Assembly: GCA_900169235.1 (NCBI GenBank)
Contig: FWCC01000242.1
Location: 1-64,000 of the forward strand
Direction: 5' to 3'
Length of the DNA: 64,000 bases
Origin: Zarea fungicola
Lineage: Eukaryota > Ascomycota > Sordariomycetes > Hypocreales > Cordycipitaceae
The notes under the pieces are model-generated. The model saw only the letters and a program-made list of their open reading frames with translations. It did no database searches and was not told the origin of the DNA. Below are positions 1 through 64,000 of the stretch, in pieces (positions within the stretch are counted from its first letter, which is position 1; each line of letters starts with the position of its first letter). Position numbers and translations under genes: made by a program.

Positions 1-199
1 GGTTTTTTTGTCACCCCCTTGGGTAGTAATAGTTGCCATTACCAGTAAAGGTAGTACAAGACAGCGCTAGCACTGTAAGCCAGCCACAGTGACGCTCACA
101 TCGGCAGCGCGCGGGGCAATGCCGAGCAAGTTCTCATTTACAAAATCATCAGTCGCAAAGCAGATAAATATCGCATAGAATCCGACTACGTTTAAAAAC
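1..199. other. Upstream region of the J-protein gene
   Basis: No coding feature is supported here. It is the probable promoter and 5' leader of the gene starting at 200. A 3' end of a neighbour to the left of the window cannot be excluded. Confidence 0.5.
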
Positions 200-1090
200 A
201 TGTCGGCGCCTCCTCCCAACTACTGTTTGTGTTGCTCTCCTATCACAATCAACGCCATCGCACGACTGACAAACCTTACGCCACGCAGATGCTATCCTAG
301 AAGTATCCGAGAATGCAACCCTTGAACGGATCAGGGAAGCATACAAGAGGTGGGCCATTATATTTATTTATAAAGCAAATATTTACCCGTTAATTCTTTT
401 ACTAACCACTGAATATAGAGCTGCACTCAAGACACATCCAGATCGTGTCGCAGCTGATTCGCCCGAGCGAGCGGAGCGGACACGCAAGTTCCAACTCGTC
501 AACGACGCATACTACACCCTATCCGACCCCATACGACGAAGAGAGTATGATGCGCAGCGACGAATGTTCAACAGGGCGCCGTCAAGCGACCCCTTTGCCG
601 AGGCACACGACGATGCGCCGCCAGGATACTCCGCTTCTGCTGGCAACCCGTACTCTTGGGCCTGGAATTTCTTCACTGGTGGCGGGAGTGGGGGTGGCGG
701 CGATGGCAACGGCGAACGTGCACGTACAGAGAATGCACAGTTCCGCGATGTGTTTGAGGAGATGATGCGCGAGCAGGGAATGGCTGAAGATGGAACGAAC
801 CGGCCGACAAACAAGTTTTGGAGCATCGTTGGAGGACTGAGCGGCGGCGCGCTTGGCTTCATCGTAGCCAATGTCCCTGGCATGGTGGCTGGCGCTGTGG
901 CCGGCAACAGGCTTGGTGCCGTCAGAGACGCGCAAGGTAAAAGTGTATATGCTGTGTTTCAGGTAAGTGATGTTGACCTGGTGAAATGAGTATCTCGCTA
1001 ACTATCCTTCAGGAACTCCCGCAGGATGATAGAACTAGACTACTCAGCCAGTTGGCCGCCAAAGTGTTCAGCCATGCGACAGGTCTCTAA
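200..1090 (+). CDS. Small DnaJ-domain (J) protein
   Basis: Predicted 235-residue Hsp40-type co-chaperone with four exons; introns 225-288, 350-418 and 963-1012, all GT-AG, total phase consistent. The N-terminal J domain (about residues 8-80) starts N-Y-Y-A-I-L-E-V, carries the HPD tripeptide that stimulates Hsp70 ATPase in the context THPDRV, and ends in a typical SDPIRRREYD helix. It is followed by a Gly-rich linker, an acidic/Met-rich helix, and a Gly/Ala-rich hydrophobic stretch (about residues 165-205) that may be a membrane-associated or buried helix pair. There is no zinc-finger region, so it is a type III J-protein. I cannot assign a client or compartment. The intron assignment in the first 30 codons rests on restoring the J-domain consensus. 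Confidence 0.85.
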
Positions 1091-1562
1091 TTGCCTGAAG
1101 CCGCAATCATGCTATCCCTCCTACAGCCCAACAAAAGCAACACTAGTACACGCATAATATCATGTCTTCCATATGTAGTTTTAATTATGTATAAATGCAA
1201 ATCGCGATACCCACCACACGGAGGTCGTATGGAGTTGAGATTTCCTCGTTGGCAGTTTGTTGCTAGACACAGGGCGTAGAAGTGGTAATATGAACGCCAG
1301 TACACTTGATAAGTTAATATGCAACTGTCGCCATGATATTCAGATCTGACAATGGTAGCCCATGTAACAAGCATATCCACAGGTGCGAAAAGAAAGAAGA
1401 AAACAAAGTACATTTTTTACCCTGACACCCAGATTTAAATCACATAAACTCCATTACCCAGATTTCCTGATCTAGAGCGTAACCATATCTTGCCTGTAGC
1501 AAAGGTATCATAAAACCCATCGCGGACCCTTGACCTAGCCTAAGCCATCATACGTATGTATC
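1091..1562. other. Convergent intergenic region
   Basis: Lies between the stop codons of the J-protein (+) and SmB (-). AT-rich, no convincing coding potential; expected to hold both 3' UTRs. Confidence 0.5.
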
Positions 1563-2519
1563 CTATCGTCGAGGACCAGGGTTGAAGCCTGGTGGTCCTC
1601 CGCCGGGAGGAGGCTGAAAGCCGTGAGGAGGGAAGCCGGGAGGGGCGCCTGGGAAGCCGCCAGGAGGAGGGGGGAAGCCACCAGGGAATCCAGGAGGAGC
1701 TAAGTAGCTGTTAGAGATGCTGTGACCGTTATATCTGCGTTTAGACGACTTACCGCCACGACCAGCAGGGAAGCCGGGGGCGCCGGGGAATGCAGGTAAG
1801 CCTGGAGGGGCACCACCAAGACCAGCAGCAGGACCCTGTAATCAGTTAGCAGGAAAACTCAACCTACAAATGCGACAAAGTAACGAGGATATCATACCGC
1901 AAGGGATGGAGCAGGTGCACCTCTGCCAGCCGGCTTTGCGACACCAGGACCGGCGCTCAAGGCAGAAGGGATTCCGCCAGGTGCACTCTTTCCTAGTCGT
2001 GCACTGGGGTCTGCGGGAGGAGGGGATTCGACGGAGAGTGAAACAATGTACGCGCCACGGACGATTGTGAGGCCCAAGGTGCGCTTCTCCTCGGACTCGA
2101 CAACGCTGCCACCGGCACCTGGTGCGGATCTATCTTGTCGTCGCTTGACGCGTCGGAACTCTTCGGTGTCGGCAAGTACAAGATTCATATGCTACCGTCG
2201 GTTAGCAAGTGAGCCTCTTTTGTCGTTTGATATGCCATTAAATTACCTTGTCAAATGCCAGCATCTGGCCCGTCATTGCTCTGCCGTCGTTCAATGTGAC
2301 TCGCATCCGCCAGTTAATCTAACAAAATAGGTTAGTTTGTGCTAATTCGTCGCATCGGAGTCACAGGTCGCGGCGTAGAATCGCATTGCGCTGTCGGGGA
2401 AGGAGCCATAACGTACATAACCAGCCTAGGCAGAAATCCAGTTAGCAAACCTGCATCATGAGCGGTGAGAAGGGGAAGGAGCGACAGAGACTTACCATCT
2501 TGCCCTGCTTGTTCGACAT
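1563..2519 (-). CDS. SMB1: Small nuclear ribonucleoprotein SmB/B'
   Basis: Predicted 205-residue core spliceosomal Sm protein, a member of the heptameric Sm ring on U1, U2, U4 and U5 snRNAs. The Sm fold occupies about residues 8-90: the exon at 2247-2318 encodes the Sm1 motif (N-D-G-R-A-M-T-G) and ends in F-D-K, and the next exon opens H-M-N-L-V-L-A-D and contains the Sm2 motif (T-L-G-L-T-I-V-R-G). The C-terminal half is a Pro/Gly/Phe-rich tail (repeats of P-P-G-F-P) typical of SmB. Six exons: 2496-2519, 2417-2425, 2247-2318, 1898-2191, 1754-1835, 1563-1699. The second is a 9-nt microexon needed to join the initiator exon to Sm1 in frame. Transcribed divergently from the L11 gene. Confidence 0.93.
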
Positions 2520-2886
2520 CTTGAGTGATTTGTGAGAGCTTGTAGTTGCAGCGTCTCAAATGTTCCAAAAATTGGGGGTTTAATTCGCGGAGCTCTTACG
2601 CGACCGCGGCAGTACTTCAATGCTTCAAAAGCTCTGAAGTGAGGTATGGTCCAAATTTGCGGAGCCTGATTGGAGAGGCTGAAAAAAGGGTACATTTGCC
2701 ATGTACCCTCCAAGTTATGGTCTAACCATTCTGGGACTAGTCGGCTCCACTTCTCGCCCACACACGGATGAGGGCAAAGAAACCCTCGAATTTTCCTAGT
2801 CTCACAAAATCTTCTGACTTGCTCAACACGCATCTTCAACCTCACGACAAGACACATCAACAATCGTCGACAAAACAACCGCAGCA
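2520..2886. promoter_or_regulatory. Bidirectional promoter of SmB and RPL11
   Basis: The 367 bp between two divergent start codons must hold both promoters and leaders. It contains a perfect inverted repeat (arms 2688-2695 and 2701-2708, GGGTACAT / ATGTACCC with a 5-nt spacer) roughly midway. No TATA box is obvious. Confidence 0.6.
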
Positions 2887-3470
2887 ATGGCGTCCGAGAA
2901 GACTGGCAACCCCATGAGGGAGCTCAAGATTCAGAAGCTTGTTCTGAACATTTGCGTTGGCGAGTCTGGTGACAGACTTACCCGTGCCGCCAAGGTGCTC
3001 GAGCAGCTTTCTGGTCAGACTCCTGTCTACAGTATGATTCCCTTCCCTCCAACGCTTCTAGACGCAACCGCGCGCTCTAACACAATTAAACAGGCAAGGC
3101 CCGCTACACCGTCCGTACCTTTGGTATCCGCCGTAACGAAAAGATCTCTGTCCACGTCACTGTCCGTGGCCCCAAGGCTGAGGAGATTCTCGAGCGTGGC
3201 CTCAAGGTCAAGGAGTACGAGCTCCGCAAGCGCAACTTCTCCGAGACTGGCAACTTTGGATTCGGTATCTCCGAGCACATCGATCTCGGTATCAAGTACG
3301 ACCCCTCCATCGGTATCTACGGCATGGATTTCTACTGCTGCATGACCCGCCCTGGTGAGCGTGTCACCCGCCGCCGCCGCATGAAGAGCACCATTGGTGC
3401 CTCCCACCGCATCAAGCGTGACGAGACTGTCCGCTGGTTCAAGTCCCGCTTCGATGGTATTGTCCGATAA
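2887..3470 (+). CDS. RPL11: 60S ribosomal protein L11 (uL5)
   Basis: Predicted 173-residue cytosolic ribosomal protein of the large subunit, which contacts 5S rRNA in the central protuberance. The start [18 protein letters not shown] and the internal blocks [21 protein letters not shown] and G-I-Y-G-M-D-F-Y match uL5 family signatures along the whole length. One intron, 3032-3093, splits a Ser codon after G-Q-T-P-V-Y; removing it restores the frame exactly. Codon choice is strongly C-biased at third positions compared with neighbours, as expected for a highly expressed gene. The length equals the eukaryotic family norm. Confidence 0.97.
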
Positions 3471-5154
3471 ATGGAGACAAATGCAAAAAATTAGGGGTTT
3501 TTTCTTTTGTCATGGCGAAATGTTCTTTTTTTTTTTCAGGGATTGAAATGGAACCGGACCGGGCCGGGCGATATTGTATTTACGTTACCTATGCATAAGC
3601 TCACCCATCAATGGAGTTGAGCTCGGCCTTAGAGACCGACCGGCGCACATGCCGGCATTCTATATCTGCTTGCGAATGTGACGAGCACATTTCCCTTGGC
3701 CTATCTTTTACTCTTGTTCACATGTGGTTGTAATAAGCCACGGTTGCGCTTGGAAACGAGCTTGATGCAATCGAAGCCTATCCTGGGCAGATCGGAAGTT
3801 TCTTATTGCATCTTTTGTAAGGGCCTAGGCGTGCTGTTATACTGAAATGACATGGCCACCAGGTGCCCATGAATCCCCTACGCATCTGAACCCATCTCAA
3901 GGGCCGTTATTTTGAAAAGTACGTAAGTGGGTATACACAGTGTTTGCCTGCGGCTACCTGTATGACACGTACTGTTACATGCTGGAGCGCATGAACATGC
4001 GCTCAAGATATGGGGTCACTGAGACGGCCTATGTAGTGTCGAGGCTAGAATACGCTGTGGAACTTGGCGTTGCTTTGAATTATGATTGATTTCGAAACCA
4101 TGTATATGCTAGAATGAGTGTGGCAATATACGAGAAAAGTCAGTCCACCACGTGATTGATATAATACCTTTTGTTTGCTTTGTAATGTGTATATTGGAGG
4201 TAGAATTCCTCTCCCATTTGCATCTGGATTATGGATTGAACCAACACATCGAGCTGCACACCTGTCGAGAGTACACATCTCAACTCGTGCAACTGTAGCT
4301 AACTAGTGCTTGTACTGATAGCAAGTGTTGATGTAAGCTGCATCTAAAATGTTGGACAGGGCACAAAGTTGACGCAACGTTAATCTTATTTGTGATTACA
4401 ACTTATGTGACAGCCAAAACACGCTGCAAATGTATCCTTGATGTGGCTTCAAATCAAACTACATACTTATTTTCAGATTGATGAGAACAAACCAAAAGAA
4501 AACGAATGAGTAAATGAGCCAAAGCATGCAACAGCTGGTAACAAGGCAAAAAGTTACCCTGTACCACTGTAGTAGTATGACTGACTAAGCAAGAAGGGTG
4601 GGCCGTTCCAAAGGAGAAAACTCATCGTTGGCCTGCTGAAGCGACGCTTTCTTTCTTCTTTTCTCTCCTCGTGCGGCTGGCATAACCTGAAATTTATACC
4701 CGTGTTGCTCGAATTCAACGTCAGTGGATACTCGAAGCGTCAGTTATGCCCCAGAGAAAATATAATTGCAAATCCGCCACTCTACCAAACTGGTGTTTTG
4801 TGGCTTGTTGCCACAAACGTCGCGGTAGCGAGGCAGAACATTTCCAAGCCATTGCGTAGCTTTAAATCCTTGCCGTGGGATAAAAGATATATTTCATTGG
4901 CCCTGGCTAGGGATCCCCTATCTATGAAGTCGCCAGATTAATCTATTTTGTGGAACTAGCCATCTCCGTAACTACTCGGTATGAGCAACAGTTCTGCCGT
5001 AGTCGATTTGAAGGCAACGTGTATTACCTCCGAGTCCAAGGTTCGCCTGCCGCAGCTATATGCAAAGTTCAATTTAATAACGCCGTTAGCCAGCGAGTAA
5101 GGCATACCATTTGCGATGAATTGAGGAGGAGGATAGCAACGAGCTACTGCACTG
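3471..5154. other. Convergent intergenic region, 1.7 kb
   Basis: Between the 3' ends of RPL11 (+) and the PITH protein (-). The first 150 nt contain T-rich stretches, likely 3' UTR. The rest has only short frames without recognisable motifs or codon bias. No RNA gene was recognised. Confidence 0.5.
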
Positions 5155-6314
5155 TTATTCATCGTCGCCAATCTTCTGAAGATTGCCCATTTCCCTCTTC
5201 GCACCAGCTTCACCAATCAGCCTAACCCTGTCCAGACGAACTGCGTCTGCTTCTCCATCACCTTGCTGGACATAAACAATAACAGTAGAAGTTTTCTGGA
5301 ATTTGACAAAGCGCAGTGTGATATTCGCGGTGCCTTCCTCGTTCCAGTCACTTGGACCCAAGTTGACAACCTGGGTGGGTTCGGAATCGTCGGCCTCGGC
5401 AAAATCCATGTTTTGGGGACGGTTGGTGAAGATGTGGAGGACGTGCGGTCTGGAGACGTCGCCGTCGTCATCGGATGAGGGCAGGGAAGTCAACTGCGAG
5501 CGGATACATGTTAGCAACGTGACATGCGCCTGCACCGTAAGAAGCAAAGTTTCCCACCTGGATAGTATGTAACTTCACAGTAGCTTGGAATGGGATAAAA
5601 AGCAGAAGCTGATCGTCTGAGCCACTTTGTACCCAATCCTTTGCTGTGCTCTTGCCGTTATTAAGAGCGCTGGGCTTGGAAAACTCGAACAAAGTGCGGA
5701 CAGTGCCAGCCTCGTCGTCGGCATTTAGAACCTCGCAGTCTCTGATTTCGACATGGTCCGTGATATCGGTGTAACCGCGGGGCACGTTTGCTCCTCTCCA
5801 TTCAGATGCGGCGCCACTGTCAGTTCCCGCCTCGAGGGCAACAGACTCCTGAGCAATCTTGCCGACAAACTTCTGGAGCTCAACGGGGTTTGTACTCTGG
5901 ACCTTGTCCCTAACCTTTCCGTTGCGAAAGATTATGAAACTAGGGGCCTTGGTAACTCCATGCCCTCGGGCGAGGTCGCCATTCTTATCAAAGTCGATCT
6001 TGACGAAGGAAATTTTGCCGGATTCCGAAAGGGAGTTGGAAAAAGACTCGAAGATTGCAGAAAGTGTCTCGCTACTTTCTAATGACGTAGAGAATACTAA
6101 ATGAGGTAAAAGGGTTGTACTGTTAGCATCGTCCCGGTTCCGGGTTGGGATGTGTCATTATGTCGAGCAACGCGTAGACTGCAACCTATAGCTCATTTGG
6201 CGGGGTGTGCTGTCAAGCGGGTGGTTGCAGCTTACTGTTAGCAACGACAATCGATGCCGACCGGAAGACTGTATTTAGTTGCTCCGTGGAGCTAATAGAT
6301 ATCGTTTTGCTCAT
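5155..6314 (-). CDS. Thioredoxin-like protein with C-terminal PITH domain, active site lost
   Basis: Predicted 318 residues in three exons (6236-6314, 5558-6096, 5155-5493). The architecture matches the TXNL1 family: a thioredoxin-fold domain (about residues 1-110) followed by a PITH domain (about 130-305), the module that binds the proteasome regulatory particle in other eukaryotes. The start MSKTISISSTEQ, the strand S-F-V-K-I-D-F-D and the cis-proline segment K-A-P-S-F-I-I-F keep the fold. However, the redox motif expected after the first V-V-A strand is not W-C-G-P-C: when aligned without gaps, the equivalent positions read S-L-E-S-S. No cysteine pair remains in this stretch, so oxidoreductase activity is unlikely and a binding role is the better guess. 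The 139-nt first intron is the least certain boundary. Confidence 0.85.
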
Positions 6315-6865
6315 TGCGACGACCTTGCGCGGGTGTACCAGCAGAGTCTATTATTGTGTTTTTGTTTGGGATGGAAGCTGATGGCGGGGTGAAGATGTTG
6401 GATCTGGGGCCTTGGCCCTCGCATCCATTGTCTGTAGGTTAGTAGTTAGTGGGTGGCAGCTACAGCACTGAGTAGCTGCAGGAGGTACCAGGTAGGCCAC
6501 TACCGGCCTACTATTGCAGCGCCTTTGTACCACGTACAATCGCTCGCTTCAGTCCTTGTTCCTACGCTGGTATCCAGAACCCCGAGACATTTATGTAACT
6601 GCCAGTCAGACGACCGAGTAGAGAATGTCTTTTAAATCTCATCCCTGTGGCAGGAATGAAGTTATTCATTTTTCTTTCACGCAAGCTGCCTGAAATGGAC
6701 GGTAACGCTGATGTACATAAGCGGTAAAGCGCACATCCCAGCCTCACATTTCTACGGTCCGGCCCTTCAGCTCCCGCTCCGGAGTCGCATGACTTCGCCT
6801 AAGAGATATTTTTGACGTAGATATTCCATGACTGGACGCAGTGTGTAAATTTAACACGGAGGAAG
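6315..6865. promoter_or_regulatory. Bidirectional promoter region
   Basis: 551 bp between the divergent start codons of the PITH protein (-) and the CorA-like protein (+). It contains GGTACC- and GTAGGT-type short motifs but no regulatory site I can name with confidence. Confidence 0.45.
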
Positions 6866-9800
6866 ATGAGTTACTACCAAAATGATGATGGATATCGTGC
6901 GCCGGCACTCCGCCGGCACCGACAGATTCAAGGGCATCGCCCCTTGGCCGCGGTACGTCCATCGTCGGATTCAGGAAGCACGGCCGCTGATTTTCTAGGA
7001 GCCTCCAATGCCGTATGCCAGAGCAGATGCAAGACGGCGTCCAACGTACAACTCACCATACGCTGAATATGAAATTGCTGGCCGAGGCCGTCGTTCGGGT
7101 TATAATACGCAGCGTCCTCCTGTGGTTATTAGCTACCGTCGTCAACTCTCGCCACGTTCAGTGCGAATAGCTGAACGAGTTGCTGTGGAGACGGGCCAGG
7201 CACTTCCAGACGAAGATTCTGAGGCCCTTCGTCAAAGTCCAACGGTTGAGCGTAGATACACATTTGACACGAGACAAGAGGCTCTCGAAAACGATAGGGT
7301 CCGTCGAAGATCCAGCGGTCCAGCCTTCCGCCGGAGAGAGAGGAATCGCTCTCGAAGCAGATCACGAGATGATGTCCAAGTGGTTTACCCAATCTCATAC
7401 GAGCCACTGGACCTGGATCACTACGATGAATTCACCTTTGAAGGCGAGAAATCGGACCCGTTTAAGACCAGCGACTCACTGAGCTTTGACACCTCGTCTT
7501 TGGACCCAGGTACTTCACCAGCGGATGCAGACAGAGGTTCAGAAGACTCCAGAGTTAAACCGATCTACCACTCACGTTATACTGGGGATGCAGAAACTGG
7601 CGGCAGCCACACCGCTGAGCTCACTGAGATTCACAATGGCAGTGGTGAGCTGTTCAAATGGCTGTAGGTTTCTTTACTCTTTTTTATGAAGCAAAGCTAA
7701 ACATGCACAGACATATTGAACAAAAGGTCATGAGCTTCGAAGAATTCTGGGTAATGTAAAATCCCTCCATTGAGATATTCGAAACTGGTATCTAACTCTA
7801 CCAAGGCCGAAATTTCTCGCCGTGTACACATTTCCGATACTGAGAGGCGAGCAATCAATAGACTTCGGGCCGACGTAACCCGGCTCTGTGTCAAGTCGCG
7901 TTACAACCCAAAGGGTGTAAATGTCGGTTATATGGAACCTCAGTTCCTACAAACGCCATTAGATACGCCGAAGAAAAAGTTCCGAGTTGGCCGCGATGAC
8001 GCCCCAGAGGCCATGGTCCGGTGGCTGTGTATGCCCTTCTTTGTTCTTGAACAATATTCCGGACTCTCCGCAGGCTCTGGCCTCTCCTCTTTCCCATCAC
8101 AGACGCTTTTGCAGGCTCAGTATTCCAGAACCACGGAGCAGAGAGATTTGACACAAGCAGTGTGCGAATTGGGGATAGCAAAAAGGGGAGAATGCTTCCA
8201 TATCGACCAGCTATGGTGTTTGGTAGTCGGAGACAGTAAGCCTAGACTGCGCCAAGTTTCTGAGAAACGGGTCTAATTTCTGCAACCAGGTCTTCTTGTT
8301 ACATGCAGTAACAAGCCGCGGTCGAGTCTCGAAGGAAATGTAATAAACCTTACATCCGAGCCGTCTCGAGCATTATCGGCCGCTTCCGCACCGGCACGAA
8401 TCCTTGTCAAGTATGGAAACTCTTTGACATGGAGCTTTACCCCTGAGGAGTGCCCTACCTGGTTTGTAGGTGTCAATGACAATTTTTACCTTTTAAACTG
8501 AACGAATCTGACAAACTAGGATTTCATTGCTCATTTCACGACCTTTTGGCCGATGATGTTGGAGTTTAAAAATGAAGAGGCAGTCATAACTGCCGCAGAA
8601 TGGCCTAAGTTATTACGATATTTGGGCGCGAAGCGCCGTCATACTGTTGTTTTGACCTTGACAATAGAGTGAGTATCAAATACTGTTGTGCGATGCATCA
8701 GTTGGTAACCAATTATAGAGACACTTACTCGCCATCTCGAGTTCTCCCTGCTCCTGAAGAAGGAAAGGCGAGAGTGGACACCATTTCTGTAAATGGTCTT
8801 CCTTTGCACATCCTGGAACTGATTGCAGATAGCTGTGGGAATAAAAAGAAGCCGGCCACCGTTGAGGACGAGCTAAAGTCGCAACTAGCGGCAGCCGACA
8901 AGTTCTTGACAGAGCAGCCTGCGTATTCCACGCAGGCAGCGTACAGCGACTGTCCTGAAGATTCGCGCGCAGTAGCCCTCGAAAGACTGAGGTTGGCAGG
9001 TGTCCAAATCGAGGAGCGGAAGAGTGATGCCCGCAGGCGTGCCTATGAGGATGGCGTCGAGCTGTTCAACATTGCGGAGACTATGCTCGAGCTTTTTGTT
9101 CCACGAAGCAGTACTGGACCAACAGTAGGCAAGTTCTGGGGTGCCGTTGCGGATCTGGCAGTTGGTACAAGAGCCCGGATTTCACAAGCCGGGGAGCGCC
9201 CGCAGATCGATCAGCGTGATCTACAGTCCAACCAGCTTGCACTGCTGAGTCGGCTGCGTAGAATTGACCCAAAGATCAGGGCTTTTCAAAGCATCATGTC
9301 ACATGTGCCAAAGGAAACCCGTATGAAGATGGAGGCACCACGACAGTTTGTCACAGCTTGGCTTCATGTGGTTAGCGGTCTCGTTTTATGTCGTGAGCGG
9401 GATGATTCATGGGAAACACACTTTTCCATTGTAGTGAACAGGCTATTGAACGAGGGCATGGATAGAATGATCCAGGCCCTTCCTTCACATGACCTGCTAT
9501 CCAGCGTTGTTTTGCAGCCGTTTGATATAGCTTCGCTGGCTGTACTTAAGCTGCTGCAAGACCACCCATCGCCGGCTGCAGACCTCAATGAGACGTACTC
9601 GCAGTACCTGGCTTCACTGGTAAGAACTTCCCCCCTGGCCACCCATGGTTTTATTGTCACCGAATCTGCGAGCTAACATCTTTCAGGACAACGACATTAC
9701 TTCCAAGCCGTCAGACAGGTCATACCAGCACCGTATAGACCTTGTCAGACGTGAGCTTTCCGCCGTTCGACGAACCGTAACCCGTCAGCGCCAAATAATT

Positions 9801-10580
9801 GCAACCATGAGACAAACCATGTACGCAAATGCCATGACTGAGTTTTTCCGCGGTGCCGGCGACGAGCCTCTTGTACTGCGAGAGCGATATAGCCGTGCGG
9901 TTAGAGAACCGCGATACACCGGGTATCAGGGCCCTTATGTTGACGACCGCGACGACGACGACAACGGGAGTCTTGACTATGCTCTGAAGATGTCACCAAA
10001 AGACAGAAATGGTTTCCGCGGTTTGCTCGTCACGGAGTGCTCGCGGCTGCTAGAGCAGCGTGACTTTGAGTTTCGCCGCTACGGCGAGTACGTCGACGAC
10101 CTGGAGCGCGCCGTGGCATTCAAGATGGACTGGACCAAGGATCGGCAGGAGAATGCCGTGTACGCGTTTACCATTGTCACCATCATTTTCCTGCCGCTGA
10201 GCTCCATTGCAGGCATCTTTGGCATGAATACGTCAGACGTGCGCGACATGGAGGCTGGACAATGGCTGTATTGGGTGGTGGCGCTACCCGTCACGCTGCT
10301 AGTAATTGTGCTGGGCCTCTGGTGGATGAATGAGCTCGGCAACGTGATGCGATGGCTCACAGGACAGATGAGCAGCGGCAGGAGTAATTCTACCAGTGTT
10401 GGATATGCAGGTGTCGCCAGTGCAGAGGCTATTGCAGAAGCCCAGTATTATGCAGAAATGGAGGGCGAGAAGCCGCGCCGGTACGGTAGGGTGAAGAAGG
10501 TGACAACAGTGGAAAATCCATTCAATTCATATGAGGTCTGGCGAGAACCAGAGTCACGCTCGAGACGACGGATGGCGTGA
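6866..10580 (+). CDS. CorA-like Mg2+ transporter-type membrane protein with long N-terminal extension
   Basis: Predicted 1113 residues in eight exons (6866-6952, 6999-7663, 7711-7750, 7806-8235, 8290-8465, 8520-8668, 8719-9619, 9687-10580); the exon lengths sum to a multiple of three. The last exon carries the CorA signature: a long helical region, then two membrane segments (about residues 975-995 and 1008-1030). The first ends in G-M-N-T, matching the G-M-N selectivity-filter tripeptide of CorA/Mrs2/Alr channels. The N-terminal 250 residues are disordered and Arg/Ser-rich (an RSRSRSRD run near residue 160), unlike bacterial CorA, and the middle is a large, acidic soluble region. Fungi hold several such extended CorA-like proteins, most untested, so ion specificity is inference. 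Start chosen at the first ATG, with a 46-nt first intron. Confidence 0.85.
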
Positions 10581-10816
10581 CGAGATCCGAGTTAATCATA
10601 CTTTTAAAGAGTTTAAAGACAGATAAAAGTAACTATAGAATGAATGTTATACATTGAAAAAAAAAATAACATTAATTATCATCAATCGTTTGTTGTTGGG
10701 AAATGGTGGAACTATTCAACCACCCCTGTCATGGGAAACCTGTCTCCAAATGAGAAATCGTGCGCCGTACATTTTGCATTTTTTTCTGAACATCGCTTTG
10801 CTCATTCTGAACCGCA
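10581..10816. other. Convergent 3' region
   Basis: 236 bp between the stops of the CorA-like gene (+) and the His/Pro-rich gene (-), with A-rich tracts; probably both 3' UTRs. Confidence 0.4.
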
Positions 10817-11564
10817 TCATCGGTAGCGGGGGCGATCATAGTGCTGGTGATGGTGGTGGTGGTCATAGTGAATATGCTCGTAATGGCTCTCAGGATGCTC
10901 CCTAAGGCGATGCTGATGCTTGTGCTCCTGATGATGGCGGTGGCGATCCTCAATGTTAATGTGAATATCCAACTCCTCATCATCACAAGATGTGCTCGGT
11001 GGCGATGGAGGCGCAGCGATATACCGTCTTGGCGCATCGACGTAGCGATACTGCGGCTCCCGTGGCGGCGACGGTGCGCGCTGCTCTGCCTTGACACGGA
11101 GGTGGACCGGGACGGGCACGGGAACCTCGATTGGCATAGGCACAGGCACGCGGATGGGGACAGGAATGTAGCGATCCCGCTCAATGATGGTTTCCTTTTC
11201 ACGGGTCTTGGATCTCCTGCGACGGTGGCGAGGTCGTGGCGAAGGGGGGTCCACGTCGACGGCGATGACATCAATAGGCTCTGGCTCTGGCTCAGGGAGA
11301 CATGGTGGTGGGCTTGGTACAGGCTCTGGAGGGCAGATGATTACAGGTGCCGGTTCTGGTTGAACGGGGGGAGGCGGTGAGATGCGGGTGACGCGTGTGT
11401 GCTTTCTGACTTCATCGGGAAAGGGACGCTCAAGATAGAGCTTCTTCTTGTGGTGGCGATGAGGGTGGTAATGGTGATGAGCTGTTGGAGAAAGCAAGTT
11501 AGTCAATACAGAGATCAAGAGCAAGCTAGCAGTTGGCAAGAAAAAAAGGACACAACTTACCCAT
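10817..11564 (-). CDS. Histidine- and proline-rich protein of unknown function
   Basis: Predicted 222 residues. I do not recognise a family. The protein begins M-A-H-H-H-Y-H-P-H-R-H-H-K-K-K, continues with a Pro/Glu-rich section, an Arg-rich patch (R-P-R-H-R-R-R-R-S-K), a V-P-V-P-I/M repeat block, and ends in a His/Asp/Tyr-rich tail with a run of five His. Such composition suggests an intrinsically disordered, possibly metal-binding protein. In the preferred model the first coding exon is only four nucleotides (ATGG, 11561-11564), followed by an intron 11482-11560 with a consensus GTAAGT donor and CAACAG acceptor. A model that starts at an in-frame ATG inside this intron (11539) would be 240 residues long. 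The 3' end converges with the CorA-like gene. Confidence 0.6.
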
Positions 11565-14500
11565 GATGTGACACTGTTTATTCCTATTTTTTACCGTTCT
11601 GAAGTATATTGTTTGTAAAAGTTGTTGTTGGCTGTATGACGATGGAGTGATGATGTCACTTTGTCGTTGAAGGCCTGCGGTGGGATGAGCAAGCAACGGC
11701 GCTCGCGGCTAGCAATATAAGTATGAGATGAAGAATGAAGAAAGATTGAAGAAGCAAAAGGGCGCAAAAAACCGGAAACGGGCAAGATAAAGCTCAACGG
11801 CTATTCACTTAAGACGATGCAAGACGTGGGGGGAAATCATCCTGCCGAGAAGCCAAAAGCAAGGTATGAAGTATATATCAAGGTTGGCTGCATGCCCATC
11901 CACCAAGGTTTTTTGGTGGCGCAGTTGGGGGCTGTGACTTGGATAGGAGCCTCATGACGATGACGTTGTGCAAACATTTACTGCCTCTAGGGCGGACATA
12001 TTGAGCTCGGCACTTGCCCGCAAGGAACTAGCCGGCGGAATGACAAAGTTATCGTCAACAGCGCCAATGGTTTCCATTGATGCAACAAACAGCCATTTCT
12101 TCATTTCTTCAAGTTTCTATGTATTTTTTGTTAGGTACCTGGTGCGGCACGAGCTGAGAATCCTGTGTCAATACTTATACACAATTGTGCCGAGGGCCAG
12201 TTCAACTCTACTTTGCTGTTGGCCAAGTCATTGCTGCCCGAAATTCCACTGAAAATGACCCAAGCGATCTAAATGCGAACCGTTGACGAATTTCTCCTTT
12301 CCTTCTTCTTTCTTTGGCGCGTTTGCTCGTATTCTGGTTCCGCTATTCCTCTACTCTTCCGTTTAAGCATCCACGTGGCTCATGACATGCGACCATTGAC
12401 AGCCGCACGGTACCTCCCCATGATGCACCACGCAACGGTCTAGAACACTCTTTAGAGAGAGTGCAACAACCGAAAATTCCTACAAGCTAATTGCCCTAAT
12501 CGTATTGCAAATACTTTCTTTTTCTATCTCAAGTAACTCTTTCACCCGCCTCAACTTAGTCCGGCAGCCTCCACTCGGGAGCCGGCGGCCGGCCTGCCGC
12601 AGCAAATAGTGGACCGAAGCCCCGGCGTAGGCGGTACAGTCACATTAGTGATGGAGTTTAGTCGCAGCTGCAAATGAAAATTGCAGTGAGGAAATTGCAT
12701 TTATATAAATATAAACAGGGTAAACCAGAAAGCGAAAGTATGCCTTAGCAGTAATAACAGTTCCAAGTGATAGCATGACAGGGGTCAGTAGAAAGACTTG
12801 CTTCCGACAGCATTCAACTGAAAAAGGCTTCATCTGAACCTCGGAAAGACTGCCAGGATTAAACATGCATGAAAAACTCAACCTTATTTGTAGTTCACAC
12901 CGGATAAAAAAAATACATTTCAAATGCCCCCCAAAACAGAGCAGGTGACTGGTTTCGAAACCAGCCCTTGTCCAAAGTGGGATGTAATCATCCTCTGGCC
13001 AGGGTGCCGCGAGTGAGGGGAGAAAATTCTGAAACGTGTAAGAGGTCAACCACCTCGGGTAAAAAGAAGTTGACGCCTCACAGAAATCGTACGACTTTTG
13101 TTAAAGACCCGAGTCGCAAGTCTCAAGTGTGGTAATAAATCTACACTGTTGTTAGATATATATTGACAAGCATGTATTGCACAAAGTACATACAGTATTA
13201 TGGCGACCAGCCAACCCCATCGTCATGTACAGACTTTTTGCGTTCGTTTCAGTCTCAATGGCTCCGAGTCGACCTATTGGAAATAAGTGTAATAAATAAT
13301 AACCCCGGTCCATTATCTGCACCACTTTTTGTTTTTTCTCCTGGTAGGATGGAAGCGGCCACGATCTGTAGGCGGTCTCGTATCTCGACACAGCATAAAT
13401 TCTCAGTTCCAGCTATGCAGTTTGTTCTGCACAATCCAATAATAATAAAATGGGTTGTTTGCCACAACACCTTGAATAAATTTATAGTAATTATTGTATT
13501 GTGCATGGTTTTCCCATAATGAGAAATCACAGTGGCGAGCTTGTGACATGCATCGTTACCCTACACTCTTGACTGTGCTGTAACGCGCAGGACTGCTATG
13601 GGGCTTGATGACTAAGCCATAGCCGGCCCTCGCATTACAAGAAAGAGCCACGATACGGGCCTGACAGAGGTACGAGGCTTTTTCGCCTTAAGCTGAGTTA
13701 TTACTGCTACCAGCATAACGATATTGTACGCTCAGATAATTGATTACTCTCTTGTTCCACTTTTGCCGGGCTTCTAAGTAAATATTGTTACATGTGCGTT
13801 CGTAACGTTCATCCTATTCGGCCGTGAATATGACTAGCTACCCTGACTCACCCCCTTTTAAGTAACTAGCCTTGGATGTTAAACATGCCTGAGGCTAGGC
13901 ATCGACTCGGCCCGCGATATGTCTCACCTGCCATGCCGTGCTCTAGATGATCAGATCCTAAACAATAGAGCGCCTAGAGCGAAGGACGCTCAAGCTGAAG
14001 TCAACTACGGGTAAAAAAAAAAAGGGAGGTCAAACAAACGACTCTGGCTTTCAAGAGAAAGGAAGGAGATAGCCTCTTGATTCTTAATTGTTCTCAACAT
14101 ACAATTTTGCTGCCATTGTAAGTTGCTGGCAGGAATGCCTCGATGGCGTGTTGCAAATGATTCTGACTCAATTTAATATCCCACGAACCCTTTTTTAGTG
14201 GAACAGATCGGGAGCCAAATAAAATAACTACTCACGCATGCAACCTTCGCGGAAATGTCTAAAATGAATAATAATAAAAGAATTTAGAGTACTGAAAAGG
14301 GAAAAAAAAAGTAAACAAACAAAAACAAACATGACCAACCGGCTTTCAAGCAAGTATTCCCCGTGCGCCAATCTCAGACAACAAACCGGATAGGTTGTAT
14401 GCGCATGCCGAACCAAATGGATCTCATTATCAACATATCCACTTCCGCATGAGAAGAAAAAATCGGCCAATCGAGTGTATTACCGGAGACAAAGCTCCAG

Positions 14501-17500
14501 AGGTAAGGTAGGTTGCTTTTTGTTCCCCATCCGCACCTCGTTTATCCAGTGACAAACACGTTTTGAACCAGAGTTTCTCGGATGCGATATGGGGTCTGTA
14601 AAACTGGCTGCTGCAAGGGCAATATTACCCACCGTCCATTATTGACTAGGATAACACAAGTACAGGGGAAAACGGGAGCTTGATACGCGAAGTACGCAGC
14701 ATGTCGAGGTAGCGGGGAAAGTCTAGAATACTTTGCCTATCTGGGATTTTCGCCGTGGATAAGAAGCAGGGCTAAAAGTAAATGGATAATTACCACAAAG
14801 TAAACAGCGAAAACGATAATTAAGCTACTCAGCACGTTGAGGAAAGCAGTGATTATCAACGACATGCCAGGAATGACCACCTTTGGCCTAAACGGGGGTT
14901 TAAATTTTTTTTTTTTTTTTAATATTTTTAATACAAAAGATAGATTGAGGGGATGGCGCAATTATGACCAAGCTTCAGATGGCGGACCGCAGTTGGGAAG
15001 TAAAATCCATTACCAATTGGCATTTGCTCGTGGCTGGCTATCAACTTGTGGTGATTAGTTCTAGCTGCATGTGAGCTGTAACTAAAGCTGTCGGCGCCTA
15101 CTGTGATTGGAGGATGACCCGTGAGCCCTTAAGATGTTCCAGGCGTTGATCTCGGTGGTGTGGCACACCCCTTTGCGGTGATGCTAATTTAAAAGTATGG
15201 AGAAAGCTGGACAGAAACAGGCTAGGAGAGGTGGTGTTGGATACAACAGGTGCCACGAGATTAAACGCCCCCAAACCTCGTGAAACCAGGCTTGTTGATC
15301 CTGGAACGCAGATGGCGGTGAAGGCAAGGAACCAGTAATGGGCACGTTGATTTATCAACCATGGGCTGATGATGAATTGGGAGTGAGGAAGAGAGAGGTT
15401 GTGGCTGAATCGAGGGCAACCAGTGTAGCGAGGCGTCACTGCGATGGCTACATTGGGCAATAAGAGTTGAACGAGAGGTTGTTTATAGATTGTAAGCCTT
15501 ACCTACAGACTGCAGCTCGCAGACAGAGAAAGAGGCACGAGAGTTTGTAATGTCTATAATCAAGGTTGGTGAGTGGAATGCAAATGGCGAGCCAAGGGCT
15601 TTTTGTTTGGGGTCTTGGGGATAAGCGACTTGTTGCCCGATTCTGGCTGCCCTGTCTATTATTAGTAACTTGCCAGTGGTAAGTATAACGAATAATGTTT
15701 TGCAAACTGGGGCCCGTGTTGTTTGAATCAAGGAGAATGCAAGGCAAGAGACATGGGCCGTTGGTGCAGCTTACAATCAGGGTTTATTAGTAGTCATGAG
15801 TGTGGAATTGAGATTGACATTTGCTTGCCACGTAGGCCGGTGCCAGAGTTGCATTGGGTACAGAGTAAATTATAAACCGCAAAGTGTCCGGCATGGAGTA
15901 GCAATCATCCCACGTTTAAGTGCAAAGTAAAATGACCAGAGTCTGATCGCACTGAATTTGAGGAGCCACTTAACGGCGCACTATGGCGGATTCGGAGCGA
16001 GTAGCAGCCCACTGCAACTCCTGCGTCGATAGCGGCCTTTGCGGCTCTTCCAGGCCGGGCCTTAAGTACAGTGGCTGTTGCAAGGCCCACAGGGGCATCC
16101 CACAACGCGGGGATTTATAGGTGCAGCAAGGTACCTCTGGCTCAGCCAATGGCCAGTTTGTCCAGCAGATGGCCAGCGTCCTGCCCGCTAGAGAGCCCCT
16201 AACAAAACCCGATAGAGCCCTGAAAGTGGCACATTCCACAACTGGAATTGCCTAAATGAGAAGCTACAGCCCACTGTAACAGCATCCCCGCCGCCAAGCT
16301 GCTGCACGAATGTGGCGCCCGAGCAAGCGCACTGCAGACGCACCGCAGCTCATTTGCTCCTTCGCTGCAGCACTGGCAGGCGCCACGCCCCTTTGAATTA
16401 ATAAATAAAAAGGACAACATGATTTGTAAATGGGTGGGATGGTTTCATGTGCCATATGTCTAGATTGATGGTCCTTGAAATTCATCTATTTTTGTTCTTT
16501 GTTCTCGTATCGTCACGATCCCTTGGCACACAAGCATCCAAGTGCCTTGTTAGTTACCCGTTAGCACACCACTTTACTTGTAGCAGTTCGTTGCCGTAAT
16601 TAAGGCCCCTTGGAAGGTGATCCAGTTCTCCAAACGATACTAGGTTCCTTAGTTACTTATAAGTTTTGGTCGGTATACATAGTACTTCCAGGTTCCCCGG
16701 TCATTGCCCCTTTGGTCCCCATGCCTAAAGTCGTTGCATCGACTTACAACGCACTGCACAAAGCTGTCGTTTGCTACTCCGTCATTGACCGAGAAAAGAT
16801 TACTTCGGTATCCAAAGCCATTGGTGTAAGTCCTGTTTGTGCATGTATTCCATTTACTGGCTTGCATCTTGTTTGTTAGACTTTATTTCGAGACCTACTC
16901 AGCGGCATGAAATTAGAAACACCAGTTGCAATCCGTACCATACCACCCTTGTCACTAGGTACCTGAAGTGCTGAAAGGTACTCAGGTTAGGTACCTAAGT
17001 ACATACAATAATTATGGTTGCCACTATTGCAGCTGGAGGCTGCGAGCCTGCTAGTACCGATATTTTGGCCGCCTGATCATATCAAACCCGCTAAAACATG
17101 CTACACACTGCTGTATTACAGGTACCTGGTTTAAGGTACAACCTAAAACGTCCCCCAGCGTTCCCCCTAAACGTCCCACCCCCTCTCCTCTGCCCTCTGC
17201 TCTGAAATGAGTCGTTCCACCCCCCGGCAGCCTTGGCTCCCCATCCCACTCCACCCCAAACACGCGCCAGTATATTAACTTTTGGGTATTGCTTGGACCT
17301 GTTTGACAGCCTCCATATCCCATCCTATTCGGTCTGCTGCTCCTTCTTTCGACCATACTATACGTATCGCTCAGCACCCGCAAGTGTCTGTGCCATTTGA
17401 ACCCCTTTGACACCAAGCAAGGTCTCATCTACAGTCCCAACTGGGCTTTGCTCCATACAGCTGGGCTGGATCGACACCTGGTAGCCACCAAAAAAAGCTG

Positions 17501-17780
17501 CCCCAATTCAACCCTTACTCGCCCTCCATCCGTTGCCTCCGTCACAGAGACAGACACCTCGCGAACCGCACGACACACCCCCCTTCCCCAAGCTTCATCG
17601 GTCCCCTGCTGCCTCCCCGAGCAGGCTGTCAACAGAGACTCGTCTTCGTTCATGTGCCGTGGATCAGGGTGAGGGCAACCATCTCCAAACCCTCTCTCCC
17701 GGGAGAGTGGCCGTACGGACCTTTCCCTCAGCTGCACCCCACCACCAATTGGGCGACCCTTACTCTCGCCAGGCCGGATC
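11565..17780. other. Gene-poor tract, 6.2 kb
   Basis: No frame here shows domain motifs, sustained codon bias or coherent splicing. It holds homopolymer runs (T-run near 14907-14920), a GC-richer island at about 15960-16400, and a cluster of GGTACC palindromes at 16958-17126. The right 450 bp are pyrimidine-rich and are the likely promoter and leader of the RhoGAP gene; the left 300 bp are the promoter of the His-rich gene. Non-coding transcripts cannot be judged by eye. Confidence 0.5.
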
Positions 17781-20700
17781 ATGTCGCAGTCTGCATCTGG
17801 AGTCAGCCGTGAGCGGCTGGATGCAGACGTAGACGCCAATTCGGACGCACATCTTTTCTCTCAATACGCATCTTCGCCGCCGTCCAGCCCGACTCGACGT
17901 CCTCCTCCTCCGCCTCGCATCGATAGTCCAAACGACAACTCTGCTACAGGCTCGACGCATCACCGTCGTCCCGACCATACTCTTGCAGACTTGTCCCAGC
18001 CTCTCCAGGATGCCAGCTCTGTAGGACGTCGCTTGCCACAAAACATTAAACCGTTGCTTCCCGTACCGGCGATTGCTGGTCCCGGGCCTAGGTTAGTATA
18101 TACTTGCTCGACACATCCCCGACCTTCTCTGTCGATGCACCTCTGGGGCTAGTCGTAGCCTAAAAGTCGCTGCGTTCTATTTTTGCTCTTTGCCTGGCTG
18201 CTTCACCACTCTGCATCCCGTCAGTTGTTCAAGTCAGTTCTCGCACGCTCTGACGTTACTCCTCCACTTCCCTTTTCGTCGCTGCAGTGCAGCCGTTGTG
18301 GTCCCTGTTGTTGCACAACAATCTAGCCGTCTGATACACACCATTTAGCCTAGTAAGGCACTGACGCTTTGTTTACTTGTTTAGGTCACCGCGGCCGACT
18401 GCTCCTAGTCCTCTTTCCACGAGCTATCAACAAGAAACTGGATCATCCGAACAGAGACACGACCGCAAAGAAGGCGCTTCCTCCTCTAGACCTGGCCACT
18501 ACAACCAGCCTATCGCGCACACAACCTTTTATTCGGACTCATCGACCGCTTCGAGTCCCGCGGAGGAGATTGCAAGGTGCGTTTATATATACTTACTTGA
18601 CCATGGCATGGTTGCTAACTGCAGCTATATCATATAGCCTCGATTTTCCAAATGTTGCAAAAGACAGCCGTAGTGTCTCTGAGCCTCTGACGTCAAAACA
18701 ACCTACCAAGGCCGTAGGGCCGTCCAATATAGCCATGGAGGGTCCAATGGTAGCTGCACCTGCCGGTGCAATTAAGCCAGTACCCAGAAACTCGTCTCTT
18801 GATACCGCCATCTCTGCCCTCTCTAGCCGGGACTCAAGCGTTAGCCTGTCCTCCGGCTCATCAGCGCAGTCCGCTGATATTGCTCACTTGATCAAGACAG
18901 CTGGAAGCCCTGAAGCTGTCATCAAATACCTGTTGAAAGAGAAGCAGTCACAGTCGCAGCAGAATGCTCAATTATGGCGACTTGTCGACAAGCAACGAGC
19001 AATGATCCTGGGCCTCAACAAAGATCTTGAAGCCACCCTCAAGGACAAAGATCGTTATAGGAAAAAGCTCAAGGAGCTGGTTGCAAATCCTTCAGTCCTT
19101 CGGGCTACCACCGGTCGGCCGCCGGAAGGCGGCACCAGAGAATCTCGTCCCCCCCCCCGAGTCGAGGTTGACGCTCATCGTGCTGCTGTTCTTCCAGACT
19201 CTCCTGTGCTCGAGTCGGACAGCCCAAAAGCTTCTCCCGTGGATCTCACAATGGCACCTTATCCCATAACGCCGCCTGCCGACCATCCACAATTGCCAGC
19301 GTCTAGTGGTGTCGCCGAGGTTCTTGACCCCACTCGTTTTATGCCTAGACACCAAGAGCATGCCGTCAACAATTATGATCACGAGGCCGAAGAGAGGGCT
19401 GAGGAGCAAGCTCGCAACCATAACGCTAAAGATGCATTGCCAGAGATTCTCTATAATGGATCTCTACCACCGTCCAGAAGCTTGCCAAGCGAACCCCCAA
19501 AGGTGCCTCCACCAAGGCTCCCACCGCCTCAGGAGTCTGCTCCTCAGAAGGGTGAGCCTGTTACTAATTCAACAACCTCAATGCGAAAAGGACCGCCTGC
19601 ACCACTACATCTACCCAATAGCCGTCGGCAATCATCACCGCCTGCTGGTAGAGAAGATTCCGATTCTGAGTCTGAATATGACAATATTCTCAACGTAAAG
19701 AAAGGTGGCCAGTCCGATCGTGGCCGACGCCGCGTACGAGACGGCGAGATGAAAGAAACTGACGGAGCCGGAAATTCGAAGCAAAACACCGTCCCAGAGG
19801 CTGATCACCCCTCAGCGCCAATGCCTGAAATTGACGAGCCTGTACAAACTGAAGGTACCCACCAAGGCAGAGGTCCTGAAGCTGCTACTGCCTCACTCGC
19901 TGCTGTTCTGAACAACGACCGGGTCACTGCTTTGGCGCCTTCCATAATGAGTCCCGGCCTACCTCTGAGCCCACGACCACTAAAAGGACGTGGCCTTTCG
20001 CCACCCGGGTCCCCGCGAATTCAAATGCCGCTCTCACCAAGACCTCCTCGCCAACCTATTCCGCTTCCACCCAATGCTTCTCTTGCCGTATCCTCAGTGG
20101 CAGCTTCCATAGAGTCACGACAGGCTACTCAAGACGCCCCGCTCAACATCCCAAAAATTCAAACAGACAGTACCGAGCGGCAATCAGCTACTGATGAAGA
20201 ATCAAGCCCAACAGAGCGCACGGAAATCTACAAGGGTCTGGCTACAGAAGAATTCCCAGACCTGCTACTACCACCAAACGCGCTTCCATCCATTGATATT
20301 AGGGTCGCTTCATCTCGAATGAGACCTTCGAGAGCCAGCTTGCTGTCTCTCAACCAGCTGGAGGAGGACCCCGTCTTCACTTTAGCCGTCATTTCCAGAG
20401 CCGACCGGGGGGAGCTTTGGCGTGTGGAAAAAGACATTTCCTCTCTATCAAAACTGGATGTACGTATGAAGCAATGTCAAACATTCACGGCCAAGACACC
20501 CGAAAAGTCTCTCTTTAGTGGTCACTCACCCGCAAAACTCGATGCTCGCCGCCAGGCTCTCGAGACCTACTTGGATGAATTGCTCAACACACAACTGGAT
20601 GACACCACTGCGGTTGAGTTGTGTAAATATCTCTCCACAAACGCTGTTCCTCCAAACGCCGATGAGAGTAGCAGCGTTGCCAAGTTAGTACCGGATCAGG

Positions 20701-22694
20701 CGCCGAATGTCGGCCCAGAAGGACGACCAATCCGAAGCGGTTATCTTACAAAGAAGGGAAAGAACTTTGGAGGCTGGAAAGTCAGGTTCTTTGTTCTTGA
20801 TGGACCTAGTCTGAAATACTACGAGACCCCTGGTGGTCCACACCTGGGAACCATCAAGTTAAAGGGTGCTCAGATTGGCAAGCAAGCACAAAGCGGCGAA
20901 AACCAGTCACCGGCCCCGACCAGTACTGGAGAAGAATTTGACAACCAGTATAGACATGCGTTTTTGATTCTGGAGCCCAAGAAGAAGGATTCCACCAGCC
21001 ATGTGAAACATGTCTTGTGCGCCGAGGATGACAGAGAGCGCGATCTTTGGGTAGATGCTCTGCTTCAGTGGATTGCTCCCCTTGATGGGCAGCCGCCCAA
21101 ATCTGTGGCCCATGACCGTCAACATCCAGAATCAGCAAATTCGTCCAAGAGTAAGAAGCCGACTCAGATGCGAACCTCATCTAACCAGGTAGGAGAAGAC
21201 CCACTGATTGGCGTTCGCTATGACTCGACAAATGCTGGAGATGCACCGCAGCAGGGTACCTCTAGTCACTCGCGACCGAAAACAGGACTGGGACTCTCCG
21301 AGCAGCCCAGCTTGCAAAATCTCGGAATTGATGCACCCGCCATCTCTGGGCCAATTGGTCCACCAAAGATCATCTCCGGCCCGAAGGATCTACATCTGAT
21401 TTCAGATGCATCATCGTGGGGTAACCGGCTTGGACCCCCGCAGCCGTCTGCAGAGGATAAGAAGCAGCGGAAACGAAGCTTCTTTGGGTTCGGACCAAAG
21501 ACCAGATCGTCATCAGATGGACAAGAGTCTTTGGCCGGCAGCGAGAGCGGTTCAGCCGTGACATCGCAGAGCCAGGCCCATCACGTTGGCCAAGTATTTG
21601 GGGCTTCCCTGGCCGAAGCAGTGCAATATCACCGTCCCAGGGACGTTGACGTGCCGCTGCCTTCTGTTGTGTACCGCTGCATTCAGTATCTGGAGGCAAA
21701 CAATGCACTGAACGAAGAAGGCATTTTCCGCCTCAGCGGCTCCAACATCGTGATTAAGCAGATCCGAGAACGTTTCAACCATGAGTCTGACATTAACCTC
21801 ATCAGCGATGAGCACTACTATGATATTCATGCTGTAGCGTCATTGCTGAAGCTATACCTGAGAGAGTTACCATCGACAATCTTGACGCGAGATTTACACC
21901 TCGACTTCCTAAACACAACGGAGATTCCGGACCGGGATGAGAAGGTTGCGGCAATGGCGCAGCTTGCTGAGAGGCTTCCAGAGGCGAACCTGACGCTGCT
22001 CAAATATCTCATTTCATTCCTCATCAGAATTATCAACAATTCTGATGTAAACAAGATGACTGTGCGAAATGTTGGGATTGTCTTCTCGCCCACGCTGAAT
22101 ATCCCGGCGCCAGTCTTTGCTACCTTCCTACTGAATTTCGAGGGCGTTTTTGGCATAGACGCCGAGGAATATGAGCTTCCTACGCCATCGACAATACGGT
22201 CTGAACAGCGTGCTGATTCCGAAAGTGTCTTACGCTCCGAGGGACCTCCACGTTATGAGGCGCCGCCCCGACCATCTACATCCTCTGGGAGTGCATCTCC
22301 CCACAGGCAACCGAGAATGGATGCAGTGAGGGTGCCATCAAGATCGACCCCTACCCCGCCGCTCGGGTCTAGCAGACTGCCCACGCGAGAGTCACCGACA
22401 CCGTCCTTTACCACATCCCACCGGCCAGCGTATGAGCCAGCTCATCTCGCCCAACAAGGCAGTGGAGGTACTGGAGCACCGCATCGGCCTGGATACGAAG
22501 CAAACCACGGCTTTGAGCAAGGAGGTGCTGCAGCGGGTACTCGACCCCCGGCAGCATATGAGAGAGCCCTCTATCAGCTCTCGAATGGTTCTGGGAGTAA
22601 CTTGATTCCTAATGAGCAGCGAGGAAACAGGAGACGAGAGAGTTCTATCTATATGAACGGTGGCACCAGCGGCGGTGGCCGGGTTCCATACTAG
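17781..22694 (+). CDS. BEM3: Bem3-type Rho GTPase-activating protein (PX-PH-RhoGAP)
   Basis: Predicted 1519 residues in three exons (17781-18091, 18385-18576, 18638-22694). Domains in order: a Ser/Pro-rich N terminus, a coiled coil (about 257-317), a long disordered Pro-rich region, a PX phosphoinositide-binding domain (about 695-828), a PH domain (about 861-985; opens S-G-Y-L-T-K-K-G-K-N-F-G-G-W), and a RhoGAP domain (about 1153-1338) with the arginine-finger segment E-E-G-I-F-R-L-S-G-S. This order is that of yeast Bem3, which switches off Cdc42 at sites of polarised growth. The C-terminal 180 residues are disordered. The 293-nt first intron is unusually long for this window. Isolated from its neighbours; it probably has its own CT-rich promoter. 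Confidence 0.93.
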
Positions 22695-24206
22695 GGACAA
22701 ACCACATACAACGACAGATTGATGTTTTACCATGATACCACTGGGAATTCTTTGTTTACTGCAAGTTTTACTGCGCCATTTCATACCCATACCTATACCC
22801 ACTTTGTCTGCGGTTGACTGCGATATCATTTTTGTTACGGAATTTGGAGCTTGGTGACTGGTTTTATTACGTGGAGAAAGAGAAACGGTTACTCTGCACA
22901 GACTGGGGAGCCTTTATTCCCACTGTAATTTATTTTTGTAATTGGGACAAGCGTGGCGTTTCTTTATACTGCCAATTATTATACGCCTCGACTGGTCGAG
23001 CAGTGTATTATCGACATTGTACTTTATAGTGTCTCATGTGATTATTTTCTTTCGCTCGGCGGACGCTTTTGGGTCCTTCTGTTGCTTTGTGGACTGGTTG
23101 GATTTTGTTGACTCTCCATGTTTCGTTTTCTCATTGAAGTATGAGCTATCAATGCATGCCTCGCCTATGGTGGTCTTTTTTTTTTTTGTTATTGGTTGTT
23201 TTTTCGGTGGACTCACCAGGTGTCTGACTGTTGTTGCGTCTTTTCAAATCGACTCCGTACAGATTAATGATATAATAATTGCCATAAACTTAAAATGAGG
23301 TCTTTGCGTGATATTTCTCAGCCGTGGTTATACGTATAATGTTTGCCAATTATGCTACCGATGCCGCCGCATCTCCCAAGCTCATTTGTTGCTCAATCCG
23401 ACCATGTTACGCCGGTGGCAGTGTAAGCACGGGGGAATCGATTTGGCTGTCGTGCCCGTCGGTCCCGACAATGGGGGTACCAGTGCACCACCCGTATTGT
23501 GACCGTATTTCGGAAGAGTGGCGGGTAAATCTAGCTGTTGTTCAGCCGACACTGAGCAAGGGACGACGGGAAGACTGCGGTTCTATTAATCTCTCACGCC
23601 GATTTTATTCCTCACCTGGCATTATTTTCTCTCCATTTGTCTGCGGAGCATCGCCTTATACACACAACTCAGCAGCCTTGACAGCTTATTGAGTAACAGA
23701 CGGCTGACTAATCTCCTGTAGCCTGATTGGTCTCGGAGTTTTTTTTTGTGTCACTCAAAATCGGAGGCACGGAGGGACGAGCCTCCACCTGCTGAGCAAA
23801 CGTTTACGCATCGGCCCATCGGCGTCAACAACCTCCGTGCTCTGTACCCCCAAAAAAATTTCTAGGCTTGGTGCTGGCGAGCAAGCACATTCCCGTTTGA
23901 GCAAGGCAAGCAATAGCCAGCACCGCCTGCCGCGCCGTGGTTGTGTCGCTGCACCAATAGCGAAGCAAAGCCTTGCGACAATCGGCGACTACAGCCATTA
24001 CTACGCGATAGCAGCAGTAAACCACAGCGGCAAGCAATTTCGGTGGTGGGGGCATGCATACACATACCTGACTGAACGGCTCTCACTCACCCATCGAAAA
24101 GCGCCTGCGGGGCGCGCGCCGCTGTTTGTGAGTGGCGTTAGCCGCTTACAGGCTTTATTTATTGTACTTTAAAGGAAGCAAGAGTACATACTCAATCAAA
24201 GAAAGG
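22695..24206. other. Intergenic region, 1.5 kb
   Basis: 3' UTR of the RhoGAP gene followed by the promoter of the Zn2Cys6 gene. T-rich tracts at about 23170-23190 and 23735-23750. No gene supported. An in-frame upstream extension of the following gene (from 24132) lacks an ATG, so it is not used. Confidence 0.5.
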
Positions 24207-26975
24207 ATGGAGGAAGGCGGTTCAGCAGCGGGACAGTATGCCGCTAGCGCAGGGGGCGAGTCAGACACGTCGTCGGTCAGCGCATCGCCATCGGGGCAGC
24301 TTTACGGCGGTGGTGCGTCTACTTCAGGTGGTGGCGATGAGGGTGGCACGCCGGGGACGGCAGGAGGAGGAGGAGGTACACTAGGATCACCACTTGTTGC
24401 GGGCACTGTCGCGGCGGCAACGGCGGATGGCATCGACCCAAAGAAGCTCCGCGCGTGCGAGGCCTGCCGCGGTCTAAAGGTGCGCTGCGAGCCGGATCCC
24501 AATGAGGGGCCGTGTAAACGATGCAAAAAGGCTGGTCGAAGCTGCGTCGTGACGGCACCGACAAGGAAGCGCCAGAAGAAGACGGACAGCCGTGTGTCGG
24601 AGCTGGAGAAGAAGATTGATGCCTTGACAGCCAGTCTCCAGGCGAGGACAGGGGGTGTACCACCACAGCAACACAACCATAATGCCGCAGATAGGGCGAG
24701 TGCTGTTAGTGGAGGTCCTTCGCGGCCAGGATCGTACGGCGGCCATCAGAATAGAGGCCAGGAACATCGCAACTGGGAAACGGAAATAGCTCCATGGGAT
24801 AGTAACCGGCCCCCGGACCAGGACAGTCCCTTTCAGCAGCTCATTTCTATGGCGGGCCGCAAGCGCAAGGCCATGGAGGGGTCGGAGCATCCACAGGACG
24901 GCAGCGGCAGCCAACAAGGAGGCTACGCGGCAAATAATAGACACGCCACTAAGATACCAGACGACGACGGACGACCTTCTGCCGCGGCCGCATCAGTCGG
25001 CTGGCCCGCGTACACTTCTCGCGCCGCAGACGGAGACGCTGTCGACCGCGGCCTTGTGCCAATGGAGCTTGCTGCGCGACTTTTCTCGCGATACAAGACG
25101 CAAATGGTGCGACACCTGCCCGGCGTGGTCTTCCCTCCGAGCACCACCATTGCCGAGCTGCGCCGGACCAAGCCTATTCTGTTCCTGGCCATCATGGCGG
25201 CCGCGTCAGGCGAGGACCACGCGCTGCAGCGGGTGCTGCAAAAGGAGCTCATGCAGATTTTTGCGCAAAAAATTATCGTAACGGGCGAGAAGACGATGGA
25301 GCTGGTGCAGGCGTTAATCGTCGCCGTTATATGGTACTGGCCACCGGAGTACTTTGAGGAGCTCAAGTTCTACCAACTTATCCACATCGCTGGCGTCATG
25401 GCGATTGACATTGGCCTAGGACGCAAGGGCAATGCTCGCAATCGGCGGAACGCCGGCATGGCGACGACGGGCACGCCTGCTAGCTTTGCCTGGCGCGGCG
25501 ATCCATCTCGGAAAGTGCCGCCGCCGGACCCGACGAGCCTTGAGGCGCGCCGCACGTGGTTGACATGTTACTACCTGGCGGCTAACACCGCCATGTCGCT
25601 GCACAGGCCAAATCTGATTCGCTGGACGTCGTTCATGGCTGAGTCGATGGAGGTGCTTGAGACAAACCCCGACGCCGCGCCGACGGATAAATACTTCTGC
25701 CACCTAGTCTGGACACACCAGTTGGGGGAGCAGATTGGCACGCAGCTGTCCATGGATGATCTGGACACGGTGGTGGACATTGCCGACGCCCGGACACAGT
25801 ACGCTTTGCGCGCACTCGAGCGCGACCTCGAGCGGTATCGTGCTGGCGTGCCTCGGGAGCGCCAACAAGCAACGCTGCGCATCAGCTTCGACCTGCTCAA
25901 CCTATTCATGCACGAGACGGTGCTGCACGTTGATGCCCACTCCGATGAAGGCACAGGTTTCAACACTGAAAACCTCCAAGATGGACTCATGCGTGAGGCG
26001 GAACCGCTCTCGGCGCAGCATATCAACGCCCTCACATCGTGCCTGACGGCGATCAATGGCATCTTTGAGACCTTTTTGGGCCTAGAGATTGAGAGCATCC
26101 GGTGCCTGCCCGTATTTAACTTTGTGCGCGTGGCGTATGCGGTGGTTGTATTAATGAAGATGTACTTTTCCGCATCGACAGTCGGGAGTGATTTCGGACA
26201 AGTGTTTACGCGGGAGAGCATGCGCGTGCAGCAGCATTTGGATGCACTGCTGGAAAAGTTTCGCGCGACGGCGGCGGATGATAAGTGCAGGCCGGCGAGC
26301 AAGTTTCTGGTCGTCCTGGCCATGCTGCGAAGTTGGTTTGTCAAACAGGGCAAGACGGACGCGGCGCCTGGCACGGCGAGTAGCAGCACCACCAGTGCAC
26401 AGGATGCCCACAGGAGGAGCGGCACGAGCCAGCAAACGCTGCCTCAGCAGCAGCATCAATATCATCAGCAGCATACACCGATGCAGGCCCAGACTGCCAA
26501 CACTCCGCTCCAGCTCCTCTCCGAAGTGGCCACCAGCGGTGACCCGAGCAGCAACAACAACGGCGGCGCACCGCCCTTTGTGTACTACCGCCAACCCGCG
26601 CAACCGTTCTTCCACGACAGCGGCAACACGGGCGGCGCCGCGACATCGAGCAGCGGCGCCGCGGCAGAAGCTAGCTCCAGCGCCGGGCCCATGATGGGCG
26701 GCAGCAGCAGCGAAACGGCGGCCGCGTCCAACGCCACCCTCTTCCCGCCTTGGATTACCGAGGCTATGTTGGGCAATGGCGGCTTTGACGGCGTCGAGTT
26801 CCCCACGGCGTCCCTGGGCATTGGCGCAGCCGACGGGTTCGAAGGCCCACGGGGAGCAGCGGGAGCAGGGGGCGCAGGTATGGGCGGCGTGGCGGGCACA
26901 AACAGTATGACGAATGATCAGTTTTGGACGGACATGTTTCAAGGGATACCGGATCCCAACATGTTTACGTTTTAA
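24207..26975 (+). CDS. Zn2Cys6 fungal transcription factor
   Basis: Predicted 922 residues, single exon. A Gly/Ser/Ala-rich N terminus precedes a binuclear zinc cluster at residues 84-113 with the spacing C-x2-C-x6-C-x8-C-x2-C-x6-C (C-E-A-C-R-G-L-K-V-R-C and G-P-C-K-R-C). A basic linker (T-R-K-R-Q-K-K-T) and a short coiled-coil dimerisation helix (S-R-V-S-E-L-E-K-K-I-D-A-L) follow. The middle (about 280-600) is the helical fungal-specific regulatory domain. The C-terminal third is Gln/His- then Gly/Ala/Ser-rich and acidic at the end, as in activation domains. The zinc-cluster-plus-linker sequence resembles the War1/WarA weak-acid-response group as I remember it, but that is only suggestive, so no symbol is given. 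The last gene-sized block on + before a convergent neighbour. Confidence 0.9.
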   Translation: MEEGGSAAGQYAASAGGESDTSSVSASPSGQLYGGGASTSGGGDEGGTPGTAGGGGGTLGSPLVAGTVAAATADGIDPKKLRACEACRGLKVRCEPDPNEGPCKRCKKAGRSCVVTAPTRKRQKKTDSRVSELEKKIDALTASLQARTGGVPPQQHNHNAADRASAVSGGPSRPGSYGGHQNRGQEHRNWETEIAPWDSNRPPDQDSPFQQLISMAGRKRKAMEGSEHPQDGSGSQQGGYAANNRHATKIPDDDGRPSAAAASVGWPAYTSRAADGDAVDRGLVPMELAARLFSRYKTQMVRHLPGVVFPPSTTIAELRRTKPILFLAIMAAASGEDHALQRVLQKELMQIFAQKIIVTGEKTMELVQALIVAVIWYWPPEYFEELKFYQLIHIAGVMAIDIGLGRKGNARNRRNAGMATTGTPASFAWRGDPSRKVPPPDPTSLEARRTWLTCYYLAANTAMSLHRPNLIRWTSFMAESMEVLETNPDAAPTDKYFCHLVWTHQLGEQIGTQLSMDDLDTVVDIADARTQYALRALERDLERYRAGVPRERQQATLRISFDLLNLFMHETVLHVDAHSDEGTGFNTENLQDGLMREAEPLSAQHINALTSCLTAINGIFETFLGLEIESIRCLPVFNFVRVAYAVVVLMKMYFSASTVGSDFGQVFTRESMRVQQHLDALLEKFRATAADDKCRPASKFLVVLAMLRSWFVKQGKTDAAPGTASSSTTSAQDAHRRSGTSQQTLPQQQHQYHQQHTPMQAQTANTPLQLLSEVATSGDPSSNNNGGAPPFVYYRQPAQPFFHDSGNTGGAATSSSGAAAEASSSAGPMMGGSSSETAAASNATLFPPWITEAMLGNGGFDGVEFPTASLGIGAADGFEGPRGAAGAGGAGMGGVAGTNSMTNDQFWTDMFQGIPDPNMFTF

Positions 26976-27841
26976 AACCAAAGGGGGCGAAGAAAGTCAT
27001 TAAAATGACTGAAGAAATGCTTTTTTTAATCACTACGGCAAATTTGTCCGGCGCTATGTACAGCACAAACAGACTACATTCAATTTGAGATGTATACAAA
27101 CTTGTTTGCGTACACTACTATTCAGCAGGCAGCGGTGTTGGGAATATTCTTTGCCTCCTTCGTTTATTTGAGAGGACTACATGTACACTACATCAATTGC
27201 TTTGGCTTCATGAAACAAAAATGGCTGGCGTATGGAGGCGTTGCTATATATATACATGGAATACACGACGGCTATATATATGTGGGACAAGGGCGATTAT
27301 GGAGTTTGGAGACGTTACGCGTACATTAACGATCATGCTGCAAATATAAATCCTTTAAAAGACAAATGCGGATTTACCTAGTAAACTGCAATTAAAATTA
27401 TGTATTGTGAGGTGAGCTGCATTCACGCTATCAGGTTTCATCTTAACATGTGAGACTTCTGTCTCGATTCAGTAAATTGAATAGGTCCATTCTGCAGAAC
27501 TACCTCTGGTAGCAAATATATCTTCGCAACGCCGTCCCAAAAAAAAGGGATTTATTTAAAAAGCTGACAAACGGGTAGTGTATATATAGATATACATTGT
27601 CCACTTCCTTAAAAAAGTCCATTCATAAAATCGCACTGCAAACCGGGCCAGTCTTGTCTGCTATTTTTTCCCACCTGGGGTGTGATTCCAAGTCAAATGT
27701 CCCAAGAAACAAACAAACAGAAAAAGCGGAAAACCATCATTGGCAATACGGAAAATCAAACGTTTCTGGTAGTGGCCGACTTGGGCCGATAAATAGTAAT
27801 ACATGAACCTGAAGCCATGTGTCGTAAATGTGAGAGTATAT

Positions 27842-27876
<35 letters not shown>

Positions 27877-28192
27877 CTCGTAAAAAGCCGTCTCTCCCTG
27901 AGACGGCGTAATGCCATCGCTCAACAAAGGGAAGTGAAAAAAATCGCATTTCTGCCCGACAAAGGCAGCTGAGAAAAAAAAAAAAAAACAAACAAACATG
28001 TTTTTTGTAACATTTTGTGTCGCGCGCCGTAGAAACCGCCAAACATGTGCAATGAGATTTTGTGCTCGAGCTGTCCGTCAAACCCCTGACATTTCCGGAA
28101 GTAAAAATCAAAGATCAATCGCCAGTACCAAAAAAAAAAACAAGAATATGTAAAAATCGAAGCAATATTGACCAAGATCAACTCCAAAGAAT
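26976..28192. other. Convergent intergenic region, 1.2 kb
   Basis: Holds the 3' UTRs of the Zn2Cys6 gene (+) and the low-complexity protein gene (-), a TG microsatellite and A-runs near 27974-27988 and 28130-28140. No gene supported. Confidence 0.5.
27844..27873. repeat. GT dinucleotide microsatellite, 15 units
   Basis: Uninterrupted GT repeat. It lies in the convergent intergenic region and probably falls in or near a 3' UTR. Such tracts vary in length between isolates. Confidence 0.95.
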
Positions 28193-29071
28193 CTAGTCCA
28201 TGTAAAAGTCGCCCTTGAGAATTCTCTCTTGAAAGGCATCGGGTTTGGGCTTTTCCTGTCTGGGGGGCATGGGAGGAGGAGCTTGGTTCGGAGGCGAGAC
28301 CATTTCGGAGACGGATCTGGTGCGGTCATGAGGCATTCTGGGAGAGCCAGAGCCGAGCGAAAAGGAAGGGCGGGCTCCCGAGACGGAGCTCTCTGCGCGC
28401 GATCTCAACTGTTCGGACCAGTTGAAGCCTTGCTGGTCTGCTCGAGAATTTGCATAGTCAGAAGGGGCTCTTTTGTGCATGGTGAAGCTTGCCTGTGGTA
28501 GAGAAGACGACAGGACGTTGCTTGGCCGGCGTCCCGAGGCGGACCAGCCAGCCGAGGCAGCCATGGGAGGAGACTTGTTGGTAGAGGGACGGCGACCGAG
28601 GAGGGACTGAGGGTGGGTAGACTGGGGCTGCTGGTTGAGGGACGGAGGAGTGGTTGGGTTTGTATTACCATTGCCAGGGCTGCCAGAAGGGCGATATCCC
28701 CTCATGGTGGAAGAGCCGGCCGAGGACCCAAAGCTCATGCGCCGGGTGAAGGGTGTAGTGGGAGCGGTCCTAACGCTTCCCGAAGCAAGGTCATCGTCCT
28801 CAACAGCCGATTCGTCAATCGAGCCCGAGTTTGAGTTTGTTGAGACGCTCTCGCGTCGCATAAAGCTGGCATTGTTGGTGGGGGAGCTGCCGGAGAGACC
28901 GATGGTGGTGACAGAGAGGCGCCGACCGCGGGGGTCCGTCAGGCCTGGAGCACCAGGCATAGGCGGGACGGTGCTGTTGGAGGGGCCACGCTGGAAGAGG
29001 TTGGAGAGGGCGGCTTGCGTGATGGAGCTGCGGCGGTGGGCAATGCCGGTATTAGGAGTGTTTTCGGACAT
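28193..29071 (-). CDS. Fungal low-complexity Ser/Pro-rich protein
   Basis: Predicted 292 residues, single exon. No catalytic domain is visible. The N terminus (R-R-S-S-I-T-Q-A-A-L-S-N-L-F-Q-R) looks like a conserved amphipathic segment. The remainder is Ser/Pro/Asn-rich with many R-R-x-S or R-x-x-S sites (R-R-L-S, R-R-E-S, R-R-M-S, R-R-P-S), which fit phosphorylation by PKA-like basophilic kinases. It ends with a compact motif I-L-K-G-D-F-Y-M-D. Fungi-wide proteins with this build exist, but I cannot name the family or role. The start is the ATG at 29071, directly after a leader rich in CT dinucleotides. The upstream in-frame extension was rejected because it has no conserved features and reads through that leader. 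Confidence 0.75.
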   Translation of the reverse strand: MSENTPNTGIAHRRSSITQAALSNLFQRGPSNSTVPPMPGAPGLTDPRGRRLSVTTIGLSGSSPTNNASFMRRESVSTNSNSGSIDESAVEDDDLASGSVRTAPTTPFTRRMSFGSSAGSSTMRGYRPSGSPGNGNTNPTTPPSLNQQPQSTHPQSLLGRRPSTNKSPPMAASAGWSASGRRPSNVLSSSLPQASFTMHKRAPSDYANSRADQQGFNWSEQLRSRAESSVSGARPSFSLGSGSPRMPHDRTRSVSEMVSPPNQAPPPMPPRQEKPKPDAFQERILKGDFYMD

Positions 29072-32000
29072 GGCGGATGGGAGAGGATGAGAAGAGAAGA
29101 GAGAGAGAGTGTGTGTTTTGATATTGCGGTGTTGGAGATAACAGAAGGCGCCCAGGAGCTTGCTTGGAGCTTGTGACAGACGGTGGGCGTTGACAGAAGT
29201 GGGCTCCGCTTTCCGACAACGCCAGAAGCGCAAGTGAGCTGACGTTTGCAGGTTGCGTGAATAAGCTGCCAGTCAAGAGTGGAGAGGTTTGTGGTGATGG
29301 AAATAAGGAGATGAATAAGGTCCCGATGGAAGAAAAAAAAAATGGTAAAAAGGAGAGACGAAAGCGATGGCAAGAGAGCAGGAGTGTGAGAGAGGGGAAG
29401 GACGGAAGGTAGTGGTGTGCCAGTGGCCGTAGTGTTATATAATAAGACGACGGACAGCAAGCAGTTGACAGAGAGAGTGACCAGTTTGACGGGTGTCGGC
29501 AACAGGCAGGCAGTGGAGTGGATAAGAGAAGAGTACTCTAGTTGAATCAACTGCGGACTGAACGGGAATAGCGTGACAAGGATTGTGAATGTATGAAGTG
29601 TGGGAGAGGGTAAAAGAGGAGGCTTGATATTCTGTGGATGGATGTGTGAATGAAGGTGGTGTGGAATTGGATGGAAAGGTGGTGATGGGCACAGGCAGTG
29701 TTTGTTGAATGCACGCAAGCCGATGCGAGTATGCCGGTAAGCGCCTGGGGGTAACAGATGGGCAAGCTACAGGGCCAGTGTGCTGTACTTACCTGCCGTC
29801 CCGACCCTACCGTACCTGTAAATTAGCAGTGCAAATTAGGTGGGTGGCAAATTGCACCATTGAAGCGCTGTCGGTTCCCCCAAATAAACCCAAAATAAGG
29901 CCCTGAAAGGCCGCTAGCAAACCAAAAGCACAGACCACGGGTGCCGCCGACGCCGGAGCCCGCTCAATGTCCATTGCCATGTCCAATGTAACCAGTAACG
30001 CCCGGTACTTGAAGTATTTGCTGTACTGGGGTTACTTAGCGCTGTGGAGCGTGGAGTTTTCATCTCGATTGTGCAATTAGTCCTGCATTCAGGGAGGTCA
30101 AGGCTGTGATGCCGTCCTACGCACCACTATTCATCCCATCTCCTCTGCCACAATCTAGTCGTAGGAACTTGAGCAATTCTAATATGGCAGGTTGCGTCCC
30201 CTGTTGCCTTGATGTGTCACAAGTCATTTGCATCTTTCTGGAGGCGAGGGGTGGACACGATGGCCAGTGGGAACTGTAGATATCAGTCCGCCAATTCACC
30301 GCAGAGATACCAAGCTTTTAAAGATCCCCAGGGCTTGTGAGCCATCAAATTAACGATATAAAAGGGGCTGCTCTGCCTTGTCTTGGAATTTATTGCACCC
30401 TTGTCAAGCAGTCGCTTCGTTGATTTTCTTTGTGACGTCGGAGATTTGGACCCTGGCAAATGACCAAGACAAATACCCCCCAGTCCTCCATTTCCATTAC
30501 TATAGTCTCTAGCTGCAATGGGTAGCAGAACAGGGGTTGCAGGACATTTCAAGAGTCTGTTCTTGGCATGTATGTATGCAGAGTAATATTTCAATTTACT
30601 GCAAGGCACCTTGACGTGGGAGGCTGCCACCTCCTGCTTCGAAGGCATGCCCCTCCTAAACCCTGTCTCATCATGACGAAAACGGACAGAGAGTGTGTCT
30701 CTTAATCTACCAAATAAAGTAGCGTGGCTACAGATGGCCAATAAACAAAACGCTGACAGGGCAGAAAAGAAATTAGCGTGCTCAACAAAATGGCCTAAAT
30801 TATTTTTGTTGTTTCTTTTGCTTTATTTTATCAATCTACTTGTACGTGGCCGTTGCCGTGTGTCTTACCTGCGCCTGCCCCATCTGCCCATCCTGGCGTT
30901 TTGTGGCTGTTTGTGGTACCGCAACTACATGCATGTGTATGTGCAGAAGCCGGTAAGCTTGAGTGACAAGGGAGAAAAGACCGTGGACGAGTGTGCTTGA
31001 TTGCTTGGCGAATTCAACGGGCAGATGTTTGTGCAGCTTCATAACCCCCAGTCTCATCACGACAGCAAAGGGGCCGAGACGTATCCTCGAACTGTCGATC
31101 ACGCAAAGCTTGTTTGCACCTGGCTATCAGTGACGTAGGTACCTGTAGGACCCTGATGCGGGGGAGCTTGTAGTGAAGATGTATCTTTATTGGTATCTAT
31201 GCTGACAAGATACGACCTAGGCACAAATTAATTTAGCGTCTGTTTATACTGGGTAAACCAGTACACTGGGGCAACAAAGGGCCGCCGCGATCGGTGGGGC
31301 GCCGTCTTTCAGTGGGCAGCTGCCCCGAATCCACAGGCAGGCTGCGGCCCAGAGATGCTCTAACAAGAAAAAGGACGACAGGAGTCCCCGGCTCGCCCGG
31401 CTCAGTAATCATGCTCCAGTGTTTGTAACAAGACAGAAGACAGAAGACAGATTAGAAGAGACTTGGTACAGTGTGCAGCGCTTCCACTCTCCATCCTGTG
31501 ATGCTGCTTCGTCCCCTGCCCGTGACTGCCTAGTGGTAATCTCTCCACCATTCACCTAGACCTAGTACTCCGTAGATATATTCCTCTCGTCGTCGGCAGC
31601 ATATATAAAACAATTAGCCGCTGCTAAACAACAGGTCATAACCTCCTCCGACTCATTATAATTTCTGGACTCCATCCGGCCTTTCACAGCGCCTTGCCCT
31701 CAGGCCATCTACTGTGGTCCGGAGCCCTCGACAACTCCGCTCAAGATCTGCTCTGGCAGCCCAATCCCCGCTTTCGCCCAGGGTTTACCACAGATTCAAC
31801 ACTCCCACATTTGGGCCGGTCGCACCCTGTCAGCCCACTCGGACCTCTGCCAGCACCACTCTGCGTCATCTTCGAAAGACGTGCCATGTGCCGTTATCCA
31901 GCCCTCCAAGCCATCTCCGACTGCTCCGCCCCGAATGGTAGACGTTCCCTACCAGATGAATACCTGGCCTCTTGAACTTCTTCGTGCGTTGCAGAGCGGA

Positions 32001-33451
32001 ACTACGCTTTGCCATTTGATAACTAGAGACCAATTCGTTACTGTCTGCCGTCAATACGTAGCTTTCCACTACCGGCCCCCGCATCAGCATATCATTTTAA
32101 CCAGCCCACCATCGTACCATCTCCCCGCAAAAGATAAGGCTTACCGGCTACGTTCCAGCAACCCCAGAATAGCTTTCAAAGCTCCAGCTAAATACCTACC
32201 ACACACATGCAAAAGCTAAATCTAGAATTACATACCCCCTCTCATTTCAACCTAGCCTTTAGCACTAGTGTTACCACTCAACCAATCACCTCGACGGTCT
32301 TCTGAAGGGTGGCTGGCTAACAAAAGCGCCCAACTTCGCACAGTTTAAGACCTGGCAAACCCATGCTAACAACAGCTGGGCTCTGCGCCACAGATTCGTT
32401 GCTCAAGAAGAGAAAACCATTAGACCCGTACCGTATTCCGTGCGCTCACCTAATAATTGCCACTTGCGCTAGGAGACGTGGCTCGCATTGCCATGCCACT
32501 TTGCGGGGGTGGTCACAGATAGACCAAGAGGCTCTCTGGGCTAGTAGCTATGCATGGCGATGGAAACTTTCCCCAGAAACCGCACAGACCAAGAGGGCCT
32601 TCCCCGCCGCCTACACGCGCCATGTAATCTTGTTGACTGAGAGCTTCCTAGATGTTGGAGCAATACTGGGGCCTAGAAGCTCTAGTCGTTGTGCTCTGGC
32701 CCATGCTTAACCGTACTAAAGTCTTGAAATGTGATGGGCTATCTTGGAGAAGAAAAAAATGTATGAGCTGAGCAAGGAATGCTGAACCAAGCCAGCAGGC
32801 ACATGCGCAAAACCCAAATGCCGTGCTGCACCAGCACTTGTGCAACAACGTTGCCATGCCTGCCGCCTTACCCAAATGCACGATCAAGGATAGTCAATCA
32901 ATGGTAGTTGGCCAGATAAGAGCTACATAAACTGACCAAATGCTACATATTCCATTGGACGCAAAACTCGCTACCGGCTCGTCCTCGGGTCTTCCGCCGA
33001 GAGACAGGCAGCCCGACCCCGCAAATCTGCCAAGTAGGGCCGCCTGCATAAGCAGCTCCCGTATGAGTATGTACCAATATTGGCATTGTTTGTGACGCTA
33101 CCTGTCAACTCTTGCCATCTCGCTCTTAATTGCGATAATGAATCCCGAATAGCCATAAGCTCTTGGTCCTTGAGTTGTAATTAATACCTAGATCTATAAG
33201 AGCCATGCCAGGTCTTATTAGTTTGATGTAGACAGAACGTATTGTGTATAGCTCGCAGTTCGGCAAACTCCAGATTTCGTAATGCATTACAGCGCCCGCA
33301 CAAATCAGAAACTGTAACTCTAGCGATCATCAGTGTAGTGACAACGCAGCTGCCAAAGCGATGCCGCAGGTGAAAAAAAAGACTTGACAAAAATAGACAT
33401 AAAAACGAGAAAAAGAAATGCTAATACATGGTATTAAAAACGGTCATTGTA
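29072..33451. other. Intergenic region, 4.4 kb
   Basis: The left 650 bp are CT-rich on the minus strand and fit the promoter and leader of the gene at 28193-29071. The right 300 bp is the 3' flank of the metalloprotease gene. Between them no frame has clear motifs. The stretch 31690-32710 (+) has stacked frames of 112 and 115 codons and is discussed under findings as a possible orphan gene or relic. Confidence 0.45.
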
Positions 33452-35211
33452 TCACCTGGCACAGCTTGACAGCCTTCGCCCACCACAAAGTCCACATACA
33501 CCACAGTCGCCCGCATTCATGTACCCCGTCTCGCTGCACGACGTGCTGCCGCATTGCCAGGACCCAAGTACTGCTTCCGGTCGCAAAACGTTGGCACAGG
33601 CGGCGCACAAGAGTGCCGCGGCGTCATTGTCCAGTGAACAGAGCGGACACTTACCGGCAGCTCGTGTAGTGGAGAGTCCACCCAGTGCATAGGTTGATGC
33701 TATTGTGTCTGTTTTTGCAGTTTTCATGGCTGGCGCAGTAGCAACTGCTGCGTCTCCTGTTCCTGCGTTTCTTGTTGCTGGTGGAAGACGACGAATAGTA
33801 ATAGATGGCCTTGCTGTTGTCGTAGACACTGGCGGCCAACCGAATGATCTGGTGGGTTTGGATGGCGGCTGGACAGCATCCCGGATATGTGGAATGTCGT
33901 GTAACCGCAATGGCCGTGATGGGCCCAGATCGGCTGTCGCAGGCAACGAAGAGGAAGCTTGCAGGGTCCTGATCGTGCCACGGGGACCTGTGTTTGTACC
34001 AATGTCTGTCTCGCCCTTGATGATCCGCGGCGGGGAGCTAGCAGCTTCATCACCGGCACTGCCCGCACCATTCTCGCGCTCAGATTTGGCCACTACCGCC
34101 ACCGGCGGCGGCGGCTGACAGAATACATTCCGTAGCTCATCCAGTTCATTTCTTGCCGAGGGATCATTCGCATCCTCATCTTCACATACTTTGACAAGTG
34201 CTCGACCATCTTTATCCTTCATCTTGGTCCCGTCCAGATCCAATGCCTCTATCGTGCCATCATCCTCTTCTTCGTAATCACTTCCACTCGCCGTTTCATC
34301 CTCATCGAGGTCCACAACCTGTCCTTCTTCCTTTTTCAATGGAAGCTCCTCCCCATCCTCCTCAGCAGCCTTTTGCTTGCCAAACCGCGCCAGCGCCGCC
34401 GCAGCACGCAGTTCCCTCCCTCGACCGCTCCCCGCCACCCTCGGTTTCCCTTTCGTCTTCTTCCCACCCTCGAGCTTCACCTTTTCCCCATCATCCGCTC
34501 CCAATGCCACGCCGTGCACGCCAAATTTCTTCGCAATCCGCCTCTCCTTTTGTTCCTTCCAAGATACCTTTGGTTTCCTTTTCCGTGCCCCCTGTCGTCT
34601 GGATCGATACGTGCCACCACACAGATGCTGCGGCAGCGGCTCCCCCTCCGTGATTGTATTCCGCCCATACCAGTCTCCTGAACCCAGCGCCGCGCCGCGG
34701 CCCCAGATCCCCTCTCCCGTGTAGCCTTTTGACCACAGCGCCGTCATGGCCGCCGCGTAGTCATTCCGAATCGCCCAAAACGCACGCGAGTGGTTCATTT
34801 GCGTGCAGTGAGCGAGCTCATGCATCATGACCATTTGCACGTACCGAAAGGGAAGCCATCGGTGTGGTGGGCGGGCTGACTTGAGGACGAGCTGAATCAC
34901 CTCGCCGGCGTTGAAGTTGCGGCCGACAAATTCACGGTTGGGTTCATACTCCTCAAGCGTGACCACAGAAAGGTGATGTTGCTTCATGATGGGGACTGTA
35001 TTGGTGAAGAAGAAAAAAAAAGGAGATCCTGCTTAGCCAGAGCAAGCGGAATGCGTCAATGATAGATGCGATACATACGGCATTGTGCGGCGATTCTTTC
35101 AAGAAACTTTTCCGCCAGCTGGGAATCAGGGCCTGGTAAAGGCTTTATGAATACTATATTCGGATTCGGCTGCGTGCGCCGCGCGTTGAGCCGTTGGATG
35201 CCTACCGGCAT
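33452..35211 (-). CDS. WSS1: WLM-domain metalloprotease, Wss1/SPRTN type
   Basis: Predicted 558 residues, two exons (35079-35211, 33452-34995). The N-terminal WLM domain (about 1-180) carries the zinc-protease motif H-E-L-A-H-C-T-Q-M-N-H at residues 103-113 (two His plus Glu, third His downstream). Wss1-type proteases cleave proteins covalently trapped on DNA and act with Cdc48 and SUMO. A basic linker (K-K-T-K-G-K, S-R-R-Q-G-A-R-K-R-K) would suit DNA binding. The acidic middle contains V-V-D-L-D-E-D-E, a good SUMO-interacting motif. The C terminus has Cys pairs in RanBP2-like zinc-finger spacing (C-P-L-C...C-A-A-C, then W-Q-C-G and C-G-V-C-G-L-C). The first exon begins M-P-V-G-I-Q-R-L-N and matches the family N terminus. 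Confidence 0.9.
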
Positions 35212-35707
35212 GGGGAACGTCAAAGAACCTCAAGAGTTTGATATATGGTTTTCTCAATGGTACAACGTGAGATTTATGGACTGTACATGAGTTTTAGATC
35301 TGCATAAGGAGTAAGAACAAAAAATCTTCGTCAAAATTATGGATTCCGTGATTTTGACAGTGTCATTGATGGTTCGCTAGAAGGAAAGTGTGAAGCATTG
35401 AGTGATCGTGAATTATATCACGACCGCACGTGACGCTAGGTGGTTTGCAGTCATAGGTGGGCAAATCAGTAGCCGCGCCTTGGCTCTACCTGAGTCTATA
35501 CTTATTAGCTGGAATTCACGGGCAGTGCATAATTACTTGTTGAGTATCTGGTCAATTAATCATTTCAACAGTTTATTTGGAAAAGCTGTCTAAAGTTCGC
35601 TAGTAATGCTTGGTCTCCAACTCGGACCATCAGAAATGCTAATATGCTAAATGCCATTGATATGCTCGCTAAAGTTCGAAAGAAAAAAAAAAGTCAAATG
35701 CCTCTAA
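35212..35707. other. Intergenic region
   Basis: 496 bp between the metalloprotease start and the sulfate permease stop (both genes on minus). It holds the promoter of the former and the 3' UTR of the latter. Nothing else seen. Confidence 0.5.
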
Positions 35708-38215
35708 TCAAAGAGAACTCATCGCAGACTGGGCGCGAAATTCTTCTCTGGCCTCCACGTTGGAAATAGCGCTCTGAACAGCACTCGTCAAGTCAATGTG
35801 GAAGAGCGGCCTATCTAGACCGCTGACGACAGCTCCCTTGCGGCGCTGTCGTAACGCGGCGGCAACATTGGTCGGCTTCTCGTCAATAAAGCCAGTGGAA
35901 GCTGGCACAGTTTCGTCAAAGTCAGACGAAGCAAGATCGCCACCCTTGGCCATCTCCTCATCTACCACCCTGGAGTGGCGAAGGGCCAGGTCACGGTCGA
36001 CTGCTGATTCTTCGGCAACCGCAGCAGCAGAGTCTTTACCGCCAATCTCGGCGACGCTAAAAATGGAGCGCCAGCGATGAGGGACGCCATCAGTGGGAGT
36101 TGTGGGAATGCCAAAGCCACCAGCAATAAGTGCCCGCTTCGTCCATCGGTTATTGATGCAGGCAATATGCCAGTCGACAACTTCAGGGGCCGTGTACTTG
36201 TCTAATTGGTTGCGAACATCGATGAGGCGCTGGACCGATGTAATATCGACATTGTTGACGGAACTGAAATCAAGGATAATAGCCTTGAGCCTTGGTAGCT
36301 CAGCTTCCTCACGAGTTTGGCGGCTCTTGGCAGTTTTTCGTGGACCTGGATTGTTCCAGGGTCTGTCACCCTTGCGTTCAAACATCTCAGTGCTGGTGCG
36401 CTGGGTTCGTGCTTTGATAAAATCGGTCAGGTATTCGAGGGAATGGTTCGCGTTAGGGTAGTTGAAACCTTCGGAGAAACGGTAGATGAAAATGCCTGGA
36501 TATGGGTTCTCAAGTTCAACCTCGGGGTTGGAGCCGTCACCGTGGTCGAGCGGCAGGAAAACATTGCGGGAGGAGTTCTCCCAAGCTTCGGTGAATGTTC
36601 CGTACTCTCCAACAAGCTGCTTGTGGTCGGCACCGATAATGTGGTCACCGAGAACGGAGTGAACTCTGACCTTGCCCATAAATCGACCGCGTGCCTTAAG
36701 AATGCGGAAAAGAAGAATGGCCGCAGATAGGCAGACGGTTGCGTACAACCCTTCTTCAATGTGCACAAATATACTGATAAATACACCAATGAAGAAGACA
36801 AATACTTCCAGCGGCGAAACCCTCCAAAACTGATAGACTGTATTCGGTGGGGTGATTAGATCACCAACAGCGTGGATGATGACCGCGGCAAGAGAAGCAC
36901 TTGGAATGTAGAAGAAGACTGAAGTAAGGAGATAGGTGGCAAGCAGAACGACAACACCAGTGATGATACCAGCCGCTGGCGTCCGCACGCCAGCCTTTGA
37001 GTTTACAGCGGTTCGGCTGAAAGATCCAGTCGACGGGTAGCCGCCGAGGAAGGGGCCGAGAATATTGGTCATGCCAATGGCAACCATTTCCTGAGAAGGG
37101 TCAATGGTGTAGTTATTCACACGCCCAAAAGACTTGGAGATGGCAATATGCTCAACGAGCATGACAATGACAGTCGCGGGCAAGTGTGTAGCGAACTTTG
37201 AGAGAATAGCGCTGTTCAAACTAGGCGGCCCAACCTCCTGGAAGCCCTTGGGAACCTTTCCAAGCACACTAAAGGCCGGGTGCTCGCGGCGGCCTCTGTT
37301 GACAAGCCAGGAAATCAGGGTGTAGAGCAAAATGGCGAAGACAGTTCTCATGGTGTTGGCAAAGAAGATGATGCGCTTCTTGTTGGGATAGCGCTCCGCA
37401 GCTCGGGTAAGTACGTGACGAATGAGATAGAGGAGAAAGAGGGCAGTTAGACCCAGAGCGGCATCCAACTTGGTCTCCGGAAGATGTTTCAGGGTGTTGA
37501 TGATGACCTTGTAAGGAGCATCTCGGTTAGAGAAGCCATGGAGGCCAAGAAGAGAGGGAAGCTGGCTAACAGCAATAGTGATGGCGGAGCCAGTCATAAA
37601 GGCAGAAAGGGACGTGATGGAGATCAAGTCAACAAGCCAACCCAGACGCAACAGTCCTAAGCCCAAGACAATACAGCCGGCAATGATGGATAGCGAAGAA
37701 GCAATGGCGTTGGCAGATAATGTAACGCCAGCCGCCTTGAGGTCCTGAACAACGGTTCCCACAACGGTGGACAAAACGGCGACGGGACCAATAGAAATGT
37801 CTTTTGACGTGCCAAAGACCCAATAGATGATGACACCCATGAAGGAGGAGTAGAGTCCAAACTGTGGCTCCAGGTTGGCGAGCAAGGCATAAGCCATGCC
37901 CTGAGGAACGAGAATGGCACCAATGGTGATGCCGGCAACGAGGTCACCAGCTAACCACTGAAGGTTGTAGTGTGGCATCCATGATAGGAAAGGGAAAAGG
38001 GATTTGATGTAGGCAGCAGACTCTTGGCTTGTAGGAACCTGCTCTTGAATCCACTCGAGGGAAGTAGGAGGACCCTCGAAGAAGGAGTCACTAGTTTGCG
38101 TAGACATAACAGATTCGCCTCTGGTGACGGCGTCACGGGTGCTCTCGGACTCCTCTAATCGGATGCCAAGAACCTTGGCGAGGACCCGGCCGATCTTGGA
38201 CGATAGATCAGGCAT
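35708..38215 (-). CDS. SulP-family sulfate permease (Cys-14/SUL type)
   Basis: Predicted 835 residues, single exon. The hydrophobic core (about residues 80-560) has the 10-14 membrane segments of SulP anion transporters, including the signature stretch G-A-I-L-V-P-Q-G-M-A-Y-A and the S-T-G-S-F-S-R-T-A-V-N region. The C-terminal cytosolic STAS domain (about 590-760) contains L-K-A-I-I-L-D-F-S-S-V-N-N-V-D. The N-terminal segment S-L-F-P-F-L-S-W-M-P-H-Y-N matches high-affinity sulfate permeases of fungi (Neurospora CYS-14, yeast Sul1/Sul2). It imports sulfate across the plasma membrane for cysteine and methionine synthesis. In Neurospora such genes are driven by the CYS3 bZIP factor under sulfur limitation; possible weak CYS3-like sites occur 167-184 bp upstream. 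Length is normal. Confidence 0.95.
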   Translation of the reverse strand: MPDLSSKIGRVLAKVLGIRLEESESTRDAVTRGESVMSTQTSDSFFEGPPTSLEWIQEQVPTSQESAAYIKSLFPFLSWMPHYNLQWLAGDLVAGITIGAILVPQGMAYALLANLEPQFGLYSSFMGVIIYWVFGTSKDISIGPVAVLSTVVGTVVQDLKAAGVTLSANAIASSLSIIAGCIVLGLGLLRLGWLVDLISITSLSAFMTGSAITIAVSQLPSLLGLHGFSNRDAPYKVIINTLKHLPETKLDAALGLTALFLLYLIRHVLTRAAERYPNKKRIIFFANTMRTVFAILLYTLISWLVNRGRREHPAFSVLGKVPKGFQEVGPPSLNSAILSKFATHLPATVIVMLVEHIAISKSFGRVNNYTIDPSQEMVAIGMTNILGPFLGGYPSTGSFSRTAVNSKAGVRTPAAGIITGVVVLLATYLLTSVFFYIPSASLAAVIIHAVGDLITPPNTVYQFWRVSPLEVFVFFIGVFISIFVHIEEGLYATVCLSAAILLFRILKARGRFMGKVRVHSVLGDHIIGADHKQLVGEYGTFTEAWENSSRNVFLPLDHGDGSNPEVELENPYPGIFIYRFSEGFNYPNANHSLEYLTDFIKARTQRTSTEMFERKGDRPWNNPGPRKTAKSRQTREEAELPRLKAIILDFSSVNNVDITSVQRLIDVRNQLDKYTAPEVVDWHIACINNRWTKRALIAGGFGIPTTPTDGVPHRWRSIFSVAEIGGKDSAAAVAEESAVDRDLALRHSRVVDEEMAKGGDLASSDFDETVPASTGFIDEKPTNVAAALRQRRKGAVVSGLDRPLFHIDLTSAVQSAISNVEAREEFRAQSAMSSL

Positions 38216-40927
38216 GATTGTGGCTTACGAATCGAATAAGCAGGGCAAGTCGAAGTTAGGATGGGACGAGTCGTGCGGGTGAACGAGAGAAAAGTGACGG
38301 ATTTAAATGAAAACCAGTTGTTTTGATTTATCCAGCCATGCCCACGAGTTTGAGTAGCTGCGAAAAGGAAACAACGAATTTATAGCGCCGTGGCGCCGAG
38401 GCTCCGGTATGTTAATAAAGTCAAGTCAGGAGAGAGGTGTGACGGCAGTGAGCTATCGGCAAAGATGGCAGTCGACAGGATGGAGTCAGGATGAGACAAC
38501 AACCAGTGCGACACCCAAGACAAGAATTGCGTCTAGACCTGCAAATGCAGCCCGGGGAAGGATATGTTTTTTGAAGCAGGTATTCGGTGTGTGGAGTTGT
38601 GGCTGCAATTGCTAGGGATGAGTTGGGTAAAGGCTCAGTGTTATTATAGACTTCACGAGAGTGCCGTGTCTGAATTAGGTGTAAGCCAAAAAAAAGTGAC
38701 GAGTGCCACACTTGCGTACAGTCTGCGTCAGACGCGGCTTATCGGCGTGGGGTCAGCAGGGGATTCAAATGAATACCCAAAAGACGAGGGAGCGGGACAA
38801 GCTGGGGGACAGGCCGGAAAAGGATGCTGAATGAAGGAAGCTTTGAAGGGGTGCGGCAGTTGAGCAACGAAGACACTACTGGTAGGAAGTCTGGATTTCG
38901 AGAAAACACGAGGCCTAGCCAGAGTGTAGAGTAGTATGTCACACGGGTGTTGTTTTATCTGCATTGCGAGAAGAAGAGTTGGAATCTTCAAGGTGGCTTG
39001 AGAAGAGAGCTGCTGTGTCTTTACCAGTGACAATTTCGTCATAGCTCTCCGCCCGACACGCCGCCATTTTTAGGTTGAATTTGATTTTTTTTCTTCCTTC
39101 TTCGCGTCGTCGGCGCCTTGCTTGGATAATCAACCGGAGATGGTGGAAGACTGGGAAATCACGACATCAGCATGGCGTTGGGTGGTGGTCCACCTGAACA
39201 GATGTCGCAATCGACTCTAGCCAGGAGCAGTAAAGCTAGTCCACAAATTTGATGGGCAAGTCCACTGTAGCCATTGGAATTCTTGGAAATGGCCACTGTA
39301 AAATAAGGGGTCTTTGTGGACGGTTGGAGGGGCTTTGAAATCTTGAGCCAAGGGAGCAGTCAGGCAGGCAATCAATTACTCACAGCGAGGGGTATTCGGT
39401 ACTCGAGATGCGTTACAAAACATCAGATGCTACCGTCATATTTCCAGGCGATTTTAGGTACAACTTGAGTGCTTACAAACGCCACATTAATGGTCTCTCC
39501 CGTCTTGTGTCAAGGCAGGTATGGAGTACATCCGACCTGTAGATTCTTCACGCATCTTACTAGCCAAATTATCAATCTTGGCCGCTGCAACCGCCACATA
39601 CCTTGGCCCCGACGATCCGAGCCCTTCCGCATCATAATTCAGCCCGCGTGTGCAATTCTTTACCCCTCGACATGTTTCTCTTCTGCAAGACGTCACCTGA
39701 GAAATCTTTCCCCTTCTGTATCTCCGCCAATCATAGCCGGACACGGTACACTGACCTCGATATCTCCCCTAGCCCGTTGCGTTGTCAACTGGAGGTGTAT
39801 AGTACAACTGGTCATGCATATGCAGGCCATGTCGAGATTAAATTTGACCCCGGACTCTCTTGAGCCACAACGCTCCATGCACTGACCATCTTTGTGTGGT
39901 GTCACCGTGTCGGTCTGTGACTGCCGCCCGGGTTTAGCACGTTATTCATCATTGGTTGCATATATCCTCGCCAAATCCAACTCCGAGTACATAAATTGAA
40001 TGCAGCCTCAACGCACACTCCCGTCAGTGAAGGAGGCAGCAGTGAATGCTGCTTCATTCGCGTAGCTCTCTAGGTGTATGTAGGTCAGAACCTCCCCTAG
40101 CCTGACTAGAAGAAGAAAGAAGTATTATAATCATTGAGCACCTTACTAAAGCCTTCCACGTACATACACTTTGCAAATCACAATTGCGACGCCACGATGA
40201 ATTGCAAAACAACCAACCCGTGCTCTGCCCAATAAGATTCGATAACGCGTAGGTGCTCTTTTACTTTTACCAGAAGTGGTTCGTGTAGGCATAACTACAG
40301 AGTACCGCATTCGTACCTTGCAGCCAGTCTTCATATTATGCGTGAGACTTGTCTTTCAATGTTGTCTCTGGTCTCTAAATTTAGGCCTGTCATTAGGAGC
40401 CGCTTCTAGATTCTGCACATGTTTGGGACATTGGAATGTGCTCTAGTAGAGTTATAATCTGCTCAACTGTTCGAAATATGAATTAACTAGAATAGATATC
40501 CCTTTGCACACATATTTACTGGCTATTTTTAGAATCGGCAGACATGCACTCTCCACTCGTAGCTTGCCTGGCCGCCAAGATTAGAAGAGCGAACTGCAGC
40601 GGCAGCAAGAACCTTGAAACAGGCAATCAGTTTATTTTGACCAGCTCATCACCTGTCTGTAATAAGATCCAAAGATTCGCAAATTGGTTGAAACTATACC
40701 AAGGCATCTCCAAGTATGCACAGTCTCATAAGCCGCAGGGCTGCGTACAGGAAGCCAGCCTCGCCTGTCCCACTACCAACCTCCCCACTAAACCGCCACG
40801 GACAATGTACTCTACACGTCTTTCGCGACACAAACGAAGCGTACATTGTCGAGTCTGCGCCGCGGGCCTCGAACATCGTAATTGTTTTATTCCTCCCAAT
40901 ACATTCACAAGGGGGCCATCCATCACA
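38216..40927. promoter_or_regulatory. Divergent intergenic region, 2.7 kb
   Basis: Between the starts of the sulfate permease (-) and the TBC protein (+). The left end has two overlapping near-matches to the palindromic CYS3 consensus at 38382-38399. The remainder shows no gene. An in-frame extension of the TBC gene leftward exists (to 40544) but has no conserved content. Confidence 0.45.
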
Positions 40928-42546
40928 ATGCCCACCAGTTCACCCCGTGAAGGTGCACCGAATCTCTCGCCGCAGCATCTTCACCACCACCATCATCACA
41001 GCTCACTCCTTCACACTGATCTGCAACCGCCACCGTCGCCGCGCACACATCGAGCCCTCCGTCGCCTGCAGTCCGCGCACACGCTCGGCGCCAAAGCCGC
41101 AAGCCAAGGGTCCTTGATATCGCAGCAATACCGTGAGGCCTTGCATAGGAATGCATCACCAGTGCGCAGTAGCCAGGCGGCGGCGGCCGCACCATCGCCA
41201 ACCTCTGGCGGGACCGCGACGACCGCGAACACAACCACCACACCGGCTGCTGGGAGCATCAGGCATCACCAGCAGCCACACCGCGGGCGTGCTAACAGTG
41301 ATGCCATAGCGCCCATGATGCATCAGATGAACGTCGTCGGGGCGACGCGCAGAACCGGCGTCAGCAAGCCGGTCTTCTCCCACGGTCACCTCTCCCTGCA
41401 GCAGATCATCCGTGAGGGTCCTACTGACGGTGACTTCATTGGCGCGCTAGAGAGTGCGAGGTGGAAGGTGGTAGATGAAGGAGTCAAGAGCGCCGAGGAC
41501 GGAATGGTAAGCAGTGCGAAAATCTCCAAGAGCTTAGCCACCGTGCTGCACTTTGTTTTCTTTTCATGGCTAACAAAAAGTCCGCATACAACAACAGTCT
41601 ACTCTTCGAATTTATGTCTGGCTCGTTCTCCTCGACGCCCCCATCATGCCTACCGACGATTACCTCGCTCTCATTCACCGCGGTGCGTCGCCGGCCTACG
41701 CCAAGATCCGCAACGACACTTTTCGCACACTCACCACTGATCCGCTCTTTCGCCGGCGCGTGAGCGAGGCCAGCCTTATCCGGCTCCTCAACGCCATAGC
41801 ATGGAGGCTCCACGACGCCAGGGAAGAAGAGCGACAGGCCAACGGAGGTGCTGCCGGTATAAGCCGTCCAGGAAGCAGCCATTCATCATGGCCGACGCGC
41901 GAATCTCTCGGCGGGGGCAGTATCTCGGGCACTTCGCCGGCGCGGTCCGCAGGCGCTCCTGAGCCGGGCACCTATGTGCAGGGGATGAATGTACTGGCAG
42001 CGCCGTTCCTGTACGCCGCCCGCAGTGAGGGCGAAGCCTTTGCGGCATTCCACACGCTGCTGACGCGCGAGTGTCCGGCGTACATCAGAGGGGCCATGAC
42101 GGGAGTCCACAGGGGGCTGGCGCTTGTCGACAAGGTCCTGGCCATTGTTGATCCGCGCCTCAGCATGTATCTTACCGCCAAGGGCTTATCGGCAGAGATT
42201 TACGCCTTCCCGTCGGTTCTGACATTGTGCGCGTGCACGCCACCACTGCCGGAGGTGCTCAAGCTCTGGGATTTCCTGTTTGCGTACGGGCCGCACTTGA
42301 ACATTGTCTGTATTGTGGCTCAGCTCACCATAATGCGAGCCCAAATTCTGCAATCACCCAGGTAAGCAAATTCTACACAATCCTTGATGCGGTAGGAGAT
42401 CTCAACTAACCCGTCCAAAAAGCCCCAACAAGGTGCTGCGTTCATTCCCCCCGCTCAACGCAGATCTCATTAAGAGCGTCACCATTGGCATTATCAAGCA
42501 GATTCCCGACGACATTTATGCTGATATTGTGGTTCACGCGCAGTAA
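40928..42546 (+). CDS. BUB2: TBC-domain Rab/Tem1-type GAP, Bub2/Cdc16 family
   Basis: Predicted 488 residues, three exons (40928-41506, 41598-42361, 42423-42546). A disordered His/Ser/Pro/Ala-rich N-terminal extension (about 1-130, with six His in a row) precedes a TBC domain (about 160-470). The catalytic arginine-finger segment I-R-N-D-T-F-R lies near residues 229-235 and the glutamine-finger segment Y-V-Q-G-M-N near 319-324, so both GAP residues are kept. The segment R-I-Y-V-W-L-V-L-L at the exon 2 start and the C-terminal L-K-L-W-D-F-L-F-A-Y-G fit Bub2/Cdc16. That protein with Byr4/Bfa1 restrains the Tem1/Spg1 GTPase in the mitotic exit/septation network. A Ser/Gly-rich insertion (about 275-315) splits the domain. 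I prefer the ATG at 40928 because homology begins there; an upstream start at 40804 is possible. Confidence 0.88.
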
Positions 42547-43276
42547 CTTTGGCTCTCGATTCTGCACGTGTTCCTTCGTATTACGGGTTGCATTTGTACA
42601 TTTTTGATAAAACAGGAGTTTTTTTTCTAATTATGGAACTGGCTTTAGTAAGCCTGATGGACGCCTTTCAATGTTGTAACGAATTTCATGGTTAGTATTT
42701 CTTGGTTTGGTTCTCGGAATGGGTCGTGATGGAATCATGGGAATGGGAATGATGGAACGTCACTTTTTTTTTTTTTTTTTTAAAAAAAAAAGGCATTTGG
42801 GTTAAAACTGGAATGTTGTAAAATTACATCTAAGAAATGGGAAATGAAAGATCTTGTGGTTTGTGTTTGTGTTTGAAAGAGAATTCGAGGAAGAAATCTA
42901 CCACTCTGACACACTACAGCCCAAGACGTTTCGAGCCTTGTATCCATCTAGTGAGTAATGTTAAAAAAGTAAAATAGAGGAAAACAAGGTTAAAATGCAA
43001 AAAGAGTTAAACAATTTCCAACGCCAATATATGATGCAAAATAAATGCATGTATGTATGCGCACCCCTGTGTTCTCCTTCTAGCCATCTATAGACAGCTT
43101 CATGCAATCATCACCTTGGTAAAGTAACTCTCGATCGTCAATAATACACCAGTTCGGTACAAAAAAAAAGTCACTCCCTTTATGTCATATGTGCATGTAT
43201 TCATATATACTCTTCACCGACAGGCAGACTTGGAATACGCCGGGACTCCCATGCTGCAGACACAAGCACGGGCATT
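42547..43276. other. Convergent intergenic region
   Basis: Contains the 3' UTRs of the TBC gene (+) and the PAQR gene (-), a run of 18 T immediately followed by 10 A (42764-42791), and other A/T runs. No gene seen. Confidence 0.5.
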
Positions 43277-44815
43277 CTAGTACGCAGGGCAGCCACCGAC
43301 AGCACGGCCAAAGGCATTCGCAAAAAATTGCTGCATAGCGGTGTAGTGAAAGATGATGCCACCAAGCACAGCAGCGTGCCACAGGTTGTGGCTGCCGCCA
43401 ATGTAGTCAAACATGCCGGGGTACCAGCACTCGGGGATCTTGCTCGCATAGATGACAGCGCCTCCAAAATATACAAGAATCGACTTGAGAATGGGCGAGT
43501 AGAAATCCACGACGAACTCGGAGCCGTGCGTGTAGAGAAGCTGCAGAATGGGGAGGAAGCCAGTAAGGGCCAGACCGACGAAAAAGGCGACTCGCAACCA
43601 GGACATATCTGGACTGTTGAACATAGGATGCCAGGGCAGGATGACGCCGCCCACGCCGAGGAAAGCCGTCAGCAGCATGTAGGTCCATCGGCTGACGGGG
43701 TCGCAGTAAAAAGCCGTGTACTCGGTCGTCATGATGGACGCAGCAATAAGAAGCGAGATGCCAGTGTAATCGACACAGGCAAAGATGGAAATGGCATTAA
43801 CATCAGCCACGGAGTTCATGGTGTGCCAGATGACAGAGCAGACGAGGGTCAGGCAGGCCATGATGAAGAAGACGGAAGCGACAAAGATGTCACTCTTGGT
43901 GCTAAGCGAAAAGTTGGTGCTGGTGGGGTAAAAGTAAAACGCGACGGCGAGTACGAGAACCAGTCCGATCGCGTGAGACCAAATGTTGAAGAACTCGTTG
44001 GAGATATTAAACGCAGACCTAACGCACTCGAGTTTTGTTTCCGTAAATCGATAGCCCCTGTGGATATGCGGGTTGTTCTGCCAAGGGATTGGCAGCTCAT
44101 GATATGCCAAGAGTCTCCTCTCCTTCGCAAGAGCAACGGCCTGCTGGATATGATCCTCTAGTGACTGGGCGGCACGCTTTGCGCGCTCGAAACCCTCGTC
44201 CATGACTTCCCTGGCACGCTCCATGCTTTCGTGGGCAACTCGGCGACCTTCACCCATAAATGCCTCGGCAGCCGTTGCGGCATTGGCAAAGCTCTGCTCT
44301 CGTAGCTTGTGCGCACCTTCTTCAAACTCGGTTAACATGCCTTCTAGCAGATCAATACCGACGCAGGCCTTTTCATGTAGTGACCCAGCAGCATCCAGTG
44401 TTTCTTGATAGCGCGTCTCCAGCGTCTCAACCATGACGTGAAGGCGGCGACGACCGGCGCCAAGAACCTCTTCGGAGGCTTGCGAGCATCGTGTTCGGAC
44501 AGCCTGGAGGGTAGCAAAGGCACGGGAGAAGGAATAGTCGCGGCTCATGTCTCCATAGCGTTCAATAAACTCCAAACGGCGCTCCAGCTCGGAGAGAAAG
44601 AGGTCGACTTTGAGCAGGAGGCTCTCTTCCGTGTCCATTATTTGGCCTACGATGGACTTCCGACGCGGGAGGAAGAAGGAGTGGCGGCGGCGGTTCAAGG
44701 GCGGTGGTGCGTTTGTAGGGATATCGGCACCTGAAGTCGTGGCAGTTGTGGCAGCATCGTCGTTCTTGTTCGACCTGCCCGAGCAGGTCGGTGTCAAGGC
44801 AGTGACAGACGACAT
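43277..44815 (-). CDS. IZH3: PAQR/hemolysin III-family membrane protein, Izh3 type
   Basis: Predicted 512 residues, single exon. An N-terminal 250-residue cytosolic, helical and coiled-coil region (many E/R/A heptads) is followed by the seven-helix PAQR domain (about 265-510). Zinc-site signatures are present: the S-x3-H element (C-S-V-I-W-H-T-M-N) in the second helix, the Asp-containing segment A-C-V-D-Y-T-G, and the C-terminal pair H-N-L-W-H-A-A. The family includes adiponectin receptors and yeast Izh1-4. Izh proteins affect zinc and sterol/lipid homeostasis and probably act as ceramidase-like enzymes. The long soluble N terminus is characteristic of Izh3. Divergent from the THOC5-like gene. 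Confidence 0.92.
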   Translation of the reverse strand: MSSVTALTPTCSGRSNKNDDAATTATTSGADIPTNAPPPLNRRRHSFFLPRRKSIVGQIMDTEESLLLKVDLFLSELERRLEFIERYGDMSRDYSFSRAFATLQAVRTRCSQASEEVLGAGRRRLHVMVETLETRYQETLDAAGSLHEKACVGIDLLEGMLTEFEEGAHKLREQSFANAATAAEAFMGEGRRVAHESMERAREVMDEGFERAKRAAQSLEDHIQQAVALAKERRLLAYHELPIPWQNNPHIHRGYRFTETKLECVRSAFNISNEFFNIWSHAIGLVLVLAVAFYFYPTSTNFSLSTKSDIFVASVFFIMACLTLVCSVIWHTMNSVADVNAISIFACVDYTGISLLIAASIMTTEYTAFYCDPVSRWTYMLLTAFLGVGGVILPWHPMFNSPDMSWLRVAFFVGLALTGFLPILQLLYTHGSEFVVDFYSPILKSILVYFGGAVIYASKIPECWYPGMFDYIGGSHNLWHAAVLGGIIFHYTAMQQFFANAFGRAVGGCPAY

Positions 44816-45649
44816 GACTGTGTGGTGGCTTCGCTTAGATGCCGATCATGAGGTACAGAGGAGTCGCAAAAGACAAGTACACAGCAACTATCGTGAGAAG
44901 TGCGGCAGCACCCGAAGATGCAGAAGACGAGAACGAGATATTTTTTCGATCCAAATGTCGATTGCGTGTGGCGGTACACACGAGCAGTCGGCGTTGGCGA
45001 CAATTGGTTGAGTAAGGAAAATGGGCCCTCTGGGGCCGTCTCAACAAAGCGGCGGCGGCGCAGGTGGACTACAGTGGCATGAGCACGCGGTTCGGCTGGG
45101 TCTGCCAGAATTTGGGTTTACGAGGCTGAAAGAATGCGAAGTTAAAAGGAAAGAAAGCGATTGTTGGAAGGAGTGTTTGGAGCTGACAGAATTACTGCCC
45201 CGAGGAAGAAAGAGGGGGTATGATTTCAATGATGCACGTCGGAAATTGACGTGAGAACCTTTGCGGTATTCCCCGTTTGTCAGATGCCGTCACTGCACAG
45301 TTACAGTGCGCTGCCCTCCCCGTACAGCGCTGTAGTCAGCCTGTAGAACAGTGGAGTCCCCGCCCTGATCCCGTCTGAAGGGCGGATGCAGGCACCCAAA
45401 GAGGCAGCAAATAGCGGGCGCAGTTATGCTGAATAATGAGGAAACAGCGCTAATCAACCTTGGCTTATGCTGATGGCTGTTATCCGGTCCCGAAGTTGAC
45501 CCATTTGGACATCTCGCTTCAACGGTGACTTTGTTCATCCGTCCTCTTGTTTGCAACACAAGCCGCGTTTTCCTCACCACCCAAACATACGCTCATATCG
45601 CTGCAAATAAACACCACCGATACAGTATAGAAACCAAGCTCAAACCGCA
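44816..45649. promoter_or_regulatory. Bidirectional promoter of IZH3-like and THOC5-like genes
   Basis: 834 bp between two divergent start codons. Only short, motif-free frames are present. No named regulatory element recognised. Confidence 0.5.
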
Positions 45650-46414
45650 ATGGCCGTGGATAAAATTGTGAGCGACCACAGGCTCGCAGCTGTTCTGCAA
45701 ATTTCGGACCAGGCACGCGATCAGGGACACGGTCTACTGCAGCTCGTGGCCCAGGCCAGCAGCGTCGCACCAACAGATATACAGACTGAGCTTTTGAAGC
45801 ACAAGCACCGCCTTCTCACGAGTTTAGCGCTTCTGCGCGGTCTACATAGAAACGCCTGCTTTGCTGCGCGCGATACCAAGACGCAGACGGCGGAGCATCG
45901 GCAAGAAGTTGACCGCCTCCATCTGCAACTTCAAAACCTCTACTACGAGCAGCGCCATCTCCAAGGCGAAATTGTTGCCTGCGAATCTTACGAGTATGTT
46001 TGAAATATCCCGACATTCTCGGAAAAGGGCAGTAAAGCCTGATGGGAGGATCGCTGGAGCTGACATGCATTCACAGCCATAAATACCAACAACTACCGCT
46101 TATTTCTGCCGAAGAATTTCTAGCGCAGAACCCGGAACGCGCCACAGATGACGAAAACGAGCTCATGTTTGCGCGAATCGAGCACGAGCGAGCAGAGCGC
46201 GAGGGCTTGGAGCAACGCCGGCAAGAGCTACTCAAACGGAAGCAGAAGTTGATTGCGGAGAATACGCGACGAAAGGACGATCTTGCCAACTTGGACCAGA
46301 ATCTCGAAAAGTTCATTGATGTATGTTGCCTTCTATACGGCCATTCTTGGATGTGGTACTAATTCTGCCAAGGCTGCCAAACCAATTCTGGAACTTTTTG
46401 ACAAGGCTCCATGA
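45650..46414 (+). CDS. THO complex subunit 5 (THOC5/Fms-interacting protein) homologue
   Basis: Predicted 209 residues, three exons (45650-45993, 46077-46320, 46373-46414); introns of 83 and 52 nt. The protein is largely alpha-helical and coiled-coil (Q-E-V-D-R-L-H-L-Q-L-Q-N-L-Y-Y-E). Its central block, Y-Y-E-Q-R-H-L-Q-G-E-I then L-P-L-I-S-A-E-E-F-L, is the recognisable THOC5 signature, and the C terminus ends in a helical E-H-E-R-A-E-R-E-G-L-E-Q-R-R-Q-E-L. THO couples transcription to mRNA packaging and export. Fungal members are shorter than the metazoan proteins (about 680 residues). The last exon encodes just 13 residues. Confidence 0.87.
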
Positions 46415-49400
46415 ATGGTGGCCTCTTCAAACGATTTTTTCTACTGCCAACACACCATTTACGCTCTATACTACTCCGGTTTTTGTAGTGAATTCACACG
46501 ACTGGCCCTAGTCGAACAACTCAGCATAAAACGCCCGACATCTCGCATCGACTATTAGCCAGAGCATCGATATCCGACAACAGAGAGCAGGCCGAACCAT
46601 GGATGAAGCGATGCCTCATGTCTGGAAAATATCATCAAATGTGTGCCTTGGAGTCTGTTAGAATGACGAAGACGCTGAGCGAGAGCGACAGATAGAGTAC
46701 AGGGAATTCACATCATTGGCCAGACAGAAGCAATGGCTGGGATGCAACTTTCCTCTGTTTGATATGGAGGCGGCTCTGCACAAGTCATGATGCAATGCCG
46801 GGGGAAGACGAATCTTGTATGTTCTTGGGGCCGCATGAGGCCTTGGACCAATGAGCACAACTAGCTGAGGGGGCTTGGCATGAGATGTATCCCTGCCGCT
46901 GCAATGGATGATGAACGGCTATTCTAGCTTTCTCATCGTCAGTAGCCTATGCAGTTGAATAGGCGGAAATGAGCGAGCTTCAACACACCCTTGCCTGATG
47001 GCGAGCACACACCTAGCGTACAAGAAATTTTATTTTTTTGGGGAGTTCATGTAATAATGTTACCACGCAGTGCTCTTGATGATGGGACACTGCAGGTCGT
47101 GGAAGTTGTCGGGTGCTTGGAATCTTAATGTGAACGGAAGTTGGCGAATCGTGGATGGCACGTGGGTGTGCATCTAATGTCCTGTGGTGCTGGCTGTGAT
47201 TCAAGATCCAGTGGAGCGGGCTTCCAAGTGTAACATTGCCTAGCGGCTACCGGAAGTGGCTGGGATCAGGTTTCGACCACATGAGCAAAATTATGGTAAG
47301 GAAGTACTGAATGAGTGAGCCAGTGGGAGGGCCTCGTGCAGAGAGTTGTGGTTCCAGGATTGCTTTCGCTGCCATGTCTTGTCTATGCACAGCAGGGGTG
47401 TGTGCTGAGTGTGTGGTAGGTGCTAGACCGGCATGTGTGTTCTATCGAGCTGTGATTTGCCGCTATAGCTTAAAGAATGACGTAAGTTAGATATTAATCA
47501 ACAAATGCAGTTCCCCCCTTTTACTACTGTTATGCTTCCTTCTATGTTGTGCTGTGTTTTGCTGTGCTCTGTTTTAAAATAGCCAGCGTTTTCCCAAGCA
47601 AGCCACGCGACAGAGCAGACAAAGGAAAGGACATAAAACCGCATGTTGAGCAAAAAAGGGAAAAGAAAGATAATAATCCACAAATTAGAAGTGCGAGCGG
47701 TGCGTACTCTTTATGAAACCGTATCGGTGCAGGGCAAGACGGAGTTGAGTTCATGGCGGGACTTGGCGCTTGGAGGTCAATAACTTATGAGCCATCTATC
47801 TCACATCTTAACTGCCAACCCCGATCAGGACTAGCTGAAGTGACAGGGCTAAGAGGATTGGGCCACTAAGAAGCGGATCCCAGAAAACGTTTGTCGGCAA
47901 TGCTAAGAACACAGGCTGGGGGTCTAGAACGGGGTGGCTACGGTACATGTGCGGCTTGTACCCCGAATGTCGGTTAGCGTTTCTCGGTTGTGAAGGAAGG
48001 TGCCGAAGAAGGAGCAGGAAAATCTGCATATCGAGGTTATATAGACTTTCAGCCTACCGCGTCTTGCGCTGTTCTCGTCATGCAACAGAGAGTTCAGTCT
48101 GTGCATTTCGCGTAGTGAGCCTGGTTTATGTACATACACGTGTCGCTGCTTTGAACTGGCCTAAAACTGCCAAGAGACGTGCCTTGGCGAGAATGTTTCT
48201 TTTCTCCCTAGATAAACCACCTCTTCCCAGAACGCGGGTACAATAGACGGTACACATCCGCTTAAGTCTACCCTAAAAAACGCCGTGCCAATGAATTTCC
48301 CAAATCGCCCTGTTGTACAGAGTAGAAGCTGCTGGCAACGTGGGTGCATAGTTGCTATGGATAAATGAAGCCAACACCACCGTGACATTGGATTTGTAAG
48401 GACGAGGGTGCTAGATAACCACTCGGCCACAGAGACCGTCGTAAAAAGATCAAGTAATAACCAGCCGTGGCCGGATATCCCTAGCGTACAATATATACCT
48501 TCCAGGCACCTGACAGGATTTCTTACCCCGTCCAATGCACAGCCGGCGTGTCGGGCAATTGCCGGGTATTAAAAGCTCTACGCATCCATATGAGCTTTTA
48601 GTCAGCCCCACGAGACATGTATCCTATTTGATAAATCATCCTTGAGAATTTTAATTGCATGATATTCACCATTCAAGTCAAAACGGCAGAGCGAGCGCGC
48701 CAAACAATGGTGTTGTACCAGTAAATCGCGGCATGTGACGGCAAGCTATTCTTTCCAGATTCTTGACGAGGCTCCTATCTTTATCTCTTTTATAAGTTGT
48801 CATTTCGGGGTTCCGTTAACCGAGTGAAAAGCAGAGCCATTATCTCCTGTTGAAGGGTCAATTGTATCTGGTGGCTGCTTACGTACAAGCGCTCAAACAG
48901 TGTCGCCAAAGACCCAAAATTGACGGAGTAACAACGTGATGATTACTCTGACGGTGTCCTTATTAGTTCGATTGTCATGCTCATAATAGTATCATATACG
49001 TCTGCAATCTCTACCTGGCTGTTTTGTGACCCTTCCAACAACTTAGGTGTGAGATACTATGTGCTGCGCAGTAAAACCTAACTATTGTCTAATAAAAGGA
49101 AAAGTCGGCATCTGGTCAAAGATACACATGTATTAGCTCTTGCATTTTGATGAGCGGTGGCTGATCTCGGCAAAGTGAGTGGAGGGAGATGACATAAAAA
49201 AGTACTTGAGGGCAAAGTACTTCCAATTATGTCACGCCGCCAAGCTGCACAAGAAGACTGTAGCCCCTGTCCAGATCTCCACTGCAGGGAACGAACTTCT
49301 TTTGGCCATTTACATGCATGGTTCCGTCACAGTGGCCCAGACATACGCCTGCAACCCTCCCATATTGTCAATGGATGGTTATCCTTCTAATAACATGTCC

Positions 49401-50365
49401 AATTCATTGAATACAGCCACGACCGCGAGGATGGCGAGTTGAAAACGTGACGGGATGCGTAGTATTGCTGGCAACACGATCATGTTTTCTCTGCTCAGTA
49501 ACTCGCGCGCATCTGTCGCCGTGTCTCTCAACTGCCAAGGCTTTTCACATTTACAGAATCGCCCAGTTCATTTATTTGGTGTGCTCCTTTAGTTTCTTTT
49601 TCCTACTACGTACACGCCCCTATTCTCATAGTTCCTTCCCACAATACTGCTCCACGAGGCCATCTTCCGTTTCATCACTATGCTGCCATACCTGACGACC
49701 AGAAGCCAAAACTTGTTCGATGCTATATTCACAACTGCTCATCTTTTATTGTCAAGAAATCTCATGTGAAATATAGTAAAACCGTAATTACAGATATAAA
49801 TACTTCTGCGCTAATGGCGCAAACATGCCTGCCAGGTGCCATATCTATTGGCTTTCGGCTGGCTGCACTCAGGCCCCCTGCCACATGCTCCTGTATATCA
49901 AACTGCAGAACCACTCCCCCGACTGGGTCGATTCAAAGCGGACTGAACTCTCGATTTGCCTACAATTACGCACGCATTGTGGCTGGCCAATCCACCATCC
50001 ACGCCCCCCTCCCTCATCATAACTCTGACTCTGTGTCCCATCACACTACTCCGGTTCATTTCTCCAAATCTCCAGCTTAATTTCTCCCCTCATGTCTGTG
50101 AACCCCTGTTGGGTTTCCTCTTATTTTGCTTTTGTACTCTTGTCACTCGCATTGTCGTTTTGCAGCCTTCTTAACTCTTCTAATATTGTGAGCCTCGCTT
50201 TCTCCCAGGACACAACGACGTTTCGCCAACCTCTCTTCTACAGACGCTGCTATTAGACTGCTCACACTTGGCAAATACTCACCTTTGTATCGTGAGCCAA
50301 GGAAACCTCACCAATTGTTTTAACGCTTTCTGCAAGACGAGAGAGACCGACAATTTGTAAAAGCA
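46415..50365. other. Intergenic region, 3.95 kb
   Basis: 3' flank of the THOC5-like gene and a long upstream region of the glycosyltransferase gene. The right 350 bp are C/T-rich, like fungal leaders. Short frames (124 codons or fewer) show no motifs. No RNA gene was recognised. Confidence 0.45.
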
Positions 50366-52473
50366 ATGGTGGTTTTCGCATGGTGCTCTCGACGAGTCGG
50401 CGGCCTCAGTCTCATTGGCCTTTTATTTCTTACCTACTGGGTTCTGTCACATGAATACACCGCCTCTCGTCGCATTGTCATGAAACCTGATGGTACGGAA
50501 AAGACACCAGTATCGTGGTCCATCTATGGTGGCGGTATTTGGACAGCTATTTTCGCCTACTATTCGCTCCTAATCCACTTCCTCGTCTTCCTCACACCGA
50601 TTCGCGCCTGCATGGCAGTCTGGGATATTACTGCTTCGTTGAGAAAAGATGCTCGATTGTACGCGATCCGCAACTACAATGCACAAAAGCAACGCCGCCA
50701 ATCGCAGAGTTCTGTTTCGAGCTTCTCAACGCTGGGAACTGACAGCACAAGAATTTCACTCTCATCCTCCGAGCCGCTGAGCGACTTCGAGCTCAGTTCC
50801 ATGTCTGAGTCTGAGGAGCCCACTGCAGCGACTGTGATACACGCCATTATCATTCCAAATTACAAAGAAGAAATCCATACCCTTAGAGAAACGTTAGATG
50901 TTCTTGCATCGCATCCTCATGCCGTAATGACCTATGATGTGAGTACCAGTGCAATTCTCTTTCATTTCTGCTGCGATTTAAAAACGGGTCACTGACTTTC
51001 CACTCTGTAACTCAGGTCTATTTAGGAATGGAGCAACGCGAAGAGAAGGCAGAGGCAAAAGCTTTAAGCCTTGTGGATGAGTTTGGTAAACAGTTTCGAC
51101 GAATGGACTTTACCATACATCCTTCGGATATTCCTGGCGAAGCAGCTGGCAAAGGCAGCAACATGGCCTGGGTTGCCAAGAAGCTGAGTGAAAAGTATAC
51201 TATGAAGACTCGCAACAATGTTATTATTACAGGAATTGATGGTAAGATGAATGAAACCGACTATTTGTTGTCTTTGTTATAAATCAGCTCTTTCACGAGC
51301 GTATACTAACATGTTTATTCAGCCGATAGCCATCTAGCTTCCAAGTACTTTGCCGAAATCACCAACATGCACCACTCTTTCCCGGACACAGCCTTGTCAA
51401 GTCTTTACGCTGCACCCATTGTTTTTGATCGCAACGCTCACAACGTCCCTGCACTGGTTCGAACTGCCGACGTACTGTGGTGTGCTGCCGGCATGTCGGG
51501 GCTGTATAACGGCTCCGTCCTCGCTCCTCCCACTTCGGTATACTCTCTTCCGTTGGCTCTGGCCGATCGAGTTGGCGGGTGGGATGCTGATTCTGAGGCG
51601 ATTGGCGAAGATCTTCACATGTTTGTTAAGTGTTTCTTTGCCACCAATGGCAATCTGACCTGTCGCGCCGTCATGAGTCCGGTTAGCCAGAGCAACATTA
51701 CATCCGGCAGTGATGCTGGTGCTGGTATTCGTGGAATCGCTCGTGACATTGGGGCTCGGTACAACCAGGCTCTTCGTCACATGTGGGGTGCGTTGGACTC
51801 TGGATATGCCCTCCGGCAAGGTGTCAAACTGTGGCGGGATAGGAAACACACAACCCGAAATTCCCGACCCCTGCACAAGCACACTGGGGACGAGTCAGAC
51901 TTCTACTACCCGAATAGCCACACGAGCGGCGGAAGCGCGGCAATCTCAGTTGAGAGCGGTGTCTTTTCGGATGTGGTCCAGGAAACGGTTCAAGGGCCAC
52001 ACTGGGAACGCATCTTCTACATGTACCATCGCCTGTTTGAAGCGCACTTTCTCCCAGTGCACATGGCAGTGCTCGTAATTGCGTCTGGAATCTACGCATG
52101 CATCACCGAGGGAAATGGTGATCCCAACGGACTGGGTTGGACGTTTACCATCGCAGCTATTCTCCGCACAGTCGGTTTCATGGCTATTGGTGGCTACCTG
52201 TTCTTGTACGAGAGCTATCACCGCCTGGCCGTGAAGGCTCGTGAGCGCGACATGCGACATGCCGGTTTGGATTCTGGCATGTCATTTTCGCACCGCTCGC
52301 TGAAGAGGAATATTCTCGATTACATGCTCGTTCCTCTTGTCGCGCCGTTCTATGGTACGCTGCCGGCCATGCATGCAGCGCTCTCACACTTTTGGACCGT
52401 GGATCTTGTGTATAAGGTGAGTAAGAAGGAAACTCGGCAAATCAAATCACTGTCGGCAGAAGAAATGGCCTAA
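50366..52473 (+). CDS. Membrane family 2 glycosyltransferase
   Basis: Predicted 649 residues, three exons (50366-50938, 51016-51241, 51323-52473). Two hydrophobic segments near the N terminus (about 10-30 and 55-80) and about three near the C terminus (about 540-640) flank a cytosolic GT-A domain. Its motifs are H-A-I-I-I-P-N-Y-K-E at about 158-168 (nucleotide-sugar binding strand), G-I-D-A-D-S-H at about 264-270 (D-x-D metal site; intron 2 splits its Ala codon), E-A-I-G-E-D-L near 358-364 (catalytic acid) and Y-N-Q-A-L-R-H-M-W near 411 (resembling the Q-x-x-R-W product-binding motif of processive synthases). Substrate and product are unknown; a cell-wall or extracellular polysaccharide is possible. 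Between the Ser-rich cytosolic loop and the GT domain lie many potential phosphosites. Confidence 0.85.
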
Positions 52474-53450
52474 GTGCTGCTTTTCTGGCACAAATGTTTA
52501 AATCTTAATAAGTAATGTCTGGAGCGATTTTGGGCGTTTGGTTTACATTGGCGGACATAATGAGGTCGAAATGGGGTTTGTTGCTTTTCCTTGTCTTCTT
52601 CTTCTTCATTTGCCCGATATAATCTAAGCTGAGCATCTCCAGCTTTCTCTTTAGTTTCTGACTCTTTGTATAGGCTGGGGGATGCGTTGTGTATAGCGAG
52701 GAGCGCTTTTGCCTGGGAATGAGCAGCTTATCTCCTCGTGGTATGATAATAGACTTTTTATAGATATATAAGAAAATTATTTGAATGGCATCAAGCTTTT
52801 AAGCCCGGAGATGTTCTCAGGTGCAAACGAAGACACTGGTAACGATAGACGCCATTGGTACCGGGTGGCGGATCTTGGTACAAGGCAACTACAGTAATAG
52901 AGTTGCTACAGCTGCTAAGTCTCCAAGATACATTGAATAACGGATAACTCATTAAATTTCAACAAATTTCTCTCCCAAGATTTGCTCACCATGACTATGC
53001 TGTCCCGAATTGTACTTGTAGGCGGTGGCGAAGCCAGTATGTGCCCCATATTATATCTTGGTGGGGGTACTTCTTGGTTGCTGAGACAGCCGGTCCAGTA
53101 TGTACTGATAAGAACTTATCGCGCTATTTTATTCGCCAATTCTTATTTTTAGTGGGACAGCCCCAGCAGCAGGCAGTCGGCAGAAAAAAATGTTAGGCAA
53201 GAAATTTTCGAGAAGGCCGCCGCTTTGTTGCGCAAACTGGTGAAAAAAAAAAGTGACACCCTCCTCCAACTCCATTTCCTTCTCTACCCTCCATCCTACT
53301 CTATACATCCTCCCGAATATCTATTTCTCCTCTACCTGATCTAAGATCCTGTTTGATTGTAGATTTGCTCTCCATCAACGAATCTTCTCTTCGGATTAAT
53401 ATTTATTTCATTTTCACATCTCTTTCCACATTACACATTACACATTCACA
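52474..53450. other. Intergenic region, 977 bp
   Basis: 3' UTR of the glycosyltransferase gene and promoter of the FKBP gene. The last 200 bp are CT-rich with repeated TTACACATT just before the start codon. No gene supported. Confidence 0.5.
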
Positions 53451-55059
53451 ATGGCTGGCATTTCTGGTCCTGTCTACGGCCTCGAGGTCCCTCCCGGCGA
53501 GATCTTGATCCCTGCCTCCATGGAGTTCCCTGCATCTGTAAGTTTATTGCTATATTTGTATTATTATTAGCTTCTAGCGACGCACTACCAATGCGCGAAT
53601 CGACCCTTTGTGGTGCTCAAAACCGATAGAGTGTTCGCACTGCTCACCACGAACGCAAAGGCTGACTTTTATACAATCCAGTTCCGCATCACTATGGCTG
53701 CCATCGACCCTAGTGCGGAGCCCGAGGCTGGTGAGGACGGCAAAGTCCCCAAGGTCTGCCGCTCGACCGTCCGCCTCGTCAAGCGTGCCTTTTCTGGCAT
53801 TGACGAGGACGAGGACGACGAGATTGATGATGAGTACATGAAGGCTCTCCTCGCTGCCTCTGACGAGGACGACGAGGACGATGAGGACGATGAGGAGGAG
53901 GCCAACGGCGGCCCTAGCGACCCTGCCAAGTCCAAGAAGTCGAAACAGGCCGCTGCCATTAAGAAGCTCCTCGCCGCCACCCAGGGTGACGACGATGAGG
54001 ATATGGAGGATGCCCCCAAGGGCAAGGGCAAGGGCAAGGCTGCTGAGGAGGATGACGAGGATGACGAGGATGACGAGGATGACGAGGACGACGAGGACGA
54101 CGAGGACTCTGATGATGACGGTGCTGACCTCGAGAACTTTGTTGTCTGCACTCTCGACACTGAGAGGGTGAGCAGATCCGGCATCCACTCACCTTTACTT
54201 ATCGGCTAGCTAACATACCGCACAGAACTACCAGCAGCCCCTTGACATCACTGTCAACGAGGGGGAGAAGGTTTTCTTCGTCGTCTCTGGTACCCACACT
54301 GTTTACCTGACGGGCAACTACATCATGGACGACGAGGATGACTACTCCGAGGATGATGATGATGAGGACGACTACGACCTGTCCCCTGATGAGCTCGACT
54401 ATGCCATGGGTGAGGACAGCGACGAGGGCAGCGACGACCTCGATGATGTCGAGGACCCCCGCATCACCGAGATTGACGACGACGAGGAAGAGGCTCCTAA
54501 GCTGGTTGACACTTCCAAGAAGGGCAAGAAGCGCGCTGCCGAGGAGGCCGAGAACCTCGACGACCTGATTGCCAAGGATGGTGCCAAAGCCTCTAAGAAG
54601 CAGCAGAAGAAGCTCAAGAACAACCAGGGCGAAGCTGTTGCTGCTGACGAGAAGAAGGACGCCAAGAAGGTCCAGTTCGCCAAGAACCTCGAACAGGGTC
54701 CTACTGGCTCCACCAAGGCTGCTGTTGGCGTCAAGGTTGTCCAGGGAGTAACTCTTGACGATCGCAAGATTGGTAGTGGTCGTGTTGTCAAGAATGGCGA
54801 CAGCGTTGGTGTCCGTTACATTGGAAAGCTCGCCAACGGCAAGCAGTTTGACGCCAACAAGAAGGGCAAGCCCTTTACCTTCAAAGTCGGCAAGGGCCAG
54901 GTCATCAAGGGCTGGGATGTCGGTATTGTCGGCATGTCTATTGGCGGCGAGCGTCGTCTGACCATCCCCGCCAACCTGGCCTACGGCTCAAAGGCGCTGC
55001 CTGGCATCCCTGCCAACAGCCAGCTGACCTTCGACGTCAAACTCATTGAGATCAAGTAA
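53451..55059 (+). CDS. FPR4: Nucleolar FKBP-type peptidyl-prolyl isomerase (Fpr3/Fpr4)
   Basis: Predicted 468 residues, three exons (53451-53537, 53682-54167, 54226-55059). The N-terminal nucleoplasmin-like fold (starts [17 protein letters not shown]) is interrupted by two long Asp/Glu tracts, which bind histones. A Lys-rich stretch (about 280-340) provides nuclear/nucleolar targeting. The C-terminal FKBP domain (about 365-468) has the conserved [23 protein letters not shown] and [12 protein letters not shown] segments, including the active-site Trp and Tyr. Fpr3/Fpr4 are histone chaperones and proline isomerases acting in rDNA silencing. The acidic tracts are written in near-perfect GAGGATGAC-type repeats at about 54039-54117 and could vary in length. 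Intron 1 (144 nt) is longer than most in the window. Confidence 0.94.
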
Positions 55060-55739
55060 ATGCAGGGCGTTTTCATAGCGTTCACCTACCATCTCATGTT
55101 TCTTTTGTATTTATAAGCGGCCCAAGCCAGGTATAGCTGAGCTTTGGCCCGACGTCTGGGGCTTCGGAGTTTTACATCTTATTATCATGCGATCAAGAGC
55201 CTGGCACGTCCGCAAAGAAGGTATAAAGTTTTCTGTAAAAGCAAGGTGTCGAGGTGAGGACCTGCATTGCATGGGTTGGCGTATAAAGTCATTACTTTGT
55301 GTACGATCTATCCTCGATAGTATGGCATTGTCTTTGTAGACAAGCCCTTTGTCTAGACACTAACAGCTATCATGGAATAAAAGTTGAATTTAATTGATTC
55401 GAAAGTGATTCACTTTCTTTCCGCATTTGTGTGTGCTGCTTGTAAGATATGCGGAGCAGAACGCATATCATACTCATCGGTCCTTCCTTCCATAACGGTA
55501 CCTAGAGACATGACCTACCGCTATGCCAACCAGTGGCGCGATATTACGTTCATTTCCGTTTTCTTGACTTTTAACCCCAAATTATCGTCTTTCCTTGATC
55601 TTTAGCAGTGATAGTCCATCATTCTATCGCCAGCCCATGACTCGGTAATCCTTCTAGGTCCCAGTAGCCGATCAAATGCTGTCACTGCGCGGCGGGTTCA
55701 GAGTTTCAGAATATTCAGATACAAAATTATACCGCCGCC
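55060..55739. other. Intergenic region
   Basis: 680 bp between the tandem FKBP and kinase genes: 3' UTR of the former and promoter of the latter. No gene seen. Confidence 0.5.
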
Positions 55740-58341
55740 ATGGAAGCTACTAATCCAATGTCTTCGATCCCGGCGAGCTATAGCCCGGTCCCCGTTGACT
55801 CGGAGATACTCAAGCTACGCCGTGCTAGCTCCAAGGTATGGTCCGATCTACGAGGGGCGATCAGGGCAATTAGGAAAAGTAAGACAGAATTCTTGTTGAC
55901 AGCATCCACTCAATGATATTAATTAGAGCAGCAGGTTCTCAGAGTTCAAACACCTTTGAATATCGAGTCGAAGACGCTCGAACAGCGTGGGCAGCCGGCG
56001 ACCACGGAATCCAGGATTCGGCCATGTCAGGAAAGGAGAGGGCAATGACACCAAGTGAGCTGGTAAAGCGGCTGCGGTTGGACACATTTGGTCTCACGCC
56101 TAGCACAACAGTCATTCTTCGAAGTGCACCGCTACGAAATAGACGCCAACGAAGCTCCGTGCAGGTCTTAAACAGCATGTCTGGGCGAATCGCGACCGAC
56201 GATGACAAAGCGGAAATCTCGCACCAGCCCGTCGATACACCTCTAAGCGATGCACCTACTTCCTATAGGGCATCGGTAGAGTCTCTTATCTCCAGTACAT
56301 CAAGCAAAGAAGGGGCCAAAAAACGCAGCAGTCACCACCGATTTCTTCGTGCCAAGTCAAATCCAGAAACTCTAAGCACAATCAAGGAATCAGCTCAGGA
56401 TACTTTCACTCCCACAATTGTGACGACCGAGAAAGCGGCAGCTGTCAAAATTAGCTTGGAAACATATTACAACGAGCTTACCCAGGTACCCAATCCTCGT
56501 GCCAGCCGAAAGCACTATTTGGACTCCCATCTCTACTATAATCCACAGTTGTCGCCTGAACAAAAGAACGCCTTTTTGTACACGTTTTATCACCAGGAAT
56601 CGTGCTACCTGCGCCAGTGCCGCGCTCTTAAATCTCAAAGCTAGATGCGACGGCAAAGGAAGAGCACTGGCCATGCGTGGCAAAGTTTTGAGCCGCTCCA
56701 GGTCCTTGGCAAAGGCAGTTTTGGTGTCGTACGGCTTGCTCGCGAAAAAAGAACGCCGTGCTACCCTTTACCAAAGCAAGTTTTTGCTATGAAGATTATT
56801 CGCAAGTCTGAGATGCTTTCCAGCAGCCAGGAAGGCCATTTGTGGGCAGAGCGTGATTTCCTCGTCGCTGCAGAAGGCTCAAATTGGTAAGAAACACGAT
56901 CGCAGGCCCTGAAGGATGCTGACACATTGGCATAGGATTGTCCCACTGGTGACGAGCTTCCAGGATTTCACCAATCTTTACCTTGTTATGGAGTACATGC
57001 CGGGTGGAGATTTTCTTGGTTTGCTTATGCGGGAGAATGTCTTGCATGAAGCTGTGGCGCGCTTTTATATCGCTGAAATGATTTTAGCAGTTGAAGAAAC
57101 TCACCGACTTAAGTTTATTCACCGAGATATCAAGCCAGACAATTTTCTCATTTCGGCCTCAGGTCACCTCAAAATCTCAGACTTCGGTCTCGCATTTGAT
57201 GGGCACTGGTCTCATGATGCGGCGTACTTTAGCTGGCACCGGCATTCTCTTTTTCAGCATTTTCGTTTTATGGCTGTTGGCGACGAAAGGGACGAAGAAG
57301 CGTCCTCTGGGAGGAATCCCCTGAAAAGGGGGAGGACAAACGATCGAAACAAAGGCTTCCACCGCTCACATATGGATTTGAATCAAGTTGATCCTAGAAG
57401 TAGGGGCGCATGTCGTGCTACCGCGTACTCTGTCGTTGGAACAAGTCAGTACATGGCCCCAGAGGTGATTGCTGCTAAAGGCTACGACGGCAGATGCGAC
57501 TAGTGGAGTATTGGCATCATCCTGTTTGAGTGCATCTACGGGTTTACACCCTTTGGGGCGGGTAAGGGAAGAAAGGAAACAAAGCAGAATATCTCCGTGA
57601 GTTCGGCTCTCATGAGGGTAGAATTGAGGCTAATTAAAATGACAGAGGCATAAAGAGATGTTCTGTTTCCCTTCAAGACCAATTGTGAGTGAAAGGTGCA
57701 AAGACTTGCTGTTTTGGTTGATTCACGAAAAGGAGAGTCGAATATGCTCGAAGCGGTATCAGCATAAAGATAGGTGTCCTCCGGGACCCAATCGAATGAC
57801 GGATCTCTTTGGAAGACATGTGTTTCCAGACGATGCCGAAGATATTAAGGCTCACCGGTGGTTCAAACACCTGGTGTGGGACCACGTGGCCAGCATGACT
57901 CCGCCATTTATACCGAACATTTCGAGTCCTGAAGACACGCAATACTTTGAGGAATCGGAGCCACTAGAAGATTGGTCCGAGTCAAGTCCGGGTGCTGGTC
58001 TAAGCCCAGACGAGGTTCAAAACATACTTCGAGACTTTAACGAACATGTTCAGCAGGTGGCCATTGGGTTGGTAGCGGAACCACATGATTCATCGAGCCT
58101 TCGTGTAATTGAAGCTGAGCTGGACAGTTCACCAGATTTGACAGAACGAGAAAGGGACATGCTCAAGCACTTTGTTAGGCTATACGGGCGGCGACAGCGG
58201 AAGCGGCCACGAGACGTTTTGCTGCGAGATGCCAAATTCAAGGACGCTGTAATGGAAGTGCGAAAATCAACGGCGTTTGTAGGATACTCCTGGAGACGAA
58301 TGCCCCCGTCGGGATACATGATGCCGCATTTGCACCAATGA
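55740..58341 (+). CDS. PUK1: NDR-type AGC protein kinase with two in-frame UAG codons (PUK1/stk-21-like)
   Basis: Four exons (55740-55878, 55935-56886, 56936-57596, 57646-58341) keep one frame over 816 codons. Codons 283 (56642-56644) and 553 (57501-57503) are TAG. Everything else is intact: an NDR-like N-terminal helical region (about 235-280), glycine loop L-G-K-G-S-F-G-V-V, the A-M-K lysine, H-R-D-I-K-P-D-N at 426, D-F-G-L-A at 446, a long insert before M-A-P-E at 538, and an AGC-like tail to 815. TAG 553 falls at the first Trp of D-W-W-S-x-G. In Fusarium graminearum PUK1, UAG codons in this kinase region are edited to UGG by A-to-I editing in perithecia, and Neurospora stk-21 is its counterpart. 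I infer the same here. Unedited message would yield a 282-residue fragment without a kinase domain. A pseudogene is the alternative. Tandem with FKBP, convergent with ISC1. Confidence 0.8.
56642..56644 (+). other. In-frame UAG, codon 283 of the kinase; candidate A-to-I recoding site
   Basis: Sits between the NDR-like N-terminal region (ending A-L-K-S-Q-S) and the first kinase strand (M-R-R-Q-R-K-S). Editing of the A at 56643 would give UGG (Trp). The codon lies in the loop of a possible hairpin with a 6-bp stem (56624-56629 with 56660-56665). Confidence 0.6.
57501..57503 (+). other. In-frame UAG, codon 553 of the kinase; candidate A-to-I recoding site
   Basis: Occupies the first Trp of kinase subdomain IX, in the context R-C-D-(stop)-W-S-I-G-I-I-L-F-E. 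Editing of the A at 57502 would restore D-W-W-S-I-G. The codon lies in the loop of a possible hairpin with a 5-bp stem (57493-57497 with 57514-57518). Confidence 0.75.
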
Positions 58342-59739
58342 TGTACATGATTGTCGGCCAATGCTATCTGTGTTGGTTAGTGGTCTTGTTTTTCAAAAGG
58401 GGTAGAAGGGGACTGTTTTTGCCCAGCGAGTGTAAGACTGTATTAATTCGAAAGAGTCATAATTAATAGTATTATTTTGAGTATAACTGGCGTCTTGCAC
58501 AACCAATGGTCAGCTAATAATAAGCTAATACCATCAATGGTAAAATCAGGTCACGCGGCGCGCGATAGAGCTTTCAATTGTCTAATATCTGCCTCAAATG
58601 TTTCTGAGCGGACAGCTGGCGATTTTTGTCCTGAATGTGCAGAGTACTGTATAACCTTGAATTGAGTTGACAAACACAGCACTTGAAATGTACTACATGA
58701 TAACACGTTGGCCAATCTCTGTTAGAAAACTGGGCTGAGGGATTCGATAGTCTTCAAGGTTGTCGAGGAGTACATGGGGTTCGAGGATATGCATTACCTC
58801 ACAGCATCTACACAACATCTGCTCATACTGTCTCTGTCGCGCCCTCACCAGAGGCAGCGTACGACGGGAGGACCTGATTGGCTATAATCGCGTAGCAGAA
58901 CCTACTTTTGGTAAAACCCCACACAAATATATACACATACACATAGGTCATCTTTCTAAAGCCAGCAAAATGCTCTCTCTATAGAGAATGTATTTTAAAA
59001 TGATTATTTGGCTATTTAAAGCCTACTTTTTTCTTTTTTTCCTTTTTTTTAAATTCTATGGCGGGCTATGCGCGCGCACTGGCGTGTACACAGCAGCCCC
59101 GGCTACTGAATTCACACTCTTTCACACGTAGGCACCGAGGGAGCATCAAATGGTTAACGAACAACCCTAACCTTAGAAATTAACTATATATTAAATCTTT
59201 TAATGAATATTTAAAATAAAATATAAAATATAAAATATAAAACCCAGTATTAAAGAGTATTGACTATATTTAATATATATGTAAAAAGTAATTTCTATTA
59301 AAGATACTATATTCTCGATGTTATGCTCTTGGCTTTTTTTTCTGTTTCAGTTTTACAGCTGTTGCGTAGCGTGGTTAATATCATGCGACCGTATAGTAGC
59401 GTCGGATCACAATATTCGATGGCAGCACGCCTGGGACACCTCCCCTTTCCCGAAAAAAAAAACCTGCTTTGCTGTCCCTGGCTTTGATATTTCGCTTAAC
59501 AGAATATTAAATGATTAAATGGGAGAGTTAGTTGCGATATTCGCCTTGGGATGCCGAACGGCAATGAAGTCAACTACTACCCCCCTTCCGGGATATTGCT
59601 CATTAGAGTAGACCGGAATTCTTGTTCGAATGAATGATTCTTAATATTTCCCTTTTGCCACATTAACTCCGCCATACAAGAGCTTCCTGTGAGGATGAAG
59701 AAAAAAAGGCGAAGAAGCAAAGAGCAAATATAAATAAAA
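58342..59739. other. Convergent intergenic region, 1.4 kb
   Basis: Between the 3' ends of the kinase (+) and ISC1 (-). No gene seen. Contains a very AT-rich block (next entry) and C/T-runs. Confidence 0.5.
59167..59320. repeat. AT-rich low-complexity block with ATAAAAT-type repeats
   Basis: About 150 bp almost free of G and C after a TAACCCTAACC-like start, with several copies of AAATAT/ATAAAAT at about 59213-59241. It could be a decayed, RIP-mutated repeat relic or a plain AT-rich spacer. Confidence 0.6.
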
Positions 59740-61326
59740 TTAATTTAAAAAAGAGGCAGTCTTGGTTTGGGGAAGGAGTGACTTTGCATTTCGAATATCC
59801 CATTCAAACTCACTGAGAGCCTTGAACTCACTTTGGAAAAAGAGGAGAGCGATTAAGCCATCGACTACGCCGCTCGCGAGGCCAAGACTGGCGAGAAGCA
59901 TGAGGAGAAAGGAGACGTAGCTGTGTGGGCTAAACCAGATTGCGACGAGACAAGCAATCCAGATGAGGATGGCGAGGTAAAAATGACACGCGCGCCAGGA
60001 CTGCTGCCTCTTTTCACCGGCGGTGAATTCCGCAATCATGGCGAGGATTTCGCCGTAGAGCTGTTCTGAGGGTTGGTGATTGTCGAGGTCCATCCGCGGT
60101 TCCTCCAGTGTTGATGTTGTCGATGTGCGGGCCGTGCTGTGGTCATGATTGTCCGTTCGGCGACGGAGCGTGGCTTGCACGGCAAAATGGTCAGAGAGTG
60201 AGCAAAGGAGCTCGGGATGGCGCTGTGTCATGGCGACTGACGCCGAGGCGACATGCCATGTAGTGTCCGAAGCTGCCGCGTGTGACGAGGCAAAGATGTA
60301 GTCGAGTCGTTTGCCGTCAGGGTCTGGTGTAGCCGGGTCCACGGGGCAGGTCTCTCCCTTGGCGAGACGCGCCTTCTTGTCTTTCGGCCAGTGCCATGTG
60401 TTGTACGGCCCGTCACTTGTGACGCCATTGACGTTGACGTTGTGTTCTGCTGTAGGCAAGGAAAGTGGTGAGGTTGCGGCGGCTGCGTCTGGGCTGTTGG
60501 GAAGGAGGAGTTTGGACGGGCCGAGAGAGCTGTGTGGATGCATTACGCGCCATACATCCCTTACTGGAGAGTGAGAGGTAATGAGACGATGAGCAAAGGA
60601 TAAGGGGAGCATGTTGAAGTCGCCCATGGCAAGTACAAGGTGGCCGCGCTGGGAAGCGGCGCGGAGCAGCTTGGCGAGGAGCCAGGCCTGTGCTGTGCGG
60701 TGGGCAGTGTATTGACTGTGAGGTTTTGTACCGTAAGGGGCATGGGTCTTTTTCATATTAGCAATTGCTTTAGTTTTCTTTCAAAAAAAAAACATGATGG
60801 TCATGATTAAAGTCAATATATATGCATATATTAGCAGCTTACTTACATGGGTGTTAAAGACTTCTACGACATCCCATTTCCCTGGGCCGAATTGAATCAC
60901 CGCCGAAGCAATTCCTTTACCTGCATACCAATCACCTCGAAAAAATGCAGAAGGTCGACCGTTGAGTGGGTAACTCCTCATATCAGACTCGATGATGGGC
61001 CATTTGGAGAGGATTGCGAGCCCAGCGCCAAGAAGGCCGTTGGCGTAGAACTTGCCATGGGGGAGGATGTGGTGAGTGGCACTTCGGATGGCCTCATAGT
61101 CTTCCCGGACCCAGCACTCTTGGAGGCAGACAATGTGGGGGGTTGGGCTGGCAGATGGAGAGGTTAAGGTGGTGGACTTGGCGGTACTGGCGATTTGTCG
61201 CCCAATTTCAGCGAGACGCTGGGTGCGAAGGGCGGAGAGGTGGAGGAGACCCCAGCAGTTTAAGGTGAGGAGGTTGATTTCCGATGGGAGATGAGACTGC
61301 TGGTTTCGGGGTGGGCCGTTGCCCAT
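59740..61326 (-). CDS. ISC1: Inositol phosphosphingolipid phospholipase C (Isc1/neutral sphingomyelinase family)
   Basis: Predicted 495 residues, two exons (60847-61326, 59740-60747). The N-terminal endonuclease/exonuclease/phosphatase fold has the Mg-binding and catalytic elements L-L-T-L-N-C-W-G, C-L-Q-E-C-W, G-D-F-N-M-L, K-R-L-D-Y-I-F and L-S-D-H-F-A. A P-loop-like segment, G-D-W-Y-A-G-K-G, matches the Isc1 signature, and the intron falls just after N-T-H of the conserved N-T-H-x-H-A-P-Y-G motif. Two C-terminal membrane segments (about residues 405-470) match the topology of yeast Isc1, which releases ceramide from complex sphingolipids at ER and mitochondrial membranes. The ATG at 61326 is chosen over the upstream in-frame codons, which lack an ATG. 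Faces the kinase gene tail to tail. Confidence 0.93.
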
Positions 61327-63993
61327 GATGAGTGTGTTTCTTTGATGCGAGGTGTCGAGTGCTTGCAAGGTGGTGTTGATGCGTGGATTAGTGTTGCGGT
61401 GGTCCAACGGCGCTAGTTCTTCCAGTTGCTGCTAGTACTGGTAGTCAGTCGAGCCGAGCCCAGGACCGCATTTGGACTATGTATTTTTTTGCGTCGCCGA
61501 AGAAGTTAAAAATAAATAAAGATAAAAATAAAAACGATCTAAAAAAAGCTAAATGTTTGAAAATTATGAATTCATGTCCTATGACGTATGAGTAATATGC
61601 ATGTCTCTGATGTTTCTGACGATGCAGGCAAAGTGTATGCATGGAATGGCGCAATGGAGAGGCGCTGGCTTGCAGTAGTTTGTGGCCACTTGATGCGATT
61701 GCGGTGCTGCCGTCGTGCGCTGCACACCCACTCAACTTCTCACTGTATTAAAATGAACTGCCTGGTGTGTGATAACCTAGGTAACTAGTAGCGGAAGTTG
61801 GTGCATAGTGTTGTGCATATGCATGAGCAAGCTGGCGGGCTGGCATTGGCTAGGTCTGCATCGCGTTTGCGCTGGCAATCTGACCAGCTGATGCAACCAC
61901 AACTCGAAGTGCACATGGTTGACGCCAGCTTAGTGTATTATTTATTATCAACGAGAGGTAAAGCAATTCGTTCGTCGGACTAGCTACTGGTAACTACTGG
62001 CTACAATTCGCCACGAGCTGTTCCTGTCTTCCCATCAAGTCGAAACCATCCGGAATTAGGCCCGATTTCTTTCCGAAGGAGCAAAGACAGGGTCGATGGA
62101 AAACGAAGGATAGATTCGGCTCACTCGATGGCGCTAACGACCAAAAGTACTAGAAGAAAAATGGAAAAAGTACACAGTAAAATTTCAGCGACCGATGGGG
62201 CGAGAAAAAAAAAAAAGGTACATCCTCACGGCGCTCCATCTGAACGGCTCCGACACCCGCTCCGGAGGACCCTAGCCCATTAAAGACAAGAAGCTGGAGC
62301 CATAATCCACTCTATGATTGTGTCGTCGCGCGACGCTGTCACGCAGTTTATGATTGACGAGAGAGAGTTCAGAGGGAAAGAAGAGATAAGGAAGTAGACA
62401 GGGAACCAAAATCCAATTCGGTACATGGAGAAGGCTAAAAAGAAACACTGTCCGATCCAGCACCGACATGCCAATGATGAAGAGCGTCAACTACTACCTC
62501 CTGGTACTGAAGGCAACTAACCAGAGTCTTCTCCACAAGAATAGCTAGGCGCCTACGGGGCAATTGTTAGTCTCCCCCTCATTACCCTTTTGACAGGGCT
62601 CCAAGGCTCGTACTCTCTGCCCCGGGATCGGCCTTCCTGTTGTACATACTTTTGCACGCTTACAGGTTTCCTCTATGCCATTTACAGGCTGGTACTTGCA
62701 CAGGGACGTTGCAAGCCAGACAAGGGGGCTTATTTTGGGGCATTGGTGAGCCGAGGCGAGTGGAAACCCGAAATTCATGCGAAGCAGGTTAAAAGAAAAA
62801 AGAAGGAGAAGAAGACAAGGAAAACTTTGATCGTGAAATTATCAACGGCATAAAAGGAAACAGTGACCCCATCAACCTTTATCCGTCGCATCATAATAAA
62901 TGAAACTCGTGAAAGCAGCCAATCGTATCTGTTGATTCCTACTTATTTTCGTCTAGCAACGAGGCGTCCACCACGTACGTATCTGGTTATCTATATTGAT
63001 TACCCCAAATTGCCCCAAAACTCACGTACGCCCTCGGCCGGTACACGTGCCAGCGCAGGTCGTCGGAATGTCGTTGGCTTCCTTACTTATGAACACTGTC
63101 ATGATATTTGAAAATCGATGGGGTCAAAACATGAATCCTCTGCCCAACCTATACATCCATGTACCTTTCGGCACGCTCGTTTAAAAAAGACCTCTCCAAT
63201 TATTCTTCGCCACCTAGCCCACAGTTTTAGTAAAAAGTAAACCTTTTTTCGCCTGCATTAGTAGACAAGAAAGGCAACGAGGGAGCCTAGAGCTGGCCAA
63301 CCAACTTCAGCGGCCTCTTACTTTTATTTCCTTACTGTCAAACTTAGCAAAGCCCCCGAATACCGGACCGCTCGCTCCATCTTTTTGAATCGAAGGGGGG
63401 TCCCTTGCTAGCATTTTTGCCCGGACCAGGTCTTTTTTAGTCTGTTTTTTTTCCTGCTTGGTATTTGGCATCCCAGCCTGGTTTGCGCAAATCGGGCAGG
63501 TGCACACTTTGCTTGTGGCAAGCTTACTACAAAGGGCCCTTTTGTATCTCCCAATTTTTGCCCTCATTTCCCATTTCCCATTCCCAAGTATCCCCTTCTC
63601 CGTGCTTCCGTAAATATATCTATCTAATAGCCTTCTGTTCAAGGCAAACTTTCATCTCCCTTCCCCTTCCCTCTCGCTCCTCCGATTCTACTTTTGCCTG
63701 CCCGCCGCCATTCCTCTCTCCCCTTCTACGTCCAATCACCATTTGTAAGGACCTTTTTAGTTTTTTTAGTTTTTTTTCAAGAGGAAAAAGACTCTTTGCC
63801 TACCTAGTGTTGTGTTTGTATACAAACTGTTACTTTGTTTCCTTTTCAACCTATCACAACATCCGTTCCGACCTAGGCCGCTCTCCTCGTCTCTTCTCAC
63901 CATCAACCTCACATTATCTCTCCTCTCCCCATCTCTTGTTCCTCGCATCATATTATTATTGAGAGAATTGCTATCATTTGCCTTTTATTCAAC
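61327..63993. promoter_or_regulatory. Divergent intergenic region, 2.7 kb
   Basis: Promoter of ISC1 on the left. The right 400 bp (about 63600-63990) are strongly pyrimidine-rich on the plus strand and look like the leader of a well-expressed gene starting at 63994. The middle shows no coding features. Confidence 0.45.
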
Positions 63994-64000
63994 ATGGCCA
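63994..64000 (+). CDS. Possible start of a gene truncated by the window edge
   Basis: An ATG in good context (TTCAACATGGCC) follows a 400-bp CT-rich leader. Only M-A can be read, so the product is unknown. Confidence 0.4.

Follow-up and report, generated by a model that had tools for sequence, protein, structure and literature searches.

A premature UAG at the subdomain IX tryptophan of a PUK1/stk-21-type kinase gene in the Cordycipitaceae, a probable site of stop correction by mRNA editing

The stretch of DNA analysed here, 64,000 nucleotides in length and referred to as the window, is part of contig C338 of a genome (G000; 43.1 Mb, 456 contigs) which was also searched as a whole. On its + strand it features a protein kinase gene of four exons, starting with the ATG at 55740, from which relatives are similar from the first residues onward. 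The first exon (55740-55878) is followed by a second (55935-56886) that encodes the N-terminal region, an NDR-type N-terminal regulatory segment recognized by alignment with CBK1, and the start of the kinase domain. The third exon (56936-57596) covers the HRD, DFG and APE motifs as well as subdomain IX, and the fourth (57646-58341) the remaining kinase domain and the C-terminal tail up to the TGA at 58339-58341. The three introns (56, 49 and 49 nt) all feature GT..AG borders, and the resulting model comprises 815 codons before the TGA. Two in-frame UAG codons, at positions 283 and 553, interrupt these 815 codons, which are free of any other stop or frameshift.

Upstream of the kinase, the window contains a two-exon gene for an FPR4-type FKBP isomerase (53694-55059, + strand), whose product shares 97% identity (421/436) with a protein of Zarea fungicola (P0121), a species of the family Cordycipitaceae. 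On this basis, the fungus is regarded as close to Z. fungicola. This gene also neighbors the kinase in other Hypocreales, as indicated by consecutive locus tags for kinase and FPR4 in several of them, e.g., Cosmosporella (Fc.00g063620/063610), Hirsutella (HIM_02494/02495) and Claviceps africana (E4U42_001974/001975). Moreover, among the matches listed, the kinase models P0022 (Stachybotrys) and P0106 (Fusarium longipes) are fused to the FKBP neighbor. On the other side, an open reading frame with an Exo_endo_phos domain (59740-60756, - strand) is likewise found beside the kinase gene of Lecanicillium saksenae, the model of which (P0003) continues into the antisense of this same neighbor (38/68 identical residues). 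A scan of the window for lone in-frame stops between long open stretches returned a single pair, at the TGA at 60781; the scan is blind to the stops of the kinase itself because introns shorten the open stretches. At this TGA, on the - strand of the downstream neighbor, stretches of 216 and 346 open codons are separated, perhaps by an intron. Farther away, at 18369-22694 (+ strand), lies an open reading frame of 1441 codons that matches RhoGAP, PH and, weakly, PX.

The kinase features a glycine loop, the catalytic lysine and the HRD, DFG and APE motifs, while subdomain IX reads D-X-W-S-I-G, with X being a stop. Its nearest solved structures are STK38/NDR1 (6bxi) and CBK1, and it can be classified as an NDR-type AGC kinase with the activation segment start typical of PUK1, SDFGLAFDGHWSHD. 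The seven closest kinases among the matches listed are 62-68% identical and stem from Beauveria (three), Lecanicillium saksenae, Cordyceps militaris, Akanthomyces lecanii and Aphanocladium album, all of which we take to belong to the Cordycipitaceae. A PUK1 protein of Z. fungicola itself was absent from the best 120 of 1915 and the best 120 of 1789 matches; as a short N-terminal fragment could rank below these, its absence has no bearing on codon 283 of that species. Judged by gene order and activation segment, the gene is the orthologue of Fusarium PUK1 and Neurospora stk-21, both of which were compared by their published description. The kinship assumed in the preliminary description is thus borne out by kinase type, activation segment start and the FPR4 gene order.

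The stop at codon 553 occupies 57501-57503 and is directly followed by TGG (57504-57506). The frame around it reads GTSQYMAPEVIAAKGYDGRCD-(TAG)-WSIGIILFECIYG, and the structure 6bxi features CDWWSLG at the same place, so that codon 553 corresponds to the first Trp of the D-W-W-S-x-G motif in kinase subdomain IX. Reading the sequence directly and aligning it with 6bxi hence agreed with the earlier claim of an in-frame TAG at this tryptophan with TGG behind it. The A at 57502 equals A1658 of the coding sequence, and its editing would turn the codon into UGG and give Trp, the residue of the relatives.

This arrangement is known from other Sordariomycetes. In Fusarium graminearum, the UAGUAG of PUK1 (FGRRES_01058, UA1831G UA1834G) is described to be edited to UGGUGG in perithecia, whereas F. 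verticillioides (FVEG_01191) features UGGUAG in the same kinase and motif, edited at the second codon instead of the first as considered here (PMC4817773). The first of the two tandem stops in F. graminearum corresponds to codon 553, while its second Trp codon is UAG there and TGG in the window. The closest parallel is offered by N. crassa stk-21 (NCU03242, UA1628G), an orthologous kinase with a stop at the same Trp, the same UAGUGG and a single site in subdomain IX, which is edited at the first codon in perithecia (PMC4817773). Consequently, the combination of UAG and TGG, which had been put forward as a second-Trp variant, was already in print. Still, editing was observed in Neurospora, whereas the gene of the window is known from DNA. 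Mutants of puk1 were reported to grow and infect plants normally with defects late in sexual reproduction (PMC4817773), and non-editable alleles of puk1 and stk-21 failed to complement (PMC7306014).

The comparison of orthologues at codon 553 was performed with 231 distinct kinases, i.e., the best 120 of 1915 and the best 120 of 1789 scored matches. Of these, 198 share the activation segment start of the PUK1 type and were retained. The other 33 were set aside, including 8 within the first 120; at least two of these (P0093, P0096) read Trp-Trp. The relatives are represented by gene models and not by DNA; a model that ends exactly here means that a stop codon is present, unless the contig ends. 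Among the matches listed, 16 of the 198 PUK1-type proteins terminate exactly at the Asp preceding the first Trp, and five one residue past it, which supports the proposed recurrence of the stop. The eight named fungi among the 16 are Akanthomyces, Aphanocladium, Beauveria, Trichoderma atroviride, Sarocladium, Neoarthrinium, Biscogniauxia and Niveomyces. Such clustering of ends at one codon is more than chance. A further 78/198 of the matches listed skip the site or end before it, with 33 of the 78 resuming at subdomain IX; not every one of them counts as evidence for a stop, because 11 lack both GTSQYMAPE and the subdomain IX tail. Three (3/198, among the matches listed) display a C-D-W pattern without the second Trp, one of which, P0106, seems to be matched elsewhere. 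Within the seven closest homologues among the matches listed, three end at the site (P0008, P0009 and P0011), four skip it (P0001-P0004), and none reads Trp-Trp. Annotation software was described to insert a false intron to dodge the PUK1 stops (PMC4817773). Trp-Trp is encountered in 96 of the 198 among the matches listed, which indicates that the stop is dispensable in general. Some Sordariomycetes were described to carry Trp codons in the DNA at the PUK1 site (PMC4817773), and conservation of individual editing sites is often lacking according to a published comparison (PMC5381528). In public gene models, a recurrent stop can thus be recognized from proteins that end at one codon or skip past it.

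Constraint persists beyond the stop. Compared with the Beauveria protein P0001, the window kinase is 79% identical over codons 554-815 (207/262) and 90% over codons 554-640 (78/87), besides 85% over codons 284-452 (137/161) and 59% over codons 1-282 (165/279). Private changes were counted at sites with agreement among at least 75% of eight outgroup sequences. Across codons 557-612 and 641-800, the window kinase features 7 against 7 in P0001 and 6 against 11 in P0003, and over codons 641-800 only, 5 against 9 in P0004. For the N-terminal segment, the counts of window and sibling were 9:6, 9:2 (P0003), 10:4, 9:3, 8:7 and 9:9 (P0004). No comparison of any segment was significant for acceleration, with the smallest p of 0.065 belonging to the N-terminal segment versus P0003 (9 and 2). 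A second measure, departures at sites conserved in at least 90% of all homologues, resulted in 7/55 for codons 1-282, 3/116 for codons 284-452 and 1/13 for codons 453-528, and past the stop in 1/21 (codons 557-612) and 2/67 (codons 641-800). The conservation past codon 553 without acceleration argues that this gene is no long-dead pseudogene; a more recent loss of the kinase gene is conceivable.

Such conservation requires some way past the stops, which could in principle also be provided by ribosomal readthrough, a suppressor tRNA or splicing, with neither stop being edited. For codon 553, frame-keeping GT..AG introns were obtained exclusively with the donors GTACAT (57449) or GTAGGG (57400), and for codon 283 with GTACAC (56578), using the donor pattern tried. 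These introns were rejected because they would delete residues which the relatives keep and lack a good donor. In addition, no tRNA gene was found in the 64-kb window, to which this search was confined, and editing at codon 553 has been published for three other species (PMC4817773). An explanation of both stops by any of these routes is therefore regarded as highly improbable.

Altogether, it is very likely that the gene encodes an NDR-type AGC kinase, the orthologue of PUK1/stk-21 in the Cordycipitaceae, and that the UAG at codon 553 serves as a site of premature-stop correction. Most likely it is a genuine site, of a kind already known, from one more species. Indirect support is provided by the orthology, the recurrence of a stop at this codon, the constraint downstream of it, the favorable flanking bases at 57502 and an editing apparatus that looks intact, along with a UAG in a RID-like gene of the genome (all three described below). 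By analogy with the published system, in which the mRNA editing enzyme consists of Tad2-Tad3 together with Ame1 (PMC11087585), the Tad2-Tad3 deaminase and its activator Ame1 would convert the A at 57502 to inosine in sexual tissue. The edited codon 553 would then be read as UGG (Trp), allowing the kinase C-lobe to be made, while transcripts left unedited at 57502 would give a product without C-lobe. In this way, a known editing-dependent kinase is extended, by sequence alone, to another fungal family.

The gene is nevertheless not otherwise intact, as had been supposed, due to the second in-frame TAG at 56642-56644 (codon 283; the A at 56643 is A848 of the coding sequence), upstream of the kinase domain. 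This stop is situated in the linker that joins the regulatory segment to the kinase domain, within a gap of the CBK1 alignment, and precedes the Pfam match of the kinase domain, which starts at residue 299. Since the UAG at codon 283 comes first, editing of 57502 alone yields no full-length protein. The earlier statement that a single A-to-I change restores the consensus holds for the Trp at codon 553, with the full-length frame remaining blocked at codon 283. No counterpart of this stop is mentioned for stk-21 or PUK1 in the accessible parts of their published descriptions. The site at codon 553 alone does not account for codon 283, which has to be a second edited site, a bypassed stop, a recent mutation or an error.

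In case of editing at both codons, one transcript would need two stop edits, separated by 270 codons. The old edit would restore Trp at codon 553, and the new one would act on codon 283, which derives from a Gln codon and would become a non-ancestral Trp. Gln is found at codon 283 in all seven closest homologues among the matches listed, so that editing would not give the residue of the relatives. This reading is kept as a tentative possibility. If true, a premature stop was added to an already editing-dependent transcript, as would be anticipated where editing weakens the selection against additional editable stops.

The same difference between Gln and the Trp that editing would give also speaks for early decay of the gene, with codon 553 ancestrally edited and codon 283 being a real, recent nonsense mutation that disables it in a strain or lineage which is perhaps seldom or never sexual. 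The sequence context of codon 283 points in this direction as well. According to published preferences for flanking bases (PMC9600606), the A at 57502 features preferred bases at five of six positions (-2, -1, +1, +3 and +4), with U at +2 and none disfavored. For the A at 56643, positions -2, -1, +1 and +4 are preferred, whereas +2 and +3 are disfavored, and the A is predicted to reside mostly in a stem. Its hairpin-loop probabilities amount to 0.19, 0.14, 0.09 and 0.11 with flanks of 15, 20, 30 and 50 nt, respectively, compared to 1.0, 0.74, 0.25 and 0.09 at 57502. The predicted hairpin at 57502 thus depends on the folded length and adds little either way. At a flank of 30 nt on each side, as used in the published hairpin analysis, the structure favors neither site, because 57502 (0.25) and 56643 (0.09) face a mean of 0.23 for all 19 UAG triplets of the coding sequence including both sites. 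Besides, a hairpin loop is a preference of edited adenosines rather than a requirement. Decay would further agree with the N-terminal segment departing at 7/55 conserved sites versus 3/116 in codons 284-452. On the other hand, the lack of any further stop or frameshift in 815 codons, of a significantly accelerated segment and of a signature of RIP speaks against decay. The RIP indices of the kinase gene (TpA/ApT 0.67; 1.29) differ little from the values for the window (0.75; 1.27), and RIP was rejected as cause of codon 283 on this basis, with the remark that one lone change could still stem from it. Decay is also opposed by the retention of an Ame1 orthologue, a Tad2-type deaminase gene and an HMG gene resembling MAT1-2 (see below), and it is accordingly judged unlikely, albeit worth serious consideration.

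A further way to account for codon 283 would be its bypass by a shorter transcript starting at the ATG of codon 284, directly after the TAG, where the seven homologues feature V, K or T. The product would contain the whole kinase domain, which begins past codon 283, without the N-terminal regulatory segment, and codon 553 would still be edited. Compared with five of the six siblings, private changes are slightly more numerous in the N-terminal segment of the window kinase, none of these differences being significant. Against a bypass, the regulatory segment is still recognizable, alignable with CBK1 and 59-63% identical to the siblings, and we consider such a transcript rather improbable. Little probability is also assigned to a sequencing or assembly error at codon 283, by which the real gene would carry the stop at codon 553 only. 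The TAG is indeed one base away from a CAG-type Gln codon, inferred for relatives that are known as proteins, but nothing in particular hints at an error. Codon 283 hence poses a testable question, namely whether editing-dependent genes collect further editable stops or whether such a stop is the first step to gene loss.

Regarding the editing apparatus, DUF726 matches occur at three places in the genome. The gene at G000:C327:169939-170979 (+ strand) features MV at -31/-30, Asp at +58 and His at +98 relative to the nucleophile Ser. This corresponds to the residues of F. graminearum Ame1 (MV500-501, S531, D589 and H629), in which MV contacts Tad3 and is essential for mRNA editing (PMC11087585), and judged by this published residue spacing the gene is the Ame1 orthologue. 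CHE1 is described as hard to trace outside Fusarium (PMC11169179), for which reason it was set aside as an additional criterion. Several deaminase matches are present in the genome, without Tad3 being singled out among them. One, on contig C112, is of the Tad2 type with the motifs HAEY and VEPCIMC, and is presumably Tad2 by these motifs. A MAT1-2-like HMG box was detected in two pieces at G000:C204:113576-113831 (+ strand), and we assume by motif that this gene is MAT1-2, looking like MAT1-2-1. The genome search for a MAT alpha box gave no match, and neither did its controls. The literature listings contained neither a mention of sexual reproduction for this fungus nor any title on A-to-I RNA editing in Cordyceps or Cordycipitaceae.

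A second candidate editing site of the genome may be found in a cytosine methylase gene on contig C100 (G000:C100, ~158500-159400, + strand), which we take to be RID, with EQT in place of ENV. It contains one in-frame UAG between DSFCGGGG and PCQ, in the context DKEPEV-UAG-RTYRVNF, flanked by 419 and 339 open codons. Genes of F. graminearum with corrected premature stops include AMD1, FgRID, FgAMA1 and FgBUD14 (PMC11156358), in which, as proposed for codon 553, UAG is changed to UGG to restore the full protein. These are other genes than the kinase, and the UAG of the RID-like gene is likened to that of FgRID by the kind of gene and not by position. A further DNA methylase match, at G000:C316:28208-29434 (- strand), features one TGA inside, which perhaps belongs to an intron.
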